In this document: positions 1-64,000 of the stretch, in pieces
Position numbering within the stretch: position 1 is the stretch's first letter
How the letters are laid out: each line of letters begins with the position of its first letter
Origin: Bremerella sp. P1
Lineage (GTDB): Bacteria > Planctomycetota > Planctomycetia > Pirellulales > Pirellulaceae
Direction of reading: 5' to 3'
Assembly: GCF_028748185.1 (NCBI RefSeq)
Contig: NZ_CP118164.1
Span: 3,286,001-3,350,000 of the forward strand
Length of the DNA stretch: 64,000 nt
Notes under the pieces: model-generated
The model's database searches: none
The model's input: the letters and a program-made list of their open reading frames with translations, nothing else
Told to the model about the DNA's origin: nothing
Position numbers and translations under genes: made by a program

Positions 1-174
1 ACGGTCTACTATTACAACCAAGGCGTTGGCGTCTTGCGGGGAGACGTGGAAGTAGAAGCCGCCGAGCCCTTTGCCGCTCCGGAAGATCCTCGCGATGCCC
101 GCCGCAACCGCCGCACCCGAGAAAAAGACGCCCCAGCCAACCCAGCTGAGGCCAAGAGTATTTTTGATATGTAG
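1..174 (+). CDS. 3' end of an unidentified protein (partial)
   Basis: Frame 1 is open from the window edge to the TAG at 172-174, giving the last 57 residues of a protein that begins outside the window. The tail is hydrophilic and charged, with an Arg-rich stretch (DARRNRRTREK) and an Ala/Pro/Glu-rich linker, and ends in SIFDM. No domain can be recognised. A tyrosine-rich start (VYYYNQGVGVLRG) might be the end of a structured domain. A hairpin terminator 43 bases downstream supports a true gene end here. Confidence 0.6.
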   Translation, partial: TVYYYNQGVGVLRGDVEVEAAEPFAAPEDPRDARRNRRTREKDAPANPAEAKSIFDM

Positions 175-216
175 TAACCGCCGAACACTCAACAGTGTCT
201 CGACGGTGAACCGGGA

Positions 217-246
217 GGGGAGGTCCATGTGACCTTCCCTTTTTTT
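217..246 (+). terminator. Rho-independent terminator
   Basis: GGGGAGGTC (217-225) pairs with GACCTTCCC (231-239) over 9 bp with one G-T wobble and a CATGT loop, followed by a run of seven T. It closes the truncated gene at the left edge. Confidence 0.75.
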
Positions 247-373
247 ATTGCCTTTGAGTGATTGCTGGTCCCATTGAGATTGCCATCGAAATCGTTGCGA
301 TTGCCAGCCCAATCGCTTATCTTGTCGCGAGGATCTGATCTTCTAATCTTTTCAACTCTTCGGCAGATCTGTG

Positions 374-940
374 ATGAACGCGCGATTTTTACGAGCCGCT
401 TTCATTTTGTTCGTGGTGCTCGGCGGCCTCCTCGTGTACGGCATCCTCCGACCCTTTGATGGCGACGAGCAAGTAAGTATCGGCGATCACACGTTGACTT
501 CCCATCGAGCAAAGGTGATCGATCGGGGAGAAGCAGATACGCAGGACGTTGTTGTTCAGCCAAGTCCTGAGTTCTTGATTGAGTACGCGTTCGGTGACGG
601 ATTGCAAGGCTTCAATATTCTTCGAATCAATGCGGATGGCACCGGAGAGTACAACTACTGGGATCAAGCATCGGAGTCGACCCGCCAGAAGAAGTTGACG
701 TTCGAGTTGTCGCCAGCTGAGTTAGAAGAGGTCTGCGGCAAGCTGAATGAGTCAGGATTCATGGCGTTGGCCAGCGAGTATCGCGGAGACGTGCCGGATG
801 GTACGCAGATTGCCATCACCGTAGTAACGGAGAACGTCGAGAAAGAGGTCTACTGTGACAATCACTTTCCGGTGGCAGTCGTCGCCGTAGCGGACTATCT
901 TGAGAAAGAAGTCATCCAGCCCAATCGCACGAGCTCCTAG
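374..940 (+). CDS. Membrane-anchored hypothetical protein
   Basis: 188 residues with one hydrophobic N-terminal segment (about residues 4-24), so probably an exported or signal-anchored protein with its bulk in the periplasm. The ATG at 374 follows a possible GTG at 371; ATG is preferred. The C-terminal part (GDGLQGFNILRINADGTGEY, later ELSPAELEEVCGKL) has the layout of small beta-rich domains such as DUF6438, with a 'GDGTG' strand-turn and a 'SPxELxEl' helix. That resemblance is an impression, not a verified match. The gene lies 50 bases upstream of a sulfatase on the same strand and may be co-transcribed with it. Function unknown. Confidence 0.7.
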   Translation: MNARFLRAAFILFVVLGGLLVYGILRPFDGDEQVSIGDHTLTSHRAKVIDRGEADTQDVVVQPSPEFLIEYAFGDGLQGFNILRINADGTGEYNYWDQASESTRQKKLTFELSPAELEEVCGKLNESGFMALASEYRGDVPDGTQIAITVVTENVEKEVYCDNHFPVAVVAVADYLEKEVIQPNRTSS

Positions 941-990
941 TTTGCTCGCTCCTCATCCCCAAAAACTCCCGCCGGTAAAGGTGCCCTGCC

Positions 991-2499
991 ATGCGTTTTT
1001 CTCTGATTCTATGCACGATCGCGTGCTTGTATTGCGTTCATGTTGCCGAAGCTGAAGCAGCCGAAGCAAAGCGACCAAATATCGTCTTAATCATGTGTGA
1101 TGACATGGGATTCTCAGACATTGGCTGCTACGGCGGTGAAGTCGAGACTCCCAATCTGGACAAGTTGGCGACCAGTGGAATGCGGTTTCGTACGTTCTAC
1201 AATAACGCGAAGTGCGAACACACGCGGGCCTCACTTTTAACTGGGCGTTGGTGGCATCATGTGGGAGCTTCTGCAAGCGTCGTCTACAAGGCTCCGACGT
1301 TTGGCGAGCGGATGCGAGAAGCTGGTTACCGTACTCTAATGGTGGGCAAGTGGCACGCAGGCCAAACACCTTTTCAGCGAGGGTTTGATCGGTACTACGG
1401 TCTGACTGACGGTTGCTGCAACTTCTGGAACCCAGGCCACGCGCGATCAGGCGAGCCTGAACCGGCCAAGAAACGCGTTCGCCGCTGGGCGATCGATGGC
1501 GAAGAGTTCAAGCCGTTCACGCCGGATTCAAAGGACTTCTACACCACCGATGCGTTCACCGATCATGCGGTGGAGTATCTGGAAACCTACAAGGACGAAG
1601 AGCAGCCGTTTTTGCTCTACGTCGCCTACACGGCACCTCATTATCCGCTGCATGCCAGCGAGGAAGACATTGCCAAGTATCGTGGCAAGTATGGCGAGAT
1701 CGGCTGGGACAAACTGCGGCAGCAGCGTTTTGCCCAACAGCAGAAACTGGGAGTACTGCCGGCGAACGTGACACTCTCGCCGCGTGATCCTGACCTACCA
1801 GCATGGAGTGAAATTGACGAGCAGGATCGCGACTGGTGGGATCTGCGCATGGCGACCTATGCCGCGATGATCGACCGCATGGACCGCAACATTGGCCGCA
1901 TTCTGCAGAAGCTGGAAGCGATTGGAAAAGTGGACAACACGGTGATCTTCTTTCTTTCCGATAACGGAGCGTGTGAAGACTCGGCCGATCGTTCGACCGT
2001 GAAAGGATCGATGCCGTGGGAAGTGACCAGCTACCTGACCCAGGGACGCAACTGGGCCAATGCATCCAACACGCCGTATCGAAAGTACAAGACGACCGAC
2101 TACGAAGGGGGCACACGTACGCCCATGATCGCCTGGTGGCCCGCCAAGATTAAGCCTGGCACGATCACCGACCAACCGGGTCACCTGATCGACTTCATGC
2201 CGACCATGCTTGAACTGGCTGGCGAGAAGATCACTGACGAGCTGCCAGGACAGTCACTAGTCGAAACGCTCGGTGGTTCCACCAACGAGCGCCCGTGGCC
2301 CATTTATTGGCAGTTCGGTAAAGCCCAGGCCATCCGTGACCAAGAATGGAAATTGGTGAAGTACGGGAAGGGAGACTGGGAACTCTACCATTTGAGCGAA
2401 GACCCGACCGAGCTCAACGACCTTGCCAAAGACCAGCCCGATAAGGTCCAGGAACTCGATGCCAAGTGGCAAGCGTGGTGGAAGGACAAAGGGAAGTGA
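991..2499 (+). CDS. Secreted type I sulfatase (arylsulfatase family)
   Basis: 502 residues with a signal peptide (about 1-26, ending AEAAEA). Type I sulfatases hydrolyse sulfate esters and use a formylglycine made from an active-site Cys or Ser. Visible family features are the metal-binding DD (37-38), the nucleophile block around Cys75 (KCEHTRASLLTG), 'VGKWHAG' in the middle, 'SDNGA' near residue 325 and the C-terminal 'ELYHLSEDPTELNDLA'. The nucleophile block reads C-E-H-T-R, not C-x-P/A-S/T-R, which is unusual. AAAGGTG precedes the ATG. The likely role is removing sulfate from algal or other marine polysaccharides in the periplasm. The gene ends against a bidirectional terminator shared with the convergent oxidoreductase. 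Confidence 0.92.
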   Translation: MRFSLILCTIACLYCVHVAEAEAAEAKRPNIVLIMCDDMGFSDIGCYGGEVETPNLDKLATSGMRFRTFYNNAKCEHTRASLLTGRWWHHVGASASVVYKAPTFGERMREAGYRTLMVGKWHAGQTPFQRGFDRYYGLTDGCCNFWNPGHARSGEPEPAKKRVRRWAIDGEEFKPFTPDSKDFYTTDAFTDHAVEYLETYKDEEQPFLLYVAYTAPHYPLHASEEDIAKYRGKYGEIGWDKLRQQRFAQQQKLGVLPANVTLSPRDPDLPAWSEIDEQDRDWWDLRMATYAAMIDRMDRNIGRILQKLEAIGKVDNTVIFFLSDNGACEDSADRSTVKGSMPWEVTSYLTQGRNWANASNTPYRKYKTTDYEGGTRTPMIAWWPAKIKPGTITDQPGHLIDFMPTMLELAGEKITDELPGQSLVETLGGSTNERPWPIYWQFGKAQAIRDQEWKLVKYGKGDWELYHLSEDPTELNDLAKDQPDKVQELDAKWQAWWKDKGK

Positions 2500-2533
2500 T
2501 TCGCCGCATCCGCTATCGATATGCGACATAAAA

Positions 2534-2561
2534 AAAGCCGCCGGAAACTTCCGGCGGCTTT
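2534..2561. terminator. Bidirectional hairpin terminator
   Basis: AAAGCCGCCGGAA is followed by its near-perfect complement ending GGCGGCTTT, giving more than 10 GC-rich pairs with A and T runs on both sides. It lies between the convergent sulfatase (stop 2499) and oxidoreductase (stop 2589) and can serve both. Confidence 0.85.
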
Positions 2562-2588
2562 CTTCATTCTTGTTTTTCCGCAGGACGT

Positions 2589-3962
2589 TTAGCCCATCTG
2601 GATCTCGTAACCTTTGCGGCTTTCTCGCGAAAGGAACGTGTTGGCCTGTTCGTCGCCGATGACCTCTCGCTTTTCCGGATCCCAATTGAGCTCGCGACCC
2701 AATCGCATGGCGATGTTCGAGAGGTGGCAGATCTCGAGCATGCGGTTATGAGACCAGACGTCGGAGATCGGCTGCTTGCGAGACTCCATGCACTCGATGA
2801 AGTTGACGCTGTGGTTGGCCGGAACTGGTCCGCCGTACACTTTTTCAATCGAGCCCTCGGGAAGTGGCTTCTCCTTGAGATCTTCGATTGGCTTGCCGAC
2901 GATCTTGCCACGATTGACGAAGAAGCGACCTTCGGTTCCTTCAAAGAGGATCCCGTTGTCACCTTCGCTGGTAATGATCATCTCGACATCGTTGGGCATG
3001 TCGGCCTGAATCTTGAACTTGGTCGCGACATTGTAACGATCGTGGACAACCGGGTTGCCATCTTTGTACTCACAGGCCAGTTCGTACTCGAGCGGTTTCA
3101 CCTTGCTCGGACCGGTGTCGGTGGCACCCAGGGCCCAGCACGCAATGTCGACGTGGTGAGCACCCCAGTCGGTCAGCTTACCACCGGAGTATTCATGCCA
3201 GTTGCGGAACGAATAATGACAATTGCTATAAAGCGGAACACCGCCGCCGTAGCCTTTTCGCATTTCCGGCAGGGCACGGTAGTCGACCTTTTCTGCTGGG
3301 CCGAGCCACATATCCCAGTCGAGTCCACCAGGAACGTCGGCGACGGGAATCTCAGGAGACCCGGTCATACCGTTGATCCCGCAGGTTACCTTTTGAACCT
3401 TGCCAATACGGCCTTCGTTGACCAAGGCAACGGCTTGCAGGAAACGCTGTCCCGATTCGCTGCGCTGCATGGTACCGACCTGGAAGACGCGGCCAGTTTC
3501 CTTGACGACCTTTTCGATCAGCTTACCTTCGGCAATGGTCAGCGTCAGTGGCTTTTCGCAGTAGACATCTTTGCCGGCGTACATTGCTTCAACGGCGATC
3601 TTGGTGTGCCAGTGATCTGGCGTCGCGATCATCACCGCATCGATGTCATTGCGATCGAGGATCTTGCGATAGTCGACGTACGCATCAGGCTTCTTACCTT
3701 GCTTCTTTTCCAGCTTGGAAACATTTTCGGCCAAGACGTTGGCATCGACATCAGCCAATGCGGCAAAGTCGGCGTAGGGAGTTGTCTTGTTGGTGATACC
3801 CCAACCTTGGTTGCGAAGACCGATCGAGGCGAATGTTGGACGATCATTGGCGTTTTGAAAACCAAACGCACGGTTGGCCGACGGGATGATGACCGTAGCG
3901 GCACCTGCGGCGGCAACTCCCTTCAGGAATTGACGACGAGTGCTTTGCGGAAATTTAGACAT
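2589..3962 (-). CDS. Tat-exported Gfo/Idh/MocA family oxidoreductase
   Basis: 457 residues. The N-terminus has a twin-arginine signal (TRRQFLKG, then a hydrophobic Ala-rich segment to about residue 33), so the folded, cofactor-loaded enzyme is probably exported. A Rossmann start (FASIGLRNQGWG) and the family 'CEKPLTLT' motif, which carries the catalytic-region Lys, place it in the NAD(P)-dependent Gfo/Idh/MocA family acting on sugars or polyols. The middle has 'LPEMRKGYGGG' and 'LTDWGAHHVDIACWALG', typical of the long exported subfamily abundant in planctomycetes. The substrate cannot be deduced. It converges on a sulfatase, which fits secreted carbohydrate processing. Confidence 0.93.
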   Translation of the reverse strand: MSKFPQSTRRQFLKGVAAAGAATVIIPSANRAFGFQNANDRPTFASIGLRNQGWGITNKTTPYADFAALADVDANVLAENVSKLEKKQGKKPDAYVDYRKILDRNDIDAVMIATPDHWHTKIAVEAMYAGKDVYCEKPLTLTIAEGKLIEKVVKETGRVFQVGTMQRSESGQRFLQAVALVNEGRIGKVQKVTCGINGMTGSPEIPVADVPGGLDWDMWLGPAEKVDYRALPEMRKGYGGGVPLYSNCHYSFRNWHEYSGGKLTDWGAHHVDIACWALGATDTGPSKVKPLEYELACEYKDGNPVVHDRYNVATKFKIQADMPNDVEMIITSEGDNGILFEGTEGRFFVNRGKIVGKPIEDLKEKPLPEGSIEKVYGGPVPANHSVNFIECMESRKQPISDVWSHNRMLEICHLSNIAMRLGRELNWDPEKREVIGDEQANTFLSRESRKGYEIQMG

Positions 3963-4153
3963 GGCTGATATTCCTTGGGGTGATTAGGGGCGGATGTTTG
4001 GAAATGTGAGGTCGATGAACGGAAGTAATGGAGAGGTAGGCTTTCCCGTTCGTAGAGTACACTCATACTCTATTTTACTGTGAAATTATTCTAGCTGCGA
4101 CTATCGTAACCTCGCCGAAATCGCACGTTTTGGGCGAAAAATGCCACCGAATG

Positions 4154-4885
4154 CTATTTTCGACCCGGTAAGCCTCCCCACATCTCCTTCATCAAGGCAA
4201 AGACTTCCGGTTCATCCTTCTTGAGTTCGCCGGTGACAAACGGATAGAAGTCGTTCGATCCGAAATAGGATTCGGTCATCTCGGCGAAGAACTCCTTCGG
4301 ATTGGTCAACGCGTAATGTTCGCGGAGATGGCCTGGGCTAGTAAGGACTGACTGATAGCTCTCGTTGTCTTTGAACTTTTCCCATACCGCTTGAATGCGT
4401 GCATTGTCAAAGCCGAGATACTGATCATGGTAGGCATGGGCCAGTTCATGCAGCACCACCCACGGCATCCGGTGGTTTTCGGACGGTGAAAGAAACGAAT
4501 CGACGCTGGGAATATGAACGCACTTGGCCAGTTCCTCGTCGTAGCCGTTTCGCTTCAGCCAGCCTTTGTCTGGATGATATTGCATGGCTTTTAGTTTGCC
4601 GTAGTCAAGATCGAGTTGGATCACGATCTTACGCAACTTCTCCAGAGATTCCTCGGACATGACGACATCAATCGCCACAAGGCGTGCGGCGAGAAGTTTC
4701 AGGGCTCGCTCTCCCTTGGCCTTGTGCTCACCTTCGAGAAGGCGGTCATCGACTCGGACGGTCCATCCTTCGACGTCTCGCGTCGTATGCTTGGCGGGAA
4801 GTGCCGAAGTATCCTTCGACATCGCACGGGAACAGGGAATCACTACCAGCGCCAGTAACAGCGACGGGATTACGTACTTGTTCAT
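4154..4885 (-). CDS. Secreted zinc metallopeptidase-like protein (HExxH)
   Basis: 243 residues with a signal peptide (about 1-22). The zinc site is visible: HELAH at 146-150 and a probable third ligand, Glu202, in FFAEMTESYFG. This 'P.EFFAE...YF' arrangement is typical of gluzincin peptidases of the anthrax lethal factor C-domain-like (ATLF/M34-related) group. That placement is from memory of motifs. The gene begins 23 bases after the stop of the upstream sulfatase on the same strand, so the two are very probably one transcript. The substrate is unknown; a role on sulfated glycoproteins together with the sulfatase is inference. Confidence 0.85.
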   Translation of the reverse strand: MNKYVIPSLLLALVVIPCSRAMSKDTSALPAKHTTRDVEGWTVRVDDRLLEGEHKAKGERALKLLAARLVAIDVVMSEESLEKLRKIVIQLDLDYGKLKAMQYHPDKGWLKRNGYDEELAKCVHIPSVDSFLSPSENHRMPWVVLHELAHAYHDQYLGFDNARIQAVWEKFKDNESYQSVLTSPGHLREHYALTNPKEFFAEMTESYFGSNDFYPFVTGELKKDEPEVFALMKEMWGGLPGRK

Positions 4886-4908
4886 GGGTTTACCTTGGTC
4901 GCAAACGA

Positions 4909-6357
4909 TTACTTGGACTTTTTTCGGTTGGGATTATTGGGTGGGCTGGCATCTTGAGGACGAATTAGCGGTGCCGTGGGACGTCGCGTCGCTTTGATGT
5001 CAGCGACATGGTCCTCGAACATCTTCTGCAATTGCTCACAAAGTTCCGGATGCTGAGCGGCGAGATTGGTTGTCTCGCCAATGTCAGCGACGATATCGTA
5101 AAGCTGCACAGGCTCATCCGAGGGAGCGCGTCCTTTCGGAGCGTCACGTCCCTGCTTCTTCTCCTTCCAGGGATAATACTTCCATTTGCCGTGCCGGACG
5201 GTCCCTTCGTTGTGCATGAGAACAAATGATTCTCGAGGCCCCTCGGCGTTTTTCGTGAACATGACCGAGCGGATATCGACGCCGTCGATCCTGCGTCCGG
5301 AAAGCTTGCCGTCGCATAGTTTGGCCAGTGTCGGCAAGAGATCGATCGAAGCGGTGATCTCATCGCATGCGGTTCCGGCAGGGATCGTTCCTGGCCACCA
5401 CATTAACGTGGGTTCCCGGATGCCGCCGTCATAGACGCTCGCCTTCTTGGCTCGCAGTGGAAGCGACGAACCGACAGCAGCGCCATTGTCGCTCGTAAAG
5501 ATGACCAGGGTGTTTTCAGCGATTTGTTCATCGCGAAGCGTCTTAAGAATCTCGCCGACTGACCAGTCGACCTCCTCAATGGCATCCCAAATCAACTTGT
5601 CGGTTCGTCCTTGAAAATCTTTGCTCACGTGCAATGGCAGGTGAACCATCGTATGAGGTAGATACAGGAAGAAAGGTTTGTCGCTTTCGGATTTGATGAA
5701 ACGAATCGCTTCCTCGGTGTAGCGTTTGGTGACGGTATTTTGATCACACGGGTACTCGATGATTTCCTCGTCGCGCATGAGCGGAACGACATTCCTTTTG
5801 GTGACGCCGTTTTGCACTTCCTGCAGGGTGACCCCTTCGCGAAGGTCGATGTCATCGGCCAGTTTATTGGCCGGGTCGATCCACATATCGTTGCTGTAGG
5901 GGATACCGTAGTAACTGTCGAATCCTTGATAAGTTGGAAGACAAGGAGGAAGATGCCCCAGGTGCCACTTGCCGACGCAGGCCGTTCGGTAGCCGGCTTC
6001 CTTGAGCATGTCCGCGATCGTTTGTTCTTCAGGGTGCAGCCCTTGCTTGCTGTTCGGGAAGAGGACTGGGCTCATGCTTAGCCTCTGGTAGTGTGTGCCC
6101 GTCAGTAGCGCCGTTCGCGATCCGGAACAGACCGCACAGCCGACATAGAAGTCGGTAAATTTCATGCCTTCGGCGGCCATCTGATTCAGATTAGGTGTCC
6201 GCGGGCCTTTGGCGCCATTGAACTCAACATCACCGAAACCAAGGTCGTCGATGAAGATGATCACAACGTTAGGTGGCTGCTTTACCTTTTCGCCGAAAGC
6301 ATGTTCGGCATGGGAAACGAGAAGACAAGCCAGGAGCAGTCCGACGAGCAATCGCAT
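4909..6357 (-). CDS. Secreted type I sulfatase
   Basis: 482 residues with a signal peptide (about 1-22, ending HAFG). It has the metal-binding DD (37-38 in IDDLG), the nucleophile block at Cys77 (AVCSGSRTALLTG), 'VGKWHLGH', 'SDNGAAVGS' and a C-terminal 'LYDIVADIGETTNLAAQHPE'. The nucleophile motif is C-S-G-S-R. Pro or Ala usually follows C-x, so the Gly is atypical, though CSASR-type sulfatases are common in planctomycetes. It should hydrolyse sulfate esters in the periplasm. The metallopeptidase gene follows after 23 bases, forming a two-gene operon. It is transcribed divergently from the gene at 6505. Confidence 0.93.
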   Translation of the reverse strand: MRLLVGLLLACLLVSHAEHAFGEKVKQPPNVVIIFIDDLGFGDVEFNGAKGPRTPNLNQMAAEGMKFTDFYVGCAVCSGSRTALLTGTHYQRLSMSPVLFPNSKQGLHPEEQTIADMLKEAGYRTACVGKWHLGHLPPCLPTYQGFDSYYGIPYSNDMWIDPANKLADDIDLREGVTLQEVQNGVTKRNVVPLMRDEEIIEYPCDQNTVTKRYTEEAIRFIKSESDKPFFLYLPHTMVHLPLHVSKDFQGRTDKLIWDAIEEVDWSVGEILKTLRDEQIAENTLVIFTSDNGAAVGSSLPLRAKKASVYDGGIREPTLMWWPGTIPAGTACDEITASIDLLPTLAKLCDGKLSGRRIDGVDIRSVMFTKNAEGPRESFVLMHNEGTVRHGKWKYYPWKEKKQGRDAPKGRAPSDEPVQLYDIVADIGETTNLAAQHPELCEQLQKMFEDHVADIKATRRPTAPLIRPQDASPPNNPNRKKSK

Positions 6358-6504
6358 GTTGGGGTCTCGCGCAGGTGCGGTGAGAAAGGAGTCTTGAGGA
6401 AGGAGGTAGCCTGATTATCAATAACGCAACGATTCAGGTCAAATTTTGCTATCTTCTAGCGATTTAAGCGTCGGTTTTTCCCCTTTACTGCGAGCGGCGA
6501 CCGG

Positions 6505-6936
6505 ATGAATCGACTGTACGTCCAGCAATTAGCCGAAGAGTTGGGGTGGGGGGAGCCAGACTTCTTCCAACACCGGCTTACGGGAAAGTCGGCTGAGGAC
6601 TATGGTGCGGAGTTAGTTAAATGGGCCGAGTGCCGGATCTCCGATAGCTTCTTCCTGCAGGTCAACTCGCTTCCGGAGCATCGCGAGAACTACTCGCTGT
6701 GCGTGTATGCGATTCGATTTCAAATCTGCAGCGGCTGGCGATCGATCCGACTGACGTCGGATCGTCGGCAACGAAGAAGGGTCATCAAGAAGATTGCTCC
6801 CTTTGTTGAGTACAAGCACTTCGCCACGGTAGAGTCTCGTGCCTGCTACCGCCAACTGTTTCCTCACTCGCGACGGTATACCTGGAAGCGAATTCAAACA
6901 GAGGGAGCCCTGCACTTCACACAGCAGATCGGCTAG
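6505..6936 (+). CDS. Hypothetical protein
   Basis: 143 residues, no signal peptide or membrane segment, with a basic middle (RRQRRRVIKK, about residues 89-98). It begins with an amphipathic segment (YVQQLAEELGW). No known domain was recognised. The reading frame is intact, with host-like codon use and a clear separation from its neighbours. It is transcribed away from the sulfatase operon and followed by about 420 bases without a gene. Confidence 0.6.
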   Translation: MNRLYVQQLAEELGWGEPDFFQHRLTGKSAEDYGAELVKWAECRISDSFFLQVNSLPEHRENYSLCVYAIRFQICSGWRSIRLTSDRRQRRRVIKKIAPFVEYKHFATVESRACYRQLFPHSRRYTWKRIQTEGALHFTQQIG

Positions 6937-7361
6937 TTCTCATTGTTCTCTGTAGCCACGGGCTCGGTCGCTATCCAACATCCTGCGACAGCTCTCGCGC
7001 GTGTTGTCGTAATAATCCAGGTAAGGACATCGTCCGGCACGAGTAATTCTCTTCTGCCTTCTCACTGCGTATGCCGGTCAAGATAAAGGCAATACGACGC
7101 TTCATGCCGGTCAGGGGAAGTCCAACTCGAGAAATTGGAAGTCTGTAAGAATTACTTGGGAAATCACGAAGTTCTATTGAGGTGTGTTTCGGCACGAGTT
7201 TGCATTTTGTCTTGCCGGCATTGTGTTTTTCATACAAATCGCCCAGCGCGCATTCTACCACGTTGAGTTGTTCGGTACGGCTGAATTAGCTTGTCGGTTC
7301 ACGCTTAGTAAATATGCGTGAGGATTCTATTTTTATTTTTCTTTCATGTTGGAGCCTTGCT
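6937..7361. other. Gene-less stretch upstream of the first DUF1559 gene
   Basis: No convincing gene. A minus-strand frame of 96 codons (6971-7261) starts with GTG, has no ribosome-binding site and no recognisable domain. ATGCCGGTCA occurs twice (around 7072 and 7103) without an obvious structure. The part before 7362 is T-rich and probably carries the promoter of the DUF1559 gene. Confidence 0.4.
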
Positions 7362-8354
7362 ATGAGACATCGAGCCAAACGAGTTGGGTTTACACTCGTG
7401 GAGTTGTTGGTGGTGATCGCCATTATCGGGGTACTGATTGCCCTGCTCTTGCCCGCCGTGCAACAGGCCCGCGAAGCCGCACGACGAACGAGCTGCCGCA
7501 ACAAGATGAAGCAGCTGGGCCTAGCCCTGCACAACTACCACGACACGTTCAACGTGTTCCCATCGGGAAACATGAGTCGCAGCGGTTCGACCTCGGACTG
7601 TACGCCGGATGGAAACCAGTGTCAGGATGGAATGGCTTCGTGGACGGTTCTCATTCTGCCATTTATCGAGCAAGGAAATCTCTACGAACAGTTCGACTTC
7701 CGACAGCCGCTGTACTGGGGCTTTAACGACGACTTTACCGCGACCAATCCCAACTGTGGTACGAACAACGTCAACTTTGCGCCCCAGACTACATCGGTCG
7801 ACGCATTTCATTGCCCCTCGGATCCACTGGCATCGGGTGGAAGCTTGACCAACAACTACATGGGGGTCATGGGTGGCGACACGTTCCCGGGTAATAACAA
7901 CGGCTCGGCTTATAACTGCCGCATGAATAACTCGCGTTTAAATTACAACAATGGCATGTTGTATTTGAATTCGAAGACAGGCTTTCATAGTGCCACCGAT
8001 GGTTCATCGAATGTTTATCTCATCGGTGAAAGCAAGTATCTATTTCAACCAAACTTCTGCTGTGAAACGGCAACCTGGGCCTCGGCGGCGCGGATCAACA
8101 ATGATGACTCGCTGCTTTTGAACATTGTTGCTTGTACCTTTCAGCCCAACACGGGTGATAACCCACTGAACAACAACGTTCACATGTGGGACGAGATGCC
8201 AGGTACGGTTGGAAGTTGGCACCCAGGCGGATGTCACATGGCTATGGGGGATGCTTCGGTGCATTTCATTAGCGAAAACGTCGACATCACAACACATCGT
8301 AATTTGAGCAAGCGTAGCGATGGTTATCCCATCGGTGGACTCGGAGAACTCTAA
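7362..8354 (+). CDS. DUF1559 pseudopilin-like protein
   Basis: 330 residues. It starts with a short basic leader and the type IV pilin/type II secretion methylation signature (GFTLVELLVVIAIIGVLIAL), then the DUF1559 helix LLPAVQQAREAARR and 'LGLALHNYHDTF'. The C-terminus has 'SWHPGGCHMAMGDASVHFIS', the conserved 'H-GG---GDGSV-F' box of planctomycete DUF1559 proteins. ATG 7362 is chosen because GGAG lies seven bases upstream; an earlier in-frame start would add 16 residues before the leader. Prepilin peptidase would cleave before the Phe. The family is massively expanded in planctomycetes, with unknown function. A lipoprotein gene follows after 37 bases, probably in the same operon. Confidence 0.93.
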   Translation: MRHRAKRVGFTLVELLVVIAIIGVLIALLLPAVQQAREAARRTSCRNKMKQLGLALHNYHDTFNVFPSGNMSRSGSTSDCTPDGNQCQDGMASWTVLILPFIEQGNLYEQFDFRQPLYWGFNDDFTATNPNCGTNNVNFAPQTTSVDAFHCPSDPLASGGSLTNNYMGVMGGDTFPGNNNGSAYNCRMNNSRLNYNNGMLYLNSKTGFHSATDGSSNVYLIGESKYLFQPNFCCETATWASAARINNDDSLLLNIVACTFQPNTGDNPLNNNVHMWDEMPGTVGSWHPGGCHMAMGDASVHFISENVDITTHRNLSKRSDGYPIGGLGEL

Positions 8355-8391
8355 TCACCTCTCAGGCAACCACTATAGGAGCAAGAACATC

Positions 8392-8781
8392 ATGCGCATG
8401 TGGATAATACTGGCGATCTTCACCGCTACCGTAACCCTTGGCTGCAACGGTCCAACGACGGAAGGTCCCCAGCGATTTCCCCTTTCGGGAACGATCACTT
8501 ACAAGGGGGCACCATTGCCAGCGGGCAAGATTTACTTCGAGCCTGATGGGAAGAAGGACAATTCCGGTCCGATGGTGACGGCCGAAATTAAAGATGGCAA
8601 GTATGAGACGCCTCCGGGCAAAGGAACCGTTGGTGGATCGCATATCGTCCGGATCGATGGATACGATGCGAAAAATGTCACCGAGCACGACCCGCTGGGG
8701 AGCGCTCTTTTTATCAACCATGTGATCGAAGTCGATTTGCCTAAGGACGAGGCGACGGAAGATTTCACGGTTGGTAAATAA
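8392..8781 (+). CDS. Small lipoprotein paired with DUF1559
   Basis: 129 residues. A hydrophobic signal (about 2-16) ends in a lipobox-like TLGC, so the mature protein should be lipid-anchored at Cys17. The rest is a compact beta-rich domain with 'PLSGTITYKGAPLPAGKIYFEP', a carboxypeptidase-regulatory-like/transthyretin-like pattern common in planctomycete lipoproteins found after DUF1559 genes. ATG 8392 has AGGAG about 11 bases upstream; earlier in-frame starts lie inside the preceding gene. A strong terminator follows at 8811. Confidence 0.85.
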   Translation: MRMWIILAIFTATVTLGCNGPTTEGPQRFPLSGTITYKGAPLPAGKIYFEPDGKKDNSGPMVTAEIKDGKYETPPGKGTVGGSHIVRIDGYDAKNVTEHDPLGSALFINHVIEVDLPKDEATEDFTVGK

Positions 8782-8810
8782 CCAACCGAGGACAATGTGG
8801 TAGAAATCAA

Positions 8811-8845
8811 GAAAGGACGGGCCGTAAGCGGTCCGTCCTTTTCTA
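8811..8845 (+). terminator. Rho-independent terminator
   Basis: AAAGGACGGGCCG, loop TAAG, CGGTCCGTCCTTT: 13 pairs with one G-T wobble, ending in a T run. It closes the first DUF1559-lipoprotein cassette. Confidence 0.88.
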
Positions 8846-9471
8846 TTGAACGCCTATCGATTGCATGAAGTTAGCCACACGCCATCTCAGATATTTTTTC
8901 GGGCAGATGGGCCAAAAAAATCATGTCACAGCCTGCTTGTTAAGATTCTCAGTCGCTGTCTGCGACGTTTCCACTTTTCGGTCGACACGAAGCATTACTG
9001 ATCTAACCATTAGCTCGCGCAATTAATGCGTTTGCGGTTGATAGTGCACCCCTGACCTGACGCTTTTTACGCAATTGCTTTGATGATAGAGTCTTAGGTA
9101 GATTTCAAAACCCACGATCTAGCGCTTTGGGTAATGTGAAATTTCTCTGTCGTATGCGTAATTCTTCGCAACAAAAAAAAATGGTAAATCTGCGGAAAGC
9201 TGCATTTAGGGCGTTATAAAAATCTGGTACGTTTGGAAATATTCCGAAAGGCCAGTGTTTTGTAAGTTAATCGCGGTTAGTTGGAATCTCTTTTCTCAAG
9301 ATCCTTTTTCCTCATCCTATTCGTACTGACATTTTGCTCTCGAAGCTAAACGCTGTTTCTACCGCGATCGCAGTGAGTAGGGGGCGTCAGTCTATTTGAT
9401 TCATGGTGGTCTTCGTCGTGTGGGGACGATTGCTTCCATACCCTTTTCCTTATCTATTTCTGGAGATCGTT
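8846..9471. other. AT-rich 626-base leader region before the second DUF1559 gene
   Basis: No coding frame of note. The stretch is clearly richer in A and T than its surroundings and includes A and T runs (for example near 9172). It probably contains the promoter and a long 5' leader of the gene at 9472. I saw no convincing tRNA, riboswitch or other structured RNA in it. Confidence 0.4.
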
Positions 9472-10431
9472 ATGAAAATGCGCTTCGGGCGATCGGGGTT
9501 TACCTTGGTCGAACTTCTAGTAGTGATCGCAATCATCGGTGTGTTAATCGCACTTCTATTGCCGGCAGTGCAGCAAGCACGAGAAGCTGCGCGGCGGATG
9601 CAATGTACCAACAATTTGAAACAGCTTGGTCTGGGGCTTCACAATCACCACGATACCTTCGGGCAGTTTCCGATGGGGTATGAGTTTCGCTCGGGCTTTA
9701 CCGACGGTGATCCAACCTGGGGATGGGGCGCATTTCTAATGCCGTTCATCGAACAGGAAACCATCTACGATGCGCTTGATCCCAAGAATCAGACGCTCGC
9801 CAATGCGGTTGGCAATGCGAATGACTTGGCTGTGCTGAAGACGCCTCTGGATGTCTTCCGCTGCCCATCGGACACTGGACCAGACTTGAATGACCAGCGC
9901 AAACTTGCTGGAGAAGCAACGGCCCTATCCAACTACATCGGATCCAACTCCAGTGACTTGGCCGCACGGAACGACGGCATTCCTGGCAGCAATTACGGAG
10001 CCGACGGTATCTTCTGGGAGAACAGCGATTGCAATTTCGCCGATGTCACCGACGGTACTTCCAACACGTTCGCAATTGGTGAGCGCAGCTGGAACATGAA
10101 TCGTCGCAATGGTACCGGCAAAGCGAACTACCATGCCGGAAACGTCTATGGTGTCGAAGGGCGACTAGTCGTCGGCGGAAGTCCTGTTTCGACCAAAACG
10201 CTTTACTCGGTCCTGGGTGGTACGGTTCGGACGATTAACTACGCACGAAACGATGCTTATGAGCATTCCTCGTTCAGCAGCCTGCATCCCGGTGGTGTCC
10301 AGTTCTTGTTCTGCGATGGCAGTGTTCAGTTTATTCCTGACACGGTGCAATTCGATTCGGACAACACTCCTGACACCGTTCTGGAATTGTTGGCCTCTCG
10401 TACCGATGGTGAGCCTGTCACCATCCCTTAG
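9472..10431 (+). CDS. DUF1559 pseudopilin-like protein
   Basis: 319 residues, with the same architecture as the gene at 7362: short basic leader (MKMRFGRS), prepilin signature GFTLVELLVVIAIIGVLIAL, 'LLPAVQQAREAARRMQC', 'LGLGLHNHHDTFGQFPMGY', and a C-terminal 'SSLHPGGVQFLFCDGSVQFI' box. ATG 9472 is preferred because GGAG lies six bases upstream and the resulting leader is of normal length. The role is unknown; the family is thought to be processed by prepilin peptidase and may build surface structures. An LRR-like lipoprotein gene follows. Confidence 0.93.
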   Translation: MKMRFGRSGFTLVELLVVIAIIGVLIALLLPAVQQAREAARRMQCTNNLKQLGLGLHNHHDTFGQFPMGYEFRSGFTDGDPTWGWGAFLMPFIEQETIYDALDPKNQTLANAVGNANDLAVLKTPLDVFRCPSDTGPDLNDQRKLAGEATALSNYIGSNSSDLAARNDGIPGSNYGADGIFWENSDCNFADVTDGTSNTFAIGERSWNMNRRNGTGKANYHAGNVYGVEGRLVVGGSPVSTKTLYSVLGGTVRTINYARNDAYEHSSFSSLHPGGVQFLFCDGSVQFIPDTVQFDSDNTPDTVLELLASRTDGEPVTIP

Positions 10432-10473
10432 TCGAAATCACCAAGTAACTCTGCCTCAACAGGATCAATCGTT

Positions 10474-10896
10474 ATGCGTTCGTTGTTTTCAAAATGGAGC
10501 CAGGCCCAAGTAATGTTGTGCCTGGCTGTTCTGGTCGTCTTGATGGTTTTTGGCTGTAATTCGATGGCTGCCCTCGATCCTGCCGAAGAGCCCGTCAAGA
10601 CATTTGTTGAAGGAAAAGGCGGAATGGTCGAAACTGAAGACGGCCATATCGTTGTGGTTTGGTGTGAGAGCGCAAATCTGCAAGACTCAGATCTCGAGCA
10701 ATTTGCCGCGCTGCCTGAACTCAAGGCGTTGTACTTGAATTACAACAGCGAGCTAACCAACAAGGTGTTTTCGATGTTCGACAACAAGCCGAACTTGAAA
10801 ACGCTTGAATTGGCTGAGACTAAAATTACGCAGGGCGCCGCGGACAAATTCCGCGATGTACACCCTGAAATGTCGGTTTCGGGGCCAGGCGTTTAG
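10474..10896 (+). CDS. LRR-like lipoprotein paired with DUF1559
   Basis: 140 residues. A hydrophobic signal (about 12-27) ends in VFGC, a plausible lipobox with Cys28. The remainder shows two or three leucine-rich-repeat-like units: LQDSDLEQFAALPELKALYL, then 'KPNLKTLELAETKIT'. It could be a small membrane-tethered protein-binding scaffold. It follows the DUF1559 gene by 42 bases with an AGGA ribosome-binding site and ends before a strong terminator, repeating the DUF1559 + lipoprotein + terminator layout of the previous cassette. Confidence 0.8.
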   Translation: MRSLFSKWSQAQVMLCLAVLVVLMVFGCNSMAALDPAEEPVKTFVEGKGGMVETEDGHIVVVWCESANLQDSDLEQFAALPELKALYLNYNSELTNKVFSMFDNKPNLKTLELAETKITQGAADKFRDVHPEMSVSGPGV

Positions 10897-10927
10897 ACTC
10901 CCCAACTCCTCTACTTTCAAGACTAAG

Positions 10928-10958
10928 AAAGGCGGACCGTCATCGGTCCGCCTTTTTC
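10928..10958 (+). terminator. Rho-independent terminator
   Basis: AAAGGCGGACCG, loop TCAT, CGGTCCGCCTTT: a perfect 12-bp stem followed by T-rich sequence. The stem resembles that of the terminator at 8811. Confidence 0.9.
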
Positions 10959-11104
10959 TTTGGAATGTATCTGCTTCTGGGATAAGGCCTTCGGGAAAAT
11001 TGCCGAAAAACACTGTCCCGAGCTTAGATCTCGAACGCGATTGAAATCGTCATCACTTACGGGTTTGGTATGCGCTAACGGCTAAACACGAAGGAGACGA
11101 GAAA

Positions 11105-11653
11105 ATGCGAAAGATCATCCTGGCGACCACCATCGCGGCAGCTATGGGGATGTTTGTGGTCGGAACGATTCTGACAGCGGAAGAAGATGTTACTCAGTTA
11201 ACTAGCGAGAACCCGCAAATCGACTACCAGGGCTTCTTGAAGCAGGTCCAAGAGGTCGCCAAGGTTCGCGAGAAGCGGCGTATCTCGGAAGATGAATTCC
11301 TGCGCATGATGGACGATCCTGAGACAGTCGTGCTTGATGCTCGCAGCAAGCGGATGTACGACCTGCTACATGTCAAAGGTGCGGTGCATATCTCGCTGCC
11401 GGACATGACTGCGGAAGATTTGGCGAAGCTGATTCCCGAGAAAGACACCCAGGTAGTGATTTACTGCAACAACAACTTCAAGAACGAGCCCATGGCATTT
11501 GCCCCCAAGGCTCCCGTCGCATCGCTTAACCTGAATACATACAACACGCTTTACAGCTACGGCTATCGAAACATTTACGAGCTTAAGCCGCTGTTGGATC
11601 GTCACAATACGAAGATCCCCTTCGGTGGCACATCGGCCGAAAAGGCTAAGTAG
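11105..11653 (+). CDS. Exported rhodanese-domain protein
   Basis: 182 residues with a signal peptide or signal anchor (about 4-24). A single rhodanese domain covers residues 58-165: 'ISEDEFLRMMDDPETVVLDARSK' at the entry, 'GAVHISLPD', and an active-site loop starting at Cys121 (VVIYCNNNFKNEP). The loop is longer than the six residues typical of thiosulfate sulfurtransferases, and the sulfur acceptor is unknown. The periplasmic location suggests sulfur or redox chemistry. AAGGAGA precedes the ATG. It appears monocistronic. Confidence 0.85.
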   Translation: MRKIILATTIAAAMGMFVVGTILTAEEDVTQLTSENPQIDYQGFLKQVQEVAKVREKRRISEDEFLRMMDDPETVVLDARSKRMYDLLHVKGAVHISLPDMTAEDLAKLIPEKDTQVVIYCNNNFKNEPMAFAPKAPVASLNLNTYNTLYSYGYRNIYELKPLLDRHNTKIPFGGTSAEKAK

Positions 11654-12061
11654 GCAGCAGTAGGGGACAGAACCTGCTTGTCGGCAATCACGGCTGCCAG
11701 CATATATGGAACATGGCTGGTAGCCTTCGTGCGATTGCCAACCTCTTCAAAACTCTTCGCTTGGGGCGATGTAGCGTTCAGCGGTCTTGCCGCGATAACT
11801 CTTGTGCGGCACATGGGGAGTTCATGAAATGGAGATCCCTGGCCAAACTCCCCTCAGCAATTCGCAGACAAAAGTTCTTGTGGCGATGTCGAATCAGGAC
11901 GACTCCCTTCGACTAGTCCATGAAGATGAAGTGTCAGTTAGTTAACCGTTTGCTTGCTTACAAATGACACTGCGAATTAAAATCTCCTTCGCTTCGATGG
12001 GGCGGCGAAGGTCTACGAGTTCTGGTCCCATCGAAATACAGCATGGAGCCAAGAGGAAACC
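11654..12061. other. Gene-less stretch before the YCII gene
   Basis: About 400 bases with no supported gene. A plus-strand frame (11713-11916) lacks a ribosome-binding site and any domain. The last 100 bases probably hold the promoter of the YCII-SGNH pair. Confidence 0.35.
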
Positions 12062-12406
12062 ATGAAGTACATGTTGCTGGTTTACAGCGCAGAAACGTGT
12101 TGGACGCCTGAGACCCGCGAGGATTGCATGCGTAAGAGCATGGCCATTTGCGACCAGTTAGAAAAGGAAGGCAAGCTCCTTGCTGCTTCCCCGCTTATGT
12201 CCGTTTCAACGTCGAAAACGGTTCGCGTCCGTGAAGGCAAATCGCTGGTCACAACGGGCCCTTTCGCCGAAACGACCGAGCAATTAGGCGGCTACTACAT
12301 ACTGGATGTTGCGACGGAAGAAGAGGCCTTGGCGGTCGCTGCCCGTATTCCTCCTGCCTCGGTCGGAAGTGTCGAAGTCCGTCCTCTGGATACTCTTCCC
12401 CAGTAA
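12062..12406 (+). CDS. YCII-related (DGPF) domain protein
   Basis: 114 residues forming a single YCII-like ferredoxin-fold domain: 'MKYMLLVYS' as first strand, 'VTTGPFAETTEQLGGYYI' as the DGPF-type core, and 'EALAVAARIP' as the last helix. Members are often encoded beside ECF sigma factors; none is present here. AGAGGAA precedes the ATG. The next gene starts seven bases after the stop, so the two are probably co-transcribed. The biochemical role is unknown. Confidence 0.88.
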   Translation: MKYMLLVYSAETCWTPETREDCMRKSMAICDQLEKEGKLLAASPLMSVSTSKTVRVREGKSLVTTGPFAETTEQLGGYYILDVATEEEALAVAARIPPASVGSVEVRPLDTLPQ

Positions 12407-12413
12407 GTGCACT

Positions 12414-13367
12414 ATGAGAATCCGCAAGACGCGACTCACTATTGTCTGCTTCATCGGTATTTTGGCGATTGCTTGTGCGGGTTTCTACGTTCGATATTTC
12501 ATGTTGCGTCCGATCGGCAGCGGTCCAGCAGGACCTGAAGTAGCCGACGAATCATTCCGCAAGAGTTGGAGTGATCGTCCGGTAAAACTGGTGGGATTAG
12601 GGGATAGTGTCACGGCCGGTCTCGGTGCCGACTCCCCAGATCACACCTTCTTTCAGCGAATGATCGAGAATCCTTCCGATGAATTTGTCGATATGCAGGG
12701 CAAGTCACTTTCAAGTGTGTTGCCTGAGCTTACGACAGAAAACCTGGCCATTTCTGGCTCGACATCGAAAGACCATTTACGTGTCATCGAAGATCGATTG
12801 TCGTTGCACGATCCCGACGTGTTTGGCTTGGTGGTCATGACCTCTGGCGGCAATGACCTGATTCATAGCTATGGACGTCGACCACCCAAAGAGTGCGCGA
12901 TGTACGGCGCCACAATGGCAGAGGCCGAGCCATGGATCGCTTCGTTTCGTAGTCGATTAAACGACATGCTCGATAAGGTCACCGCGGCGTTCCCAGGCGG
13001 TTGCGAGATTTATCTCGCTGACATCTATGATCCCACAGACGGCGTTGGTGATGCGCCCAGTGTCTATCTTCCGCATTGGCCCGATGCGCTGGCGATCCAC
13101 GAGAAGTACAACGAAGTGATTCGCGAGTGCATCGACGCGCGGCCGAACGTGTTCCATGTTCCTCTGCACGAAACTTTTCTAGGGCACGGCTCTCATGCGA
13201 CGCAGTTCTGGCGATCCACTTACGTTGCGGAGGATCCGTACTACTGGTTCTATGAGAATATCGAGGACCCCAACGATCGCGGCTACGATGCAATTCGCCG
13301 CGTATTTCTCAATGAAATCGTCGACCACTCATCGCTTCGCGTAAGCGACAAATCGGTCGCTGAGTAG
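12414..13367 (+). CDS. SGNH/GDSL hydrolase-fold membrane-anchored protein
   Basis: 317 residues with an N-terminal membrane segment (about 8-29). SGNH block I is clear (GLGDSVTAGLG, Ser65), as is block III (SGGNDLIHS). In block V, where D-x-x-H-P-N is expected, the sequence is N-I-E-D-P-N-D-R-G-Y (Asp285), so the usual catalytic His is missing. Either another His serves, for example in 'GHGSHATQ', or the protein is not a classical esterase. ATG 12414 is preferred over upstream in-frame starts because those overlap the YCII gene. Confidence 0.82.
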   Translation: MRIRKTRLTIVCFIGILAIACAGFYVRYFMLRPIGSGPAGPEVADESFRKSWSDRPVKLVGLGDSVTAGLGADSPDHTFFQRMIENPSDEFVDMQGKSLSSVLPELTTENLAISGSTSKDHLRVIEDRLSLHDPDVFGLVVMTSGGNDLIHSYGRRPPKECAMYGATMAEAEPWIASFRSRLNDMLDKVTAAFPGGCEIYLADIYDPTDGVGDAPSVYLPHWPDALAIHEKYNEVIRECIDARPNVFHVPLHETFLGHGSHATQFWRSTYVAEDPYYWFYENIEDPNDRGYDAIRRVFLNEIVDHSSLRVSDKSVAE

Positions 13368-13389
13368 TCAGCCTTCGGGCATGGATTCA

Positions 13390-14025
13390 TTAGAACGGCC
13401 AAGCGTAAATCGCGACTCCGATGGCGGCGCAGGAAACCACGAAGCCGAGGATCACGAGCACGCCATCTCTGACGGTCATGCCCGATGCGAACAACGCGAT
13501 CGCTGTGCCTGGGATGGCCACAGCAAAGGGCAAAAAGGCCAGGGGAATAAAGAGTAACGCCAGAAAGGCGATGATGGCCGCGATTACATAGTGGAAGGGA
13601 GAGTGAGTAATCGTCTGCAAGCGACTGTCTGTGAACCCTGCGAGCCATTTTGCCCAAGGAAGCGTTTTGTCGATCCCTTTGGTCAAGGTATCTCGCGAGA
13701 AGGAGAAGTCGAGTAGGCGTTGCGGCAACCATGGTCTTCCGCTTGAGAAAATCATTTGCACAGCAATCAACATCAATACGCAGCCTGTCACGATCGACAT
13801 GCCTGGAATGGCACCGATCGGCGAAACAGCCATGATGGCAGGCACGAGCAAAAGGGGGCCAAAACTTCGGCTATTGAGCGAGTCGAGCGTGTCTTCCAAC
13901 GTGACCTCGTCTCCGTCGGTGTTTTCCTTCATCTGTTGCAAGATATCGACGAGACCGTCCGGAGAAGAATCGCTAGTGTTTTCTTCGGAAGTCGTTGGAG
14001 CGTCAGAGATTTGAGCAGTTGTCAT
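13390..14025 (-). CDS. ExoD family membrane protein
   Basis: 211 residues from ATG 14025; an earlier start at 14082 would add 19 residues. After an acidic N-terminus comes the ExoD core: 'LNSRSFGPLLLVPAIMAVSP' followed by 'IGAIPGMSIVTGCVLMLIA', then two further hydrophobic regions at the C-terminus. ExoD was named for exopolysaccharide synthesis in rhizobia; its molecular function is unresolved. A glycosyltransferase gene lies just upstream on the same strand, fitting an envelope or exopolysaccharide context. Confidence 0.88.
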   Translation of the reverse strand: MTTAQISDAPTTSEENTSDSSPDGLVDILQQMKENTDGDEVTLEDTLDSLNSRSFGPLLLVPAIMAVSPIGAIPGMSIVTGCVLMLIAVQMIFSSGRPWLPQRLLDFSFSRDTLTKGIDKTLPWAKWLAGFTDSRLQTITHSPFHYVIAAIIAFLALLFIPLAFLPFAVAIPGTAIALFASGMTVRDGVLVILGFVVSCAAIGVAIYAWPF

Positions 14026-14087
14026 TTTTTCGATCTGGTGAAGTGAATGTAAGTCTTCTATCACCAGGGGTGCAAAATGCATGCCAC

Positions 14088-15269
14088 TTACAGAAGTCGC
14101 TTTTGCTCTATCAGCGAGCGGAAGAAATCGACATGATCGGCAGCACTGCGCTCGAGGCTGAAATGCTGAATCACACGCGTGCGGGCTGCATCGCCAAGGC
14201 TTGCTGCCAGCTGTTGGCTTTCGATCACGCGGGTCAGTGAATCGGCAAGAGCGCTGACGTCATCGACAGGAAAAACGACGCCTGTGTCGTTGTGATCAAT
14301 TAGGATGCGATTGCCGGGAATATCACTGACGACGCATGGAAGTGACGCGGCCATTGCTTCGAGAAGTGCAATCGACATTCCTTCGTGAAGCGAGGGAAGA
14401 ACGAACGCATCGGCGGCGGCCAGAACATCCTCGACCGTGTCAAAGGCCCCTGGCAAGATGATGCGGCTTTGAAGTCCCATTGCACCGACGAGGGAAGCCA
14501 GTTCTCCTTCCTGAGGTCCTTCCCCGATGAGCCAGAGGCGAGCCATCGGAAAACGCTGTAGGACGTACGGCCAGGCACGCACTACCTTGGTAAGACCTTT
14601 GCCGGGATGAAGTCTGCCGGTAAACACCACCAGTGGAGCGGACTCGGCCAAGGTAAGAATCGGATTGGCGGCGGCCAGTGCCGCACGAGCCGCGCGACGC
14701 TGCTCGGCGGAACGCATGGGGCCAACTTTCACGCCGTTAGGAATGAAGCGGATCTTCTCGCGCTCAAACTCGGACGAAACCATCTCGTCGAAGATCTGCT
14801 GGCTGGGTGCTACAAAGCCATCGGCCTGTTGGCAGGTTCGGCGGATACGATGGCCGAAGTTGGCCGTTTCGTGGAAGGCACAATCCCCCGTCTCGCCGGC
14901 TCCTTCGGCCCGCAAAATGACAGGTACTTTGCTTCGTTGCAGACGAGATGTCGCTACGACGGCGCTATGCTTCAGCATCGATATGTAGACGGCATCGAGC
15001 TCCGATTGATGTGATCGAAGCCAGCGTCCCAGCGACATCATGTACCGTACAGTACCCCAGCCACGGACCGAGGGATTGGGCAGGCGAACGACCGGAATGC
15101 CGCGATGCGATATCTGCTTGGGCCAGTCGGGATGCCACTGCGCGGTTACGAGTTGGACTTGATGCCCTTGGCGCGTGAGTTCCTCGGCCAGATTGGCCAT
15201 AACCATTTCCGCCCCTCCGACCAGGGGCCAGAATCGGCGAGTGACAAGTGCCAGGCGAAGAGAAGTCAT
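14088..15269 (-). CDS. GT4 family glycosyltransferase
   Basis: 393 residues with a GT-B fold. The N-terminal domain opens with 'VTRRFWPLVGGAEMVMANLA', the acceptor-side glycine loop. The C-terminal donor domain has 'VVFTGRLHPGKGL', 'LWLIGEGPQEGEL', and the nucleotide-sugar E-x7-E motif in 'SLHEGMSIALLEAMAASLP'. It should transfer a sugar from a nucleotide donor, keeping the anomeric configuration. It overlaps the hpt stop by four bases, so it is translationally coupled to that gene, although the functions appear unrelated. ExoD follows. The polymer it builds is unknown. Confidence 0.92.
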   Translation of the reverse strand: MTSLRLALVTRRFWPLVGGAEMVMANLAEELTRQGHQVQLVTAQWHPDWPKQISHRGIPVVRLPNPSVRGWGTVRYMMSLGRWLRSHQSELDAVYISMLKHSAVVATSRLQRSKVPVILRAEGAGETGDCAFHETANFGHRIRRTCQQADGFVAPSQQIFDEMVSSEFEREKIRFIPNGVKVGPMRSAEQRRAARAALAAANPILTLAESAPLVVFTGRLHPGKGLTKVVRAWPYVLQRFPMARLWLIGEGPQEGELASLVGAMGLQSRIILPGAFDTVEDVLAAADAFVLPSLHEGMSIALLEAMAASLPCVVSDIPGNRILIDHNDTGVVFPVDDVSALADSLTRVIESQQLAASLGDAARTRVIQHFSLERSAADHVDFFRSLIEQKRLL

Positions 15270-15805
15270 GCGTGCGAAGCGATCTCGTGGTCTTCCAACG
15301 CCGCAACAAACGGCAGATTGCGATAGAGGTCTTGATAATCCAAACCGTACCCCACGACGAACTCGTTGGGAATATGAAAGCCGACAAAGTCAGGCCGGAT
15401 TGCCACTTCGTGACGCTCGGACTTGGAAAGCAGCACCAGCGATCGAACCGAGGTCGGACCATGTTCCTCGATGCTTTCCAGCACGTTTTTCAGCGTATGG
15501 CCCGTATCGAAGATGTCGTCGACGACCAGGACATCTTGCCCGGCAATTTGTGGCATCATATCTAGATTCAGGGCCAGTTCACCCGCCGAAGTAGCTGTAC
15601 CCCGGTAGCTGCGTGCCTGCATGACGCCCACCTTCAAAGGCATCTCCAGCTGACGAATCAGGTCGGCCATCAGCACCAGGCTTCCTGTCATCACGCCCAG
15701 GACGGTCAGAGGCCGATCCCCGTAGTTTTCTGTCAATTCCGCCGCCAGGTCGGTGACTCTTGTGGCAAGTTCTCGCGTTTCAATCAAGGTATGCAAAGAA
15801 ATCAT
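15266..15805 (-). CDS. hpt: Hypoxanthine phosphoribosyltransferase
   Basis: 179 residues, the usual length. The PRPP-binding motif 'VLVVDDIFDTGHTL' is complete, and 'GVMTGSLVLMADL' forms the phosphate-binding loop. 'RSYRGT' lies on the flexible loop and 'FVVGYGLDYQDLYRNLP' is the purine-specificity C-terminus. It converts hypoxanthine or guanine plus PRPP into IMP or GMP in the cytoplasm. ATG 15805 is chosen over a GTG two codons upstream. The glycosyltransferase gene overlaps its stop by four bases. Confidence 0.95.
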   Translation of the reverse strand: MISLHTLIETRELATRVTDLAAELTENYGDRPLTVLGVMTGSLVLMADLIRQLEMPLKVGVMQARSYRGTATSAGELALNLDMMPQIAGQDVLVVDDIFDTGHTLKNVLESIEEHGPTSVRSLVLLSKSERHEVAIRPDFVGFHIPNEFVVGYGLDYQDLYRNLPFVAALEDHEIASHA

Positions 15806-15970
15806 CCCCACGTGCGGATGGCGGAATGTGAATCGACAAAACGCTATTGTAAGCTGTTAGCTCTCCGTTCTGTAGAGTCCGTTGCGGCTACAGACCTGAT
15901 CCGTTCTCGAATCAAGAGATTTCCCCTCATCGTCTCCCGCTTTCCCAGTTATCCCAGTAAAGAAGGTTTC

Positions 15971-16888
15971 ATGTTTGACATCATCGGAGACATCCACGGC
16001 CACGCCGACGAGTTGACGGCACTACTCGAGGAGTTGGGCTATTCGCAGCGTGATGGGGTGTATTCGCATCCAGAGCGGCGTGTGGTCTTTCTGGGAGACT
16101 TCGTCGATCGTGGTCCGAAGATTCGTGAGACGCTGGAGATCGTTCGCGGCATGGTTGAGACTGACGCGGCCCTCACGGTTATGGGGAATCACGAGCTCAA
16201 TGCCATGGCGTTTCATACGCCTCATCCCGATCAGCCAGGAGAATATGTCCGACCTCATACGGCCAAAAACGAAAAGCAGCACGGGCAGACGCTACTGCAA
16301 TTGAGCGAGTCCCAATTGAGCGATGCCCTGGCTTGGTTTCGAACGCTGCCAATGTGGCTTGAGCTGGATGGCTTGAGGGCTGTACATGCGTGTTGGGACG
16401 ATGCGGCAATTGGCCAGATCGAGAACCATCTACAGCAATTTGGCGGTTTCACCGACAAGATGCTGGCCTCGGCCTGTTTGCCTGGCGAGCCACTGTTTGC
16501 GTCGGTCGAGGCGATCCTCAAGGGAAAAGAGATGCAGCTGCCTGAGGGGTACAGCTTTCAGGACAAGGATGGGCACGAGCGCACGAAAACGCGGACGCGT
16601 TGGTTTCTCGATGCCGATGGTCACACGTTTGGCAGCTACGCGATGACCGAGAAATTGGCCTGCGATATTCCGCTTAGCGACGACATTCGCAGTAAATCTC
16701 GACCCTATGGCGAGTCCGAAAAACCGGTGTTTCTTGGTCACTATTGGCTAAAAGAGGCCACGCCCAAGCGGTTGGCAAGGAACGTGGCCTGCGTGGACTA
16801 TAGCGTCGCCAAGGGAGGCTTCCTGTGTGCTTATCGCTGGGATGGAGAACAGGAACTTCTCGACGAAAAGTTCGTCTATTTGAAGTAA
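15971..16888 (+). CDS. Calcineurin-like metallophosphoesterase (ApaH/PrpE-like)
   Basis: 305 residues. The dimetal signature is complete: 'GDIHGHADEL' (7-16), 'VVFLGDFVDRGP' and 'VMGNHELNA', with a later 'VHACWDD'. This is the pattern of ApaH (diadenosine tetraphosphatase), PrpE and related serine/threonine phosphatases. The about 110-residue segment after the core, with 'RTRWFLDADGHTFG' and 'FLGHYWLKEATP', matches the longer group often annotated simply as metallophosphoesterase. AAGAAGG lies upstream of ATG 15971. An in-frame extension to 15791 has no supporting features. Confidence 0.9.
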   Translation: MFDIIGDIHGHADELTALLEELGYSQRDGVYSHPERRVVFLGDFVDRGPKIRETLEIVRGMVETDAALTVMGNHELNAMAFHTPHPDQPGEYVRPHTAKNEKQHGQTLLQLSESQLSDALAWFRTLPMWLELDGLRAVHACWDDAAIGQIENHLQQFGGFTDKMLASACLPGEPLFASVEAILKGKEMQLPEGYSFQDKDGHERTKTRTRWFLDADGHTFGSYAMTEKLACDIPLSDDIRSKSRPYGESEKPVFLGHYWLKEATPKRLARNVACVDYSVAKGGFLCAYRWDGEQELLDEKFVYLK

Positions 16889-16897
16889 CTTCAGCCG

Positions 16898-17170
16898 TTA
16901 GTTGACTGCGGCACCTGCGACTGCGAAGCCGCCAGTCAGCAGGATGAAGAAGATTGGGATGATAATCGCTATGACTCCCAAGACGATGCCGATGATTCCA
17001 AGAATCATGCCGATTTGTGTCATCTGACGCCCTTCAGGATCCATGCGGCCAGCATCAATCTCGGCCAAGTCTTGAGATCCCATGTACCAGGCCACCGGGG
17101 CGCAGAAACAACAGGCCATGATACCGAGAATTCCCAGGACCAAGATAAGCACACCACGATGTGGTTTCAT
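16898..17170 (-). CDS. Small DUF4190-like membrane protein
   Basis: 90 residues with two hydrophobic helices (about 7-30 and 52-80) separated by a polar linker 'GSQDLAEIDAGRMDPEG'. This resembles DUF4190 proteins, whose function is unknown. It ends nine bases from the convergent metallophosphoesterase. The hydrophobic segments hold three Cys, two adjacent (MACCFCAP). Confidence 0.75.
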   Translation of the reverse strand: MKPHRGVLILVLGILGIMACCFCAPVAWYMGSQDLAEIDAGRMDPEGRQMTQIGMILGIIGIVLGVIAIIIPIFFILLTGGFAVAGAAVN

Positions 17171-17420
17171 GTCCGCGTTTCCTTACTGCTGAAAGTGGTC
17201 GCCATAATCCGAGAAGCAATCCGATGAGGCCTCAACCTCGCGGAGTATGATAACAAGTCCCCGTATCAATTCCCAGCAAAGATCGAGATTGGGGCTGTCA
17301 TTTTGGTGGACCTGAATGGGAGATTCTCGACCCCATGATATCATGTTGTTTCTATGGTCGTGCCAAGAGACACGAAAGAGACACATCACCGCGGACGACG
17401 TTCACCAGTCGGGAACCTTC

Positions 17421-18182
17421 ATGACCGATAAACCGACCTACGGCAACTGGCGCGAGATCGATCTCGATGGCCATCTGTGCGAACTGTTCGAGCCGCAGCA
17501 GCGGAACGAGCATGGCTATGTTGGGATCTATCTGCACGGGGTACACCTAGGGAAGCTGTATCATAGCCCGGCGTTTGTCGAGCAGATCGAGAAATTCGGA
17601 TTGCCGGTGGTTGCCCCGGTAACGCAGCGAAGCTGGTGGACCGATCGAATCTGTGAGGAATTCGATCCCCAGCGGTCGTCCCAGGCTTATTTGCTGGAAA
17701 GCGTACTGCCCTATATTGAAGAGCAATACAAGGCGAAGACACCGAAGGTGGCCCTGTTTGGGACGAGCATGGGAGGGCAAGGATCGCTGCGGTTTGCCTA
17801 TAAATTTCCCGATGTCTTTCCAATTGTCGCGGCCGTGAGCCCTGCGATTGATTACCAGAATCGGATGCGTGACGACCCGGAAGATAACCTGTGGCAAATG
17901 TACGATAGTGCCGAGCAGGCTCGGCAGGACACGACGACTTTGCACATTCACCCGCTGAATTGGCCTCGAAATCAATTCTTTTGCTGCTGCCCAGAGGACA
18001 CCTCTTGGTGGGAAAGCTCGGATCGATTACGAATGAAGCTGCAGTCTTTGGGTGTGCCGCACACATGCGACCTGGAGACCAAAGGCGGGGGGCACGGTTT
18101 TAACTACTACAGCCTGATGGCCCCTAAGGTGGTTCAATTCCTGTGGGATTCGCTGGAAAAAGAACGCCGCCGGATTGTTTAG
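17421..18182 (+). CDS. Alpha/beta hydrolase (esterase D-like)
   Basis: 253 residues from ATG 17421, preferred to an ORF start 35 codons upstream because homology-like sequence begins only here. The nucleophile elbow is 'LFGTSMGGQGSLRFA', and a probable catalytic His lies in 'TKGGGHGFNYY'. The family hydrolyses esters, for example S-formylglutathione or acyl sugars; the substrate here is unknown. No signal peptide, so cytoplasmic. A GT4 glycosyltransferase follows after 32 bases on the same strand. Confidence 0.88.
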   Translation: MTDKPTYGNWREIDLDGHLCELFEPQQRNEHGYVGIYLHGVHLGKLYHSPAFVEQIEKFGLPVVAPVTQRSWWTDRICEEFDPQRSSQAYLLESVLPYIEEQYKAKTPKVALFGTSMGGQGSLRFAYKFPDVFPIVAAVSPAIDYQNRMRDDPEDNLWQMYDSAEQARQDTTTLHIHPLNWPRNQFFCCCPEDTSWWESSDRLRMKLQSLGVPHTCDLETKGGGHGFNYYSLMAPKVVQFLWDSLEKERRRIV

Positions 18183-18214
18183 ATCATGTGCACCTGTGAA
18201 GAATTCGCTGGAAG

Positions 18215-19309
18215 ATGCAGAAACTGATGCTCATCATCCCGACGCTTGATCGTTCGGGAGCCGAGAAACAACTGACGATGTTGGCTAAGGGATTGCCACG
18301 CGATCAGTTCGAAGTTTCGGTCTGTTGCCTGACACGCAGCGGGCCCTACAGCGAGGAGCTGACCGCTGCCGGCATTCCGGTAACAGTGATTGGCAAGCAA
18401 CTGAAGATCGATCCTGCTGCGTACTGGCGACTCAAGAAGCACATACAGGACGAAAAGCCTGATATCGTTCACACCTGGCTCTTTGCGGCAAATAGTTACG
18501 GCCGCAAGGCAGCCCAAGCCGCCGGCGTGCGTCATATTTTGTGTGGAGAGCGCTGCGTCGATCCCTGGAAGATAACGCACGAACATTTCATTGATCGCTA
18601 TCTCGATCGCGTTACGGACAAGATCGTGGTCAATAGCTCGGGCATTGTCGACTTCTACGTGAAGAAAGGACGCGACAAGAACAAGTTTGTCGTCATCCCC
18701 AATGGAATCGATCTGATCGACGGGGCTCCTCAGATCAGCAAGGAAGACCTTTGGAATCAATTGCGTTTGCCGTCGAACGCCAAGATGATGCTCAGCGTGG
18801 GGCGTCTGTGGCCGCAGAAGCGAATGAAAGATCTCATCTGGGCGACCGAGATCTTAAAACGTATCCGGGATGATGCGTATCTGGTGATCGTTGGCGACGG
18901 CCCTCAGCGTGAACGGCTGGTGCGTTACAGCCAGCAGGTCACCATCGACGATAAGGTGCGCATTGCCGGCCCACGTGACGACGTGGCGGATGTGATGCGA
19001 CATGCCACGCTGTTCATGCTGGCCAGTGGTTATGAAGGCCAATCGAATGCCTTGATGGAGGCGATGGCGATTGGTCTGCCGGCGGCTGTCAGCGATATTC
19101 CTGGCAACCGCGATCTAATCACCCACGACGAGAACGGGTACCTCGTCGGGCTGGGGCAGCGGACCGAGTATTCTCGCTTTGCCAACTTCCTGCTGGAAGA
19201 CGAAGCGATTAGGAATCGCTTCTCTGAAGCAGCGCGAAAGACGATCGCCGAACAGTTCAGCGTCCAGCAGATGATCGACCGGCACGCGGCGCTCTATCAG
19301 TCTCTCTGA
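18215..19309 (+). CDS. GT4 family glycosyltransferase
   Basis: 364 residues, GT-B fold. The N-terminus 'MQKLMLIIPTLDRSGAEKQL' is the characteristic start of GT4 enzymes acting on envelope polysaccharides. The C-terminal domain has 'MMLSVGRLWPQKRMKDLIWA', 'VIVGDGPQRERL' and the donor-binding E-x7-E in 'SGYEGQSNALMEAMAIGLP'. It should be a retaining transferase using a nucleotide sugar at the cytoplasmic membrane face. It probably forms a transcription unit with the preceding esterase. A second GT4 and exoD lie 4-5 kb away on the other strand. Confidence 0.92.
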   Translation: MQKLMLIIPTLDRSGAEKQLTMLAKGLPRDQFEVSVCCLTRSGPYSEELTAAGIPVTVIGKQLKIDPAAYWRLKKHIQDEKPDIVHTWLFAANSYGRKAAQAAGVRHILCGERCVDPWKITHEHFIDRYLDRVTDKIVVNSSGIVDFYVKKGRDKNKFVVIPNGIDLIDGAPQISKEDLWNQLRLPSNAKMMLSVGRLWPQKRMKDLIWATEILKRIRDDAYLVIVGDGPQRERLVRYSQQVTIDDKVRIAGPRDDVADVMRHATLFMLASGYEGQSNALMEAMAIGLPAAVSDIPGNRDLITHDENGYLVGLGQRTEYSRFANFLLEDEAIRNRFSEAARKTIAEQFSVQQMIDRHAALYQSL

Positions 19310-19323
19310 CGAGGGACTGGCCG

Positions 19324-19782
19324 CTAGTGTTCCTCGATGATGACGTCTTGAACCTTGGGGACACCATTTTCGATCGTGTAGCAATAGATTCTCCCTCCAC
19401 CCAATGGAATCGTCTCAAATTGTGAGAAGTTGCCGATGCCAGTCACGGAAACAGCAACGTAAAAATCGAATTCCCGTAGGTTGTTTCCAATTGAGTAAGT
19501 CGTGTAGCGGGGGGCTGTCTTTCGCGAACCGATTCTCTGTAGGAGTTCCTCGCTCTCGATGATTTCGACAGGTTTACCGCCAAGGGTTTGAGGGACTGCA
19601 TCGACAAATTCACCAGGCCGAACGTAAATTACCTCATCGCGAATACGAGAATTCATCGCGTGGAATGCGGTGAGGCTCTCCCCAACCGCGACTGCGCGGG
19701 GGTCAGGTAACTCAGTCGAAGCGGAATCGTTGCAACCAATGAACAGCAGTACGCTTAGAGCGATAAGGGGGACGCGAGACAT
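19324..19782 (-). CDS. Putative lipoprotein, function unknown
   Basis: 152 residues from ATG 19782, which has GAGG directly upstream. A short signal (MSRVPLIALSVLLFIGC) ends in a lipobox with Cys17. The mature part has no recognised domain; it is mixed alpha/beta in appearance with a beta-rich C-terminus ('TTYSIGNNLREFDFYVAVSV', 'GRIYCYTIENG'). It converges on the glycosyltransferase gene 15 bases away and is read away from dapL. Confidence 0.75.
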   Translation of the reverse strand: MSRVPLIALSVLLFIGCNDSASTELPDPRAVAVGESLTAFHAMNSRIRDEVIYVRPGEFVDAVPQTLGGKPVEIIESEELLQRIGSRKTAPRYTTYSIGNNLREFDFYVAVSVTGIGNFSQFETIPLGGGRIYCYTIENGVPKVQDVIIEEH

Positions 19783-19976
19783 GCTTACCTCAACTTCTTT
19801 TACAGGCATCCCCTCAAGATAGGGTTTCAGGAGCAATGCGTCGAGATTTTGGCAGGTGTGAACGTGTTGATGCCGAACTCCCCTGCCCTGGTTGTTGTCT
19901 CTTTTGAGCGGCGGTAGGCTAGTAGGTTTGAATTCCGGCCATCTGTTTGACCCTAAGAAATCTCAGAACGAAGACC

Positions 19977-21212
19977 ATGAGCGATCCCTATTTCCAGAAG
20001 CTGTTTGCTGAACGTATCGGTGGCGAAAATTACGGTAAGGGAACCGCGATCTATAAGTTCGAGAAGATTAAGCGGGCCAAACGCAAGGCACTTGCCGACT
20101 ACCCCGATCGCGAGCTGATCGACTTCGGGATCGGCGAAAACGACGAAATGGCCCCGGAATCGGTCCGCAAGGTCATGGCCGAAGAGATCAATAAGCCAGA
20201 GAATCGCGGTTACGCGGACAACGGTGTTGCCGAGTTCAAGCAGGCAGCGGCCGATTACATGAAGCGGATGTTCGGTGTCGAGCTGGATGCTGCGACCGAA
20301 GTGAACCACTGCATTGGTTCCAAGACGGCTCTGGCCATGCTGCCGGCCTGTTTCATCAATCCTGGCGACATCTGCCTGATGACCGTTCCTGGTTATCCGG
20401 TCGCAGGTACGCATGCAGCCTACTACGGCGGTACCGTCTACAAGCTTCCGCTGTTGGCCGAAAACGACTTCTTCCCTGATCTCGACAGCATTCCAGCGGA
20501 TGTCAAAGAGAAGGCCAAGCTGCTGGTGATCAACTATCCCAACAGCCCCACCGGGAAGGTGGCGACCAAAGAGTTCTACGAGAAGGTCGTTAAGTTTGCC
20601 AAAGAGAACAACCTGGTGGTCGTGCAAGACGCGGCCCACACCGTGCTGACCTTTGAAGGGGAGCCACTCAGCTTCCTCAGCGTGCCGGGTGCGAAGGACG
20701 TGGGCGTCGAAGTCCATTCGTTGTCCAAGGGCTTCGACATGATCGGCTGGCGAATCGGTTGGGTTTGCGGCAACCCTCTGCTGGTTCAGGCCTTCAGCGA
20801 TGTGAAGGACAACTGCGACAGCGGTCAGTTCATCGCCATTCAAAAAGCCGCCGCGGCAGCCTTGGCCGATGAAGAGATCCCCAAGCAAACCAAGGCCAAG
20901 TACGAGCGACGTCTGAAGAAGCTGGTCGAAATGCTCAACCGGTGTGGTTTTCAGTGCAAAGTCCCAGGCGGAACGTACTTCCTGTACACCAAGAGCCCAT
21001 CCGGCGTCGAAGGCGGCCCGAGCTTTGCCAACGCCGAAGAGGCCTCGCAGTACCTCATCACCGAGAAGTCGATCTGTACCGTGCCATGGGACGACGCCGG
21101 TTCCTTCCTGCGGTTCTCGGTTACTTACGTCGCAGCTGATGAAGCAGCCGAAGACGCACTGATGGAAGAAACCGAAAAGCGTCTGAAGCAGATCTCGTTG
21201 AAGTTTGACTAA
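19977..21212 (+). CDS. dapL: LL-diaminopimelate aminotransferase
   Basis: 411 residues, the standard DapL length. It converts tetrahydrodipicolinate directly to LL-diaminopimelate with glutamate as amino donor, the short lysine/peptidoglycan route known from plants, chlamydiae and other PVC-group bacteria. Fold-type I aminotransferase features are present: 'DFGIGENDEMAPESV', the PLP Lys in 'SLSKGFDMIGWRIGW', and 'NYPNSPTGKVA' at the substrate side. ATG 19977 is chosen; an alternative TTG start would add ten residues. Its stop overlaps the convergent toxin gene by four bases. Confidence 0.95.
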   Translation: MSDPYFQKLFAERIGGENYGKGTAIYKFEKIKRAKRKALADYPDRELIDFGIGENDEMAPESVRKVMAEEINKPENRGYADNGVAEFKQAAADYMKRMFGVELDAATEVNHCIGSKTALAMLPACFINPGDICLMTVPGYPVAGTHAAYYGGTVYKLPLLAENDFFPDLDSIPADVKEKAKLLVINYPNSPTGKVATKEFYEKVVKFAKENNLVVVQDAAHTVLTFEGEPLSFLSVPGAKDVGVEVHSLSKGFDMIGWRIGWVCGNPLLVQAFSDVKDNCDSGQFIAIQKAAAAALADEEIPKQTKAKYERRLKKLVEMLNRCGFQCKVPGGTYFLYTKSPSGVEGGPSFANAEEASQYLITEKSICTVPWDDAGSFLRFSVTYVAADEAAEDALMEETEKRLKQISLKFD

Positions 21213-21607
21213 GCTCTTGGCTTGGTATTGGCTTGGAAGAATTCAGTAATCTCGGGTTTCTGAGTTCTTCCTTCGGCGACCCCTAAGACGAGGTCTACCA
21301 AATCCGATTGTGAGGCGGTGACCTCGATCCCGTTGAGATCTAAAAAGATAATCGCGGTCATTGCCGAGGTGCGTTTGTTGCCATCGACAAATGGGTGATT
21401 GGCACAAATATGGAAGAGATACGCCGATGCCATCTCGTGCAGCGTCGCGTGGAGATAGTGTCCGGCAAACATGGACTGTGGCATTGCGATCGCTGACTGC
21501 AGCAGTCCGATGTCGCGGATGCCAGGATCACCGCCATAGTGCTTAGTCGATGAATGATGAATCGCGAGGACTCGAGACAACTTGAGAAATCGAATGTTAC
21601 CGGCCAT
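21209..21607 (-). CDS. Doc/Fic-family toxin of a toxin-antitoxin pair
   Basis: 132 residues with the Fic signature HPFVDGNKRT (about 75-84) inside the Doc arrangement 'HHSSTKHYGGDPGIRDIGLL ... AIAMPQ'. Doc of phage P1 phosphorylates EF-Tu; other Fic proteins AMPylate their targets. The Doc-type motif H-x-F-x-D-x-N-K-R suggests the kinase branch. Its start codon lies immediately after the stop of the gene at 21608, the usual antitoxin-then-toxin order. Its 3' end overlaps dapL by four bases. Confidence 0.92.
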   Translation of the reverse strand: MAGNIRFLKLSRVLAIHHSSTKHYGGDPGIRDIGLLQSAIAMPQSMFAGHYLHATLHEMASAYLFHICANHPFVDGNKRTSAMTAIIFLDLNGIEVTASQSDLVDLVLGVAEGRTQKPEITEFFQANTKPRA

Positions 21608-21832
21608 CTACTCTGCTAGTTTCTGCAAAGCTTTGGCATAGTTCTGGTTTACCTTTTCGAGCGAGGCTTGAAACTCTGCCTCGGAAACATCATCAACCGG
21701 TGCACAGAATAACCCCTCGGTGTCGGCCTTGATAATCAATGGCGTCGTCTCGTCAATCTGCATTTTCTCAATGATCGACGGATCAAGTTCCAAGATGTAT
21801 TGGTCGCCCATTTTTTTGATGTGAACGATCAT
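21608..21832 (-). CDS. AbrB/MazE-like antitoxin of the Doc pair
   Basis: 74 residues. The N-terminal half has the swapped-hairpin AbrB/SpoVT pattern: 'IKKMGDQYILELDPSIIEKM' then 'DETTPLIIKADTEGL'. The C-terminal half is an acidic, amphipathic helix (SEAEFQASLEKVNQNYAKAL) suited to wrapping the toxin. It is immediately upstream of the Doc toxin with no spacing. AbrB-type rather than Phd-type antitoxins do occur with Doc homologues. It likely represses the operon through its DNA-binding domain. Confidence 0.85.
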   Translation of the reverse strand: MIVHIKKMGDQYILELDPSIIEKMQIDETTPLIIKADTEGLFCAPVDDVSEAEFQASLEKVNQNYAKALQKLAE

Positions 21833-21880
21833 CAGGCATTTCCAAGAGGTTTGAAATTGTGCGAGGACATTCGACGTGTC

Positions 21881-22885
21881 TTACGGCAAGCTTACCACTT
21901 CCCCGTCCCCCTTGTCCCCAAGTTTCCGAAAAAGATCGAGCTCGATCGTGTAGGGGATGAATCGCACACTGCCATCGACCAGCAAGGCATTCAGGCCACC
22001 ATCGTGCGAGCTGCCAAAGCGGTTGGCGCCATTGAGAGGATTGGTTGCGGTGATATCGGACCAAGGTTCCAGGTCGGTGCGACGAACGGTCTCATGCGTG
22101 ATGCCTGGGTTGCTTGACGGAGGGCCGTCCCAGCCGGACGTGTACCCGTAGATATCCCCTTCCTGCGAGCCTTGGCCGAGCGTGTTTAGGTTGACGCATT
22201 TCTCGGCCACCATCAACGTGTTGCTGGTTCCGTCGGTCACGGAAGAGAAGTCGTATAGGTTCTTACGTGGTCCGACGCTGCCGCTGGATGTATCGCCGCA
22301 GGTACCGGTAAAGTTCCTGGCCAATACGCCGGTCCCTTCCTGGTTACCGCCGGCGTAGTCGATCTGGGCCCGTGGGACTTGGTCGAAGGAATTCGAATTC
22401 TGCCCGCTTGAGCTGATACACATGTGGATCAACTTGGCAGGTTCGGAAGAGGGTGAGCGGCGACTTGGGCAGAAATACTCCGGGATCGGAACGCCCATGG
22501 CAAACTTCGAGGAGTCCAAGTCGGTTCCGCCTGGCATCCCGTTGTGGACGGTATCGTGCTCCATGAACGGCAGGATCTGAAAGGCCCAGCCGGCAGCCTG
22601 TTTGTCGAGAGCTCCAGGTTTGCCACCATTAAACGTGGCAAAGACATGCTGGGCATAGCCGCCGGTCGGAAATGCGTTGTAGGTATCGGTGTGGTTATGC
22701 CAGGCCAAGCCGATCTGCTTGAGCTGGTTGACGCATTGAGTTCGTCTGGCCGCCTCACGAGCTCGCTGGACTGCCGGGAGCAGCAAACCGATCAGAATTC
22801 CGATAATCGCAATCACCACCAGAAGTTCGACCAGCGTGAACCCTCGTTGGAGGTAGCGTCCCGAAATGTTGGCTTGCGATGGCAT
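21881..22885 (-). CDS. DUF1559 pseudopilin-like protein
   Basis: 334 residues from ATG 22885; a TTG 18 codons upstream is the only alternative. Basic leader, then GFTLVELLVVIAIIGILIGL, 'LLPAVQRAREAARRTQC', 'IGLAWHNHTDTYNAFPTGGY', and the C-terminal 'GSSHDGGLNALLVDGSVRFI' box define it as DUF1559. No obvious Shine-Dalgarno sequence precedes it. Unlike the two copies at 7-10 kb it has no lipoprotein partner; the toxin-antitoxin pair follows after 48 bases on the same strand. Confidence 0.92.
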   Translation of the reverse strand: MPSQANISGRYLQRGFTLVELLVVIAIIGILIGLLLPAVQRAREAARRTQCVNQLKQIGLAWHNHTDTYNAFPTGGYAQHVFATFNGGKPGALDKQAAGWAFQILPFMEHDTVHNGMPGGTDLDSSKFAMGVPIPEYFCPSRRSPSSEPAKLIHMCISSSGQNSNSFDQVPRAQIDYAGGNQEGTGVLARNFTGTCGDTSSGSVGPRKNLYDFSSVTDGTSNTLMVAEKCVNLNTLGQGSQEGDIYGYTSGWDGPPSSNPGITHETVRRTDLEPWSDITATNPLNGANRFGSSHDGGLNALLVDGSVRFIPYTIELDLFRKLGDKGDGEVVSLP

Positions 22886-23099
22886 GAGGTAGGGGGGGGC
22901 GGTTGTAACAGTCGTAGTGAATTTAGGGGGAGGTGACAACGTTTCAGGTTACCCGGAGGAGTGGTTTTAAGCAAACGACGGGAGAAACTATCCCGATCGA
23001 CGCAAACCATTTCGCAGCTGACAATTCCGCCGACTCATTGCCCTAAGTGACCTATATTTTTAAACGAAATAGGGCACCCAATGGATTCTTGGTTTGGCT

Positions 23100-24761
23100 A
23101 TGCAAAAGGCAACTGACGTGACAGGCGGTTCTTCCATAACGACCAGCGTACCCAAGACACTTGGTCACGATGAACATGGTTCGGGCGAAGTGGGGCTGGT
23201 AGCTCAGATGGTTTCTCGGGCTCAGCAGCTGTATTCACTTCCGACCGTCGCGATGGAAGTACTCAAGCTTACCGCTGACGAGCATGCCACGGTTGTGCAA
23301 ATCAAGGAATGCATCCAACGCGATCCGGCGATGACCCTCAAGATCCTGAAAGTCGTCAACAGCCCACTGTTTGGGCTATCGGGTCAGGTATCGGATCTGA
23401 ACCAGGCACTTGCTTTGCTTGGTATCAAACCGCTTAAGCTACTCGTACTCGGCTTCAGTCTACCGAAGGCCATGCTGCAGGGAATTGAAGCCGAAGTCTT
23501 GGCTCAGTACTGGCAGTTTGCTTTGACCAAGGCAGTTGCTGCCCGCGAGATCGCGAATCTACAGGGTAAGAACTTCGGCGACGAAGCGTTCATCGCCGGG
23601 CTCCTGTCCGAGATCGGCGCCTTGGTCATGCTGCAGGACTTGGGCGATGCGTATGCCAACTTCGCCAACAAGGTTCTGCAGGAAGAAGCCGACCTCTCGG
23701 AGATGGAGTGGGAAACGCTCGGTTTCGATCACAATATTCTCGGGTGCCGGTTACTGCAAAGCTGGAACCTGCCAGAGGCCCTGGTCGAAGTGATTCGGGA
23801 AGGAAGCCCTTCCTCGGGAATTGAATTCGGCCGGCTTAGCGGGCAATCGGTAACACTTCGCCTGGCGCATAATCTGGCCGAGGTGCTTGCGCATCATCGA
23901 CTTAACTTGATGCCGAAGTTCCTCGATCAATTGAAATCAACGACCAGACATGATGAGGATACGGTCGAACACCTGGTGGTAGACATTCAGGAAAAGCTCT
24001 ATCAACTGGCCGGCGTTTTATCCGTTTCGTTGCCAGATGGAACGGACTACTGTGAAGTGGTTGCCCAGGCATATGTTCAGCTATCTCAATTGGCTGAGTC
24101 GGTTGCGGCGCCGCTGGCCTTGGGAGATCGGGCACCCCATGACCAGATGATTCAATCTCCGGAAGTCCAGCGATTGATCGACACGACAAAGTCTCTCGCT
24201 GAAAACGGCGGGGTTCCTGTTCGTTCTGCAAAGCAGGGCAACTCGGAAGCACCTGCCGAAGAATTACCGGTCGATCCGATCATGGCCGATGCGAGCATGC
24301 TGACCGAAATTGCTACCTCGATGCAGCGATGCCGTTCGCAGCGCTGTGAGTTTTCATTATCGCTGTTGAAGATCAATCAATTTGAAGACTTTCTGATGGT
24401 GGCTGGTGTCGAAGAAGTCGATGTCTGGCGACAGTTGGTCGCGGCCATTGTGGACCGTCTGAGCGATGGCCTGGGACGCGTGCTGCCGTGTGGCGAAATG
24501 AGCGTGGCCGTTCTATTGGAAGATCACGATCGCCATCAAACGGTCACGTTGACGCGTCAATTACTCGACTTGGTGACTTCCTGGTCGCAGCGTCGCGAGT
24601 GCCATCATGGAGTCGAACTGACGCTCAGCGGTGGTGTGGCATCTGCATGCGTGCCGCCGAAGAGTCTTCCTCCGCAAGAGATCTTCCAGGCAGCCCGGCG
24701 GTGCCTGTTGGCAGCCTCGAAGGGGGGCGGTAACGCCATCAAGAGCATCGAAGTCCTGTAA
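23100..24761 (+). CDS. HDOD domain protein with degenerate GGDEF-like C-terminus
   Basis: 553 residues. The HDOD domain (about 30-240) has 'LYSLPTVAMEVLKLTADEHA', 'IQRDPAMTLKILKVVNSPLF', 'LNQALALLGIKPLKLLVLGF', and 'FIAGLLSEIGALVMLQDLGD'. HDOD proteins are HD-like signalling modules without the metal-binding His-Asp pair. The last about 170 residues look like a diguanylate cyclase fold ('RCEFSLSLLKINQFEDF', 'LTLSGGVASA', 'AARRCLLAASKGGGNAI') in which the GGDEF signature is replaced by C-G-E-M-S. This domain is therefore unlikely to make c-di-GMP. No membrane segment. Partner unknown. Confidence 0.88.
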   Translation: MQKATDVTGGSSITTSVPKTLGHDEHGSGEVGLVAQMVSRAQQLYSLPTVAMEVLKLTADEHATVVQIKECIQRDPAMTLKILKVVNSPLFGLSGQVSDLNQALALLGIKPLKLLVLGFSLPKAMLQGIEAEVLAQYWQFALTKAVAAREIANLQGKNFGDEAFIAGLLSEIGALVMLQDLGDAYANFANKVLQEEADLSEMEWETLGFDHNILGCRLLQSWNLPEALVEVIREGSPSSGIEFGRLSGQSVTLRLAHNLAEVLAHHRLNLMPKFLDQLKSTTRHDEDTVEHLVVDIQEKLYQLAGVLSVSLPDGTDYCEVVAQAYVQLSQLAESVAAPLALGDRAPHDQMIQSPEVQRLIDTTKSLAENGGVPVRSAKQGNSEAPAEELPVDPIMADASMLTEIATSMQRCRSQRCEFSLSLLKINQFEDFLMVAGVEEVDVWRQLVAAIVDRLSDGLGRVLPCGEMSVAVLLEDHDRHQTVTLTRQLLDLVTSWSQRRECHHGVELTLSGGVASACVPPKSLPPQEIFQAARRCLLAASKGGGNAIKSIEVL

Positions 24762-24969
24762 CCGCTTGCAGTTTTTGTAATTCTGCTGGTTGGTCAGCCG
24801 CCAATTGCACGGACTCGTTGGGCGGAAACCTAGGCATGGAAAAGGGAAAGCCAGGGCTAACCTTTACCATTTCCAGCTTGCTCTATAGGCTTTAGAGTCG
24901 GTCTGGCTGATCCAACTGGTTAGCTGGTCCGCTATCCGCTGCCTGCGGAATTCTGTTACCCTGGTCTCT

Positions 24970-26061
24970 ATGAATGAATCGATGGAATCCCGCGTGGACG
25001 AGCAAACGACATCTCACGAGTCTTCCTTGGAAGAGGGGGCTTCGAAATCGTGGGAAAAAGATTCGGTCGAGTTTTCGTCTCAGGCCCGCCTGCACGCCGA
25101 TCCGCCTGTTCGTAAGCGTCGTGTTCGATTGCCGGTCATATTGTTCATTGCCACGTGTGCTTCGACCTTCCTGGCCGGGATGACCAACTGGCAGCCGCTG
25201 GAAGCGATCATCAATTTGTTTGCCTGGTCGAATCCGGTGACGATGGGGATTCCCCATGCCTACGATTCATTCCTTTCAAGCCCCGCCGTCGAAATGCGGC
25301 GCGACCTTATCCACTATCTGGCCGACTGGAAGAGTGGGCTGCTTTACATGGCAGCGATGTTGGGGATCTTGTTTGCCCACGAGATGGGGCACTTCATCAT
25401 GGCCCTGCGTTACCGAGTGCCGGCCAGTTTGCCTTACTTCATTCCCGTGCCGATTTCTCCGATCGGAACGTTCGGCGCGGTGATCGGCATGGACGGCATG
25501 CGTGCCAATCGCAAACAGCTATTCGATATCGGTTTAGCTGGTCCTTTGGCTGGCTTGGTCGTGGCATTTCCAGTGCTATGGTACGGCGTCTCTCAGATGG
25601 ACTTATCTGCGCCGGGAACTGGATCGTTCAAGCTCGATCTGCCCATCGCGATGGCGTGGATGATGCAGTGGTTTAACGTCCCTGGGTATGAAGAAGGGAT
25701 GTACATCAATCAAAGCCAGCTCAATCCCTTTTTCATGGCCGGTTGGGTGGGGCTGCTAGTGACGGGGCTAAATATGATACCGGTCAGCCAACTCGACGGC
25801 GGGCACGTGACATACACCATGTTTGGAAAGAGTGCCCACTGGATTGCTCGAATCTTCCTCGTGGTGGCGGTGGCCTTCATTATTTGGCTTGGCGCTTACC
25901 AGTGGAGCCTGATGCTGCTGCTGGTCATCTTAATGCGTCCCGAACATCCGCCTACCAGCGACGATAGTGTCCCAATCGGATGGTTTCGTTACGCGCTGGG
26001 AACCGTGTCGCTGAGCATTCCCCTGCTCTGCTTTCCACCGATGGCAATCGTGGCTGCTTAG
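24970..26061 (+). CDS. Site-2 protease family (M50) membrane metallopeptidase
   Basis: 363 residues. A charged cytoplasmic N-terminus (about 1-50) precedes several membrane helices. Zinc ligands are visible as 'LFAHEMGHFIMALRYRVPAS' (HExxH) and 'NMIPVSQLDGGHVTYTMFG', the NPxxDGG-type motif with Asp. S2P enzymes cut transmembrane segments, often releasing transcription or sigma factors. No anti-sigma factor gene is adjacent, so the target is unknown. Its stop overlaps the convergent methyltransferase gene by four bases. Confidence 0.92.
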   Translation: MNESMESRVDEQTTSHESSLEEGASKSWEKDSVEFSSQARLHADPPVRKRRVRLPVILFIATCASTFLAGMTNWQPLEAIINLFAWSNPVTMGIPHAYDSFLSSPAVEMRRDLIHYLADWKSGLLYMAAMLGILFAHEMGHFIMALRYRVPASLPYFIPVPISPIGTFGAVIGMDGMRANRKQLFDIGLAGPLAGLVVAFPVLWYGVSQMDLSAPGTGSFKLDLPIAMAWMMQWFNVPGYEEGMYINQSQLNPFFMAGWVGLLVTGLNMIPVSQLDGGHVTYTMFGKSAHWIARIFLVVAVAFIIWLGAYQWSLMLLLVILMRPEHPPTSDDSVPIGWFRYALGTVSLSIPLLCFPPMAIVAA

Positions 26062-27482
26062 TTGGCCGCTTTGAGCCGCTGAAGAATCTCCGACGTAATC
26101 GGGCGTTTCGCATCCCAGAAGATCCAGGCCCGATAGAACTCTTGCACTTCCGGGCTGTTCAGCCGAGCTGCTGCCGCGATCGCTTCTTTCTTCGTGCGAA
26201 AAGAGAGGAAGTAGGTCGTATCGTCCAACATCACCGGTCGGCCATCTTGCGGACGGATGACGCGAAACGAAAGCTGCTTGTGCAGGGCGGAAATCGCCAC
26301 CTTCCACTTGGCGAACGAATACTCGCCAATGCCAAAGATCGAAAACGGAGGGCGTCCTCGGTAGATCGAGCTCTTGCGATCCGCCAGTCGATGGGCATGC
26401 TTTTGCAGGTAAGCCCATGTTCTGGGTGCAGTCGATTCGATGGGGGCTGTGTCTTCCCCGGTACGCTTCTGAGGCACGATCAAAAATTTGTCCGTGTGTT
26501 TCACATCACCGCGATAGACGGCACCAGCAGGCATCAACGGGTAAAGGTAATCAGGTTCCAGTTCGACTGCCTCGCCCAGTCCATTCACGAAGCCCCATCC
26601 CTGCCGCTCTAGTTGCATGACCGCACGGCAGTCGTGTTTCACGCCACTTCTCCAACGCGTCGTCACTTGAGAAGCCAGCAGGTGCTTCTGCCGTGCCAGT
26701 GCCCTTTGGTCGGCAACAAGATTGCCGGAGTGCACACCCAGCACAGTCACGGCTTGATCTGCGTCGAGTTGATCGTAGACCTCGCATGACGTGTTCGGCT
26801 TCGCGGCTTGCATGTGACAAACCAACAGGCAAGCATCGACCGAAGCGTCGAAGTGTTCACGCGAGTCGATCTTGCGAATCGAGCAGTTGGCAATCGGCAG
26901 TCCGACTTTCCAGGCCTGTTCCAAAACCTTGCGGGCAACCGTTGTTTTGCAAAGCATGGCCAGCGTGCAGTCTTGCTGCGGCATCGCCTCCAGCAGATGT
27001 AGGATCATCCAATGTGAGATGTCGAAGTTGGCTTTCCCGGTCTTGGCCGAGATGCCACGTTCGTTCTGGAAGTTCGATTTCGCAGGGAGATTGGCGCTAC
27101 CTAACGTACCAAGCGCCGAATTAGTGACCCAAGGTGGATTTCCCAGGATGAGCAGGTGACCCGGTTGTCGGCTTAGGAGCGATGGCCAGTCTTGCTGAAA
27201 AAAATCGGCCTGAGCAAGGTCAACCTTGCAGCCCGTGTTGGCAAGCCGACGACGCGCATCGGCGACATACGCTCGGTTCCATTCACGACCGACCAATTGC
27301 TTGCAATCGGAAAAGACGTTGGCCGCTGCTTCGAGAAACGTTCCTTGCCCGCACGTCGGTTCCAAGACGCAACTGGGCTCAATACCATCGACGCGGAGTC
27401 GGCGACAGACGGCTTCAGCGAGGACCATCGGGGTTTGAAAGTCGCCATACTCGGTTTTCTGGCGACTCTTGACGCGAATCAT
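26058..27482 (-). CDS. N6-adenine-type DNA methyltransferase, apparently orphan
   Basis: 474 residues. The start 'KTEYGDFQTPMVLAEAVCRR' is typical of gamma-class/Eco57I-like N6-adenine methyltransferases. The SAM motif is 'VLEPTCGQGTFLEAA', and the catalytic motif IV is NPPW in 'LLILGNPPWVTNSAL'. The C-terminal half ('GWGFVNGLGEAVELEPDYLY', 'PPFSIFGIGEYSFAKWKVAI', 'DDTTYFLSF') looks like a TaqI-type target-recognition domain. No endonuclease domain or gene is found next to it; neighbours are an S2P protease and glgC. It is therefore either a solitary regulatory or defence methylase, or a fragment of a dispersed system. Confidence 0.87.
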   Translation of the reverse strand: MIRVKSRQKTEYGDFQTPMVLAEAVCRRLRVDGIEPSCVLEPTCGQGTFLEAAANVFSDCKQLVGREWNRAYVADARRRLANTGCKVDLAQADFFQQDWPSLLSRQPGHLLILGNPPWVTNSALGTLGSANLPAKSNFQNERGISAKTGKANFDISHWMILHLLEAMPQQDCTLAMLCKTTVARKVLEQAWKVGLPIANCSIRKIDSREHFDASVDACLLVCHMQAAKPNTSCEVYDQLDADQAVTVLGVHSGNLVADQRALARQKHLLASQVTTRWRSGVKHDCRAVMQLERQGWGFVNGLGEAVELEPDYLYPLMPAGAVYRGDVKHTDKFLIVPQKRTGEDTAPIESTAPRTWAYLQKHAHRLADRKSSIYRGRPPFSIFGIGEYSFAKWKVAISALHKQLSFRVIRPQDGRPVMLDDTTYFLSFRTKKEAIAAAARLNSPEVQEFYRAWIFWDAKRPITSEILQRLKAAN

Positions 27483-27589
27483 GGAAGCGTTTCGAGCTGG
27501 AAATTACGTTATTGGGCCGAACTTCGCGTCAGTTTAAGAGTTCTGCGAAATTCGAACCATGGCAATTTCAGGCTCGATACCGCCATTCT

Positions 27590-28849
27590 CTAGGCAACTT
27601 GGGGCTTGCCAGAGTTCATTTGCGGTTCGATGAGGTCTTCCTTGGCAATCACGACCAGGCCCGACTGCGTGACGGTGAAGCCACGGCTACGGTCGAGATC
27701 CAGGTCGAAGCCGATTTGGGTATCCGCTGGAATCGAAACGCCTTTATCGATGATCGCTCGGCGGATTTGACTGTGACGCCCGACCGAAACTCCCTCGAAT
27801 AAAATCGAATCGTGCACCGATGAAAAGCTGTTCACACGGACGCGCGGGCCGATAATGCTGCGTTCGACCTCGCCGCCTGAGATGATCGATCCTCCGCAGA
27901 CGACGCTATCGAGAGCATATCCGCGACGATTCGGATCGGACTCCCCACCAAAGACAAACTTCGGTGGTGGCACGTTCGGCTGATAGGTCCGCAGTGGCCA
28001 GGCTTCGTCGTAGATGTTGAGTTGTGGATCGACCGAAACGAGGTCCATGTTCGCTTCGTAGTAGGCGTCCAGCGTTCCGACATCCCGCCAGTAGGCATCG
28101 TGCTTCCGGTTCTCGTCCCGGAAAGGAAACGCGTAGACGCGATGCGTATCGATGATCGATGGAATGATGTTCCGACCGAAGTCATGGGCGCTAGTGCGAA
28201 TGGTGGCGTCTTTGCAAAGCTGTTCGAACAAAAACGCAGCGTTAAAGACGTAGATACCCATCGAGGCCAGGCAGTGCTGGTCGTCGCCGGGGATCGTCTT
28301 CGGGTTCTCTGGCTTCTCGTCGAAACCGAGAATCTTCTGCTCGCGATCGATCTGCATCACGCCAAACGAACGAGCTTCCTCGACGGTTGTCTTAAGAGCT
28401 CCGATCGTCAGGTCGGCTCCGTTCTCGATATGAAATTCGAGCATCGATGCGTAGTTCATCTTGTAGATGTGATCGCCAGCGAGGATCACAACATACTTCG
28501 GACGATGCTTTTCGATCGCGTAGATGTTCTGGTAAACGGCATCCGCGGTGCCTTGGTACCACTGTTCGTCAATCCGCTGTTGCGGAGGAACGACGTCGAT
28601 ACACTCGCCCAGTTCGCGACAAAAGTAGCGCTGCCATCCGACATTGATATGGCGGTCCAGGCTTTGGGCTTTGTACTGCGTCAGCAATTGAATCTGTCGA
28701 AAGCCACTGTTCAAGCAGTTCGAAAGAGCGAAATCGATAATGCGATAGACGCCGCCAAACGGGACTGCGGGCTTGGCGCGATCGCGGGTCAATGGTTCCA
28801 AGCGGGAACCCTTGCCGCCGGCAAGGATCACGGTGAGTACGTTCTCCAT
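27590..28849 (-). CDS. glgC: Glucose-1-phosphate adenylyltransferase
   Basis: 419 residues, normal length. It makes ADP-glucose from ATP and glucose-1-phosphate, the committed step of glycogen synthesis. The nucleotidyltransferase signature 'LAGGKGSRLEPLTRDRAKPA' is complete. Other conserved parts are 'GTADAVYQNIYAIEKHRP', 'VVILAGDHIYKMNY', 'FDEKPENPKTIPGD', and a left-handed beta-helix C-terminus with hexapeptide-like repeats ('GGSIISGGEVERSIIGPRVR'). No other glycogen genes are adjacent. Confidence 0.95.
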   Translation of the reverse strand: MENVLTVILAGGKGSRLEPLTRDRAKPAVPFGGVYRIIDFALSNCLNSGFRQIQLLTQYKAQSLDRHINVGWQRYFCRELGECIDVVPPQQRIDEQWYQGTADAVYQNIYAIEKHRPKYVVILAGDHIYKMNYASMLEFHIENGADLTIGALKTTVEEARSFGVMQIDREQKILGFDEKPENPKTIPGDDQHCLASMGIYVFNAAFLFEQLCKDATIRTSAHDFGRNIIPSIIDTHRVYAFPFRDENRKHDAYWRDVGTLDAYYEANMDLVSVDPQLNIYDEAWPLRTYQPNVPPPKFVFGGESDPNRRGYALDSVVCGGSIISGGEVERSIIGPRVRVNSFSSVHDSILFEGVSVGRHSQIRRAIIDKGVSIPADTQIGFDLDLDRSRGFTVTQSGLVVIAKEDLIEPQMNSGKPQVA

Positions 28850-29105
28850 CCGTTGCGTACCTCAGCTATGATTGGGGTGTGGGAAGAGGCTTGGGAAGCT
28901 TGGGGCGGGCCTCCGAGGTGTCTGTCGCATTCTATCGGCTTTACCCAAACCTCAAAACTAAAAAATGAGGTCAACTCGCTAGCGGATTGCGCAAAGCGGA
29001 AACTTGTCGTGCGGACCATAACGGTTAATTCGCCAGCGAACCGATGTGGATTGCAGACTGTCTTCGACAATAGGTAGGCGAAGTCTGGAATATTAAAGGA
29101 CACCG

Positions 29106-29822
29106 ATGAATTCCGCAGAGAAATCAACCGTCGAGGAAATCAGGGAACGTTTTGACAAGGATGTCGATCGCTTCTCGAACTTGGAAACAGGGCAATCAGC
29201 CACAATGGATGCCCCGTTGGTGCTGGATCTCATCACGCGTGTTGCCACGGCTCACCTGCCCGGCGCGAAGCATGTGCTCGATATCGGTTGCGGCGCCGGA
29301 AACTACACTTTGAAGCTGCTCGAGCGAATCTCCGGCTTGAGTTGTACGCTGATTGATTTGAGCCAGCCGATGCTTGATCGAGCGAAGCAGCGGCTCTCGC
29401 AAAGCACGGCCGAAGAGGTGATAACGCTTCAAAGGGATATTCGCGAAGTCGAACTTCCCGACGAAACCTACGATGTTGTCATGGCTGCTGCCGTGCTGCA
29501 TCATCTTCGCGACGATGCCGACTGGAACAACGTCTTCCGGAAAATCCACCAGGCAATGCGTCCCGGCGGAATCTTCCTGGTGAGCGATCTGGTGACTTCA
29601 GATTTACCAGCGGCAGAGGAAGTTCAACGAAATCGCTACGGCGAGTACCTCACCGACTTCCGAGATGATGACTACCGCCAAGCCGTCTTCGACTACATAG
29701 AAAAAGAGGACACCCCGCGGAGCGTCCTCTTTCAAGTCGATGTATGCCGATCAGTAGGCTTTCGCCAAGTCGAGGTCTTACACCTCAACGCGTGTTTCGG
29801 TGCCTACTGTGCGGTGAAGTAG
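29106..29822 (+). CDS. Class I SAM-dependent methyltransferase
   Basis: 238 residues. Motif I is 'HVLDIGCGAGNYTLKLLER', followed by 'LIDLSQPMLDRAKQR', 'DVVMAAAVLHHLRD' and 'RPGGIFLVSDL'. This is the Methyltransf_25/11 pattern of small-molecule methylases; the substrate is unknown. AAAGGA is upstream of the ATG. Near the 3' end (29703-29732) the coding sequence holds a perfect 9-bp inverted repeat with a 12-base loop. The DUF4432 gene converges 20 bases away. Confidence 0.9.
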   Translation: MNSAEKSTVEEIRERFDKDVDRFSNLETGQSATMDAPLVLDLITRVATAHLPGAKHVLDIGCGAGNYTLKLLERISGLSCTLIDLSQPMLDRAKQRLSQSTAEEVITLQRDIREVELPDETYDVVMAAAVLHHLRDDADWNNVFRKIHQAMRPGGIFLVSDLVTSDLPAAEEVQRNRYGEYLTDFRDDDYRQAVFDYIEKEDTPRSVLFQVDVCRSVGFRQVEVLHLNACFGAYCAVK

Positions 29823-29841
29823 TTGGGAAGATGCCTAAGGG

Positions 29842-30996
29842 CTAACTGCACCAGGCTGACTGGGGCGTGGTGTGGACTGTTGCCTCTTTTCCTTCCGTTA
29901 GGCCCGCAATCTTCTTCTCGATAGCTTCCACGCTCGCGTCATTTGGGTGGAATTGCAGTGCCAACTCGATCTCGTATGTCGCACCTGGCGCGATCTTGAG
30001 TACGCGGTCGTTCTTTTCTTCGAACGAACGCGGGTTCGGGAAGTTAGTCGCCGGCTCAAGCCCTGTTACATAGCCATCCGCTTCAGCGGCCGTGTTTTTC
30101 CAAATGACGAAGCAGGGAAGCTGCTTGATGTTGAAGTGCACAGAAACCCCTTGGTCGCCGGATGCATTCTTAAGCAGTGCACAGGTATCGCCATTGGCAT
30201 CCGCGGCAAGCTGCATGAAGTAGACCTGTTCGGCGTAGCCGGCGGTTGGTCCCTTATAAGTTGACCACGTATCGACGTCCTCTACGGCCCGTTCGTCACG
30301 AGGGCACAATTCGGTCACGGGACAAACGACCGAAGCGCCTTCGCCCAGGATGGGGGCTCCCATGTTGATGTGGTACAGCATCTGGGCTGTGCTTTCCTGG
30401 GCAGCACGATTGATGATTTGGTCGCGGATGCGGAAACCGTTTTCGCCCGGCTTGGTACGGATCTCGGTCTTCATCGCGACGTTGTAGCAAAGGAACCGCG
30501 TCTCGCGGATTTCGCCGCTGATGCACATCTCGCCATCGGGAGTGACCTCGACGACCACGTCTTCGGTCGGTTGGTTTGCGATTCGACCGTGCAGGCCATA
30601 CTTCAGCCGGCCTGTATCCGCGTCGAACTCGGGGGCCCCGTTGCTTTCCAAGCCACAACGGACGATCAGTTCGTCCATTCCATCGAGCCAGCCGAGTCCG
30701 CTGGGTTCGGAAAGGGGAACGAACTGGGGATGAACTGGGCCTTCTACGGGAGAATCCCAGCCAATACGTGTGTTGCCATACTTGGCCTGGTGAATGCCCA
30801 TGCCACGGGTCGGAATGGTGGTGAAAGAGAACTCGCCGTTTTGGACAGTTAGAAGCTCGACCCCGTCGCGCCTTCCACCGAAAAGCCGCGTGTGGGTCAC
30901 ACTCAGACCGTGCTGCTTGGCCGCTTTCAGGAAGGGAGCGGGCTGCTGATAAGGGGACGTGACATCGTACTCACTTAGGACCCAGCGATTGCTCAT
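29842..30996 (-). CDS. DUF4432 family aldose-1-epimerase-like protein
   Basis: 384 residues from ATG 30996, chosen because AGAGAG lies just upstream and the longer frame adds an unrelated basic stretch. The sequence has the DUF4432/galactose mutarotase-like layout: 'FTTIPTRGMGIHQAKYGNTR' near the start, 'YGLHGRIANQPTEDV' in the middle, 'MLYHINMGAPILGEG', and 'YVTGLEPATNFPNPRSFEE' as the C-terminal signature. It probably binds or isomerises a sugar. It is divergent from the isomerase-dehydrogenase operon beginning at 31407, which suggests shared control of a sugar pathway. Confidence 0.85.
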   Translation of the reverse strand: MSNRWVLSEYDVTSPYQQPAPFLKAAKQHGLSVTHTRLFGGRRDGVELLTVQNGEFSFTTIPTRGMGIHQAKYGNTRIGWDSPVEGPVHPQFVPLSEPSGLGWLDGMDELIVRCGLESNGAPEFDADTGRLKYGLHGRIANQPTEDVVVEVTPDGEMCISGEIRETRFLCYNVAMKTEIRTKPGENGFRIRDQIINRAAQESTAQMLYHINMGAPILGEGASVVCPVTELCPRDERAVEDVDTWSTYKGPTAGYAEQVYFMQLAADANGDTCALLKNASGDQGVSVHFNIKQLPCFVIWKNTAAEADGYVTGLEPATNFPNPRSFEEKNDRVLKIAPGATYEIELALQFHPNDASVEAIEKKIAGLTEGKEATVHTTPQSAWCS

Positions 30997-31406
30997 GTTG
31001 CTCTCTCTTGATTTGTCATTTCTAGACAGGTTTTTGGCACGAACGGACAAATTGCCGTTACCATACGCGTGCTACGCGTGAAATTCCAGCACAGAAGGCT
31101 TGAAAAGGGCCTTCATTTACTTGTCACCAGGATAAAACTTGTTAAAACAAGCGCTTTCCCTTGACCGCTGAGGGCCCTTCAGGGTCTGCGCTAATCAAAT
31201 CGTCTTGTGCCCCTACGGCATGTGTTCCCACTGCATCATGCTACCAGACCGGAGTAACGAGCCGAGATGATCGAAAGTATTGTTCCAGGGAATACCATCG
31301 CCAAGATTCTGGACGCAACGCGGAAAACTTGAAGCCAATCCGTTGCCTGCCATCACATCTCATTCTCATCCTCACAGAAACATAATCTCTATCGGAGCAC
31401 TCTCTC
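30997..31406. promoter_or_regulatory. Divergent control region of the sugar genes
   Basis: About 410 bases between divergent DUF4432 and isomerase genes, with no gene of its own. It contains CTTGTTAAAACAAG (palindromic, 31139-31152) running directly into AAGCGCTT (31149-31156), the core seen in many LacI/GalR-family operators. An interrupted palindrome follows, GACCGCTGA...TTCAGGGTC (31163-31186), and ACGCGTGCTACGCGT lies near 31065-31079. These are candidate operators; no regulator gene is adjacent. Confidence 0.35.
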
Positions 31407-32441
31407 ATGAGTACGCATCCCAACGCGTCCCCGAAACTTCATAACGCCATGTGGCCTGGTTTGGTTGGTAAGGAAGAAGGAACTGATCATCCGCCGATCA
31501 GCCTGGAACGCATGCTGGAACTGACCGCTGCTGCCGAAGTGGATGGCATCAAGTTCGACGGGATCGACTACTTCCTTTTTCACCCCCACACCGACCCGGA
31601 TGCTTCGGACGACGAATTGAAGCGAATTGCTGACCTGGTTGCTTCGCACAACCTGACGATCGGCTCGTTGGTTGCTCCGATCTGGCCCGGCACCGTCGGT
31701 GGTCCGGCGATGGGTACGGATGAAGAACGTTCCAACTTCGTGCTCGCCGTGAAGAAGGCGTGCCGGATCGCGAAGATCTTCAACGAGCATGGCGTTCGTC
31801 AGTACGGTTGCATTCGTATCGACTCGGCCAGCGGCGTTGAAGATTGGTCCAAGGATCCGGAAGCCAACACCAAAATGATTGCCGAAACCTTCAAGGAAGC
31901 CGGCAAGGTTGCCGCCGACAATGGCGAACGCCTGGCGGCCGAAGGGGAAATCTGCTGGGGCGGCATGCACTCGTGGAAGGACATGTTGAATCTCTTAGAA
32001 GCGGTTGGCATGCCGGAAACCGTTGGCTTCCAGGCTGACTTGGCCCATACCTATCTCTACCTGCTGGGCTACAACGCACCAGAGCATGCGTTGCTAAAGG
32101 AAGGCTACACCGAAGAAGAGTTCTGGGCTGCCTACACCGAAATGACCAATGCCCTGCGAAAGTGGACGATCGACTTCCACGTCGCTCAGAACGACGGCAG
32201 CGTGCACGGAACCGGCTCGCACGACAAGACCGGCCGTCACTGCCCTGCCGACGATCCCAACGGCAAGCTGGATATCGTCAAGTGCAGCCAGTACTGGCTC
32301 GAAGGTGCCCAGGATCGCGGTATCAAGCATATCTGCTGGGACGGTTGCATGTTCCCGAATGAAATGCTCGAGAAGCAGGAAACCTGGAACACGATCCTCG
32401 ATGTCATGATCAAAGTTCGCGACCAGTGTGGCTGGAACTAG
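31407..32441 (+). CDS. Sugar phosphate isomerase/epimerase (xylose isomerase-like TIM barrel)
   Basis: 344 residues without a signal peptide. It is an AP-endonuclease-2-type TIM barrel of the sugar isomerase/epimerase group: '[20 protein letters not shown]' in the first repeat, '[20 protein letters not shown]', and '[17 protein letters not shown]' as metal-ligand strands. It is longer than IolE-type enzymes and includes a Cys/His-containing insertion ('[19 protein letters not shown]'). The substrate is unknown. CGGAG lies upstream of the ATG. It starts an operon with the oxidoreductase 72 bases downstream. Confidence 0.87.
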
Positions 32442-32513
32442 GCCCGCCTGCGACTCATTTCACTAACACCCCGCGCGAATTCCTTCGCGTTCATCCTCTG
32501 GGAGATAGACAAC

Positions 32514-33653
32514 ATGGCAAAGAAACCCCTGCGTATTGGCCTGGTCGGTTATGGCTTCATGGGCCGTACTCATTCGAACGGTTACAAGCGGGTACCTGAT
32601 TTCTTTCCAGAACTCGAATACCAACCTGTGCTGAAGGCCGTTTGCGGTCGTAGCGAAGACAAGACCAAGGCCTTCGCCGAGCAGTGGGGCTACGAGTCGT
32701 ACGAGACTGATTGGAACAAACTGATCGCTCGCGATGATATCGACGCCATCGACATCTGTACGCCTAATGACACGCACGGTCCGATTTCGATCGCTGCCGC
32801 CAAGGCCGGCAAGATGGTTCTGTGTGAAAAGCCAATTGGTATGAGCACCGCTGAAGGCGAAGAGATGGTTAAGGCCGTCGAAGACGCCGGCGTACCGAAC
32901 ACCATCTTCTACAACTATCGTCGTATTCCCGCGGTGACGCTGGCCAAGAAGATCATCGACAGCGGCAAGCTGGGTCGTATCTTCCACTACCGTGCTAACT
33001 TCCTGCAGGACTGGACAATTAACGCCGATGTTCCTCAGGGTGGTGCTGGTCTGTGGCGATTGGATGCCGCTTCGGCTGGTTCCGGCGTGACGGGCGACCT
33101 TTTGGCTCACTGCATCGACACGGCGATCTGGCTCAACGGTAGCATCAAAGACGTGAACGCCGTGACCGAAACGTTCGTCAAGGAACGTCTGCACAGCGGA
33201 ACCGGTAAGAAAGAGCCTGTGAAGATCGACGATGCTTGCTCGTTCTTCTGTCACTTCGAGAACGGTTCGCTCGGGTTGTTCGAGTCGACCCGTTATGCTC
33301 GCGGTCACAAGGCCCTGTATACCTTCGAGATCAACGGCGAACATGCCTCGATCCGCTGGGACCTGCATGACCTGCACCGCATGGAATACTTCGATCATTC
33401 CGACGAAGGCGAAGTCCGCGGTTGGCGTTCGATCCATGTCACCGACGGTGAGCATCCTTACATGGATCACTGGTGGGTGCCGGGCCTGAACATCGGCTAC
33501 GAACACAGCTTTGTCCATCACGTGGCGGACTTCCTCAAGAGCATCGAAGAAGGCACGGCATGCGAGCCAACCTTCCGCAGTGCCCTGGAAACTCAGAAGG
33601 TCTGCGACGCTGTTCTTTCCAGTGCCGCCGAAAAGGTCTGGAAGGACGTCTAG
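32514..33653 (+). CDS. Gfo/Idh/MocA family oxidoreductase (cytoplasmic)
   Basis: 379 residues, no export signal. Rossmann motif '[19 protein letters not shown]', catalytic-region '[19 protein letters not shown]', and '[16 protein letters not shown]' with the conserved His identify an NAD(P)-dependent sugar or inositol dehydrogenase. GGGAG precedes the ATG. It lies between two TIM-barrel isomerases (31407 and 34432), a combination typical of catabolic routes for inositols or rare sugars. A strong terminator follows at 33679. Confidence 0.93.
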
Positions 33654-33678
33654 TCGATAGGCATCCACGATCGAAATC

Positions 33679-33712
33679 AGGGAAAGGGCCATCGAACGCC
33701 CTTTCCCTTTTT
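33679..33712 (+). terminator. Rho-independent terminator
   Basis: AGGGAAAGGGC and GCCCTTTCCCT form a perfect 11-bp stem with an 8-base loop, followed by TTTT. It separates the isomerase-dehydrogenase pair from the next gene. Confidence 0.88.
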
Positions 33713-33735
33713 CGTTTCGTGGCAAAGATACTCGC

Positions 33736-34389
33736 ATGAACTACTTAGCCCACGGAAGACTGTTTCTCGATCAGCCGTACTTCCTTGCCGGAACAGCGGT
33801 GCCGGATTGGTTGAACGTGGTTGATCGCAAGTGCCGAGCCCGCTCGAAGAAGGCCCTTCCCCTTTGCGATTCCAGTGATCCAATCGAAGCACAGATTGCC
33901 GCTGGCGTGGTTCAGCATCATGCCGACGACGATTGGTTTCATCGGACCGAAGAATTTAACCGACTGCAGTGGGATTTTACGAAGCGAATCCGTGATTTCC
34001 TCGGCAAAGACAGCGGCCTTCGGCCTAGTTTTCTCGGTCATATTCTCGTCGAATTGTTGTTGGATTCGGTATTAATTGAAAATGATCCCGATGAGCTAAA
34101 TGCTTACTATGCCGCACTCAATGAGGTCGATGGAGGCCTCGTGCAGCAAACGGTGGAACGCATCGCCGAGCGGCCGGCGGATCGTTTAGATTGGTTCATT
34201 GGGCGATTCGTCGAGGTGCGTTTTCTCGAGGATTACCCCAGCGACGAAAAACTGCTTTACCGGTTGAATCAGGTGATGCAGCGCGTCAAACTACCAGCTT
34301 TGCCCGACGCATTTGGTGCGCTCCTGCCGGAGCTTCGCCGAGACGTGCGGGCCTCGTCCGCGGCCTTGCTGACCGCACATTCCACTTAA
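33736..34389 (+). CDS. Acyl-carrier-protein phosphodiesterase-like (AcpH-like) protein
   Basis: 217 residues. The start 'MNYLAHGRLFL' followed by 'LAGTAVPDWLNVVDRKCRA' and 'IAAGVVQHHADDDWFHRTEEF' resembles AcpH, an HD-like metallophosphodiesterase that removes 4'-phosphopantetheine from ACP (E. coli AcpH begins MNFLAHLHLA). The His/Asp-rich 'QHHADDDWFH' would be the metal site, and 'GHILVELLLDSVL' is a second possible ligand region. The match is from memory and moderate. It begins after a terminator and 42 bases before the next epimerase, with which it may be co-transcribed. Confidence 0.65.
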   Translation: MNYLAHGRLFLDQPYFLAGTAVPDWLNVVDRKCRARSKKALPLCDSSDPIEAQIAAGVVQHHADDDWFHRTEEFNRLQWDFTKRIRDFLGKDSGLRPSFLGHILVELLLDSVLIENDPDELNAYYAALNEVDGGLVQQTVERIAERPADRLDWFIGRFVEVRFLEDYPSDEKLLYRLNQVMQRVKLPALPDAFGALLPELRRDVRASSAALLTAHST

Positions 34390-34431
34390 TTGCCCCTCAA
34401 GATTTTTCATAAAGACCAGGAGACCCCGTCG

Positions 34432-35280
34432 ATGAAATTTGGCATGAATTTGTTGCTTTGGTCCGGCGATCCCGATGACAGCCTGCTGCCGGTGATCGAA
34501 GAGTTGAAGGCCATGGGATATGACGGGGTGGAGATTCCACTTTTCAATCTCGACGTCGACAAGTGGACGAAGTACGGCGAAAAGATCAAAGCCATGGATC
34601 TGAAGTGCACCGCCGTCACGGTCCGCAACGAAGAGGACAACCCGATCAGCCCCGATGCATCGGTGCGTGCGAAAGGTGTCGAACTCAACAAGAAGACGCT
34701 TGACTGCTGTGCCGCCTTGGGCGCCGAAACGCTTGTCGGCCCCTATCACTCGGCGATCGGTATCTTCAGTGGTGCCGGCCCAACCGAAGACGAATGGAAG
34801 TGGGGCGTCGATTCCATGCGACAGGTTGCCGAGCATGCCGGCAATGTTGACGTGATGTTGGGTGTAGAAGCGCTCAACCGTTTTGAAACGTACCTGCTGA
34901 ACATCCATAAGGACTCGGCTCGTTTCGTCCGGGAAGTCAATCATCCTAACTGCAAGATGATGTACGACACCTTTCACTCGAACATCGAAGAATCGGATAT
35001 CGCTCAGGCCATTCGCGATTGTTCGGACGTACTGCATCACGTCCACATCTCAGAAAACAACCGTGCCACTCCAGGCAGCGGGCACATCGATTTCGATGTG
35101 AATTTCGACACGTTGAAGGAAGTCGGCTACGACGGCTGGATGGTCGTGGAAGCCTTTGGCCTGGCCCTGCCGGAAATCGCCGCCGCTACCAAGATCTGGC
35201 GCAAGATGTTCGACACCGAACTGCAACTGGCCAAAGACGGCCTGGCGTTCATGAAGCAGGAAGTTGCCAAACGCTGGTAG
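34432..35280 (+). CDS. Sugar epimerase of the D-psicose/D-tagatose 3-epimerase type
   Basis: 282 residues from ATG 34432, which has CAGGAGA upstream; the longer frame starts 14 codons earlier. It is an AP-endonuclease-2 TIM barrel. Metal and catalytic positions known for D-tagatose 3-epimerase can be seen: Glu in 'GVEALNRFETY', Asp in 'MMYDTFHSNIEE', His in 'HHVHISENNRATPG', Glu in 'MVVEAFGLALP'. It probably epimerises a ketohexose or related sugar at C3. It belongs to the sugar island starting at 31407 and is closed by a UUCG-loop terminator. Confidence 0.9.
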   Translation: MKFGMNLLLWSGDPDDSLLPVIEELKAMGYDGVEIPLFNLDVDKWTKYGEKIKAMDLKCTAVTVRNEEDNPISPDASVRAKGVELNKKTLDCCAALGAETLVGPYHSAIGIFSGAGPTEDEWKWGVDSMRQVAEHAGNVDVMLGVEALNRFETYLLNIHKDSARFVREVNHPNCKMMYDTFHSNIEESDIAQAIRDCSDVLHHVHISENNRATPGSGHIDFDVNFDTLKEVGYDGWMVVEAFGLALPEIAAATKIWRKMFDTELQLAKDGLAFMKQEVAKRW

Positions 35281-35305
35281 TCCGCCGGTTTAATTGATCT
35301 GAAGC

Positions 35306-35337
35306 AGAAGGCCACGTTCGCGTGGCCTTCTTTTTTT
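35306..35337 (+). terminator. Rho-independent terminator with UUCG loop
   Basis: AGAAGGCCACG, TTCG loop, CGTGGCCTTCT: a perfect 11-bp stem followed by TTTTTT. A textbook terminator. Confidence 0.93.
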
Positions 35338-35346
35338 GAAGAGATT

Positions 35347-35503
35347 TAGCCACAGAGGCCACAGAGAGCACCGAGGGGGAAGAATTAAGAAGAGCCACGG
35401 ATTACACAGATTCCACGGATGAGAGGAGCAACAACAGGTTGCCGTTGTGAGTTGGTCCAGTTTGTTCCCCTTTCCTCGGTGCTCTCTGTGACCTCTGTGG
35501 CTA
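35347..35503. repeat. Inverted intergenic repeat element (157 bp)
   Basis: A 30-base arm at 35347-35376 (TAGCCACAGAGGCCACAGAG, then AGCACCGAGG) is repeated in inverted orientation at 35474-35503 with one mismatch. The interior holds GCCACGGATTACACAGATTC (35395 on) and CCACGGAT. 'GCCACAGAG' and 'ACGGATTACACGGAT' words are known as abundant intergenic repeats in many environmental bacteria. No ORF lies inside. It could be a MITE- or REP-like unit sitting between a terminator and scpB. Confidence 0.75.
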
Positions 35504-35558
35504 GCTCTTCCTCGGCTTTCATCTTGGTTAAAGCGGGAACGATCGATATAGTTCGGTT

Positions 35559-36314
35559 ATGACGGACGACGAGGAACAGTTCGATCTCTCTGCGATGTTC
35601 GCCGACGACGCCGACGACGGTGGGCTTTCGTTGGATCGTTTGTCGGAAACGTACGCCGAGGCCCTGGGCAATCGTCCTGTGCCATTTCAGGAAGAGACTC
35701 CACCGGAGTCTGACGAGGAAGCGCCAGACGACGAATCGACCGCTGAAGCCATTTCGCGACTGGCGGATGAAGCAGAAGCGGATGATCCCTGCGAACTGTC
35801 TCCCACAACCATTCTAGAAGCGATCTTATTCGTCGGGCACGCGTCGAACGACAAATTGACGGCTGAAAAGGCCGCTTCGGTGATGCGTGGGGTTCAAGCA
35901 GACGAAATCGACGATTTGGTTTCGCAGCTTAATCGCAAGTATGAATCTGAAGGTTGCCCCTACGAAATCACGGCGGTTGGCGGAACTTATCGCATGGCCC
36001 TCCGTGACGAGTTTCGCCCCTTGCGCGAGAAGTTCTACGGCAAGGTACGTGAGGCCAAGCTCTCGCAGCCGGCGATCGATGTCCTCTCGTTGGTTGCCTA
36101 CAACCAGGGTGCCACGCGGGAAGAAGTTGATGACATGCGGAACAAGCCGAGCGGGCCAATTCTCACCCAGTTGGTGCGTCGCCGGCTGTTGCGTGTGCAG
36201 CCTGACCCGGAAGATAAGCGGCTGAAACGCTACACGACGACTGAACGCTTTCTGCAGTTGTTCGGGCTGACCTCGCTCGATGATCTGCCTCAGCCCCAAT
36301 CGCTTGATGATTGA
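35559..36314 (+). CDS. scpB: Segregation and condensation protein B
   Basis: 251 residues. The first about 80 are acidic and probably disordered, longer than in most ScpB proteins. The rest is the tandem winged-helix ScpB core: 'TILEAILFVGHASNDKLTAE', 'EITAVGGTYRMALRDEFRPL', 'LSQPAIDVLSLVAYNQGATR', and 'GPILTQLVRRRLLRVQPDPE'. ScpB joins SMC and the kleisin ScpA to organise and segregate the chromosome. ScpA is not adjacent. A small gene follows after 11 bases. Confidence 0.94.
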   Translation: MTDDEEQFDLSAMFADDADDGGLSLDRLSETYAEALGNRPVPFQEETPPESDEEAPDDESTAEAISRLADEAEADDPCELSPTTILEAILFVGHASNDKLTAEKAASVMRGVQADEIDDLVSQLNRKYESEGCPYEITAVGGTYRMALRDEFRPLREKFYGKVREAKLSQPAIDVLSLVAYNQGATREEVDDMRNKPSGPILTQLVRRRLLRVQPDPEDKRLKRYTTTERFLQLFGLTSLDDLPQPQSLDD

Positions 36315-36325
36315 TTGGAGAGGCC

Positions 36326-36574
36326 GTGTCGGGCGAACCCGAAGGCGATGAGCCTCAGATTGATGTTGTGCATTCCCAAGAGAAACTCGTCGTTGTCGGA
36401 CGAGAAGCGATCGCCCAAACACAGGACCTAGGCGACGCGATTCGGTTGCTGTTCTCCCGAGGCATGGGCCTACTTTGGATTTGCCGTGCATTGCAGCCGC
36501 ATGTGAATGACGAACCGTTAGCGCTAAAACGTCGTGTGCTACAGATTCATCACGAAGTCGATGAGCAGAAGTAG
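36326..36574 (+). CDS. Small hypothetical protein downstream of scpB
   Basis: 82 residues from GTG 36326, which has GGAGAGG just upstream; a TTG at 36311 overlapping the scpB stop is the alternative. An acidic N-terminus is followed by a helical region ('LGDAIRLLFSRGMGLLWICR', 'LALKRRVLQIHHEVDEQ'). No known domain. Tight spacing suggests co-transcription with scpB. Confidence 0.6.
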   Translation: MSGEPEGDEPQIDVVHSQEKLVVVGREAIAQTQDLGDAIRLLFSRGMGLLWICRALQPHVNDEPLALKRRVLQIHHEVDEQK

Positions 36575-36843
36575 GCACCATGAAATTCGTAGAGATTGCT
36601 CGTTTCGAGAAGGTGTCTATCGAAAATAAGGTCGCTGTAAGTCGTTGAATATAGGTGGCTTATGGCGACTGCGGCTTTTGGCAGCTGACGAGCCAAGATC
36701 CGCTTGGTACAATGCGTCCCATCGATTTTGAGGGGCACAAGTTGCCCCTAAACTCGCTTCCGCGATACTTAGTGAGTATCGTCAGGCGAAAGCCCAAGTG
36801 GTTTTTCTCGGAAGTGATTCATCCCCCCGACGCAAGGTTTGGC

Positions 36844-37539
36844 ATGTCCCGTCGTTCGCATCTCGCGCGACTTCGCCAACAGTCTCCGCTTATTCTGCCA
36901 TCAGTGCTATCGTGTGACTTTAGCGATATGCGCGGTGAGGTAGAGCGACTGGAAGCTGCTGGCGTGCAAGCACTTCATTTGGACGTGATGGACGGAAATT
37001 TCGTCCCCAACATTACTTACGGAATGCCCATTGTGGCAGCATTTCGTAAGTTGACACAACTTCCGCTCGACGTCCATTTGATGATCGAGAATCCGGAGCG
37101 TTATATCCGACAGTTCTATGAGGCGGGCGCGGATATCATTACCGTTCACGAGGAAGCGACTGGAATCGACACGGCCAGTGTCCTACAAGAGATCAAGGAT
37201 ATGGGCTGTGGAGCCGGGGTGACCATTAACCCCGATATCCCTGTCGAGCGAGTTCTCCCTTTCGTGGACACAGCCGACTTGATACTAATCATGAGTGTTA
37301 ATGCAGGTTTTGGCGGTCAAACGTTCAATCCTGTGGCGTTGGAGAAGCTCGAAGCTTTGCGAAAAGTCGGTCCTCCCGAACTTCTGTTGGAAGTCGACGG
37401 AGGCGTGAACCTGGAAACGGTTCAGGCATGTACCGAAGCCGGGGCTGACCTCTTGGTAATAGGATCAGCGATTTTCAATCAATCGGATTACGGCGCAGCG
37501 ATTGACCAACTCTATCGATCTGCCCAAGTTTCGACCTAA
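36844..37539 (+). CDS. rpe: Ribulose-phosphate 3-epimerase
   Basis: 231 residues from ATG 36844 (AAGG upstream); the open frame extends 63 codons further but that part lacks family sequence. It interconverts ribulose-5-phosphate and xylulose-5-phosphate in the pentose phosphate pathway. Catalytic and metal residues are visible in 'PSVLSCDFSDM', 'LHLDVMDGNFVPNITYG' (His, Asp), 'LDVHLMIENPE' and 'LLLEVDGGVNLETV'. The phosphate site is the C-terminal 'VIGSAIFN'. The next gene starts 18 bases after its stop. Confidence 0.95.
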   Translation: MSRRSHLARLRQQSPLILPSVLSCDFSDMRGEVERLEAAGVQALHLDVMDGNFVPNITYGMPIVAAFRKLTQLPLDVHLMIENPERYIRQFYEAGADIITVHEEATGIDTASVLQEIKDMGCGAGVTINPDIPVERVLPFVDTADLILIMSVNAGFGGQTFNPVALEKLEALRKVGPPELLLEVDGGVNLETVQACTEAGADLLVIGSAIFNQSDYGAAIDQLYRSAQVST

Positions 37540-37556
37540 TTGAGAACAGCTTAGCC

Positions 37557-38144
37557 ATGTTACGAATAGTGCTCGTCCGACCTGGGCAGACCGAATACGA
37601 CTTTCAGGGTCGCATCCGTAGCCGTCTTGCCGTTCCGCTGACCGAAGAAGGAACACGCCAGGCGTCGGAAATGGTTCAACAGCTTCAGGCCCTGGAGATT
37701 CAGGCCATCTACTGTGGCCCTTGCCAGTCATGTCAGCAGACCGCTGAGACGTTCGCCCATGCCCTGGGTAAGCGAATCAAGCAAATGGACTGCCTGGCGA
37801 ACTTGAACGCCGGACTTTGGCAGGGAAAACTGATCACCGAGGTCAAGCAAAACCAGCCGACCGTCTACCGATTGTGGCAGGAAAACCCAGAGGCGGTCTG
37901 TCCCCCCCAAGGGGAGACTTTAGGCGAGGTGCGCTTGCGTGTGCAGAACGCCCTAGACAAGATATGGAAAAAGCATCAAAAAGGTGACGGCAATGTGATT
38001 GTAGTCGCCCCAGAACCTCTGGCATCCATCATTCGCAGCGAGATCCTGCAAACCGACTTCGGTGATTTGTGGCAGGCCGAACGTCGATGTGGATGGTGGG
38101 AATTGATCCAGTATGAAAAAAACGCAGTCGTCTCGAAAGTCTAA
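37557..38144 (+). CDS. Histidine-phosphatase-fold protein lacking catalytic residues (probable pseudoenzyme)
   Basis: 195 residues with phosphoglycerate-mutase-like layout: '[18 protein letters not shown]', '[17 protein letters not shown]', '[12 protein letters not shown]', '[11 protein letters not shown]', '[18 protein letters not shown]'. The R-H-G motif reads R8-P9-G, the second His is Pro152 (VVAPEPLAS), the second Arg is Ser58, and the WEG Glu is Gln89. Only Arg8 of the phosphate pocket remains, so phosphatase or mutase activity is very unlikely. The frame is intact with normal codon use, arguing for a functional non-catalytic protein. It sits between rpe and accD and may overlap the accD start region. 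Confidence 0.88.
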
Positions 38145-38217
38145 GCCTGGCAAGAAGCAAGTGGCTGAAACTGACGAAACCACCTCTCCGACTACTCCCC
38201 TCGTCGAGGCATCCAAC

Positions 38218-39072
<855 letters not shown>

Positions 39073-39308
39073 TCTCAGTCCGCCCTAATCCCACCGGCGA
39101 CACTCTCACGGATGGTGTGTCTTGTGTCGCTTTGCAGGCCAGCTTAAAGTGGGGGATAGAGGCACCGGAACAGACAGACTAAACCCATCCAAGCGACGTC
39201 GATTTTGGCGACTGATGCGCCAATTTTGTCGGACGAAATCCGTTCAGGGGCCTAGATTTGAAGTATCGTTTCAAGTTTGTACCCTGATCGCGCGAGTCGC
39301 TTTTCCCG

Positions 39309-40187
39309 ATGAGTCTGCTCAAGAAGTTCACGTCATTCTTCGCCGGCCAACCCAGGCTTGATATCGCCTCGCGATTTTCAATCTTGAAAGAAGCCGTCTC
39401 GGGGACGATGAGCGAATTCTACAAGGTCCGCGAGCATTCGACCGGCCGAACGCTCGGGCTCAAGATTCTCGACCTGGAAAAGCAGCAATTCTTCGATTCT
39501 CGCTTTCAGGGGCTGAAGCGTCCCAAGGAAGGCGAAATCGCCATGTCGCTCACGCATCCGTGCATTGTGCGGACGCTGGAGCACGGCTTGGTGACCACTG
39601 GCCAGCAATACGTGCTGATGGAGTACTTAGAAGGCAAAGGGCTCAATTCGCTGATTGTCGACCGAGATCCGATGCTGGAAGGGAAGCAGCTGGTCTTGCT
39701 GCGTCAAATGGCGGACGCCCTGGCCTGCGTCCACGAGGCCGGGTACATCCACCGCGACATTTGCCCTCGAAACTTCATTGCGGCCCCAGATTGCCGCTCG
39801 TGCAAGCTCATCGACTTTGGGCTCACGCTGCCCGCCCTGCCGGAGTTCATGGCTCCTGGCAATCGTACGGGGACACCAAACTACATGGCCCCTGAGATCG
39901 TTCGTCGCCGACCTACCGACCAACGCGTGGATATCTTTTCTCTGGGCGTAACAGGTTTCCGCCTTTTGGTTTACGAATTGCCATGGGCCAGCGTGGAAGG
40001 GACCGGGCGAGATGCTTTGAGCCACGATACCGTCCCACCTGGCAACATCTTTGACCATCGTCCGAAGCTCAATCGGGAATTGGGGGAGCTGATCATGTCG
40101 TGCATCGACCGTGATCCCCGCAACCGCCCCGAGACTGCCCGTGACCTGCTTAACGCGTTGCAGAGAATCAAGCGGTTAGACGCTTAG
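39309..40187 (+). CDS. Serine/threonine protein kinase
   Basis: 292 residues, essentially a bare kinase domain with no membrane helix or sensor. The catalytic Lys is in 'LGLKILDLEKQ', the helix-C Glu is in 'PKEGEIAMSLTHP', the loop is 'YIHRDICPRNF', the metal site is 'LIDFGLTLPA', and the APE motif is in 'NYMAPEIV'. The glycine-rich loop is atypical ('LKEAVSGTMSEFYKV' instead of GxGxxG). It should phosphorylate Ser/Thr in the cytoplasm; the substrate is unknown. Confidence 0.92.
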   Translation: MSLLKKFTSFFAGQPRLDIASRFSILKEAVSGTMSEFYKVREHSTGRTLGLKILDLEKQQFFDSRFQGLKRPKEGEIAMSLTHPCIVRTLEHGLVTTGQQYVLMEYLEGKGLNSLIVDRDPMLEGKQLVLLRQMADALACVHEAGYIHRDICPRNFIAAPDCRSCKLIDFGLTLPALPEFMAPGNRTGTPNYMAPEIVRRRPTDQRVDIFSLGVTGFRLLVYELPWASVEGTGRDALSHDTVPPGNIFDHRPKLNRELGELIMSCIDRDPRNRPETARDLLNALQRIKRLDA

Positions 40188-40344
40188 AGGCGGCCCATTT
40201 GGTGGGTGAGTTACGCCTTGACGCCCATTCGGCCTCTGGTATCATGATGCGTTTCCCCTCGATCTAAAATTGTCGCCTAGGCGATAGAATACCCGGCGGA
40301 TTGCCCGTATTCCGCCTGATAACGCATAAATCAGGAGAGTTACC

Positions 40345-40551
40345 GTGACCATCGATAAGAGCCTTAAGGTTAAGCGGGGTGGTATTTCGACCCGCAGTGT
40401 ACTGAAGCGTAGCGAACGTATTGCTCAAATGAAGCAGCAAGGTACCTTCAATGACGAGAGCACTTCGCCTATCGGTCTGCCCAAGACCAAGGTCGTGAAG
40501 ATCTCGATGAAGAAGAAGAAGAAGGTCAAGGAAGAAGACGCGAAGAAGTAG
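40345..40551 (+). CDS. Small basic protein of the TIGR04137 type
   Basis: 68 residues starting with GTG 40345, preceded by AGGAG. It is very basic with a poly-Lys C-terminus (MKKKKKVKEED). The pattern 'IDKSLKVKRGGISTRSVLKR', 'SERI', 'IGLPKTKVVKI' matches my recollection of the 'small basic protein' family described for Planctomycetes, Verrucomicrobia and Chlamydiae. Its function is unknown; composition suggests RNA or ribosome binding. A clear terminator follows. Confidence 0.85.
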   Translation: MTIDKSLKVKRGGISTRSVLKRSERIAQMKQQGTFNDESTSPIGLPKTKVVKISMKKKKKVKEEDAKK

Positions 40552-40579
40552 TCGTCTTTCGCGATTCAACGATACAAGC

Positions 40580-40612
40580 AAAAGCCCTGGCGATTTCGTC
40601 AGGGCTTTTTGT
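40580..40612 (+). terminator. Rho-independent terminator
   Basis: AAAAGCCCTG (40580-40589) pairs with CAGGGCTTTT (40600-40609), with a few more pairs inside the loop and further T. The reverse side is A-rich, so it may also serve the convergent DUF3891 gene. Confidence 0.88.
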
Positions 40613-40625
40613 TTGGTTGCCGCTG

Positions 40626-41387
40626 CTACTTGGGGGCGAACCGCCACTCAAGCTGACACCAATCGTTCATTTCGCGCAGGACATCGTCGGTATCAGCGTA
40701 GTCGCGATCGGGCACCAAATAGCCCCCCACGGCCACATGCACATGGTCGACGGTCCATGGCCAAGGAGACGTCAGGATGTTGCCATTGGGCTGCGGCTCG
40801 ACCGTCAGCGGGATTTCGTCAGGGGTTTTCTCGAAGGTGTGAATCTCGCTGCGTTCGTCCAGGCACAGCCACAGGCTGAACCAGTCAAAGAATCGCAACT
40901 GCGCGACGGCCAGCTTTTCTTCTTCGTCGGAGCACTGGGGATGACGTTTTTCCCAGTTGTCGCGCCACGTCTCGCATAGTTCTTCGTATTTGTGGATGAA
41001 GGTCTGACCTGCTTCGCTTTCGGCCGACTCGCTATGCTCGCGGAGCGTCATGAAGTGTTCGGCAATCAGGTACTGAGCAAACGGGCTGATCCGTGCGGCC
41101 CACTCGATCGACTTCGTCCAGATGGCATGCGAGTCAGGTGCCGGGGAGTCGAGAAACGAAACCGGACGCTTGGTCTTGCGATCGATCGGCGGAGACTTGT
41201 CGACCGGGATCCAGCCATCGTCGTGATGAAAGATCGCTGGCCAGACCACCTCTGGGTGAACCAAAGGGGCGAACGGCTTGTTGCCCCAGTGCGAAGCAAG
41301 ATCGCCTGAAAGGGCGGCGTGCACCGACTGTTGTATCAGGAACAACTTGGGTTCACCGTCGGGTAATTTGTAGGGGCGAACAATCAC
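40626..41387 (-). CDS. DUF3891 family protein
   Basis: 253 residues from GTG 41387. Family members typically begin MIVR, and here the codons after GTG read I-V-R-P; an earlier GTG at 41426 would add 13 residues. Conserved blocks are 'FLIQQSVHAALSGDLASHWG', 'AIFHHDDGWIPVDKSP' and 'RFFDWFSLWLCL', with His/Asp pairs like a distant HD-domain metal site. Function unknown. It is convergent with the small basic protein gene. Confidence 0.85.
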   Translation of the reverse strand: MIVRPYKLPDGEPKLFLIQQSVHAALSGDLASHWGNKPFAPLVHPEVVWPAIFHHDDGWIPVDKSPPIDRKTKRPVSFLDSPAPDSHAIWTKSIEWAARISPFAQYLIAEHFMTLREHSESAESEAGQTFIHKYEELCETWRDNWEKRHPQCSDEEEKLAVAQLRFFDWFSLWLCLDERSEIHTFEKTPDEIPLTVEPQPNGNILTSPWPWTVDHVHVAVGGYLVPDRDYADTDDVLREMNDWCQLEWRFAPK

Positions 41388-41484
41388 AGCGGGGCCTTTC
41401 AGCGGGCAAATAGACCAGCAGAGCACTGTTCAAACGACGAGTCGTGACAGCGCTCTGAGTAATTGTACGCGCCGATCGTCGCGA

Positions 41485-42936
41485 TTAGCGTTTTTCGGCC
41501 GATTCGACCTTCGCTGAGATCAGTTCGGGTTCCTCGGCGCCTTCTTCTTTTGGGCTCTCGGCCACGGTCGGCTTGGGGCCTTCCATCAGATCGAATCCGC
41601 TCATGAACGAGCGGTCCGTCTGCCCGAACTTCTCGGCCAAGCTGGTCTCGAAGGTGAACACGGTCGAGTAGCGTCGCCCGTTGTCGTCCGAGATCAAGTA
41701 ATAGATCCAGGTGATTGGCATCTTGTTGGCCGTACCGACGGCGGTCACACGAAGCTCACGAAGACCTTGCGAATTGATTGCCTGCGAGGCATCGACAACT
41801 TGGCCCAGGCGTTCCTTCAGGGCTTTCTTGACTTCCGCTTCAAAGCCTTCGAGCGTCATCTGTTCGCCCGCTTTCATGTTGGTCAGGCGATTCACGTTGG
41901 CCTGGGCAATCAGTTCACCATCAGCAACCATGCGGAAGACGGTTTGCTTGGGTGTTTCGGCCATGGCATGCCAGCGGCGATCGTGCATCAGGCGAAATCC
42001 GCCCTCTTTACCCTCGAAGGCCAGCATCTTGCTGCCGTCGTTGGCCTGCAGATTCAGCTTCGCGAGATTGGTGTCACTAAGCTCTTCGGTGGGCTTGGCT
42101 GCTTCAATCTGGGTGCGGACAATCGCGGTGACATCGAAGCCGGGAAGTGCATGGCCAATACTGCGGTCTTCTTTGATAGAAGCCGCAAACCAGGTGATGG
42201 CCTGATTCCTGGTGTCCAGGTTCAAACGTCCCTTCAGCTCAATTTCGGTTGCGACGCCTTGGATGGCTCCGGAAACCTTACCTTCGAGCGAGATTTTAGC
42301 CACTCCAGACTTGTCCACATCGGTGAGGGTCGCCACCACTTCGTGGTTATTGATGGCATCGATGCCCAAGACTTGAGCGAGTGCTTGGTCGTCTGGCGAC
42401 CAGGTTTGGGTGATGGCAACCGGCTGGGCAGGAAATAGTTTCGATAAGACGGCCGGGTTGCCAGGAACGCTGATCAATTCCAGTTCTTCCCGCGTCAGGG
42501 TGTACTGCGGGCTGAACAGAATGGGTTGATCTTCGCTGGTATCGACGGAAATCAAACGCTTAACGGTCGGTAGCTTGTCGTCCAGGGGCTTTTCATTGGC
42601 CGTCGAGTTCGTCTCAGCTGTTTCGTAGTAGCGTACTGCTGAGGTTGGGCCCAGGACTCGTTCGATGGCGACGTACTTGCCTTCGAGAGTCATCGGATAG
42701 TGGCGTACCTTCTTACCGTCCGGGTTCACACGCATGGTTCCCTGGACTTTCAGCTCGGTGCTAACGCGTCGAGTCTTCCCGTCGAGCTTTTCTGTCAGCT
42801 TCCAGGTGTCTTCTGCCAAAATAGGTGAAGTGGCCCACAGTGCGAGGATCGAACCGGCCAGTAGGATGTGCTTAAAGGTGCTCGGGTTTCCGTAATTTCG
42901 TGTAACGAATATTGCCCGGTAAGCATCGAAATACAT
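41485..42936 (-). CDS. Large exported hypothetical protein
   Basis: 483 residues with a hydrophobic export signal (about 24-41, ending SPILAEDTW), preceded by an unusually long n-region of about 22 residues. The mature part is beta-rich with no recognised domain. It contains 'GKVSGAIQGVATEIELKGRL', similar to planctomycete proteins with a repeated 'G.i.G...ei.lkG' strand pattern, and an acidic C-terminus ('ESPKEEGAEEPE'). Probably periplasmic. No linked operon partner. Confidence 0.8.
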   Translation of the reverse strand: MYFDAYRAIFVTRNYGNPSTFKHILLAGSILALWATSPILAEDTWKLTEKLDGKTRRVSTELKVQGTMRVNPDGKKVRHYPMTLEGKYVAIERVLGPTSAVRYYETAETNSTANEKPLDDKLPTVKRLISVDTSEDQPILFSPQYTLTREELELISVPGNPAVLSKLFPAQPVAITQTWSPDDQALAQVLGIDAINNHEVVATLTDVDKSGVAKISLEGKVSGAIQGVATEIELKGRLNLDTRNQAITWFAASIKEDRSIGHALPGFDVTAIVRTQIEAAKPTEELSDTNLAKLNLQANDGSKMLAFEGKEGGFRLMHDRRWHAMAETPKQTVFRMVADGELIAQANVNRLTNMKAGEQMTLEGFEAEVKKALKERLGQVVDASQAINSQGLRELRVTAVGTANKMPITWIYYLISDDNGRRYSTVFTFETSLAEKFGQTDRSFMSGFDLMEGPKPTVAESPKEEGAEEPELISAKVESAEKR

Positions 42937-43530
42937 GTGTTCGGCCTGGAATTTGAGGTCTCTCGGGAAAAAGCGAAATCGCTATATACGGGAGAATCGT
43001 CAAATTCGGCGGAACAGGTTGAAAGAAAGTTGCCGCTGCGGTGTCTATCTCACGAGAGGCCTTTGTTTTTCCTGCTTCCAAGAAGTGGACAAAGCGTCAG
43101 GATTTGACATTTGCGGCATGTGTGCCTACGAAAGCGAGATGTCTCGCTGGATTTGGCATGATATTCGCAACAGGTTTTCATGCATTGACTTACGACAAAT
43201 GGCAGTCGCTAGTCATGACCCCTGAAACGGGGGTTTTTGAGAAAAGCATGAACAAATGAGCAACCAAATGAGTCATTTCCTCGTATAAGGTCATAGAGAA
43301 AGTTGGTTCGCAAGCTAATAGTTGATCGTTCATCCGTTTACTTTGCGTTCCACTAGACTTTTCAAGCATCTGACAGAAAGAGGCGCTCATCGACCGATGA
43401 GTAGCTGTCCCGTTGCTTGAGTGATAGTTCCCCGGGAAGGGGAGCTCTCTCCAAGTTAGGCATCGTCTGGGCGATCGGAACTCGCAGGGAAAACCAGACA
43501 GGTGTTGTTGATCACTGAGTGAGGGACAAC
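42937..43530. promoter_or_regulatory. Long leader/control region of the sigma factor gene
   Basis: 594 bases without a supported gene. At 43219-43233 CCCC-TGAAAC-GGGGG is followed by TTTTT, a weak terminator-like hairpin. At 43386-43401 CTCATCG-AC-CGATGAG is a perfect 7+7 palindrome about 130 bases before the sigma factor start. TTCCCCGGGAAGGGGA near 43427-43442 is a third small inverted repeat. These are candidate operator or attenuation sites. Confidence 0.4.
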
Positions 43531-45204
43531 ATGAACAAGGGATATAAGAATGTCGCGCTCCGACAGTTGCGCGATCAACAAATTAAATATGCTCCCCGGG
43601 ATCGAAAGCTAGATCAGGCTAATCGTGCGGAAAAGCTGATCACCGAGATCGATCCTAACAAGCAATATCCGGTCGACTACATCTACTACCGTCTGACCGA
43701 TTTCCGCCCGGAACAACCGAGCGTTGGTTCACTCCTTCCAGGTAAGTCCGCCGCTGAAGATTTGCGTCTGATGGTGGAAGACCTTTCGGATGCCGCTGAC
43801 GTCTCCGTCGATACTGTTCCGGAAGAAGTGCTGACGGTCGAGCAACTGAGCGATCGCTTCAACGTTTCGACCAAGACCATTTCGCGTTGGCGAAAGCAGG
43901 GGCTCGTGAGCCGTAAGTTCCTCTTCGAGGGGCGTAAGCGAGTGGGCTTCCTTCGAAGCAGCGTCGAACGCTTCGTGAAGGACAATCCTGATCGGATCGA
44001 ACGAGGTCGTCATTTCAGTCAGCTCACCGATGCGGAAAAGCTGGAAATCATTGATCGAGCTCGTCGCCTGGCCAACGCTGGCGGTACGCCTTCCGAGGTT
44101 GCCAAACGCGTTGCCGCGAAGATGGGACGTAGCGTCGAAACGATTCGTTACACGCTGAAGCATCACGATGACGAACAGCCGAAAGAAGCCGTTTTTCCCC
44201 GAGGAACCGGCCCTTTGACCGAATCGGCCAAGCAGATCATCTACGGCGAATACCGCCATGGTGTGTCGGTCGATCGACTCGCGGAAAAGCACGGCCGTAC
44301 CCGGGCATCGATCTATCGTGTGATCAACGAAATTCGTTTCCGTCACATCATGGAATTGCCGCTGGATTGCATCTACAACGACGACTTCGAGAAGCCGGAG
44401 TTGGAAGAAGAAATCCTGGGTGATATGCCACCTCATGAAAAGCCCGCCCGTAAGGTTCGGGTTCCATCCGGTCTGCCGACCTACCTGGCTTCGCTGTACG
44501 AAATGCCGCTGCTGACGCGTGAGCAGGAATATCACCTGTTCCGGAAGTTCAACTTCCTGAAGCACAAGGCGTTGAAGATTCGCGAAACCCTGGACGAACA
44601 GCGTCCAAAGTCGAGCGACATGGACGCCATCGAACAGCTGTACGATCAGGCCAGCGACGTGAAGAACTTGATCGTTCAGTCGAACTTGCGACTGGTGGTC
44701 TCGATCGCCAAACGCCACGTTGGTGCTACCGAAGACTTCTTCGAGCTGGTTTCGGACGGCAATATGTCGCTGATTCGTGCTGCCGAGAAGTTCGATTACT
44801 CGCGTGGTAATAAGTTCAGCACGTACTGTAGCTGGGCGATCATGAAGAACTTTGCCCGGACAATTCCGGTCGAATTCCGTCATCGCGACCGTTACCGAAC
44901 GAGCTTGGACGAGTACTTCACCACGCGTGTTGACGAGCGAAGCGATCAGTACGAGCAGGAAATGGCTCAACAGACTCGTGAAAAGCAGATCGACAAGATC
45001 CTGCATCGCTTGGACGAACGTGAGCAGAAGATCATCATCCGCCGATTCGGCTTGGATCACAGCCGCGAGCCACAGACCTTGAAAGAGGTTGGTGAAGAGT
45101 TGGGTGTGACCAAGGAACGAATTCGCCAGATTGAAGCTCGGGCCCTCAACAAGCTGAAAACGGCTGCCCGGGACTACAACTTCGATCTGCCAGAAACCAA
45201 CTAA
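43531..45204 (+). CDS. Sigma-70 family sigma factor with N-terminal helix-turn-helix modules
   Basis: 557 residues. The C-terminal half is sigma-70: a region 1.2-like 'LPTYLASLYEMPLLTREQEY' (about 315-334), region 2 ('NLIVQSNLRLVVSIAKRHVG', 'FSTYCSWAIMKNFARTIP'; 371-451) and region 4 ('LKEVGEELGVTKERIRQIEA'; 483-547). Region 3 seems shortened to a polar linker. The N-terminal half carries a MerR/excisionase-like HTH ('LTVEQLSDRFNVSTKTISRW', 101-120) and two further HTH-like segments (185-210 and 229-269). It is not a standard RpoD. ATG 43531 is preferred over GTG 43519. Confidence 0.9.
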   Translation: MNKGYKNVALRQLRDQQIKYAPRDRKLDQANRAEKLITEIDPNKQYPVDYIYYRLTDFRPEQPSVGSLLPGKSAAEDLRLMVEDLSDAADVSVDTVPEEVLTVEQLSDRFNVSTKTISRWRKQGLVSRKFLFEGRKRVGFLRSSVERFVKDNPDRIERGRHFSQLTDAEKLEIIDRARRLANAGGTPSEVAKRVAAKMGRSVETIRYTLKHHDDEQPKEAVFPRGTGPLTESAKQIIYGEYRHGVSVDRLAEKHGRTRASIYRVINEIRFRHIMELPLDCIYNDDFEKPELEEEILGDMPPHEKPARKVRVPSGLPTYLASLYEMPLLTREQEYHLFRKFNFLKHKALKIRETLDEQRPKSSDMDAIEQLYDQASDVKNLIVQSNLRLVVSIAKRHVGATEDFFELVSDGNMSLIRAAEKFDYSRGNKFSTYCSWAIMKNFARTIPVEFRHRDRYRTSLDEYFTTRVDERSDQYEQEMAQQTREKQIDKILHRLDEREQKIIIRRFGLDHSREPQTLKEVGEELGVTKERIRQIEARALNKLKTAARDYNFDLPETN

Positions 45205-45240
45205 ACCCCTGGGGCTCGCGAGAGTCCTGCCCATCATGCG

Positions 45241-45274
45241 AAAAGCCAGAGACTTCGGTCTCTGGCTTTTTTTA
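45241..45274 (+). terminator. Rho-independent terminator with UUCG loop
   Basis: AAAAGCCAGAGAC, TTCG, GTCTCTGGCTTTT plus TTT: a perfect 13-bp stem ending the sigma factor transcript. Confidence 0.93.
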
Positions 45275-45429
45275 TTGGCTTGAGGTCCGTGTGATGTACC
45301 AATTTATCGTCATTTTTGGGGTGATCTGATAGGCTTCGTTTGTGGGCCTGCTTTTCGACGAGTGCATCGCTTTTGCACTCGAACTTATCGATTTCGAGAG
45401 TGTCTTTTCTGAGAAGTAGGAGTCGAATC

Positions 45430-46125
45430 ATGAACGTATCTGTCCTTGAGCGTCAAACAATTACATGGGACACACCGGTTAGCCAATGGGAGCGTCTGGG
45501 GGACGACGATCCGCTTTCGGATGAGCTTGCCCAGGAGGCCAGCGAGCTATTGGGCTACACGCTACTTGCCAAGAAGAAGCGAGAAGCTCGCCGGCAGACG
45601 ACACTCGAGCAGACCATGGCCGAGTACGACATCCGCCCTTTTACGCCTGAGAGCGTGCGTAAATACAAGCAAGCCTGCGAGATCAAGCCGTCTATGTTCT
45701 GGCCAACGGTCGTCGAGTCGGTCCTGGGGCTGACTTTTACGGTAATTTTGGGGGCGATGGGTGGGCTTTTCTTTTCGGCATTATTGATGAATACCATGGT
45801 CTCCTACTATTGTGCTCTGACCATCGTTGGCGGTGTCGTGGTGGGAATCTTGTTTACATATTTCAGCTCCCCTCTCGTCCGGCGTGAGTGGCGAATGCTT
45901 GAACTGGCGTCGTATCCGGAGCCCGTCCCGGAATACGCGCTGCAAACGGCCTTGGACATCAAGAAGAAGCACCCAGGCGTAAGCTTCTACGTTGATGTGT
46001 TGGAAGAGAAAAGTGTTGTGGTTGACCCATTCCTGGTAATGCGCGTTCAAAGTGGCAATATGATCCAGGATTACTACATCGAAGTGTGGAACGAGTCGGC
46101 GTTTTCGGGGCAGCGGGAAGTCTGA
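45430..46125 (+). CDS. Hypothetical membrane protein
   Basis: 231 residues from ATG 45430, with AGGAG upstream. A charged cytoplasmic N-terminus of about 95 residues precedes two membrane helices ('VVESVLGLTFTVILGAMGGL' and 'ALTIVGGVVVGILFTYF'). A C-terminal domain of about 70 residues follows, with 'YALQTALDIKKKHPGVSFYV' and 'VVVDPFLVMRV'. No known family recognised. It looks monocistronic, lying between two terminators. Confidence 0.75.
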   Translation: MNVSVLERQTITWDTPVSQWERLGDDDPLSDELAQEASELLGYTLLAKKKREARRQTTLEQTMAEYDIRPFTPESVRKYKQACEIKPSMFWPTVVESVLGLTFTVILGAMGGLFFSALLMNTMVSYYCALTIVGGVVVGILFTYFSSPLVRREWRMLELASYPEPVPEYALQTALDIKKKHPGVSFYVDVLEEKSVVVDPFLVMRVQSGNMIQDYYIEVWNESAFSGQREV

Positions 46126-46163
46126 CCCTGGCATGCTCTAAAACGCGGCATCTAGACGATTTC

Positions 46164-46195
46164 CGTGCCCAGCTGAGGCTGGGCACGTTCTGTTT
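46164..46195 (+). terminator. Hairpin terminator
   Basis: CGTGCCCAGC, TGAG, GCTGGGCACG: a perfect 10-bp stem followed by TTCTGTTTG, a modest T-rich tail. It ends the preceding membrane-protein gene. Confidence 0.7.
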
Positions 46196-46376
46196 GCGGA
46201 CGCGCGACTTCACCTCGAAAAATGCCGCATCGAGCCCGTCCCATTAGGCAAACTGGATTGGACTGTAACGGGGGGTTAGTGAGCGCAAATAGTCTCGTGA
46301 ACTCCTCTCAGGATGCGGTGTCTGTAAGGCGGCACGGATTTTGGACGAAATTTGCCGTTCCCGTGCTCATCCTGGC

Positions 46377-46404
46377 TTGCGAGGAAATTCGGACTCGTTA
46401 TAGT
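46377..46404 (+). promoter_or_regulatory. Candidate sigma-70 promoter of the tRNA-tuf operon
   Basis: TTGCGA (46377) and TATAGT (46399) with a 16-base spacer lie about 30 bases before the first tRNA, matching a housekeeping promoter for stable RNA. Judged by eye only. Confidence 0.45.
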
Positions 46405-46434
46405 TATTGGTTTTCCATAAAGCCCAGGTAGTGG

Positions 46435-46507
46435 GCTAGCGTAGCTCAATTGGCAGAGCAGCTGATTTGTAATCAGCAGGTTGTGGGTTCAAGTCCCTCC
46501 GCTAGCT
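46435..46507 (+). tRNA. tRNA-Thr (anticodon TGT)
   Basis: A 73-base cloverleaf: acceptor GCTAGCG pairs with CGCTAGC, D-arm TAGCTCAATTGGCAGAGC, anticodon loop TTTGTAA on stem GCTGA/TCAGC, T-arm with GGTTCAAGTCC. Anticodon TGT reads ACA. CCA is not encoded. First of four tRNAs before tuf. Confidence 0.95.
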
Positions 46508-46607
46508 TAAAAAGCCCACTTTTGTGGCTGAATTTGGACGGATCATTGCCGTTTTCATCGGGTTGCCGAACCCACCAGTTTCGGACGCCTGGAAAAGCGG
46601 ATATGTT

Positions 46608-46689
46608 GGGGGGTTTCCCGAGCGGTCAAAGGGGACAGACTGTAAATCTGTTGGCATTGCCTTCACAGGTTCGAATCCTGTACCCCCCA
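46608..46689 (+). tRNA. tRNA-Tyr (anticodon GTA)
   Basis: An 82-base tRNA with long variable arm: acceptor GGGGGGT pairs with ACCCCCC, anticodon loop CTGTAAA on ACAGA/TCTGT, T-arm CAGGTTCGAATCCTG. The class II shape and GTA anticodon identify tyrosine. Confidence 0.95.
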
Positions 46690-46743
46690 CTGAATAGTTC
46701 CTGGGCTTTATTGGAAGAAAAGACAGCAAGGCCTGGGTAGGTT

Positions 46744-46814
46744 GCGGGTGTAGCTCAATGGTAGAGCAACAGCCTTCCAAGCTGAAGACGAGGGTTCGAT
46801 TCCCTTCACCCGCT
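46744..46814 (+). tRNA. tRNA-Gly (anticodon TCC)
   Basis: A 71-base cloverleaf: GCGGGTG pairs with CACCCGC, anticodon loop CTTCCAA. The anticodon stem ACAGC/GCTGA has an A-A mismatch at the outermost pair; the rest is regular. Confidence 0.94.
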
Positions 46815-46980
46815 TCGCAGCACGCCTCTTTACCGGGCATGTTGTGAGCTTGCCGATGCGGCCCCGCAGGTCGATAAGGCTTCGTTGTCGAGAATCGGGT
46901 TGTCCGTTTGGGCGGCTCGGAAGCGAGTAGCCGGGTAAAGGTGGCGGAAGCAAAGCCCCAAACAAGCTTCCCATTTTTCG

Positions 46981-47052
<72 letters not shown>

Positions 47053-47129
47053 CTTCACGGCACCTTGATTTTCGTATTTAGACAAATCCCAAATTTCACG
47101 GTTTAGCTGGGGTAAGAAAGACAAAGAAA

Positions 47130-48326
47130 ATGGCCAAGGACGTATTTGAACGATCTAAACCTCACGTCAATGTTGGCACCATCGGTCACATCGACCACGG
47201 TAAAACGACCACCACTGGCGCTATCCTGGCAGTTCAGGCTGCTAAGGGTCTGGCCAAGATGAAGGCCTACTCGGAAATCGCCAAGGGCGGTACCGTTCGT
47301 GACGAAACGAAGACGGTTACCATCGCTGTGGCTCACGTCGAGTACGAATCGCCGACTCGTCACTATGCTCACATCGACTGCCCCGGCCACGCCGACTTTG
47401 TGAAGAACATGATCACCGGTGCTGCCCAAATGGACGGTGCGATCCTGGTGGTTTCCGCTGCTGACGGTCCAATGCCGCAGACGAAGGAACACGTTCTCCT
47501 CGCTCGCCAGGTTGGTGTACCTTGCATCGTGGTTTACTTGAACAAGTGTGACCTGGTCGACGACGAAGAGTTGTTGGATCTGGTTGAACTGGAAGTTCGT
47601 GAACTGCTGAACAAGAACGACTTCCCAGGCGACGACTGCCCGGTTGTTCGTGGTAACTCGCTGGCTGCCTATAACAAGCCAGACGATCCGGAAGCTTCCG
47701 CTTGCATCACCGAATTGGTTGAAGCACTGGATAGCTACATTCCAGAACCAGAACGCGAAACCGACAAGCCGTTCCTGATGGCAATCGAAGACGTCTTCTC
47801 CATTGAAGGTCGTGGTACGGTTGCTACCGGTCGTATCGAACGCGGTGTTGTGAAGGTTGGTGAAGAAGTCGAAATCCTCGGTCTGACCGAGAAGCCGACC
47901 AAGACCACCGTCACCGGTGTCGAAATGTTCAACAAGATCCTGCAAGAAGGTCACGCTGGCGATAACGTCGGTTGCCTTCTGCGTGGTGTCAAGCGTGAAG
48001 ACATCTCGCGTGGTCAGGTTCTCGCTAAACCAGGTTCGGTTAACCCGCACACCAAGTTCGAGGCAGAAATCTACTGCTTGAGCAAGGAAGAAGGTGGTCG
48101 TCACACGCCATTCTTCAGCGGTTACCGCCCACAGTTCTACTTCCGTACGACCGACGTCACCGGTACTGCAAACCTGCAAGGTGCCGAAATGTGCATGCCA
48201 GGCGACAACGTGAAGATCGAAGTCGAACTGCACAAGCCGATCGCTATGTTTGAAGGTGTTCGCTTCGCTATCCGCGAAGGTGGTAAGACCGTCGGTTCCG
48301 GCGTTGTTACCAAGATCACCGAGTAA
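47130..48326 (+). CDS. tuf: Translation elongation factor Tu
   Basis: 398 residues. EF-Tu carries aminoacyl-tRNA to the ribosome as a GTP complex. G1 '[12 protein letters not shown]', G3 'DCPGHADF' and G4 'NKCD' are normal, and domains 2 and 3 are typical ('[20 protein letters not shown]', '[15 protein letters not shown]'). Switch I differs strongly: E. coli has E-E-K-A-R-G-I-T-I, whereas this protein has '[17 protein letters not shown]' (about 51-67), keeping only the Mg-binding Thr64. It follows four tRNA genes as in the E. coli tufB operon. Confidence 0.98.
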
Positions 48327-48384
48327 GACTTGTTTAGAATTCAGCTCGCCGAACCAGGCATTGGCTTTGGTTCGGCGATGCTAC

Positions 48385-48457
48385 AGGGGCGTAGCTCAAT
48401 TGGCAGAGCGCTGGATTCCAAATCCAGATGTTGAGAGTTCGAGTCCCTCCGCCCCTG
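48385..48457 (+). tRNA. tRNA-Trp (anticodon CCA)
   Basis: A 73-base cloverleaf: AGGGGCG pairs with CGCCCCT, anticodon loop TTCCAAA on CTGGA/TCCAG, T-arm with AGTTCGAGTCC, discriminator G. It lies between tuf and secE, a common bacterial position. Confidence 0.96.
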
Positions 48458-48567
48458 CTAATTCGTTGGTGTTACCGAACTTGTTGAGCGCGTCGCACCG
48501 GTAGAGACATCCTGGAAACACCCCAGCGTCGCCGCCGCGGCAAGAACGCCAAAGACTGAGAGTGACC

Positions 48568-49035
48568 ATGGCCAAGGAGAAGACCGTCGGTTCCGCTTCC
48601 CTTCTCAATGAGATGGTGCAGTGGAAAGGTTATAAGCCGACACAGGGTAGGGTTGCCCGCCAGGCAACGCTGATTTCGATTTGGGTGTTGATTGCGATCG
48701 CTGCTTACCAGCTGTATCAACAGTTGGAAGCTTACGCATCCATGGCCCAGTACAAGTTGCATTACGTGCTTCCGGTTGCCCTGGTTGTTGTTGGTTTTTG
48801 GGTCGCTTACCGACTGATTAACTGGCCTACGTTCGCGGACTTTTTGATCGCGGTCGAGGCAGAAATGAATAAGGTGACTTGGCCTTCCAAGGCCGAGTTG
48901 TGGCGAAGTGTCATCGTGGTGATCGCGTTGATCTTCATCCTGGCCTTGTTGTTGTTTGCGTTTGACTTGTTGTGGATCACCTTGTTCAAGACGATTGGAC
49001 TGATCCCGCCTGATCCGCAGACGCCCGCCACTTAG
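48568..49035 (+). CDS. secE: Preprotein translocase subunit SecE
   Basis: 155 residues. SecE stabilises SecY in the Sec channel. The essential C-terminal part is conserved: 'EAEMNKVTWPSKAELWRSVI' followed by the last membrane helix. Two additional helices precede it (about 36-53 and 68-87), giving the three-helix E. coli-like form rather than the minimal one-helix form. ATG 48568 is chosen over GTG 48562. It is followed by nusG in the usual order. Confidence 0.93.
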   Translation: MAKEKTVGSASLLNEMVQWKGYKPTQGRVARQATLISIWVLIAIAAYQLYQQLEAYASMAQYKLHYVLPVALVVVGFWVAYRLINWPTFADFLIAVEAEMNKVTWPSKAELWRSVIVVIALIFILALLLFAFDLLWITLFKTIGLIPPDPQTPAT

Positions 49036-49114
49036 GCGGCAGCAAGCGGCCCTGGATTCCAGATTGCACTTTGCTTAGATGGTCCGGTTTCGATAGCCGG
49101 TTAAGGTTAGTTTC

Positions 49115-49963
49115 GTGGCAAGTTCTCCTGACAATTCGTTCGATCCTCAGAAAGATCCCGAGACGGATATTCCTGCGGATGCAGCAGCTCCCTCGGAAGA
49201 AGCAGCGACACCTGAAGCTGCCTCGGAAGAGCCTGCGTCGACCGAGTCGGAAGACGTTGGTGCTGCCGAAGGCGCTGATGCTGGTCAGGAAGTCGTGGAA
49301 GAAGCGGCGGCCGAAGAACCAGCCGAGCCAGCGCCAGCGCCTGCTCCTGCAGCTGCCGGCAAGAAGCGTGGCCCCATCGAAGAGATCATTGAAGATGAAG
49401 AAGACGCTGCCACGGATGCAGCGAATAAGGAGTGGTACATCCTCAAGGTTCAGAGTAATCGCGAAAAGTCGATTTCCAACAACCTGGTTCGCCGGGTCAA
49501 AATGGCCGGTCTTGAGGATTACTTCGGCGAGATTCTTGTTCCCACCGAGGACCTGGTGGAATACAAGAACGGCAAGAAAAAAGTCACCAAGCAGAAGCTC
49601 TACCCAGGCTACATCGTCGTGCACATGGCAATCAACGACGAAACATGGTTCCTGGTTCGTGAGACCGGCGGCATTGGTGACTTCACGGGCGCCGCTGGCA
49701 AGCCAGTGCCCATGTTGCCGCACGAAGTGGATCGCATCGTCAAGAAGACGCGCAAGCCTGAAGAGGGTGAGCAAGAAGAAGTCAAGACGAACATTCGCTT
49801 CAAGATTGGCGACCATGTTCGCATCACCGAAGGCACCTTCGAGAACTTCGAGGGGGATGTCGAGGTGATCGACAACACCAATGGCCGCGTGACGGTCATG
49901 ATTAATATTTTCGGCCGCACAACACCGGTGGAGATGGAACACTGGCAAATGGAGCCAGTTTAG
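49115..49963 (+). CDS. nusG: Transcription termination/antitermination protein NusG with acidic extension
   Basis: 282 residues starting at GTG 49115 (AAGG upstream). Residues 1-105 are a low-complexity Ala/Glu/Pro/Asp region ending 'EDAATDAANK', absent from typical NusG of about 180 residues. The NGN domain starts at 'EWYILKVQSNREKSI', includes 'KLYPGYIVVHMAI', and a charged linker leads to the KOW domain ('IRFKIGDHVRITEGTFENFE', about 226-282). NusG couples RNA polymerase to Rho or the ribosome. Confidence 0.95.
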   Translation: MASSPDNSFDPQKDPETDIPADAAAPSEEAATPEAASEEPASTESEDVGAAEGADAGQEVVEEAAAEEPAEPAPAPAPAAAGKKRGPIEEIIEDEEDAATDAANKEWYILKVQSNREKSISNNLVRRVKMAGLEDYFGEILVPTEDLVEYKNGKKKVTKQKLYPGYIVVHMAINDETWFLVRETGGIGDFTGAAGKPVPMLPHEVDRIVKKTRKPEEGEQEEVKTNIRFKIGDHVRITEGTFENFEGDVEVIDNTNGRVTVMINIFGRTTPVEMEHWQMEPV

Positions 49964-50124
49964 TCCATTTCAGGCGTTGGACCGGTGGTCGATTCTTCTT
50001 ATTCCCCCTTTGCCGGCGGACAGAGAGAACGAGCCTCGGGGCCTTAGTTTAATAAGCACACGGTTTACAAGCATACGGTTGCGGAAGCCCCATCACGGCA
50101 CACCGCGGCACGGGAAACAGCAAA

Positions 50125-50550
50125 ATGGCACGGGAACAAGTAGGTCAAGCGAAGTTTCAAGTCCCTGGTGGTCAAGCCACACCGGCTCCTCCGGTTGGTA
50201 CCTCGTTGGGACGTTTCGGTGTGAACCTCGGTCAGTTCGTTCAGCAGTTCAACGACAAGACCCGAGAATTCAACGGCATGCCGATCCCCGTCGTCGTGAC
50301 CGTCTACAACGACCGTACCTTTGAATTCATCTGCAAGAGCCCACCAGCGGCTGCTTTGTTGAAGAAGGCTGCAGGCCTAGCCAAGGGTAGCGGCACTCCG
50401 AACACCAAGAAGGTCGGCAAGGTCAGCAAGGACCAGATCGACGACATTTGCAATCAGAAGATGGCGGACCTCAACGCCCGCGACTTGGAACATGCTCGCC
50501 GAATGATCGAAGGAACGGCTCGGAGCATGGGCCTGGAAGTCACGGAATAG
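50125..50550 (+). CDS. rplK: 50S ribosomal protein L11
   Basis: 141 residues, standard length. It has the Pro-rich N-terminal domain ('KFQVPGGQATPAPPVGTSLG', 'GVNLGQFVQQFN') and the RNA-binding C-terminal domain ('SPPAAALLKKAAG', 'DLEHARRMIEGTARSMGL'). It binds the GTPase-associated centre of 23S rRNA. First gene of the rplKAJL group. Confidence 0.97.
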   Translation: MAREQVGQAKFQVPGGQATPAPPVGTSLGRFGVNLGQFVQQFNDKTREFNGMPIPVVVTVYNDRTFEFICKSPPAAALLKKAAGLAKGSGTPNTKKVGKVSKDQIDDICNQKMADLNARDLEHARRMIEGTARSMGLEVTE

Positions 50551-50599
50551 TCCCTGCCCCTAACGCGAACAACATCTCCCTACATACTGGCGATTGACG

Positions 50600-51277
50600 A
50601 TGGCTAAACAATCCAAACGATATCGAGCCCTGGCAGAAAAGGTGCCAGCGGAAGCGCTGAACCTGAAAGATGCGATCGTTCTGCTGAAGTCGTTCGATAC
50701 GACCAAGTTCGATCAAACTGTTGAAATTGCGATGCGATTGGGTATCGATCCGAAGCAAGCGGACCAGTTGGTTCGTGGTGCTCTGGTTCTGCCTCACGGT
50801 ATCGGCAAGGTTCAACGAGTTATCGTTTTCGCCAAGGGCGACAACGCAACCGCTGCCCAGGAAGCTGGTGCTGATGAAGTGGGTGCGGAAGACCTGGCTA
50901 AGAAGATCAAAGATGGTTGGCTCGACTTCGATGTCTGTATCGCCAGCCCAGACATGATGGGCCTGGTCGGTCCTTTGGGTCGTGTCCTCGGTCCGCGTGG
51001 TTTGATGCCATCGCCGCGTGCCGGTACCGTGACCCCCGACGTTGCCAAGGTGGTTAAGGAATATAAGGCCGGAAAGGTCGAATTCCGTAATGATCCAACT
51101 GGAATTGTTCACGCAGTGGTTGGTCGACTCGGTTTCGAAGCCGACAAGCTGCAGGACAACATCCAGGCCTTTATCGATCATATCAATGGCCTCAAGCCCC
51201 AAGCGGCGAAGGGCACTTATGTTCGTAGCGTCAATTTGAGTGCAACGATGAGCCCTGGCGTTCTAGTTGCCCTCTAA
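50600..51277 (+). CDS. rplA: 50S ribosomal protein L1
   Basis: 225 residues from ATG 50600; a TTG two codons upstream is an alternative. Conserved parts are '[20 protein letters not shown]', '[13 protein letters not shown]', '[19 protein letters not shown]' and the C-terminal '[17 protein letters not shown]'. L1 forms the stalk at the ribosomal E site and in many bacteria represses its own operon by binding the mRNA. Spacing to rplK is 49 bases. Confidence 0.97.
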
Positions 51278-51335
51278 ATTGTTCCTCGCAAGTTCAAGCG
51301 TTACGCGATAACCCATACGTACAAAGCCCTGAGCC

Positions 51336-51860
51336 ATGAGTAAGTATTTAAAGAAACTGGTGATCACCGACCTGTCCAAGAAATTGGATGGCGTGAACGA
51401 CCTTCTGGTGGTCGACGTTGTGGGGATGAATGCGGAAAAGACCCATCTGGTCCGCAAGCAACTCCGTGAAAAGGGCCTGAGCCTGATGGTTGTCCGCCGA
51501 ACGTTGGCAGCCAAGGCATGTGAAGGTACCTCGCTCGCACCTGCCTTTGATAGCATGGAAGGCAGCACTGCCCTGGTTTGGGGTGGCGAAGATTTCGTCG
51601 ACTTGGCCAAGGAAGTTGTCAAGCTGAACGAAGACGATACGTTTCCGGGATTCACCGCTAAAGGCGGTGTCATGGATGGCGAATCCCTGAACCCCGATTC
51701 GGTCAAGGCAATCAGTAAATGGCCCAACCGAGCTGAACAGCTCTCGCTTCTGGTGGGTCAGATCCTGGGACCTGGCCGTACCCTGGCAGCCCAAATCAAG
51801 GGGCCAGGTGCCAAGTTGGCCTCGCAGGTCAAGCAAGTTGGCGAAAAGCAAGAAGGCTAA
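51336..51860 (+). CDS. rplJ: 50S ribosomal protein L10
   Basis: 174 residues. L10 anchors the L7/L12 stalk dimers through its C-terminal helix ('AQIKGPGAKLASQVKQVGEK'). Conserved 'LRKQL.EKGLSLMVVRRTLA' and 'STALVWGGEDFVDLAKEV' are present in normal order. Two hairpins begin at its stop codon and lie in the spacer before rplL. Confidence 0.95.
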   Translation: MSKYLKKLVITDLSKKLDGVNDLLVVDVVGMNAEKTHLVRKQLREKGLSLMVVRRTLAAKACEGTSLAPAFDSMEGSTALVWGGEDFVDLAKEVVKLNEDDTFPGFTAKGGVMDGESLNPDSVKAISKWPNRAEQLSLLVGQILGPGRTLAAQIKGPGAKLASQVKQVGEKQEG

Positions 51861-51899
51861 TAGCCTTCTCTCGGCAAACGTCCTGGCGGCATTTGCCGA
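51851..51899 (+). other. Tandem hairpins at the rplJ stop codon
   Basis: AGAAGGCTA-A-TAGCCTTCT (51851-51869) spans the rplJ stop, followed directly by TCGGCAAA ... TTTGCCGA (51871-51899) with a 13-base loop. Neither has a T run. They could tune rplJ:rplL ratios, for example by transcript processing. Confidence 0.5.
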
Positions 51900-51990
51900 A
51901 AGAACGTTTCCATAAACCAAAACATCCGTATTCCCTGGCGCAGGCGGGCCCGTTCCCCTGCAAATAAGTGTTGAAAGGATAAGATCCGAA

Positions 51991-52404
51991 ATGTCCGAAG
52001 AAGCAACTGCAACCGTCGAAGTGTCCGAAGAAATCAAGGGTTTGGGCGATCAAATCGCTGGCCTGACCCTGAAGCAAGCCGTTGAGCTGGGCGATTACCT
52101 GAAAGACGCTCACGGCATCGAAGCCGCCGCTGGCGGTGGTGTCATGGTGGCCGCAGGTGGCGGTGGTGGCGGTGAAGAAGCTGCTGCCGAAAAGACCGAA
52201 TTCGACGTCATCATGACCGACTTCGGTGCTCAGAAGATCGGCGTCATCAAGGTCGTCCGTGCGATCACTGGTCTGGGCTTGAAGGAAGCCAAGGACATGG
52301 TCGAAACCAAGGACGCCAAGATCAAAGAAGGCGTTTCCAAGGAAGACGCCGAGAAGGCGAAGGAAGAACTGGAAGCCGCTGGTGCCGTTGTCGAAATCAA
52401 GTAA
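51991..52404 (+). CDS. rplL: 50S ribosomal protein L7/L12
   Basis: 137 residues with an N-terminal dimerisation domain ('[20 protein letters not shown]'), a Gly/Ala-rich hinge ('[15 protein letters not shown]') and the conserved C-terminal domain ('[20 protein letters not shown]', '[12 protein letters not shown]'). It is slightly longer than the usual about 125 residues because of a longer N-terminus. AAAGGA is upstream of the ATG. It recruits translation GTPases. Confidence 0.97.
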
Positions 52405-52762
52405 GACTGCGGTTATTGGCTGATTTCCTGTTTTCACTCAGACGTTGCCTCCCCTATACTAAAGAGGCAACGTCGCGAGGTGTGATTTTGAAGTCTTCCG
52501 GATCTTCTTTTTCTTTTGACAGCATGGATGGGAATCAGGTAAGAGCGCGCGCCTGCACAGGCAGGCGTGCTAGCTTGCGTGGCGCCAGCTGCGCGCTTTC
52601 GCCAGTCCGCTTGAATCTGAACCTCTACTGTCCGCCCGTATCACTCATGCTTTCACGCACTCTATTTCGGACTGTTGGCTAGAACCCTGCATAACGTCCG
52701 TATTGGATTTGCTACGAAAGTATGTTGTTTTTTGATTTGCCGCCCAAGGAGTCGCGTCGCCT
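52405..52762 (+). promoter_or_regulatory. Structured rplL-rpoB spacer
   Basis: 358 bases without a gene. GACGTTGCCTC (52441-52451) and GAGGCAACGTC (52464-52474) form a perfect 11-bp stem with a 12-base loop and no T run. Further on, GCGCGCCTGC-ACAG-GCAGGCGTGC (52547-52570) forms a second GC-rich hairpin, followed by AGCTGCGCGC which can pair with the same region. The layout recalls the attenuator/RNase III site between rplL and rpoB in E. coli. Confidence 0.5.
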
Positions 52763-56512
<3,750 letters not shown>

Positions 56513-56650
56513 ATCAAGCGGCCTCCGCTGCGGCGGACTGATGACGGTCAGTCCGCGATTGGCGACCCCGCCGTTGGCGCCTCACCTGGCAGCCAACGGC
56601 ACCTTCACCAACTCGACCATCCAAGTGGAAATAAATAAGGAGCACGGGCC

Positions 56651-59600
56651 ATGAGTATTCTCGAAAGCTCTTACGACCGAATCAACGATTACACCGCGGT
56701 CAAGATCAGCCTTGCACGGCCTCATGACATTCGCAGCTGGTCGTTCGGTGAAGTCAAAAAGCCAGAGACGATCAACTACCGAACCTACCGACCAGAAAAG
56801 GACGGCCTTTTCTGCGAACGTATCTTCGGCCCGGAAAAGGACTGGGAATGTGCCTGCGGTAAGTACCGCGGCATGAAGTATAAAGGCATGATCTGCGATC
56901 GCTGTGGTGTGAAAATCACGCACAGCCGCGTTCGCCGTAAGCGCATGGGGCATATCGAACTGGCCGCCCCGATCGTGCACATCTGGTTCTTCAAGGCTAT
57001 GCCTAGCCGCCTGGGTAACCTGCTGGCAATGAAGACCTCGAGCCTGGAAAAGGTGATCTACTTCCAGGACTACGTCGTGATCGATCCAGGCTCCACCGAT
57101 CTCGAAAAATTCCAGACACTGACCGAAGAAGAATACCGCGGTGCAGTCGAGCAATTCGGTGCTGGCTCGTTTGAAGCCGACATGGGTGCCGAAGCGGTTC
57201 GTAAGCTGCTGCAAGGTTTGGACCTGGTCCAACTGTCGATCGATCTGCGTAAAGATCTGGCCGAAACCGGCTCGAAGCAGAAGCGTAAGGATTACATCAA
57301 CCGCTTGAAGATCGTTGAGTCGATCCGTGACAGCGATAACAAGCCGGAATGGATGATCATGGATGTGATTCCGGTCATTCCTCCGGATCTGCGTCCGCTG
57401 GTTCTGTTGGATTCCGGCAACTTTGCCACGTCCGACTTGAACGACCTCTACCGTCGTATCATCAACCGCAACAACCGTCTGCGGAAGTTGGTCGACCTGA
57501 ACGCTCCGGAAGTCATTATCCGCAACGAAAAGCGTATGCTTCAGCAGTCGGTCGACGCATTGTTCGACAACAACCGCTGCAAGCGTCCGGTTCTCGGTAG
57601 CAGCAACCGTCCGCTCAAGTCCTTGACCGACATGATCAAGGGTAAGCAGGGACGTTTCCGTGAAAACCTGCTCGGTAAACGCGTCGACTACTCGGCACGT
57701 TCCGTGATCGTGGTTGGTCCTCGGATGAAGCTGCATCAATGCGGTTTGCCTAAGAAGATCGCTCTGGAACTGTACCAGCCGTTCATCATCCGCAAGCTCA
57801 AGGTGTTGGGTCACGCCGATACCATCAAGAGCGCAAAGAAGATGCTCGAGCGAAAGGATGAAGAAGTCTGGGACATCTTGGAATCGGTGATCCAGAATCA
57901 CCCGGTTCTGTTGAATCGTGCCCCGACGCTTCACCGTATGGGTATCCAGGCATTCGAGCCGACCCTGGTGGAAGGTAACGCGATTCACCTTCACCCGCTG
58001 GTCTGTAAAGGCTTCAACGCTGACTTCGACGGCGACCAGATGGCCGTTCACCTGCCGCTTTCGATTGAAGCTCAGGTCGAAGCCCATACGCTGATGTTGG
58101 CAACCAATAACATTTTCGCTCCGTCCAACGGCAAGCCGATTATGAGCCCGTCGCAGGACGTGGTGATGGGTTGTAACTTTATCACCATCAGCCTGCCAAA
58201 TCGTCCTGGTGAAGGCATGACCTTCTCCTCGATGGACGAAGCAGACTATGCGTTCGCCCAGGGCATCATCGACCTGCATGCCCTCATCAAGGTTCGTCTC
58301 CCCGAAGGTCGCAAGCTCAAGGGCGAGGACGACGAAGAGAGCAGCAGCCGAATCATCGAAACAACCTTCGGTCGCGTCTTGTTCAACGAGATGCTGCCAG
58401 CGGGAATGGACTACTACAACCACTCGCTGGGTAGTAGTGAACTGTCCAAGGTGATCTCCGACTGCTACCAGCGTCTGGGTCGTCGTGCAACGATCAACCT
58501 GCTGGACGATATGAACCAACTTGGTTTCCGCGAATCGACCCGTAGTGGTCTGTCCTTCGCGACCGACGACCTTGTGACTCCGGATTCGAAGCACAAGATC
58601 ATCGGTGAAGCCGAAAAGAAGGTGATCAAGTTTAAGAAGCTGTACGAACGCGGCGTGATCACCGACAAGGAACGTGTGAACCAGGTTCTCGACGCTTGGA
58701 CTCATGCTCGTGAGCAGATTACTGCCGAGATGATGACCGAGATGAAGAACGACGATCGTGGCGGTCATGGTTACATCAACCCGGTGTACTTGATGGCCGA
58801 CTCGGGTGCTCGTGGTGGTACCGAACAGATTCGTCAGCTGGCTGGTATGCGTGGTCTGATGGCTAAGCCGTCGGGCGAAATTATCGAAACGCCGATTAAG
58901 TCGAACTTCCGTGAAGGTCTGACGGTGCTCGAGTACTTCTCCTCGACGCACGGTGCCCGTAAGGGTCTGGCCGATACGGCGTTGAAGACGGCTGACTCGG
59001 GTTACCTGACACGTAAGCTGGCCGACGTCGCCCAAAACGTAGTGATCACGGCCGAAGACTGCGGTACGACCCAAGGTATTACCAAGGGTGTTATTTACCG
59101 CGGTGAAAAGGTGGAAGTCTCGCTGGCAGACGCGATCAAAGGCCGTGTCAGCCGCCAGAGCATCGTGAACCCGATCACCGACGAGGTGATCGTTCGCGAA
59201 AACGAGATGATCACGCCTGATACGGCTCGCAAGATCGAGAAAATGGGCCTGGAACGTATTCAGGTTCGTAGTCCAATGACCTGCGACAATGGTCTGGGTT
59301 GCTGCAAGGCTTGCTACGGCATGGACATGTCGACCGGCGATCAGGTCGAAGAAGGCATGGCCGTCGGTATCATCGCTGCTCAGTCGATTGGTGAACCTGG
59401 CACGCAGCTTACGATGCGTACCTTCCACATCGGTGGTGTGGCCGTTACCGATACCGAAGAGCACGAAAAGAAAACCAAGCGTGGTGGTTTCGTCAAGTTT
59501 ACCCGTATGCGTACGGCGACAAACGACGAAGGCAAGGACATCGTGCTCACCCGTAACGGTGAAATCACGATCGTCGATGCCAAGGGTCGTGAAATCGAAA

Positions 59601-61099
59601 GCTACGACGTACCGACCGGTGCTACCCTGGAAGTCAAGGAAAACAGCGAAGTGAAGACCGGTCAGGTTCTTTGCTCGTGGAATCCTTACTCGATTCCGAT
59701 CGTTGCCGAAGTCGGCGGTCGCGTCCGTTACGAGGACGTCGTCGAAGGCGAAACGATGATCATCGAGCACGACTCCACCGGGACGACTCGTCGCATGATT
59801 ACCGAGCACAAGGGCGACTTCCATCCGCAGCTGGTGATTGAAGACGAAGACGGTAAGCCGCTCGACGTTTACTACCTGCCGGAAAAGGCGATCATCGATG
59901 CCGAAGAAGGTGCCAAGGTTTCGGCCGGTACCACGGTTGCCAGTACGCCTCGTGAATCGGGCGGTGTTAAGGACATTACTGGTGGTCTGCCGCGTGTTAC
60001 CGAGATCTTCGAGGCTCGAAAGCCTAAGGATCCAGCGGTGATGGCAGAAATCGACGGTGTCGTCGAAATCCTTTCCGAGAAGAAGCGTGGCAAGCGTACG
60101 ATCATCGTCCGCAGCGAGTCAGGCATCGAACGCGAGCATTTGGTTCCTCACGGTAAGCGATTCCTGGTCCACACCGGTGACTATGTCAAAGCGGGTCAGT
60201 CGCTGATCGACGGACCGCTCGTTCCTCACGACATCCTGCGAATTTCCGGCGAGGAAGCCGTTCAGCAGTACCTGCTGCACGAAATCCAAGGCGTCTATCG
60301 CAGCCAGCGTGTGGAAATCAACGACAAGCACATCGAAATCATCGTCGCACGCATGCTGCGTAAGGTGATGGTCGACTCGGCTGGCGACACCAGTTTGCTG
60401 CCTGGCTTGGTGATGGACAAGTTCGACTTCCGTCGAGCCAACGATCAGCTTTCTCGCTGCCTGAAGATCAGCGGTACCGGTGACTCGCAGCAGTTCACCG
60501 AAGGGATGATCGTGCCGAAGGAAGCGTTAGAACAGGAAAACGGTCAGATCGAATCGCTCGGTGGCAATCCCGCCAAGGGAACCAAGCCTGCCGCGGCGAG
60601 TGCATCGACCCAGCTCTTGGGGATCACCAAGGCTGCCGTTCAGAGTTCCAGCTTTATCTCGGCGGCGTCCTTCCAGGAAACGACCAAGGTTCTCACCGAG
60701 GCCGCCCTGGCAGGCAAGGTCGACGAACTGATCGGCCTGAAGGAGAACGTGATCTTGGGTCACTTGATTCCGGCCGGTACCGGTTTCCGCACCTTCCAGG
60801 ATTCGGAAGTCCGCATCAATCCAGAAGCGTTGGCCGAACTGGCATCGCGAACTCGCGAACGCACGCTGGAAGAGAGCTTCCCGCTTCTGCAAGATGGCGG
60901 CGAGCAACCGCAGCCAGGTCAGGGACCTGCCGCGATCTCCGAGATGGCTCCGGCTCCTGGTTTGGAAAGCCTGCTGGGTGGTGGCGGACCGATTCCTGCT
61001 ACCGAAGGCCCGACCTACGGCGAGCAGCCACCGCAACTGCCTCCGATGCCGCCACAAGATGGTGGTGAAGGCTTTGACCCGAATCGGGACGAACTGTAA
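56651..61099 (+). CDS. rpoC: DNA-directed RNA polymerase subunit beta'
   Basis: 1482 residues. The N-terminal zinc site is '[20 protein letters not shown]', the catalytic Mg site is '[12 protein letters not shown]' (Asp458, 460, 462), and the second zinc cluster is in '[15 protein letters not shown]'. The bridge helix and trigger loop regions ('[20 protein letters not shown]', '[17 protein letters not shown]') are standard. The last about 60 residues form a Pro/Gly/Glu-rich tail ('[18 protein letters not shown]'). AAGGAGC precedes the ATG, 138 bases after rpoB. Confidence 0.98.
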
Positions 61100-61153
61100 A
61101 TCAAAGCGTTTGGGCAAGTTAGAAGGCCCGAAGCGTAGTGCAAGTTAAAGTGC

Positions 61154-61177
61154 CATGGCCACGTCCGCGTGGCCATG
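61154..61177 (+). terminator. Hairpin after rpoC (weak or Rho-type terminator)
   Basis: CATGGCCACG, TCCG, CGTGGCCATG: a perfect 10-bp stem, but it is followed by TGCCGTTCC and not by a T run. It may be a weak terminator or an mRNA 3'-end stabiliser. Confidence 0.45.
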
Positions 61178-61265
61178 TGCCGTTCCTGTCCTTCTTCCCT
61201 TCAGGGAAAACGAGGGGAACCAGCGATTGTTGAATCACGTTTTCCCGTCAGATCTTCATTACGGG

Positions 61266-61293
61266 TTGACAGTCGTCGGCAATCGGATAATTT
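61266..61293 (+). promoter_or_regulatory. Candidate promoter upstream of rpsL
   Basis: TTGACA (61266) and the A/T-rich GATAATTT (61286-61293) give a 14-16 base spacer depending on the chosen -10, shorter than ideal. Its position between rpoC and rpsL is where a separate str promoter would be expected. Confidence 0.35.
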
Positions 61294-61389
61294 AAAGGGC
61301 TTCCCATAATCCGTGGGAAGCGACAGTAAGCAAACAGAAATTCGGCCGCCCCCTGAATCGCGGCCCTATGGAAAAAGCAACGGCGACCT

Positions 61390-61758
61390 ATGCCCACCAT
61401 CAATCAGCTCGTTCGTAAGCCGCGAAAAAAGAAGCGTAAGTTCTCCAAGTCCCCCGTTTTGGAGAAGTGCCCGCAGAAGCGTGGTGTGTGTTTGCAGGTC
61501 CGCACGATGACCCCTAAGAAGCCGAACTCGGCTCTTCGGAAGATCGCTCGTGTGCGTCTGTCGAACCAGAAGGAAGTCACCGTTTACATCCCAGGCGAAG
61601 GTCACAGCTTGCAGGAACACTCGATCGTGCTCGTGCGTGGCGGTCGTGTCCGCGACCTTCCGGGTGTGCGTTACCAAGTCGTCCGTGGTGCCCTCGATGC
61701 GTTGGGCGTTAACGGTCGTAAGCAATCCCGCAGCCGTTACGGTGCTAAGCGGAGCTAG
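61390..61758 (+). CDS. rpsL: 30S ribosomal protein S12
   Basis: 122 residues. S12 is part of the decoding centre. Conserved '[10 protein letters not shown]', '[20 protein letters not shown]' and '[18 protein letters not shown]' are present. The first streptomycin loop is wild type (T-P-K-K-P-N-S, Lys at 43/44). In the second loop residue 88 is Arg (G-G-R-V-R-D-L-P, codon 61651-61653), where E. coli has Lys88 (often called K87); Arg there is a known resistance substitution. rpsG follows after 89 bases. Confidence 0.97.
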
Positions 61759-61847
61759 TCGGGACGTGTTTGGGCTGCTGTCCCAGGCGTCACGCAATTA
61801 AGAGTCATCCCACAAACCAAGCCATAGCGAATAGTTAGTTACCAACG

Positions 61848-62318
61848 ATGGGTAAGATTACCGCCAGCCGAGAAACGTTGAAGCCAGATCCACGTTACAA
61901 GTCGATCTTGGCCAGCAAGTTCATCAATTGCCTGATGTTGGATGGCAAGAAGACGACCGCTCAGGAAGTTTTCTACGGTGCCATGGATGAACTCAAGAAG
62001 CGTGTTCCAGGCGAAGAACCGATTGACGTCTTCACCCAGGCTGTCGAGAACGTCAAGCCGCACATCGAAGTTCGCTCGAAGCGAGTCGGTGGTGCCGCTT
62101 ACCAGGTTCCAATGCAGGTTAACCGCACTCGTCAGCAATCGCTGGCTATTCGTTGGCTGTTGTCCGCGGTTCGCGAAAAGAAGGGTCGTCCGGCCCACTT
62201 GAAGCTGGCTGACGAGCTGTTCGCTGCGTACAACCGCGAAGGTTCCGCCTACACGAAACGTGAAAACGTTCACCGTATGGCTGACGCGAATAAGGCATTC
62301 GCTCACTTCGCCTGGTAA
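61848..62318 (+). CDS. rpsG: 30S ribosomal protein S7
   Basis: 156 residues, standard length. It initiates assembly of the 30S head. Conserved '[20 protein letters not shown]', '[20 protein letters not shown]', 'VPMQV' and the C-terminal '[20 protein letters not shown]' are all present. No good Shine-Dalgarno sequence is visible before ATG 61848. A terminator separates it from fusA. Confidence 0.97.
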
Positions 62319-62329
62319 GAATACAAAGC

Positions 62330-62365
62330 AAAAGCCGTGCTTCTTCAAAAGTGCGGCTTTTTTTA
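62330..62365 (+). terminator. Rho-independent terminator between rpsG and fusA
   Basis: AAAAGCCGTGC and GTGCGGCTTTT form an 11-bp stem with two G-T wobbles and a 10-base loop, followed by further T. It suggests fusA is at least partly transcribed separately from rpsL-rpsG. Confidence 0.82.
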
Positions 62366-62497
62366 TGCGCTGACCGAAGCACCTGTCCGGTTTCCAGGCA
62401 TAGTCGACGGAATAAGAAATCGGCAGAATAGATACTTCCCTTTGCCGTTCACCGAGAAGCAAGAAAGGTCCAGTCGAAAGCGGCTGGCATCAGAGTC

Positions 62498-64000
62498 ATG
62501 GAACGTAAACTTGAAGACATCCGCAATATTGGGGTGATTGCCCACATCGACGCCGGTAAGACGACGGTGACTGAGCGGATGCTCTATTACAGCGGTACGT
62601 CGCATAAGGTCGGCGAGGTCGATAAGGGGACGACGCAGACCGACTTTGATCCCGAGGAAGCGGAGCGCGGTATCACGATTTACTCGGCGTGTGTAACGTT
62701 TCCCTGGAAAAACTACACGATCAACCTCATCGATACGCCGGGGCACGTAGACTTTACGGCCGAGGTCGAACGCTGTCTGCGCGTGCTCGACGGCGGCGTG
62801 GTTGTTTTCAGTGCTCGCGAAGGTGTCGAGGCCCAGAGTGAAACTGTCTGGCGTCAGGCCGACCGATATAAGGTGCCGCGTGTCGCGTTCATCAACAAGA
62901 TGGACCGCGAAGGGGCCGACTTCTACTCGGTGCTGCAGGAGATCGAAAAACGGCTTAAAGCGAATCCGGTTCCGATTCAAATCCCGGTCGGTGCCGGTCC
63001 GCCGCATGTTGCGGATGCATTTCAAGGTGTGATCGATCTTATCGAAATGAAGATGCTTCATTTTGGTGAGGGCGATGAGGACCGGACGGTTGATGTGCTC
63101 GACATCCCCGAAGAGTACGTCGAAAAGGCCCAGCAGTGGCGCGACAACTTGCTCGAGAAACTGTACGACCTCAGCAACGAACTGATGGAGCTGAGTCTCT
63201 CGGAAGAGCCGATTCCGCCAGAGCTGATTCGCCAAGTGCTGCGGCAAGGGACGCTCGCCCGCGAGTTACAGCCGGTGATGTGCGGTTCGGCGTTGGACGG
63301 TATCGGAGTGCAGCCGATTCTCGACGCGGTGACTTTCTATCTGCCGAGTCCTAAGGATGTTCCCGCTGTGGTCGGAACGAATCCGGCGAAGAAGAATCAG
63401 GCCGAGAAGCGTGAGCCTGATCCGAAGGAGCCGTTCTGTGGGCTCGTCTTCAAGGTGTTGCCTGCCAAGCACGGCGATATGACCTGGGTTCGCGTCTATT
63501 CCGGCGAACTGAAGCCGAACTCGCGTCTGTTGAACCCGGGTCGCGATGTGAAAGAGAACTGCGCCCAGTTGTGGCACATCCAGGCCTCCAAGAAGGAGCA
63601 GGTCGATCACGTTGGTACTGGGGATATCGTTGGCATTATTGGTCTGCGTCACTCGGTCACTGGCGATACCCTATGCGATACGCGAAGCCCGATTCTGCTC
63701 GAGTCGATCAAGTTTCCAGAGACCGTGATCGGCATGGCGATTGAGCCTGAGTCGTCGGCCGATCGTGACAAGCTCTCTGAAACGTTGGCGATGATGCGTC
63801 GTCAGGATCCAACGTTCGCCGCGGACGAAAACAAAGATACCGGGCAGACGATCATTAGCGGGATGGGCGAGCTTCATCTCGAAGTGATTCGCCATCGCTT
63901 GCTACGCGATTTCAAGCTGAACGTGAAGGTCCATAAGCCGCGCGTGAGTTATCGCGAAACGATCGGCAAAACAGCCAAGGTGACCGGCGAGTGCCATCGG
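62498..64000 (+). CDS. fusA: Elongation factor G-like GTPase (partial, cut by window edge)
   Basis: The first 501 codons are open to the window end. G1 'GVIAHIDAGKTTVTERMLYY', G2 'AERGITIYSACVTFPW', G3 'LIDTPGHVDF' and G4 'NKMD' are intact, and domain III starts at 'GMGELHLEVIRHRLLRDF'. The G2-G3 stretch ('VTFPWKNYTINLIDTPGHVD', 'EVERCLRVLDG', 'EGVEAQSETVWRQADRYKVP') is closer to the EFG2/mitochondrial EFG2-like type than to canonical FusA (T-S-A-A-T-T-C-F-W). It may therefore be a specialised EF-G despite its str-operon position. No clear Shine-Dalgarno sequence. Confidence 0.9.
   Translation, partial: MERKLEDIRNIGVIAHIDAGKTTVTERMLYYSGTSHKVGEVDKGTTQTDFDPEEAERGITIYSACVTFPWKNYTINLIDTPGHVDFTAEVERCLRVLDGGVVVFSAREGVEAQSETVWRQADRYKVPRVAFINKMDREGADFYSVLQEIEKRLKANPVPIQIPVGAGPPHVADAFQGVIDLIEMKMLHFGEGDEDRTVDVLDIPEEYVEKAQQWRDNLLEKLYDLSNELMELSLSEEPIPPELIRQVLRQGTLARELQPVMCGSALDGIGVQPILDAVTFYLPSPKDVPAVVGTNPAKKNQAEKREPDPKEPFCGLVFKVLPAKHGDMTWVRVYSGELKPNSRLLNPGRDVKENCAQLWHIQASKKEQVDHVGTGDIVGIIGLRHSVTGDTLCDTRSPILLESIKFPETVIGMAIEPESSADRDKLSETLAMMRRQDPTFAADENKDTGQTIISGMGELHLEVIRHRLLRDFKLNVKVHKPRVSYRETIGKTAKVTGECHR

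Follow-up and report, generated by a model that had tools for sequence, protein, structure and literature searches.

A probable histidine-phosphatase-fold pseudoenzyme conserved beside rpe and/or accD in Planctomycetota

The window analysed here is a 64,000-nucleotide stretch of Bremerella sp. P1 (positions 3286001-3350000 of a genome that consists of one contig of 6.96 Mb), and it contains a gene at 37557-38144 (+ strand) whose 195-aa product has the fold of a histidine phosphatase without most of the residues that perform its chemistry. We regard this protein as a member of an ancient pseudoenzyme family of Planctomycetota, apparently vertically inherited and kept close to rpe and accD. Judging from sequence comparison, the reading we prefer, at a probability of roughly 55%, is that it acts as a non-catalytic regulator or adaptor of its own rpe-accD cluster and binds a partner via a remodelled pocket.

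The reading frame is unbroken, with an ATG at 37557 and a TAA that ends at 38144. Residues 4-188 match PF00300 (His_Phos_1) with an E-value of 3.8e-36 and a score of 125 bits (cut-off 21.7), and this match together with the predicted fold places the protein in branch 1 of the histidine phosphatase superfamily. Structure prediction, which had been proposed as a check, returned a confident histidine-phosphatase fold: the AlphaFold2 model, computed from an alignment of 66 sequences, has a pLDDT of 94.4 and a pTM of 0.90, and its top solved matches are structures of PspA from Hydrogenobacter thermophilus (4ij6/4ij5, Z 24.8/24.3, 183 residues, rmsd 1.7-1.8 Å), with other active branch-1 phosphatases as further neighbours (Z >20). 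PspA (NF045917) is also the top sequence relative of solved structure, ranks 1-3 in Foldseek, and has a like fold over nearly the whole chain at 28% identity, and the superfamily and fold are likewise shared with CobC/alpha-ribazole phosphatase (TIGR03162) and PhoE (1ebb/1h2e). None of the NCBIfam equivalog cut-offs is reached, however, the best score being 95.5 bits for TIGR03162 (cut-off 162.9), with 94.7 bits for NF045917 (cut-off 350). The protein also differs from PspA in being without the catalytic His9, Arg58, Glu82, and second His, and the catalytic residues of CobC and PhoE are gone from it as well.

To map the residues, 33 orthologues were combined into a profile and aligned with the solved structures of PspA (4ij5) and PhoE (1ebb), whose catalytic residues served as the reference. 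On the plus strand, the position of the nucleophilic His is occupied by Pro9 (37581-37583; P 73, S 2, and A 1 among 76 Pirellulaceae sequences), that of the second Arg by Ser58 (37728-37730), that of the catalytic Glu by Asn82 (37800-37802), and that of the second catalytic His by Pro152 (38010-38012; P in 62/76). The sole phosphate-pocket residue kept is Arg8 (37578-37580; R in 68/76), the Arg of the RHG motif, so that an RHG His, a second pocket Arg, a catalytic Glu, and a second His are all missing. The original prediction had counted four of five pocket residues as replaced, and the count stands, as do the changes of His9 to Pro, Arg58 to Ser, and the second His to Pro152; Gln89, which it had taken for the lost Glu, instead holds the W-E-G position, distinct from the catalytic Glu column ('..IIEIDHGMWSG' in PspA, '..LREIHLGDWEG' in PhoE) in which Asn82 lies. 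Pro154 (38016-38018, +) is invariant in the class-level set (115/115), and Asp15 is found in 111/115 class-level sequences, while the canonical Asn15 is visible in many RHG proteins as 'RHGETxWN'. Asp15 and Asn82 could form a swapped amide-carboxylate pair, possibly a re-formed polar pair, which we offer as an idea and not as a result.

The substitutions are conserved far beyond the source genome. A same-family search gave a match in 215 of 241 genomes, 209 of them at orthologue level and six weak (G039, G077, G079, G111, G223, and G235, with E about 1e-4 to 1e-13). Searches at wider levels matched 140/146 genomes in the order (E <= 1e-10), 190/248 in the class (E <= 1e-15), and 91/294 in the phylum (E <= 1e-15), these being counts that include canonical paralogues and come from overlapping sets of genomes. 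From Pirellulaceae, 90 loci (L005-L094) were taken, 14 repeats were dropped, and 76 were aligned; beyond that family, 20 order loci, 19 usable class loci, and 20 phylum loci were fetched, the last comprising 8 proteins without RHG and 12 with it, which brings the pseudoenzyme homologues to 76 + 20 + 19 + 8 = 123. Conservation in Pirellulaceae orthologues, another of the checks first proposed, was confirmed: all 76 sequences are without His9, Arg58, and His152, with S, A, C, P, or D at position 58, and both Asn82 and Pro154 are present in 76/76. Across the wider set, His9, Arg58, and His152 each occur in 0/123, and orthologues with a normal RHG motif were searched for in these 123 and found in none. 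Position 82 follows the taxonomy, with Asn in 115/115 inside the class and Glu in 7/8 outside it and in none inside. In eight congeners (86-98% identical), the catalytic residues are gone at the same positions, and because the losses are family-wide, we consider the substitutions more than chance. Residues kept at a level of at least 95% in all 123 are T12, R19, P27, G32, G86, L87, W88, G90, P111, P116, P117, G119, E120, and R128; since G-x-W-x-G, PPxGE, and R128 are typical of active proteins too, this pattern reflects fold constraint as much as new function. A pattern scan demanding Asn82 returned 156 hits, the best 80 of which are titled planctomycete or plain 'bacterium'; Asn82 in 80/80 of the loci taken from it is circular, and these are left out of our counts. 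In a plasmid collection, 68 records match, all below 60% identity, and the annotation 'histidine phosphatase family protein' is carried by each of the five listed.

Selection and phylogeny point in the same direction. By the Nei-Gojobori method, comparison of the window gene with its counterparts in seven congeners gives a dN/dS of 0.027-0.080, against 0.007-0.091 over the final 210 codons of rpe. After 15 active-site columns had been taken out, a maximum-likelihood tree of 80 proteins, whose bootstrap had not fully settled, splits 66 pseudoenzyme sequences from 13 of RHG/RHA type by a branch with support of 100/99, with a truncated paralogue from the host genome (L004) floating on the pseudoenzyme side, and it groups 58 class-level sequences together (96/91). 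Two far-diverged pseudoenzymes of class family f22 (L339 and L340, from G411 and G426) also lie between rpe and accD and keep Pro9 and Asn82, the branch of L339 being very long. An entropy contrast between the pocket and the rest of the protein relied on pocket residues chosen by hand and is discounted as independent evidence. Taken together, the lack of RHG orthologues, the low dN/dS, the separate branch, and the shared locus argue for an ancient family rather than local decay, and with catalytic residues lost across orthologues under purifying selection, the original designation as a pseudoenzyme is strongly supported. The simplest history would be a single early loss of His9, Arg58, and His152, with Glu82 later giving way to Asn in the class to which the window belongs.

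The genomic setting was also as first described, with an intact frame on the plus strand between rpe and accD. Upstream is rpe, for ribulose-phosphate 3-epimerase (36655-37539, +; TIGR01163, E 5.4e-74, above cut-off), whose listed start is probably too far upstream, as the TIGR01163 match begins at residue 80; its stop lies 17 nt before the pseudoenzyme start. Downstream is accD, for the acetyl-CoA carboxylase carboxyltransferase beta subunit (38113-39072, +; TIGR00515, E 2.8e-112, above cut-off), and its predicted start overlaps the pseudoenzyme end by 32 nt. Farther upstream is scpB (35559-36314, +; PF04079, E 5.4e-36), a neighbour kept in many relatives. The region 34390-36314 (+), with an ORF that we call sugar-phosphate isomerase/epimerase-like from reading its translation and with scpB, lies upstream of rpe in many Pirellulaceae.

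Every one of the 123 pseudoenzyme homologues adjoins rpe, accD, or both, compared with 0/12 of the RHG proteins from the same phylum search. Among the 76 Pirellulaceae loci, both genes are adjacent in 54, rpe only in 19, and accD only in 2, and in the remaining one rpe is adjacent and the sequence is truncated towards accD; the corresponding numbers (both/rpe only/accD only) are 15/3/2 in the order, 17/0/2 in the class, and 5/0/3 in the phylum, where all 8 pseudoenzyme loci are directly before accD and 5 of them also after rpe. A survey centred on accD (L267-L366, phylum and class members) found a homologue upstream in 8/100 loci, all 8 without RHG, and none in the other 92, some of which have short upstream sequence; in 40 of these 92, counted by eye, the middle of rpe is within 1 kb upstream. 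In one large class family (f23), the pseudoenzyme is absent from 23/23 accD loci. The proximity of rpe to accD in many loci without a homologue implies that rpe and accD are an old pair, which the pseudoenzyme entered or left. Both neighbours can depart: in 19 of the 75 Pirellulaceae loci that could be assessed, accD has gone and the pseudoenzyme stays by rpe, and elsewhere rpe is gone and accD stays, so that synteny singles out neither. As a partner candidate, rpe is therefore equally good, and the original suggestion that the protein tunes acetyl-CoA carboxylase draws weak support from the ancient cluster and is tempered by these displacements. The arrangement may also be inherited gene order without functional meaning. 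In none of the loci examined is the pseudoenzyme fused to Rpe or AccD; one locus (L251) has a 634-aa open frame, in which neither Rpe nor AccD is matched. A change of residue 107 from Trp to Gly accompanies the absence of accD (Gly in 15/22 with accD away versus 1/92 with accD next to the gene) but was rejected as phylogeny: only 3 changes are needed on the tree, most of them within a single clade, and the 2 independent pairs that fall on starred branches do not reach significance.

The gene appears to be dispensable in places. Of 27 Pirellulaceae genomes that had first given a weak match or none, a repeat search found an orthologue-level match in one (G120, 1e-43) and none in the other 26. 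In three genomes of one genus (g64; L392, L394, and L396), the pseudoenzyme is missing, rpe, accD, and a kinase remain in order, and about 200 nt separate the rpe end from the accD match; these are natural knock-outs of the pseudoenzyme. The kinase is a Ser/Thr protein kinase and usually accompanies accD; in the window it is encoded downstream of accD at 39309-40187 (+; PF00069, E 9.8e-36) and has its K, HRD, and DFG motifs. Of 56 Pirellulaceae loci with accD, 45 have a relative of this kinase no more than 1.5 kb behind accD (6 are without one and 5 are too short), and in the 22 genomes in which accD has moved from rpe, the kinase is directly behind accD in 19 and the pseudoenzyme is by rpe in all 22. 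Together, accD and the kinase are a possible module.

How might such a protein work? With the catalytic residues lost, we infer that phosphohistidine chemistry is gone and that the protein would act without catalysis, its remodelled pocket mouth binding a partner protein or perhaps a non-phosphate metabolite. The putative clients would be encoded in its own cluster: Rpe, the AccD carboxyltransferase, or both. Its role would be modulatory rather than that of an obligatory subunit, which fits best since some lineages lost the pseudoenzyme and kept rpe and accD. A simple phosphate sensor is disfavoured because both His and one Arg are lost and only Arg8 of the five pocket residues is left, and we would consider it likelier that the protein is an adaptor for other proteins or senses a different ligand. 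A bolder version, in which a phylum-specific non-catalytic regulator would couple Rpe, in the pentose-phosphate branch, with AccD, in malonyl-CoA synthesis, by reading a non-phosphate ligand or peptide in the remodelled pocket (Asp15/Asn82, Pro9, Pro152, Pro154), is speculative, and we hold it to be rather doubtful.

Two alternatives give the protein a different role, and we consider both unlikely, to about the same degree. In one, it would form a heteromer with an active histidine phosphatase encoded at another site in the genome and would stabilise or restrain that enzyme. The nearest solved relative, PspA, is a phosphoserine phosphatase able to pair with PspB, a relative of lower activity, and in enzyme pairs an inactive subunit often stabilises or restrains the active one. 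The host genome also has three more PF00300 proteins with RHG or RHA motifs, although such paralogues are common, the active ones here are not close to it, and the conserved neighbours are rpe and accD. An RHA-type domain of the same genome (L003, G000:C1:1892913-1893467) sits inside a 521-aa open frame and may belong to a multidomain protein. In the other alternative, the protein would be a real enzyme with a new chemistry in the remodelled pocket, in which D15, R19, N82, E120, and R128 are kept and C115 is nearly invariant. Arg8, Arg19, and the PPxGE motif survive, so the sequence leaves room for a different chemistry; 15 positions are invariant in the 76 Pirellulaceae sequences, mostly in or near old active-site motifs, and the canonical Asn15/Glu82 has become Asp15/Asn82. 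However, R19, G86, W88, G90, PPxGE, and R128 are also features of the active family, no obvious set of metal or nucleophile residues can be seen, and C115 is Cys in only 1/8 sequences outside the class.

We regard as highly improbable that the gene is a neutral hitchhiker, a decayed phosphatase held only by its operon position. Its place in an old gene cluster and its deletion from some lineages would fit this, but its dN/dS resembles that of rpe, the altered pocket is invariant over order and class, and frames are open in nearly all matches listed. Degeneration of an active family in one genome, local frameshift, or sequencing error can practically be dismissed, as the losses are shared by the congeners and all 123 homologues and dN/dS is low.

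Pseudoenzymes are best known from eukaryotes. One example is the receptor pseudophosphatase PTPRU, which, as described in PMC7320164, likewise keeps a phosphatase fold without catalytic residues; its fold is that of the eukaryotic protein-tyrosine phosphatases, unlike the bacterial branch-1 histidine phosphatase fold discussed here. Our search of openly licensed papers found no description of such a family in Planctomycetota, and the parts of PMC11277029 and PMC11836120 consulted contain nothing that bears on it. For annotation, a 'histidine phosphatase' label at the rpe-accD locus denotes a fold and not an activity. For evolution, this would be a phosphatase fold that gave up its chemistry early in the history of a bacterial phylum and stayed at one set position, flanked by two genes of central metabolism, leaving a stepwise record (His, Arg, and His gone everywhere, Glu later) in which precise losses of the gene are natural controls. 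The hosts are bacteria with unusual cell biology, and the proposal is testable in cultured species. If the protein does regulate acetyl-CoA carboxylase or Rpe, it would represent a new control of fatty-acid or pentose-phosphate flux in bacteria.
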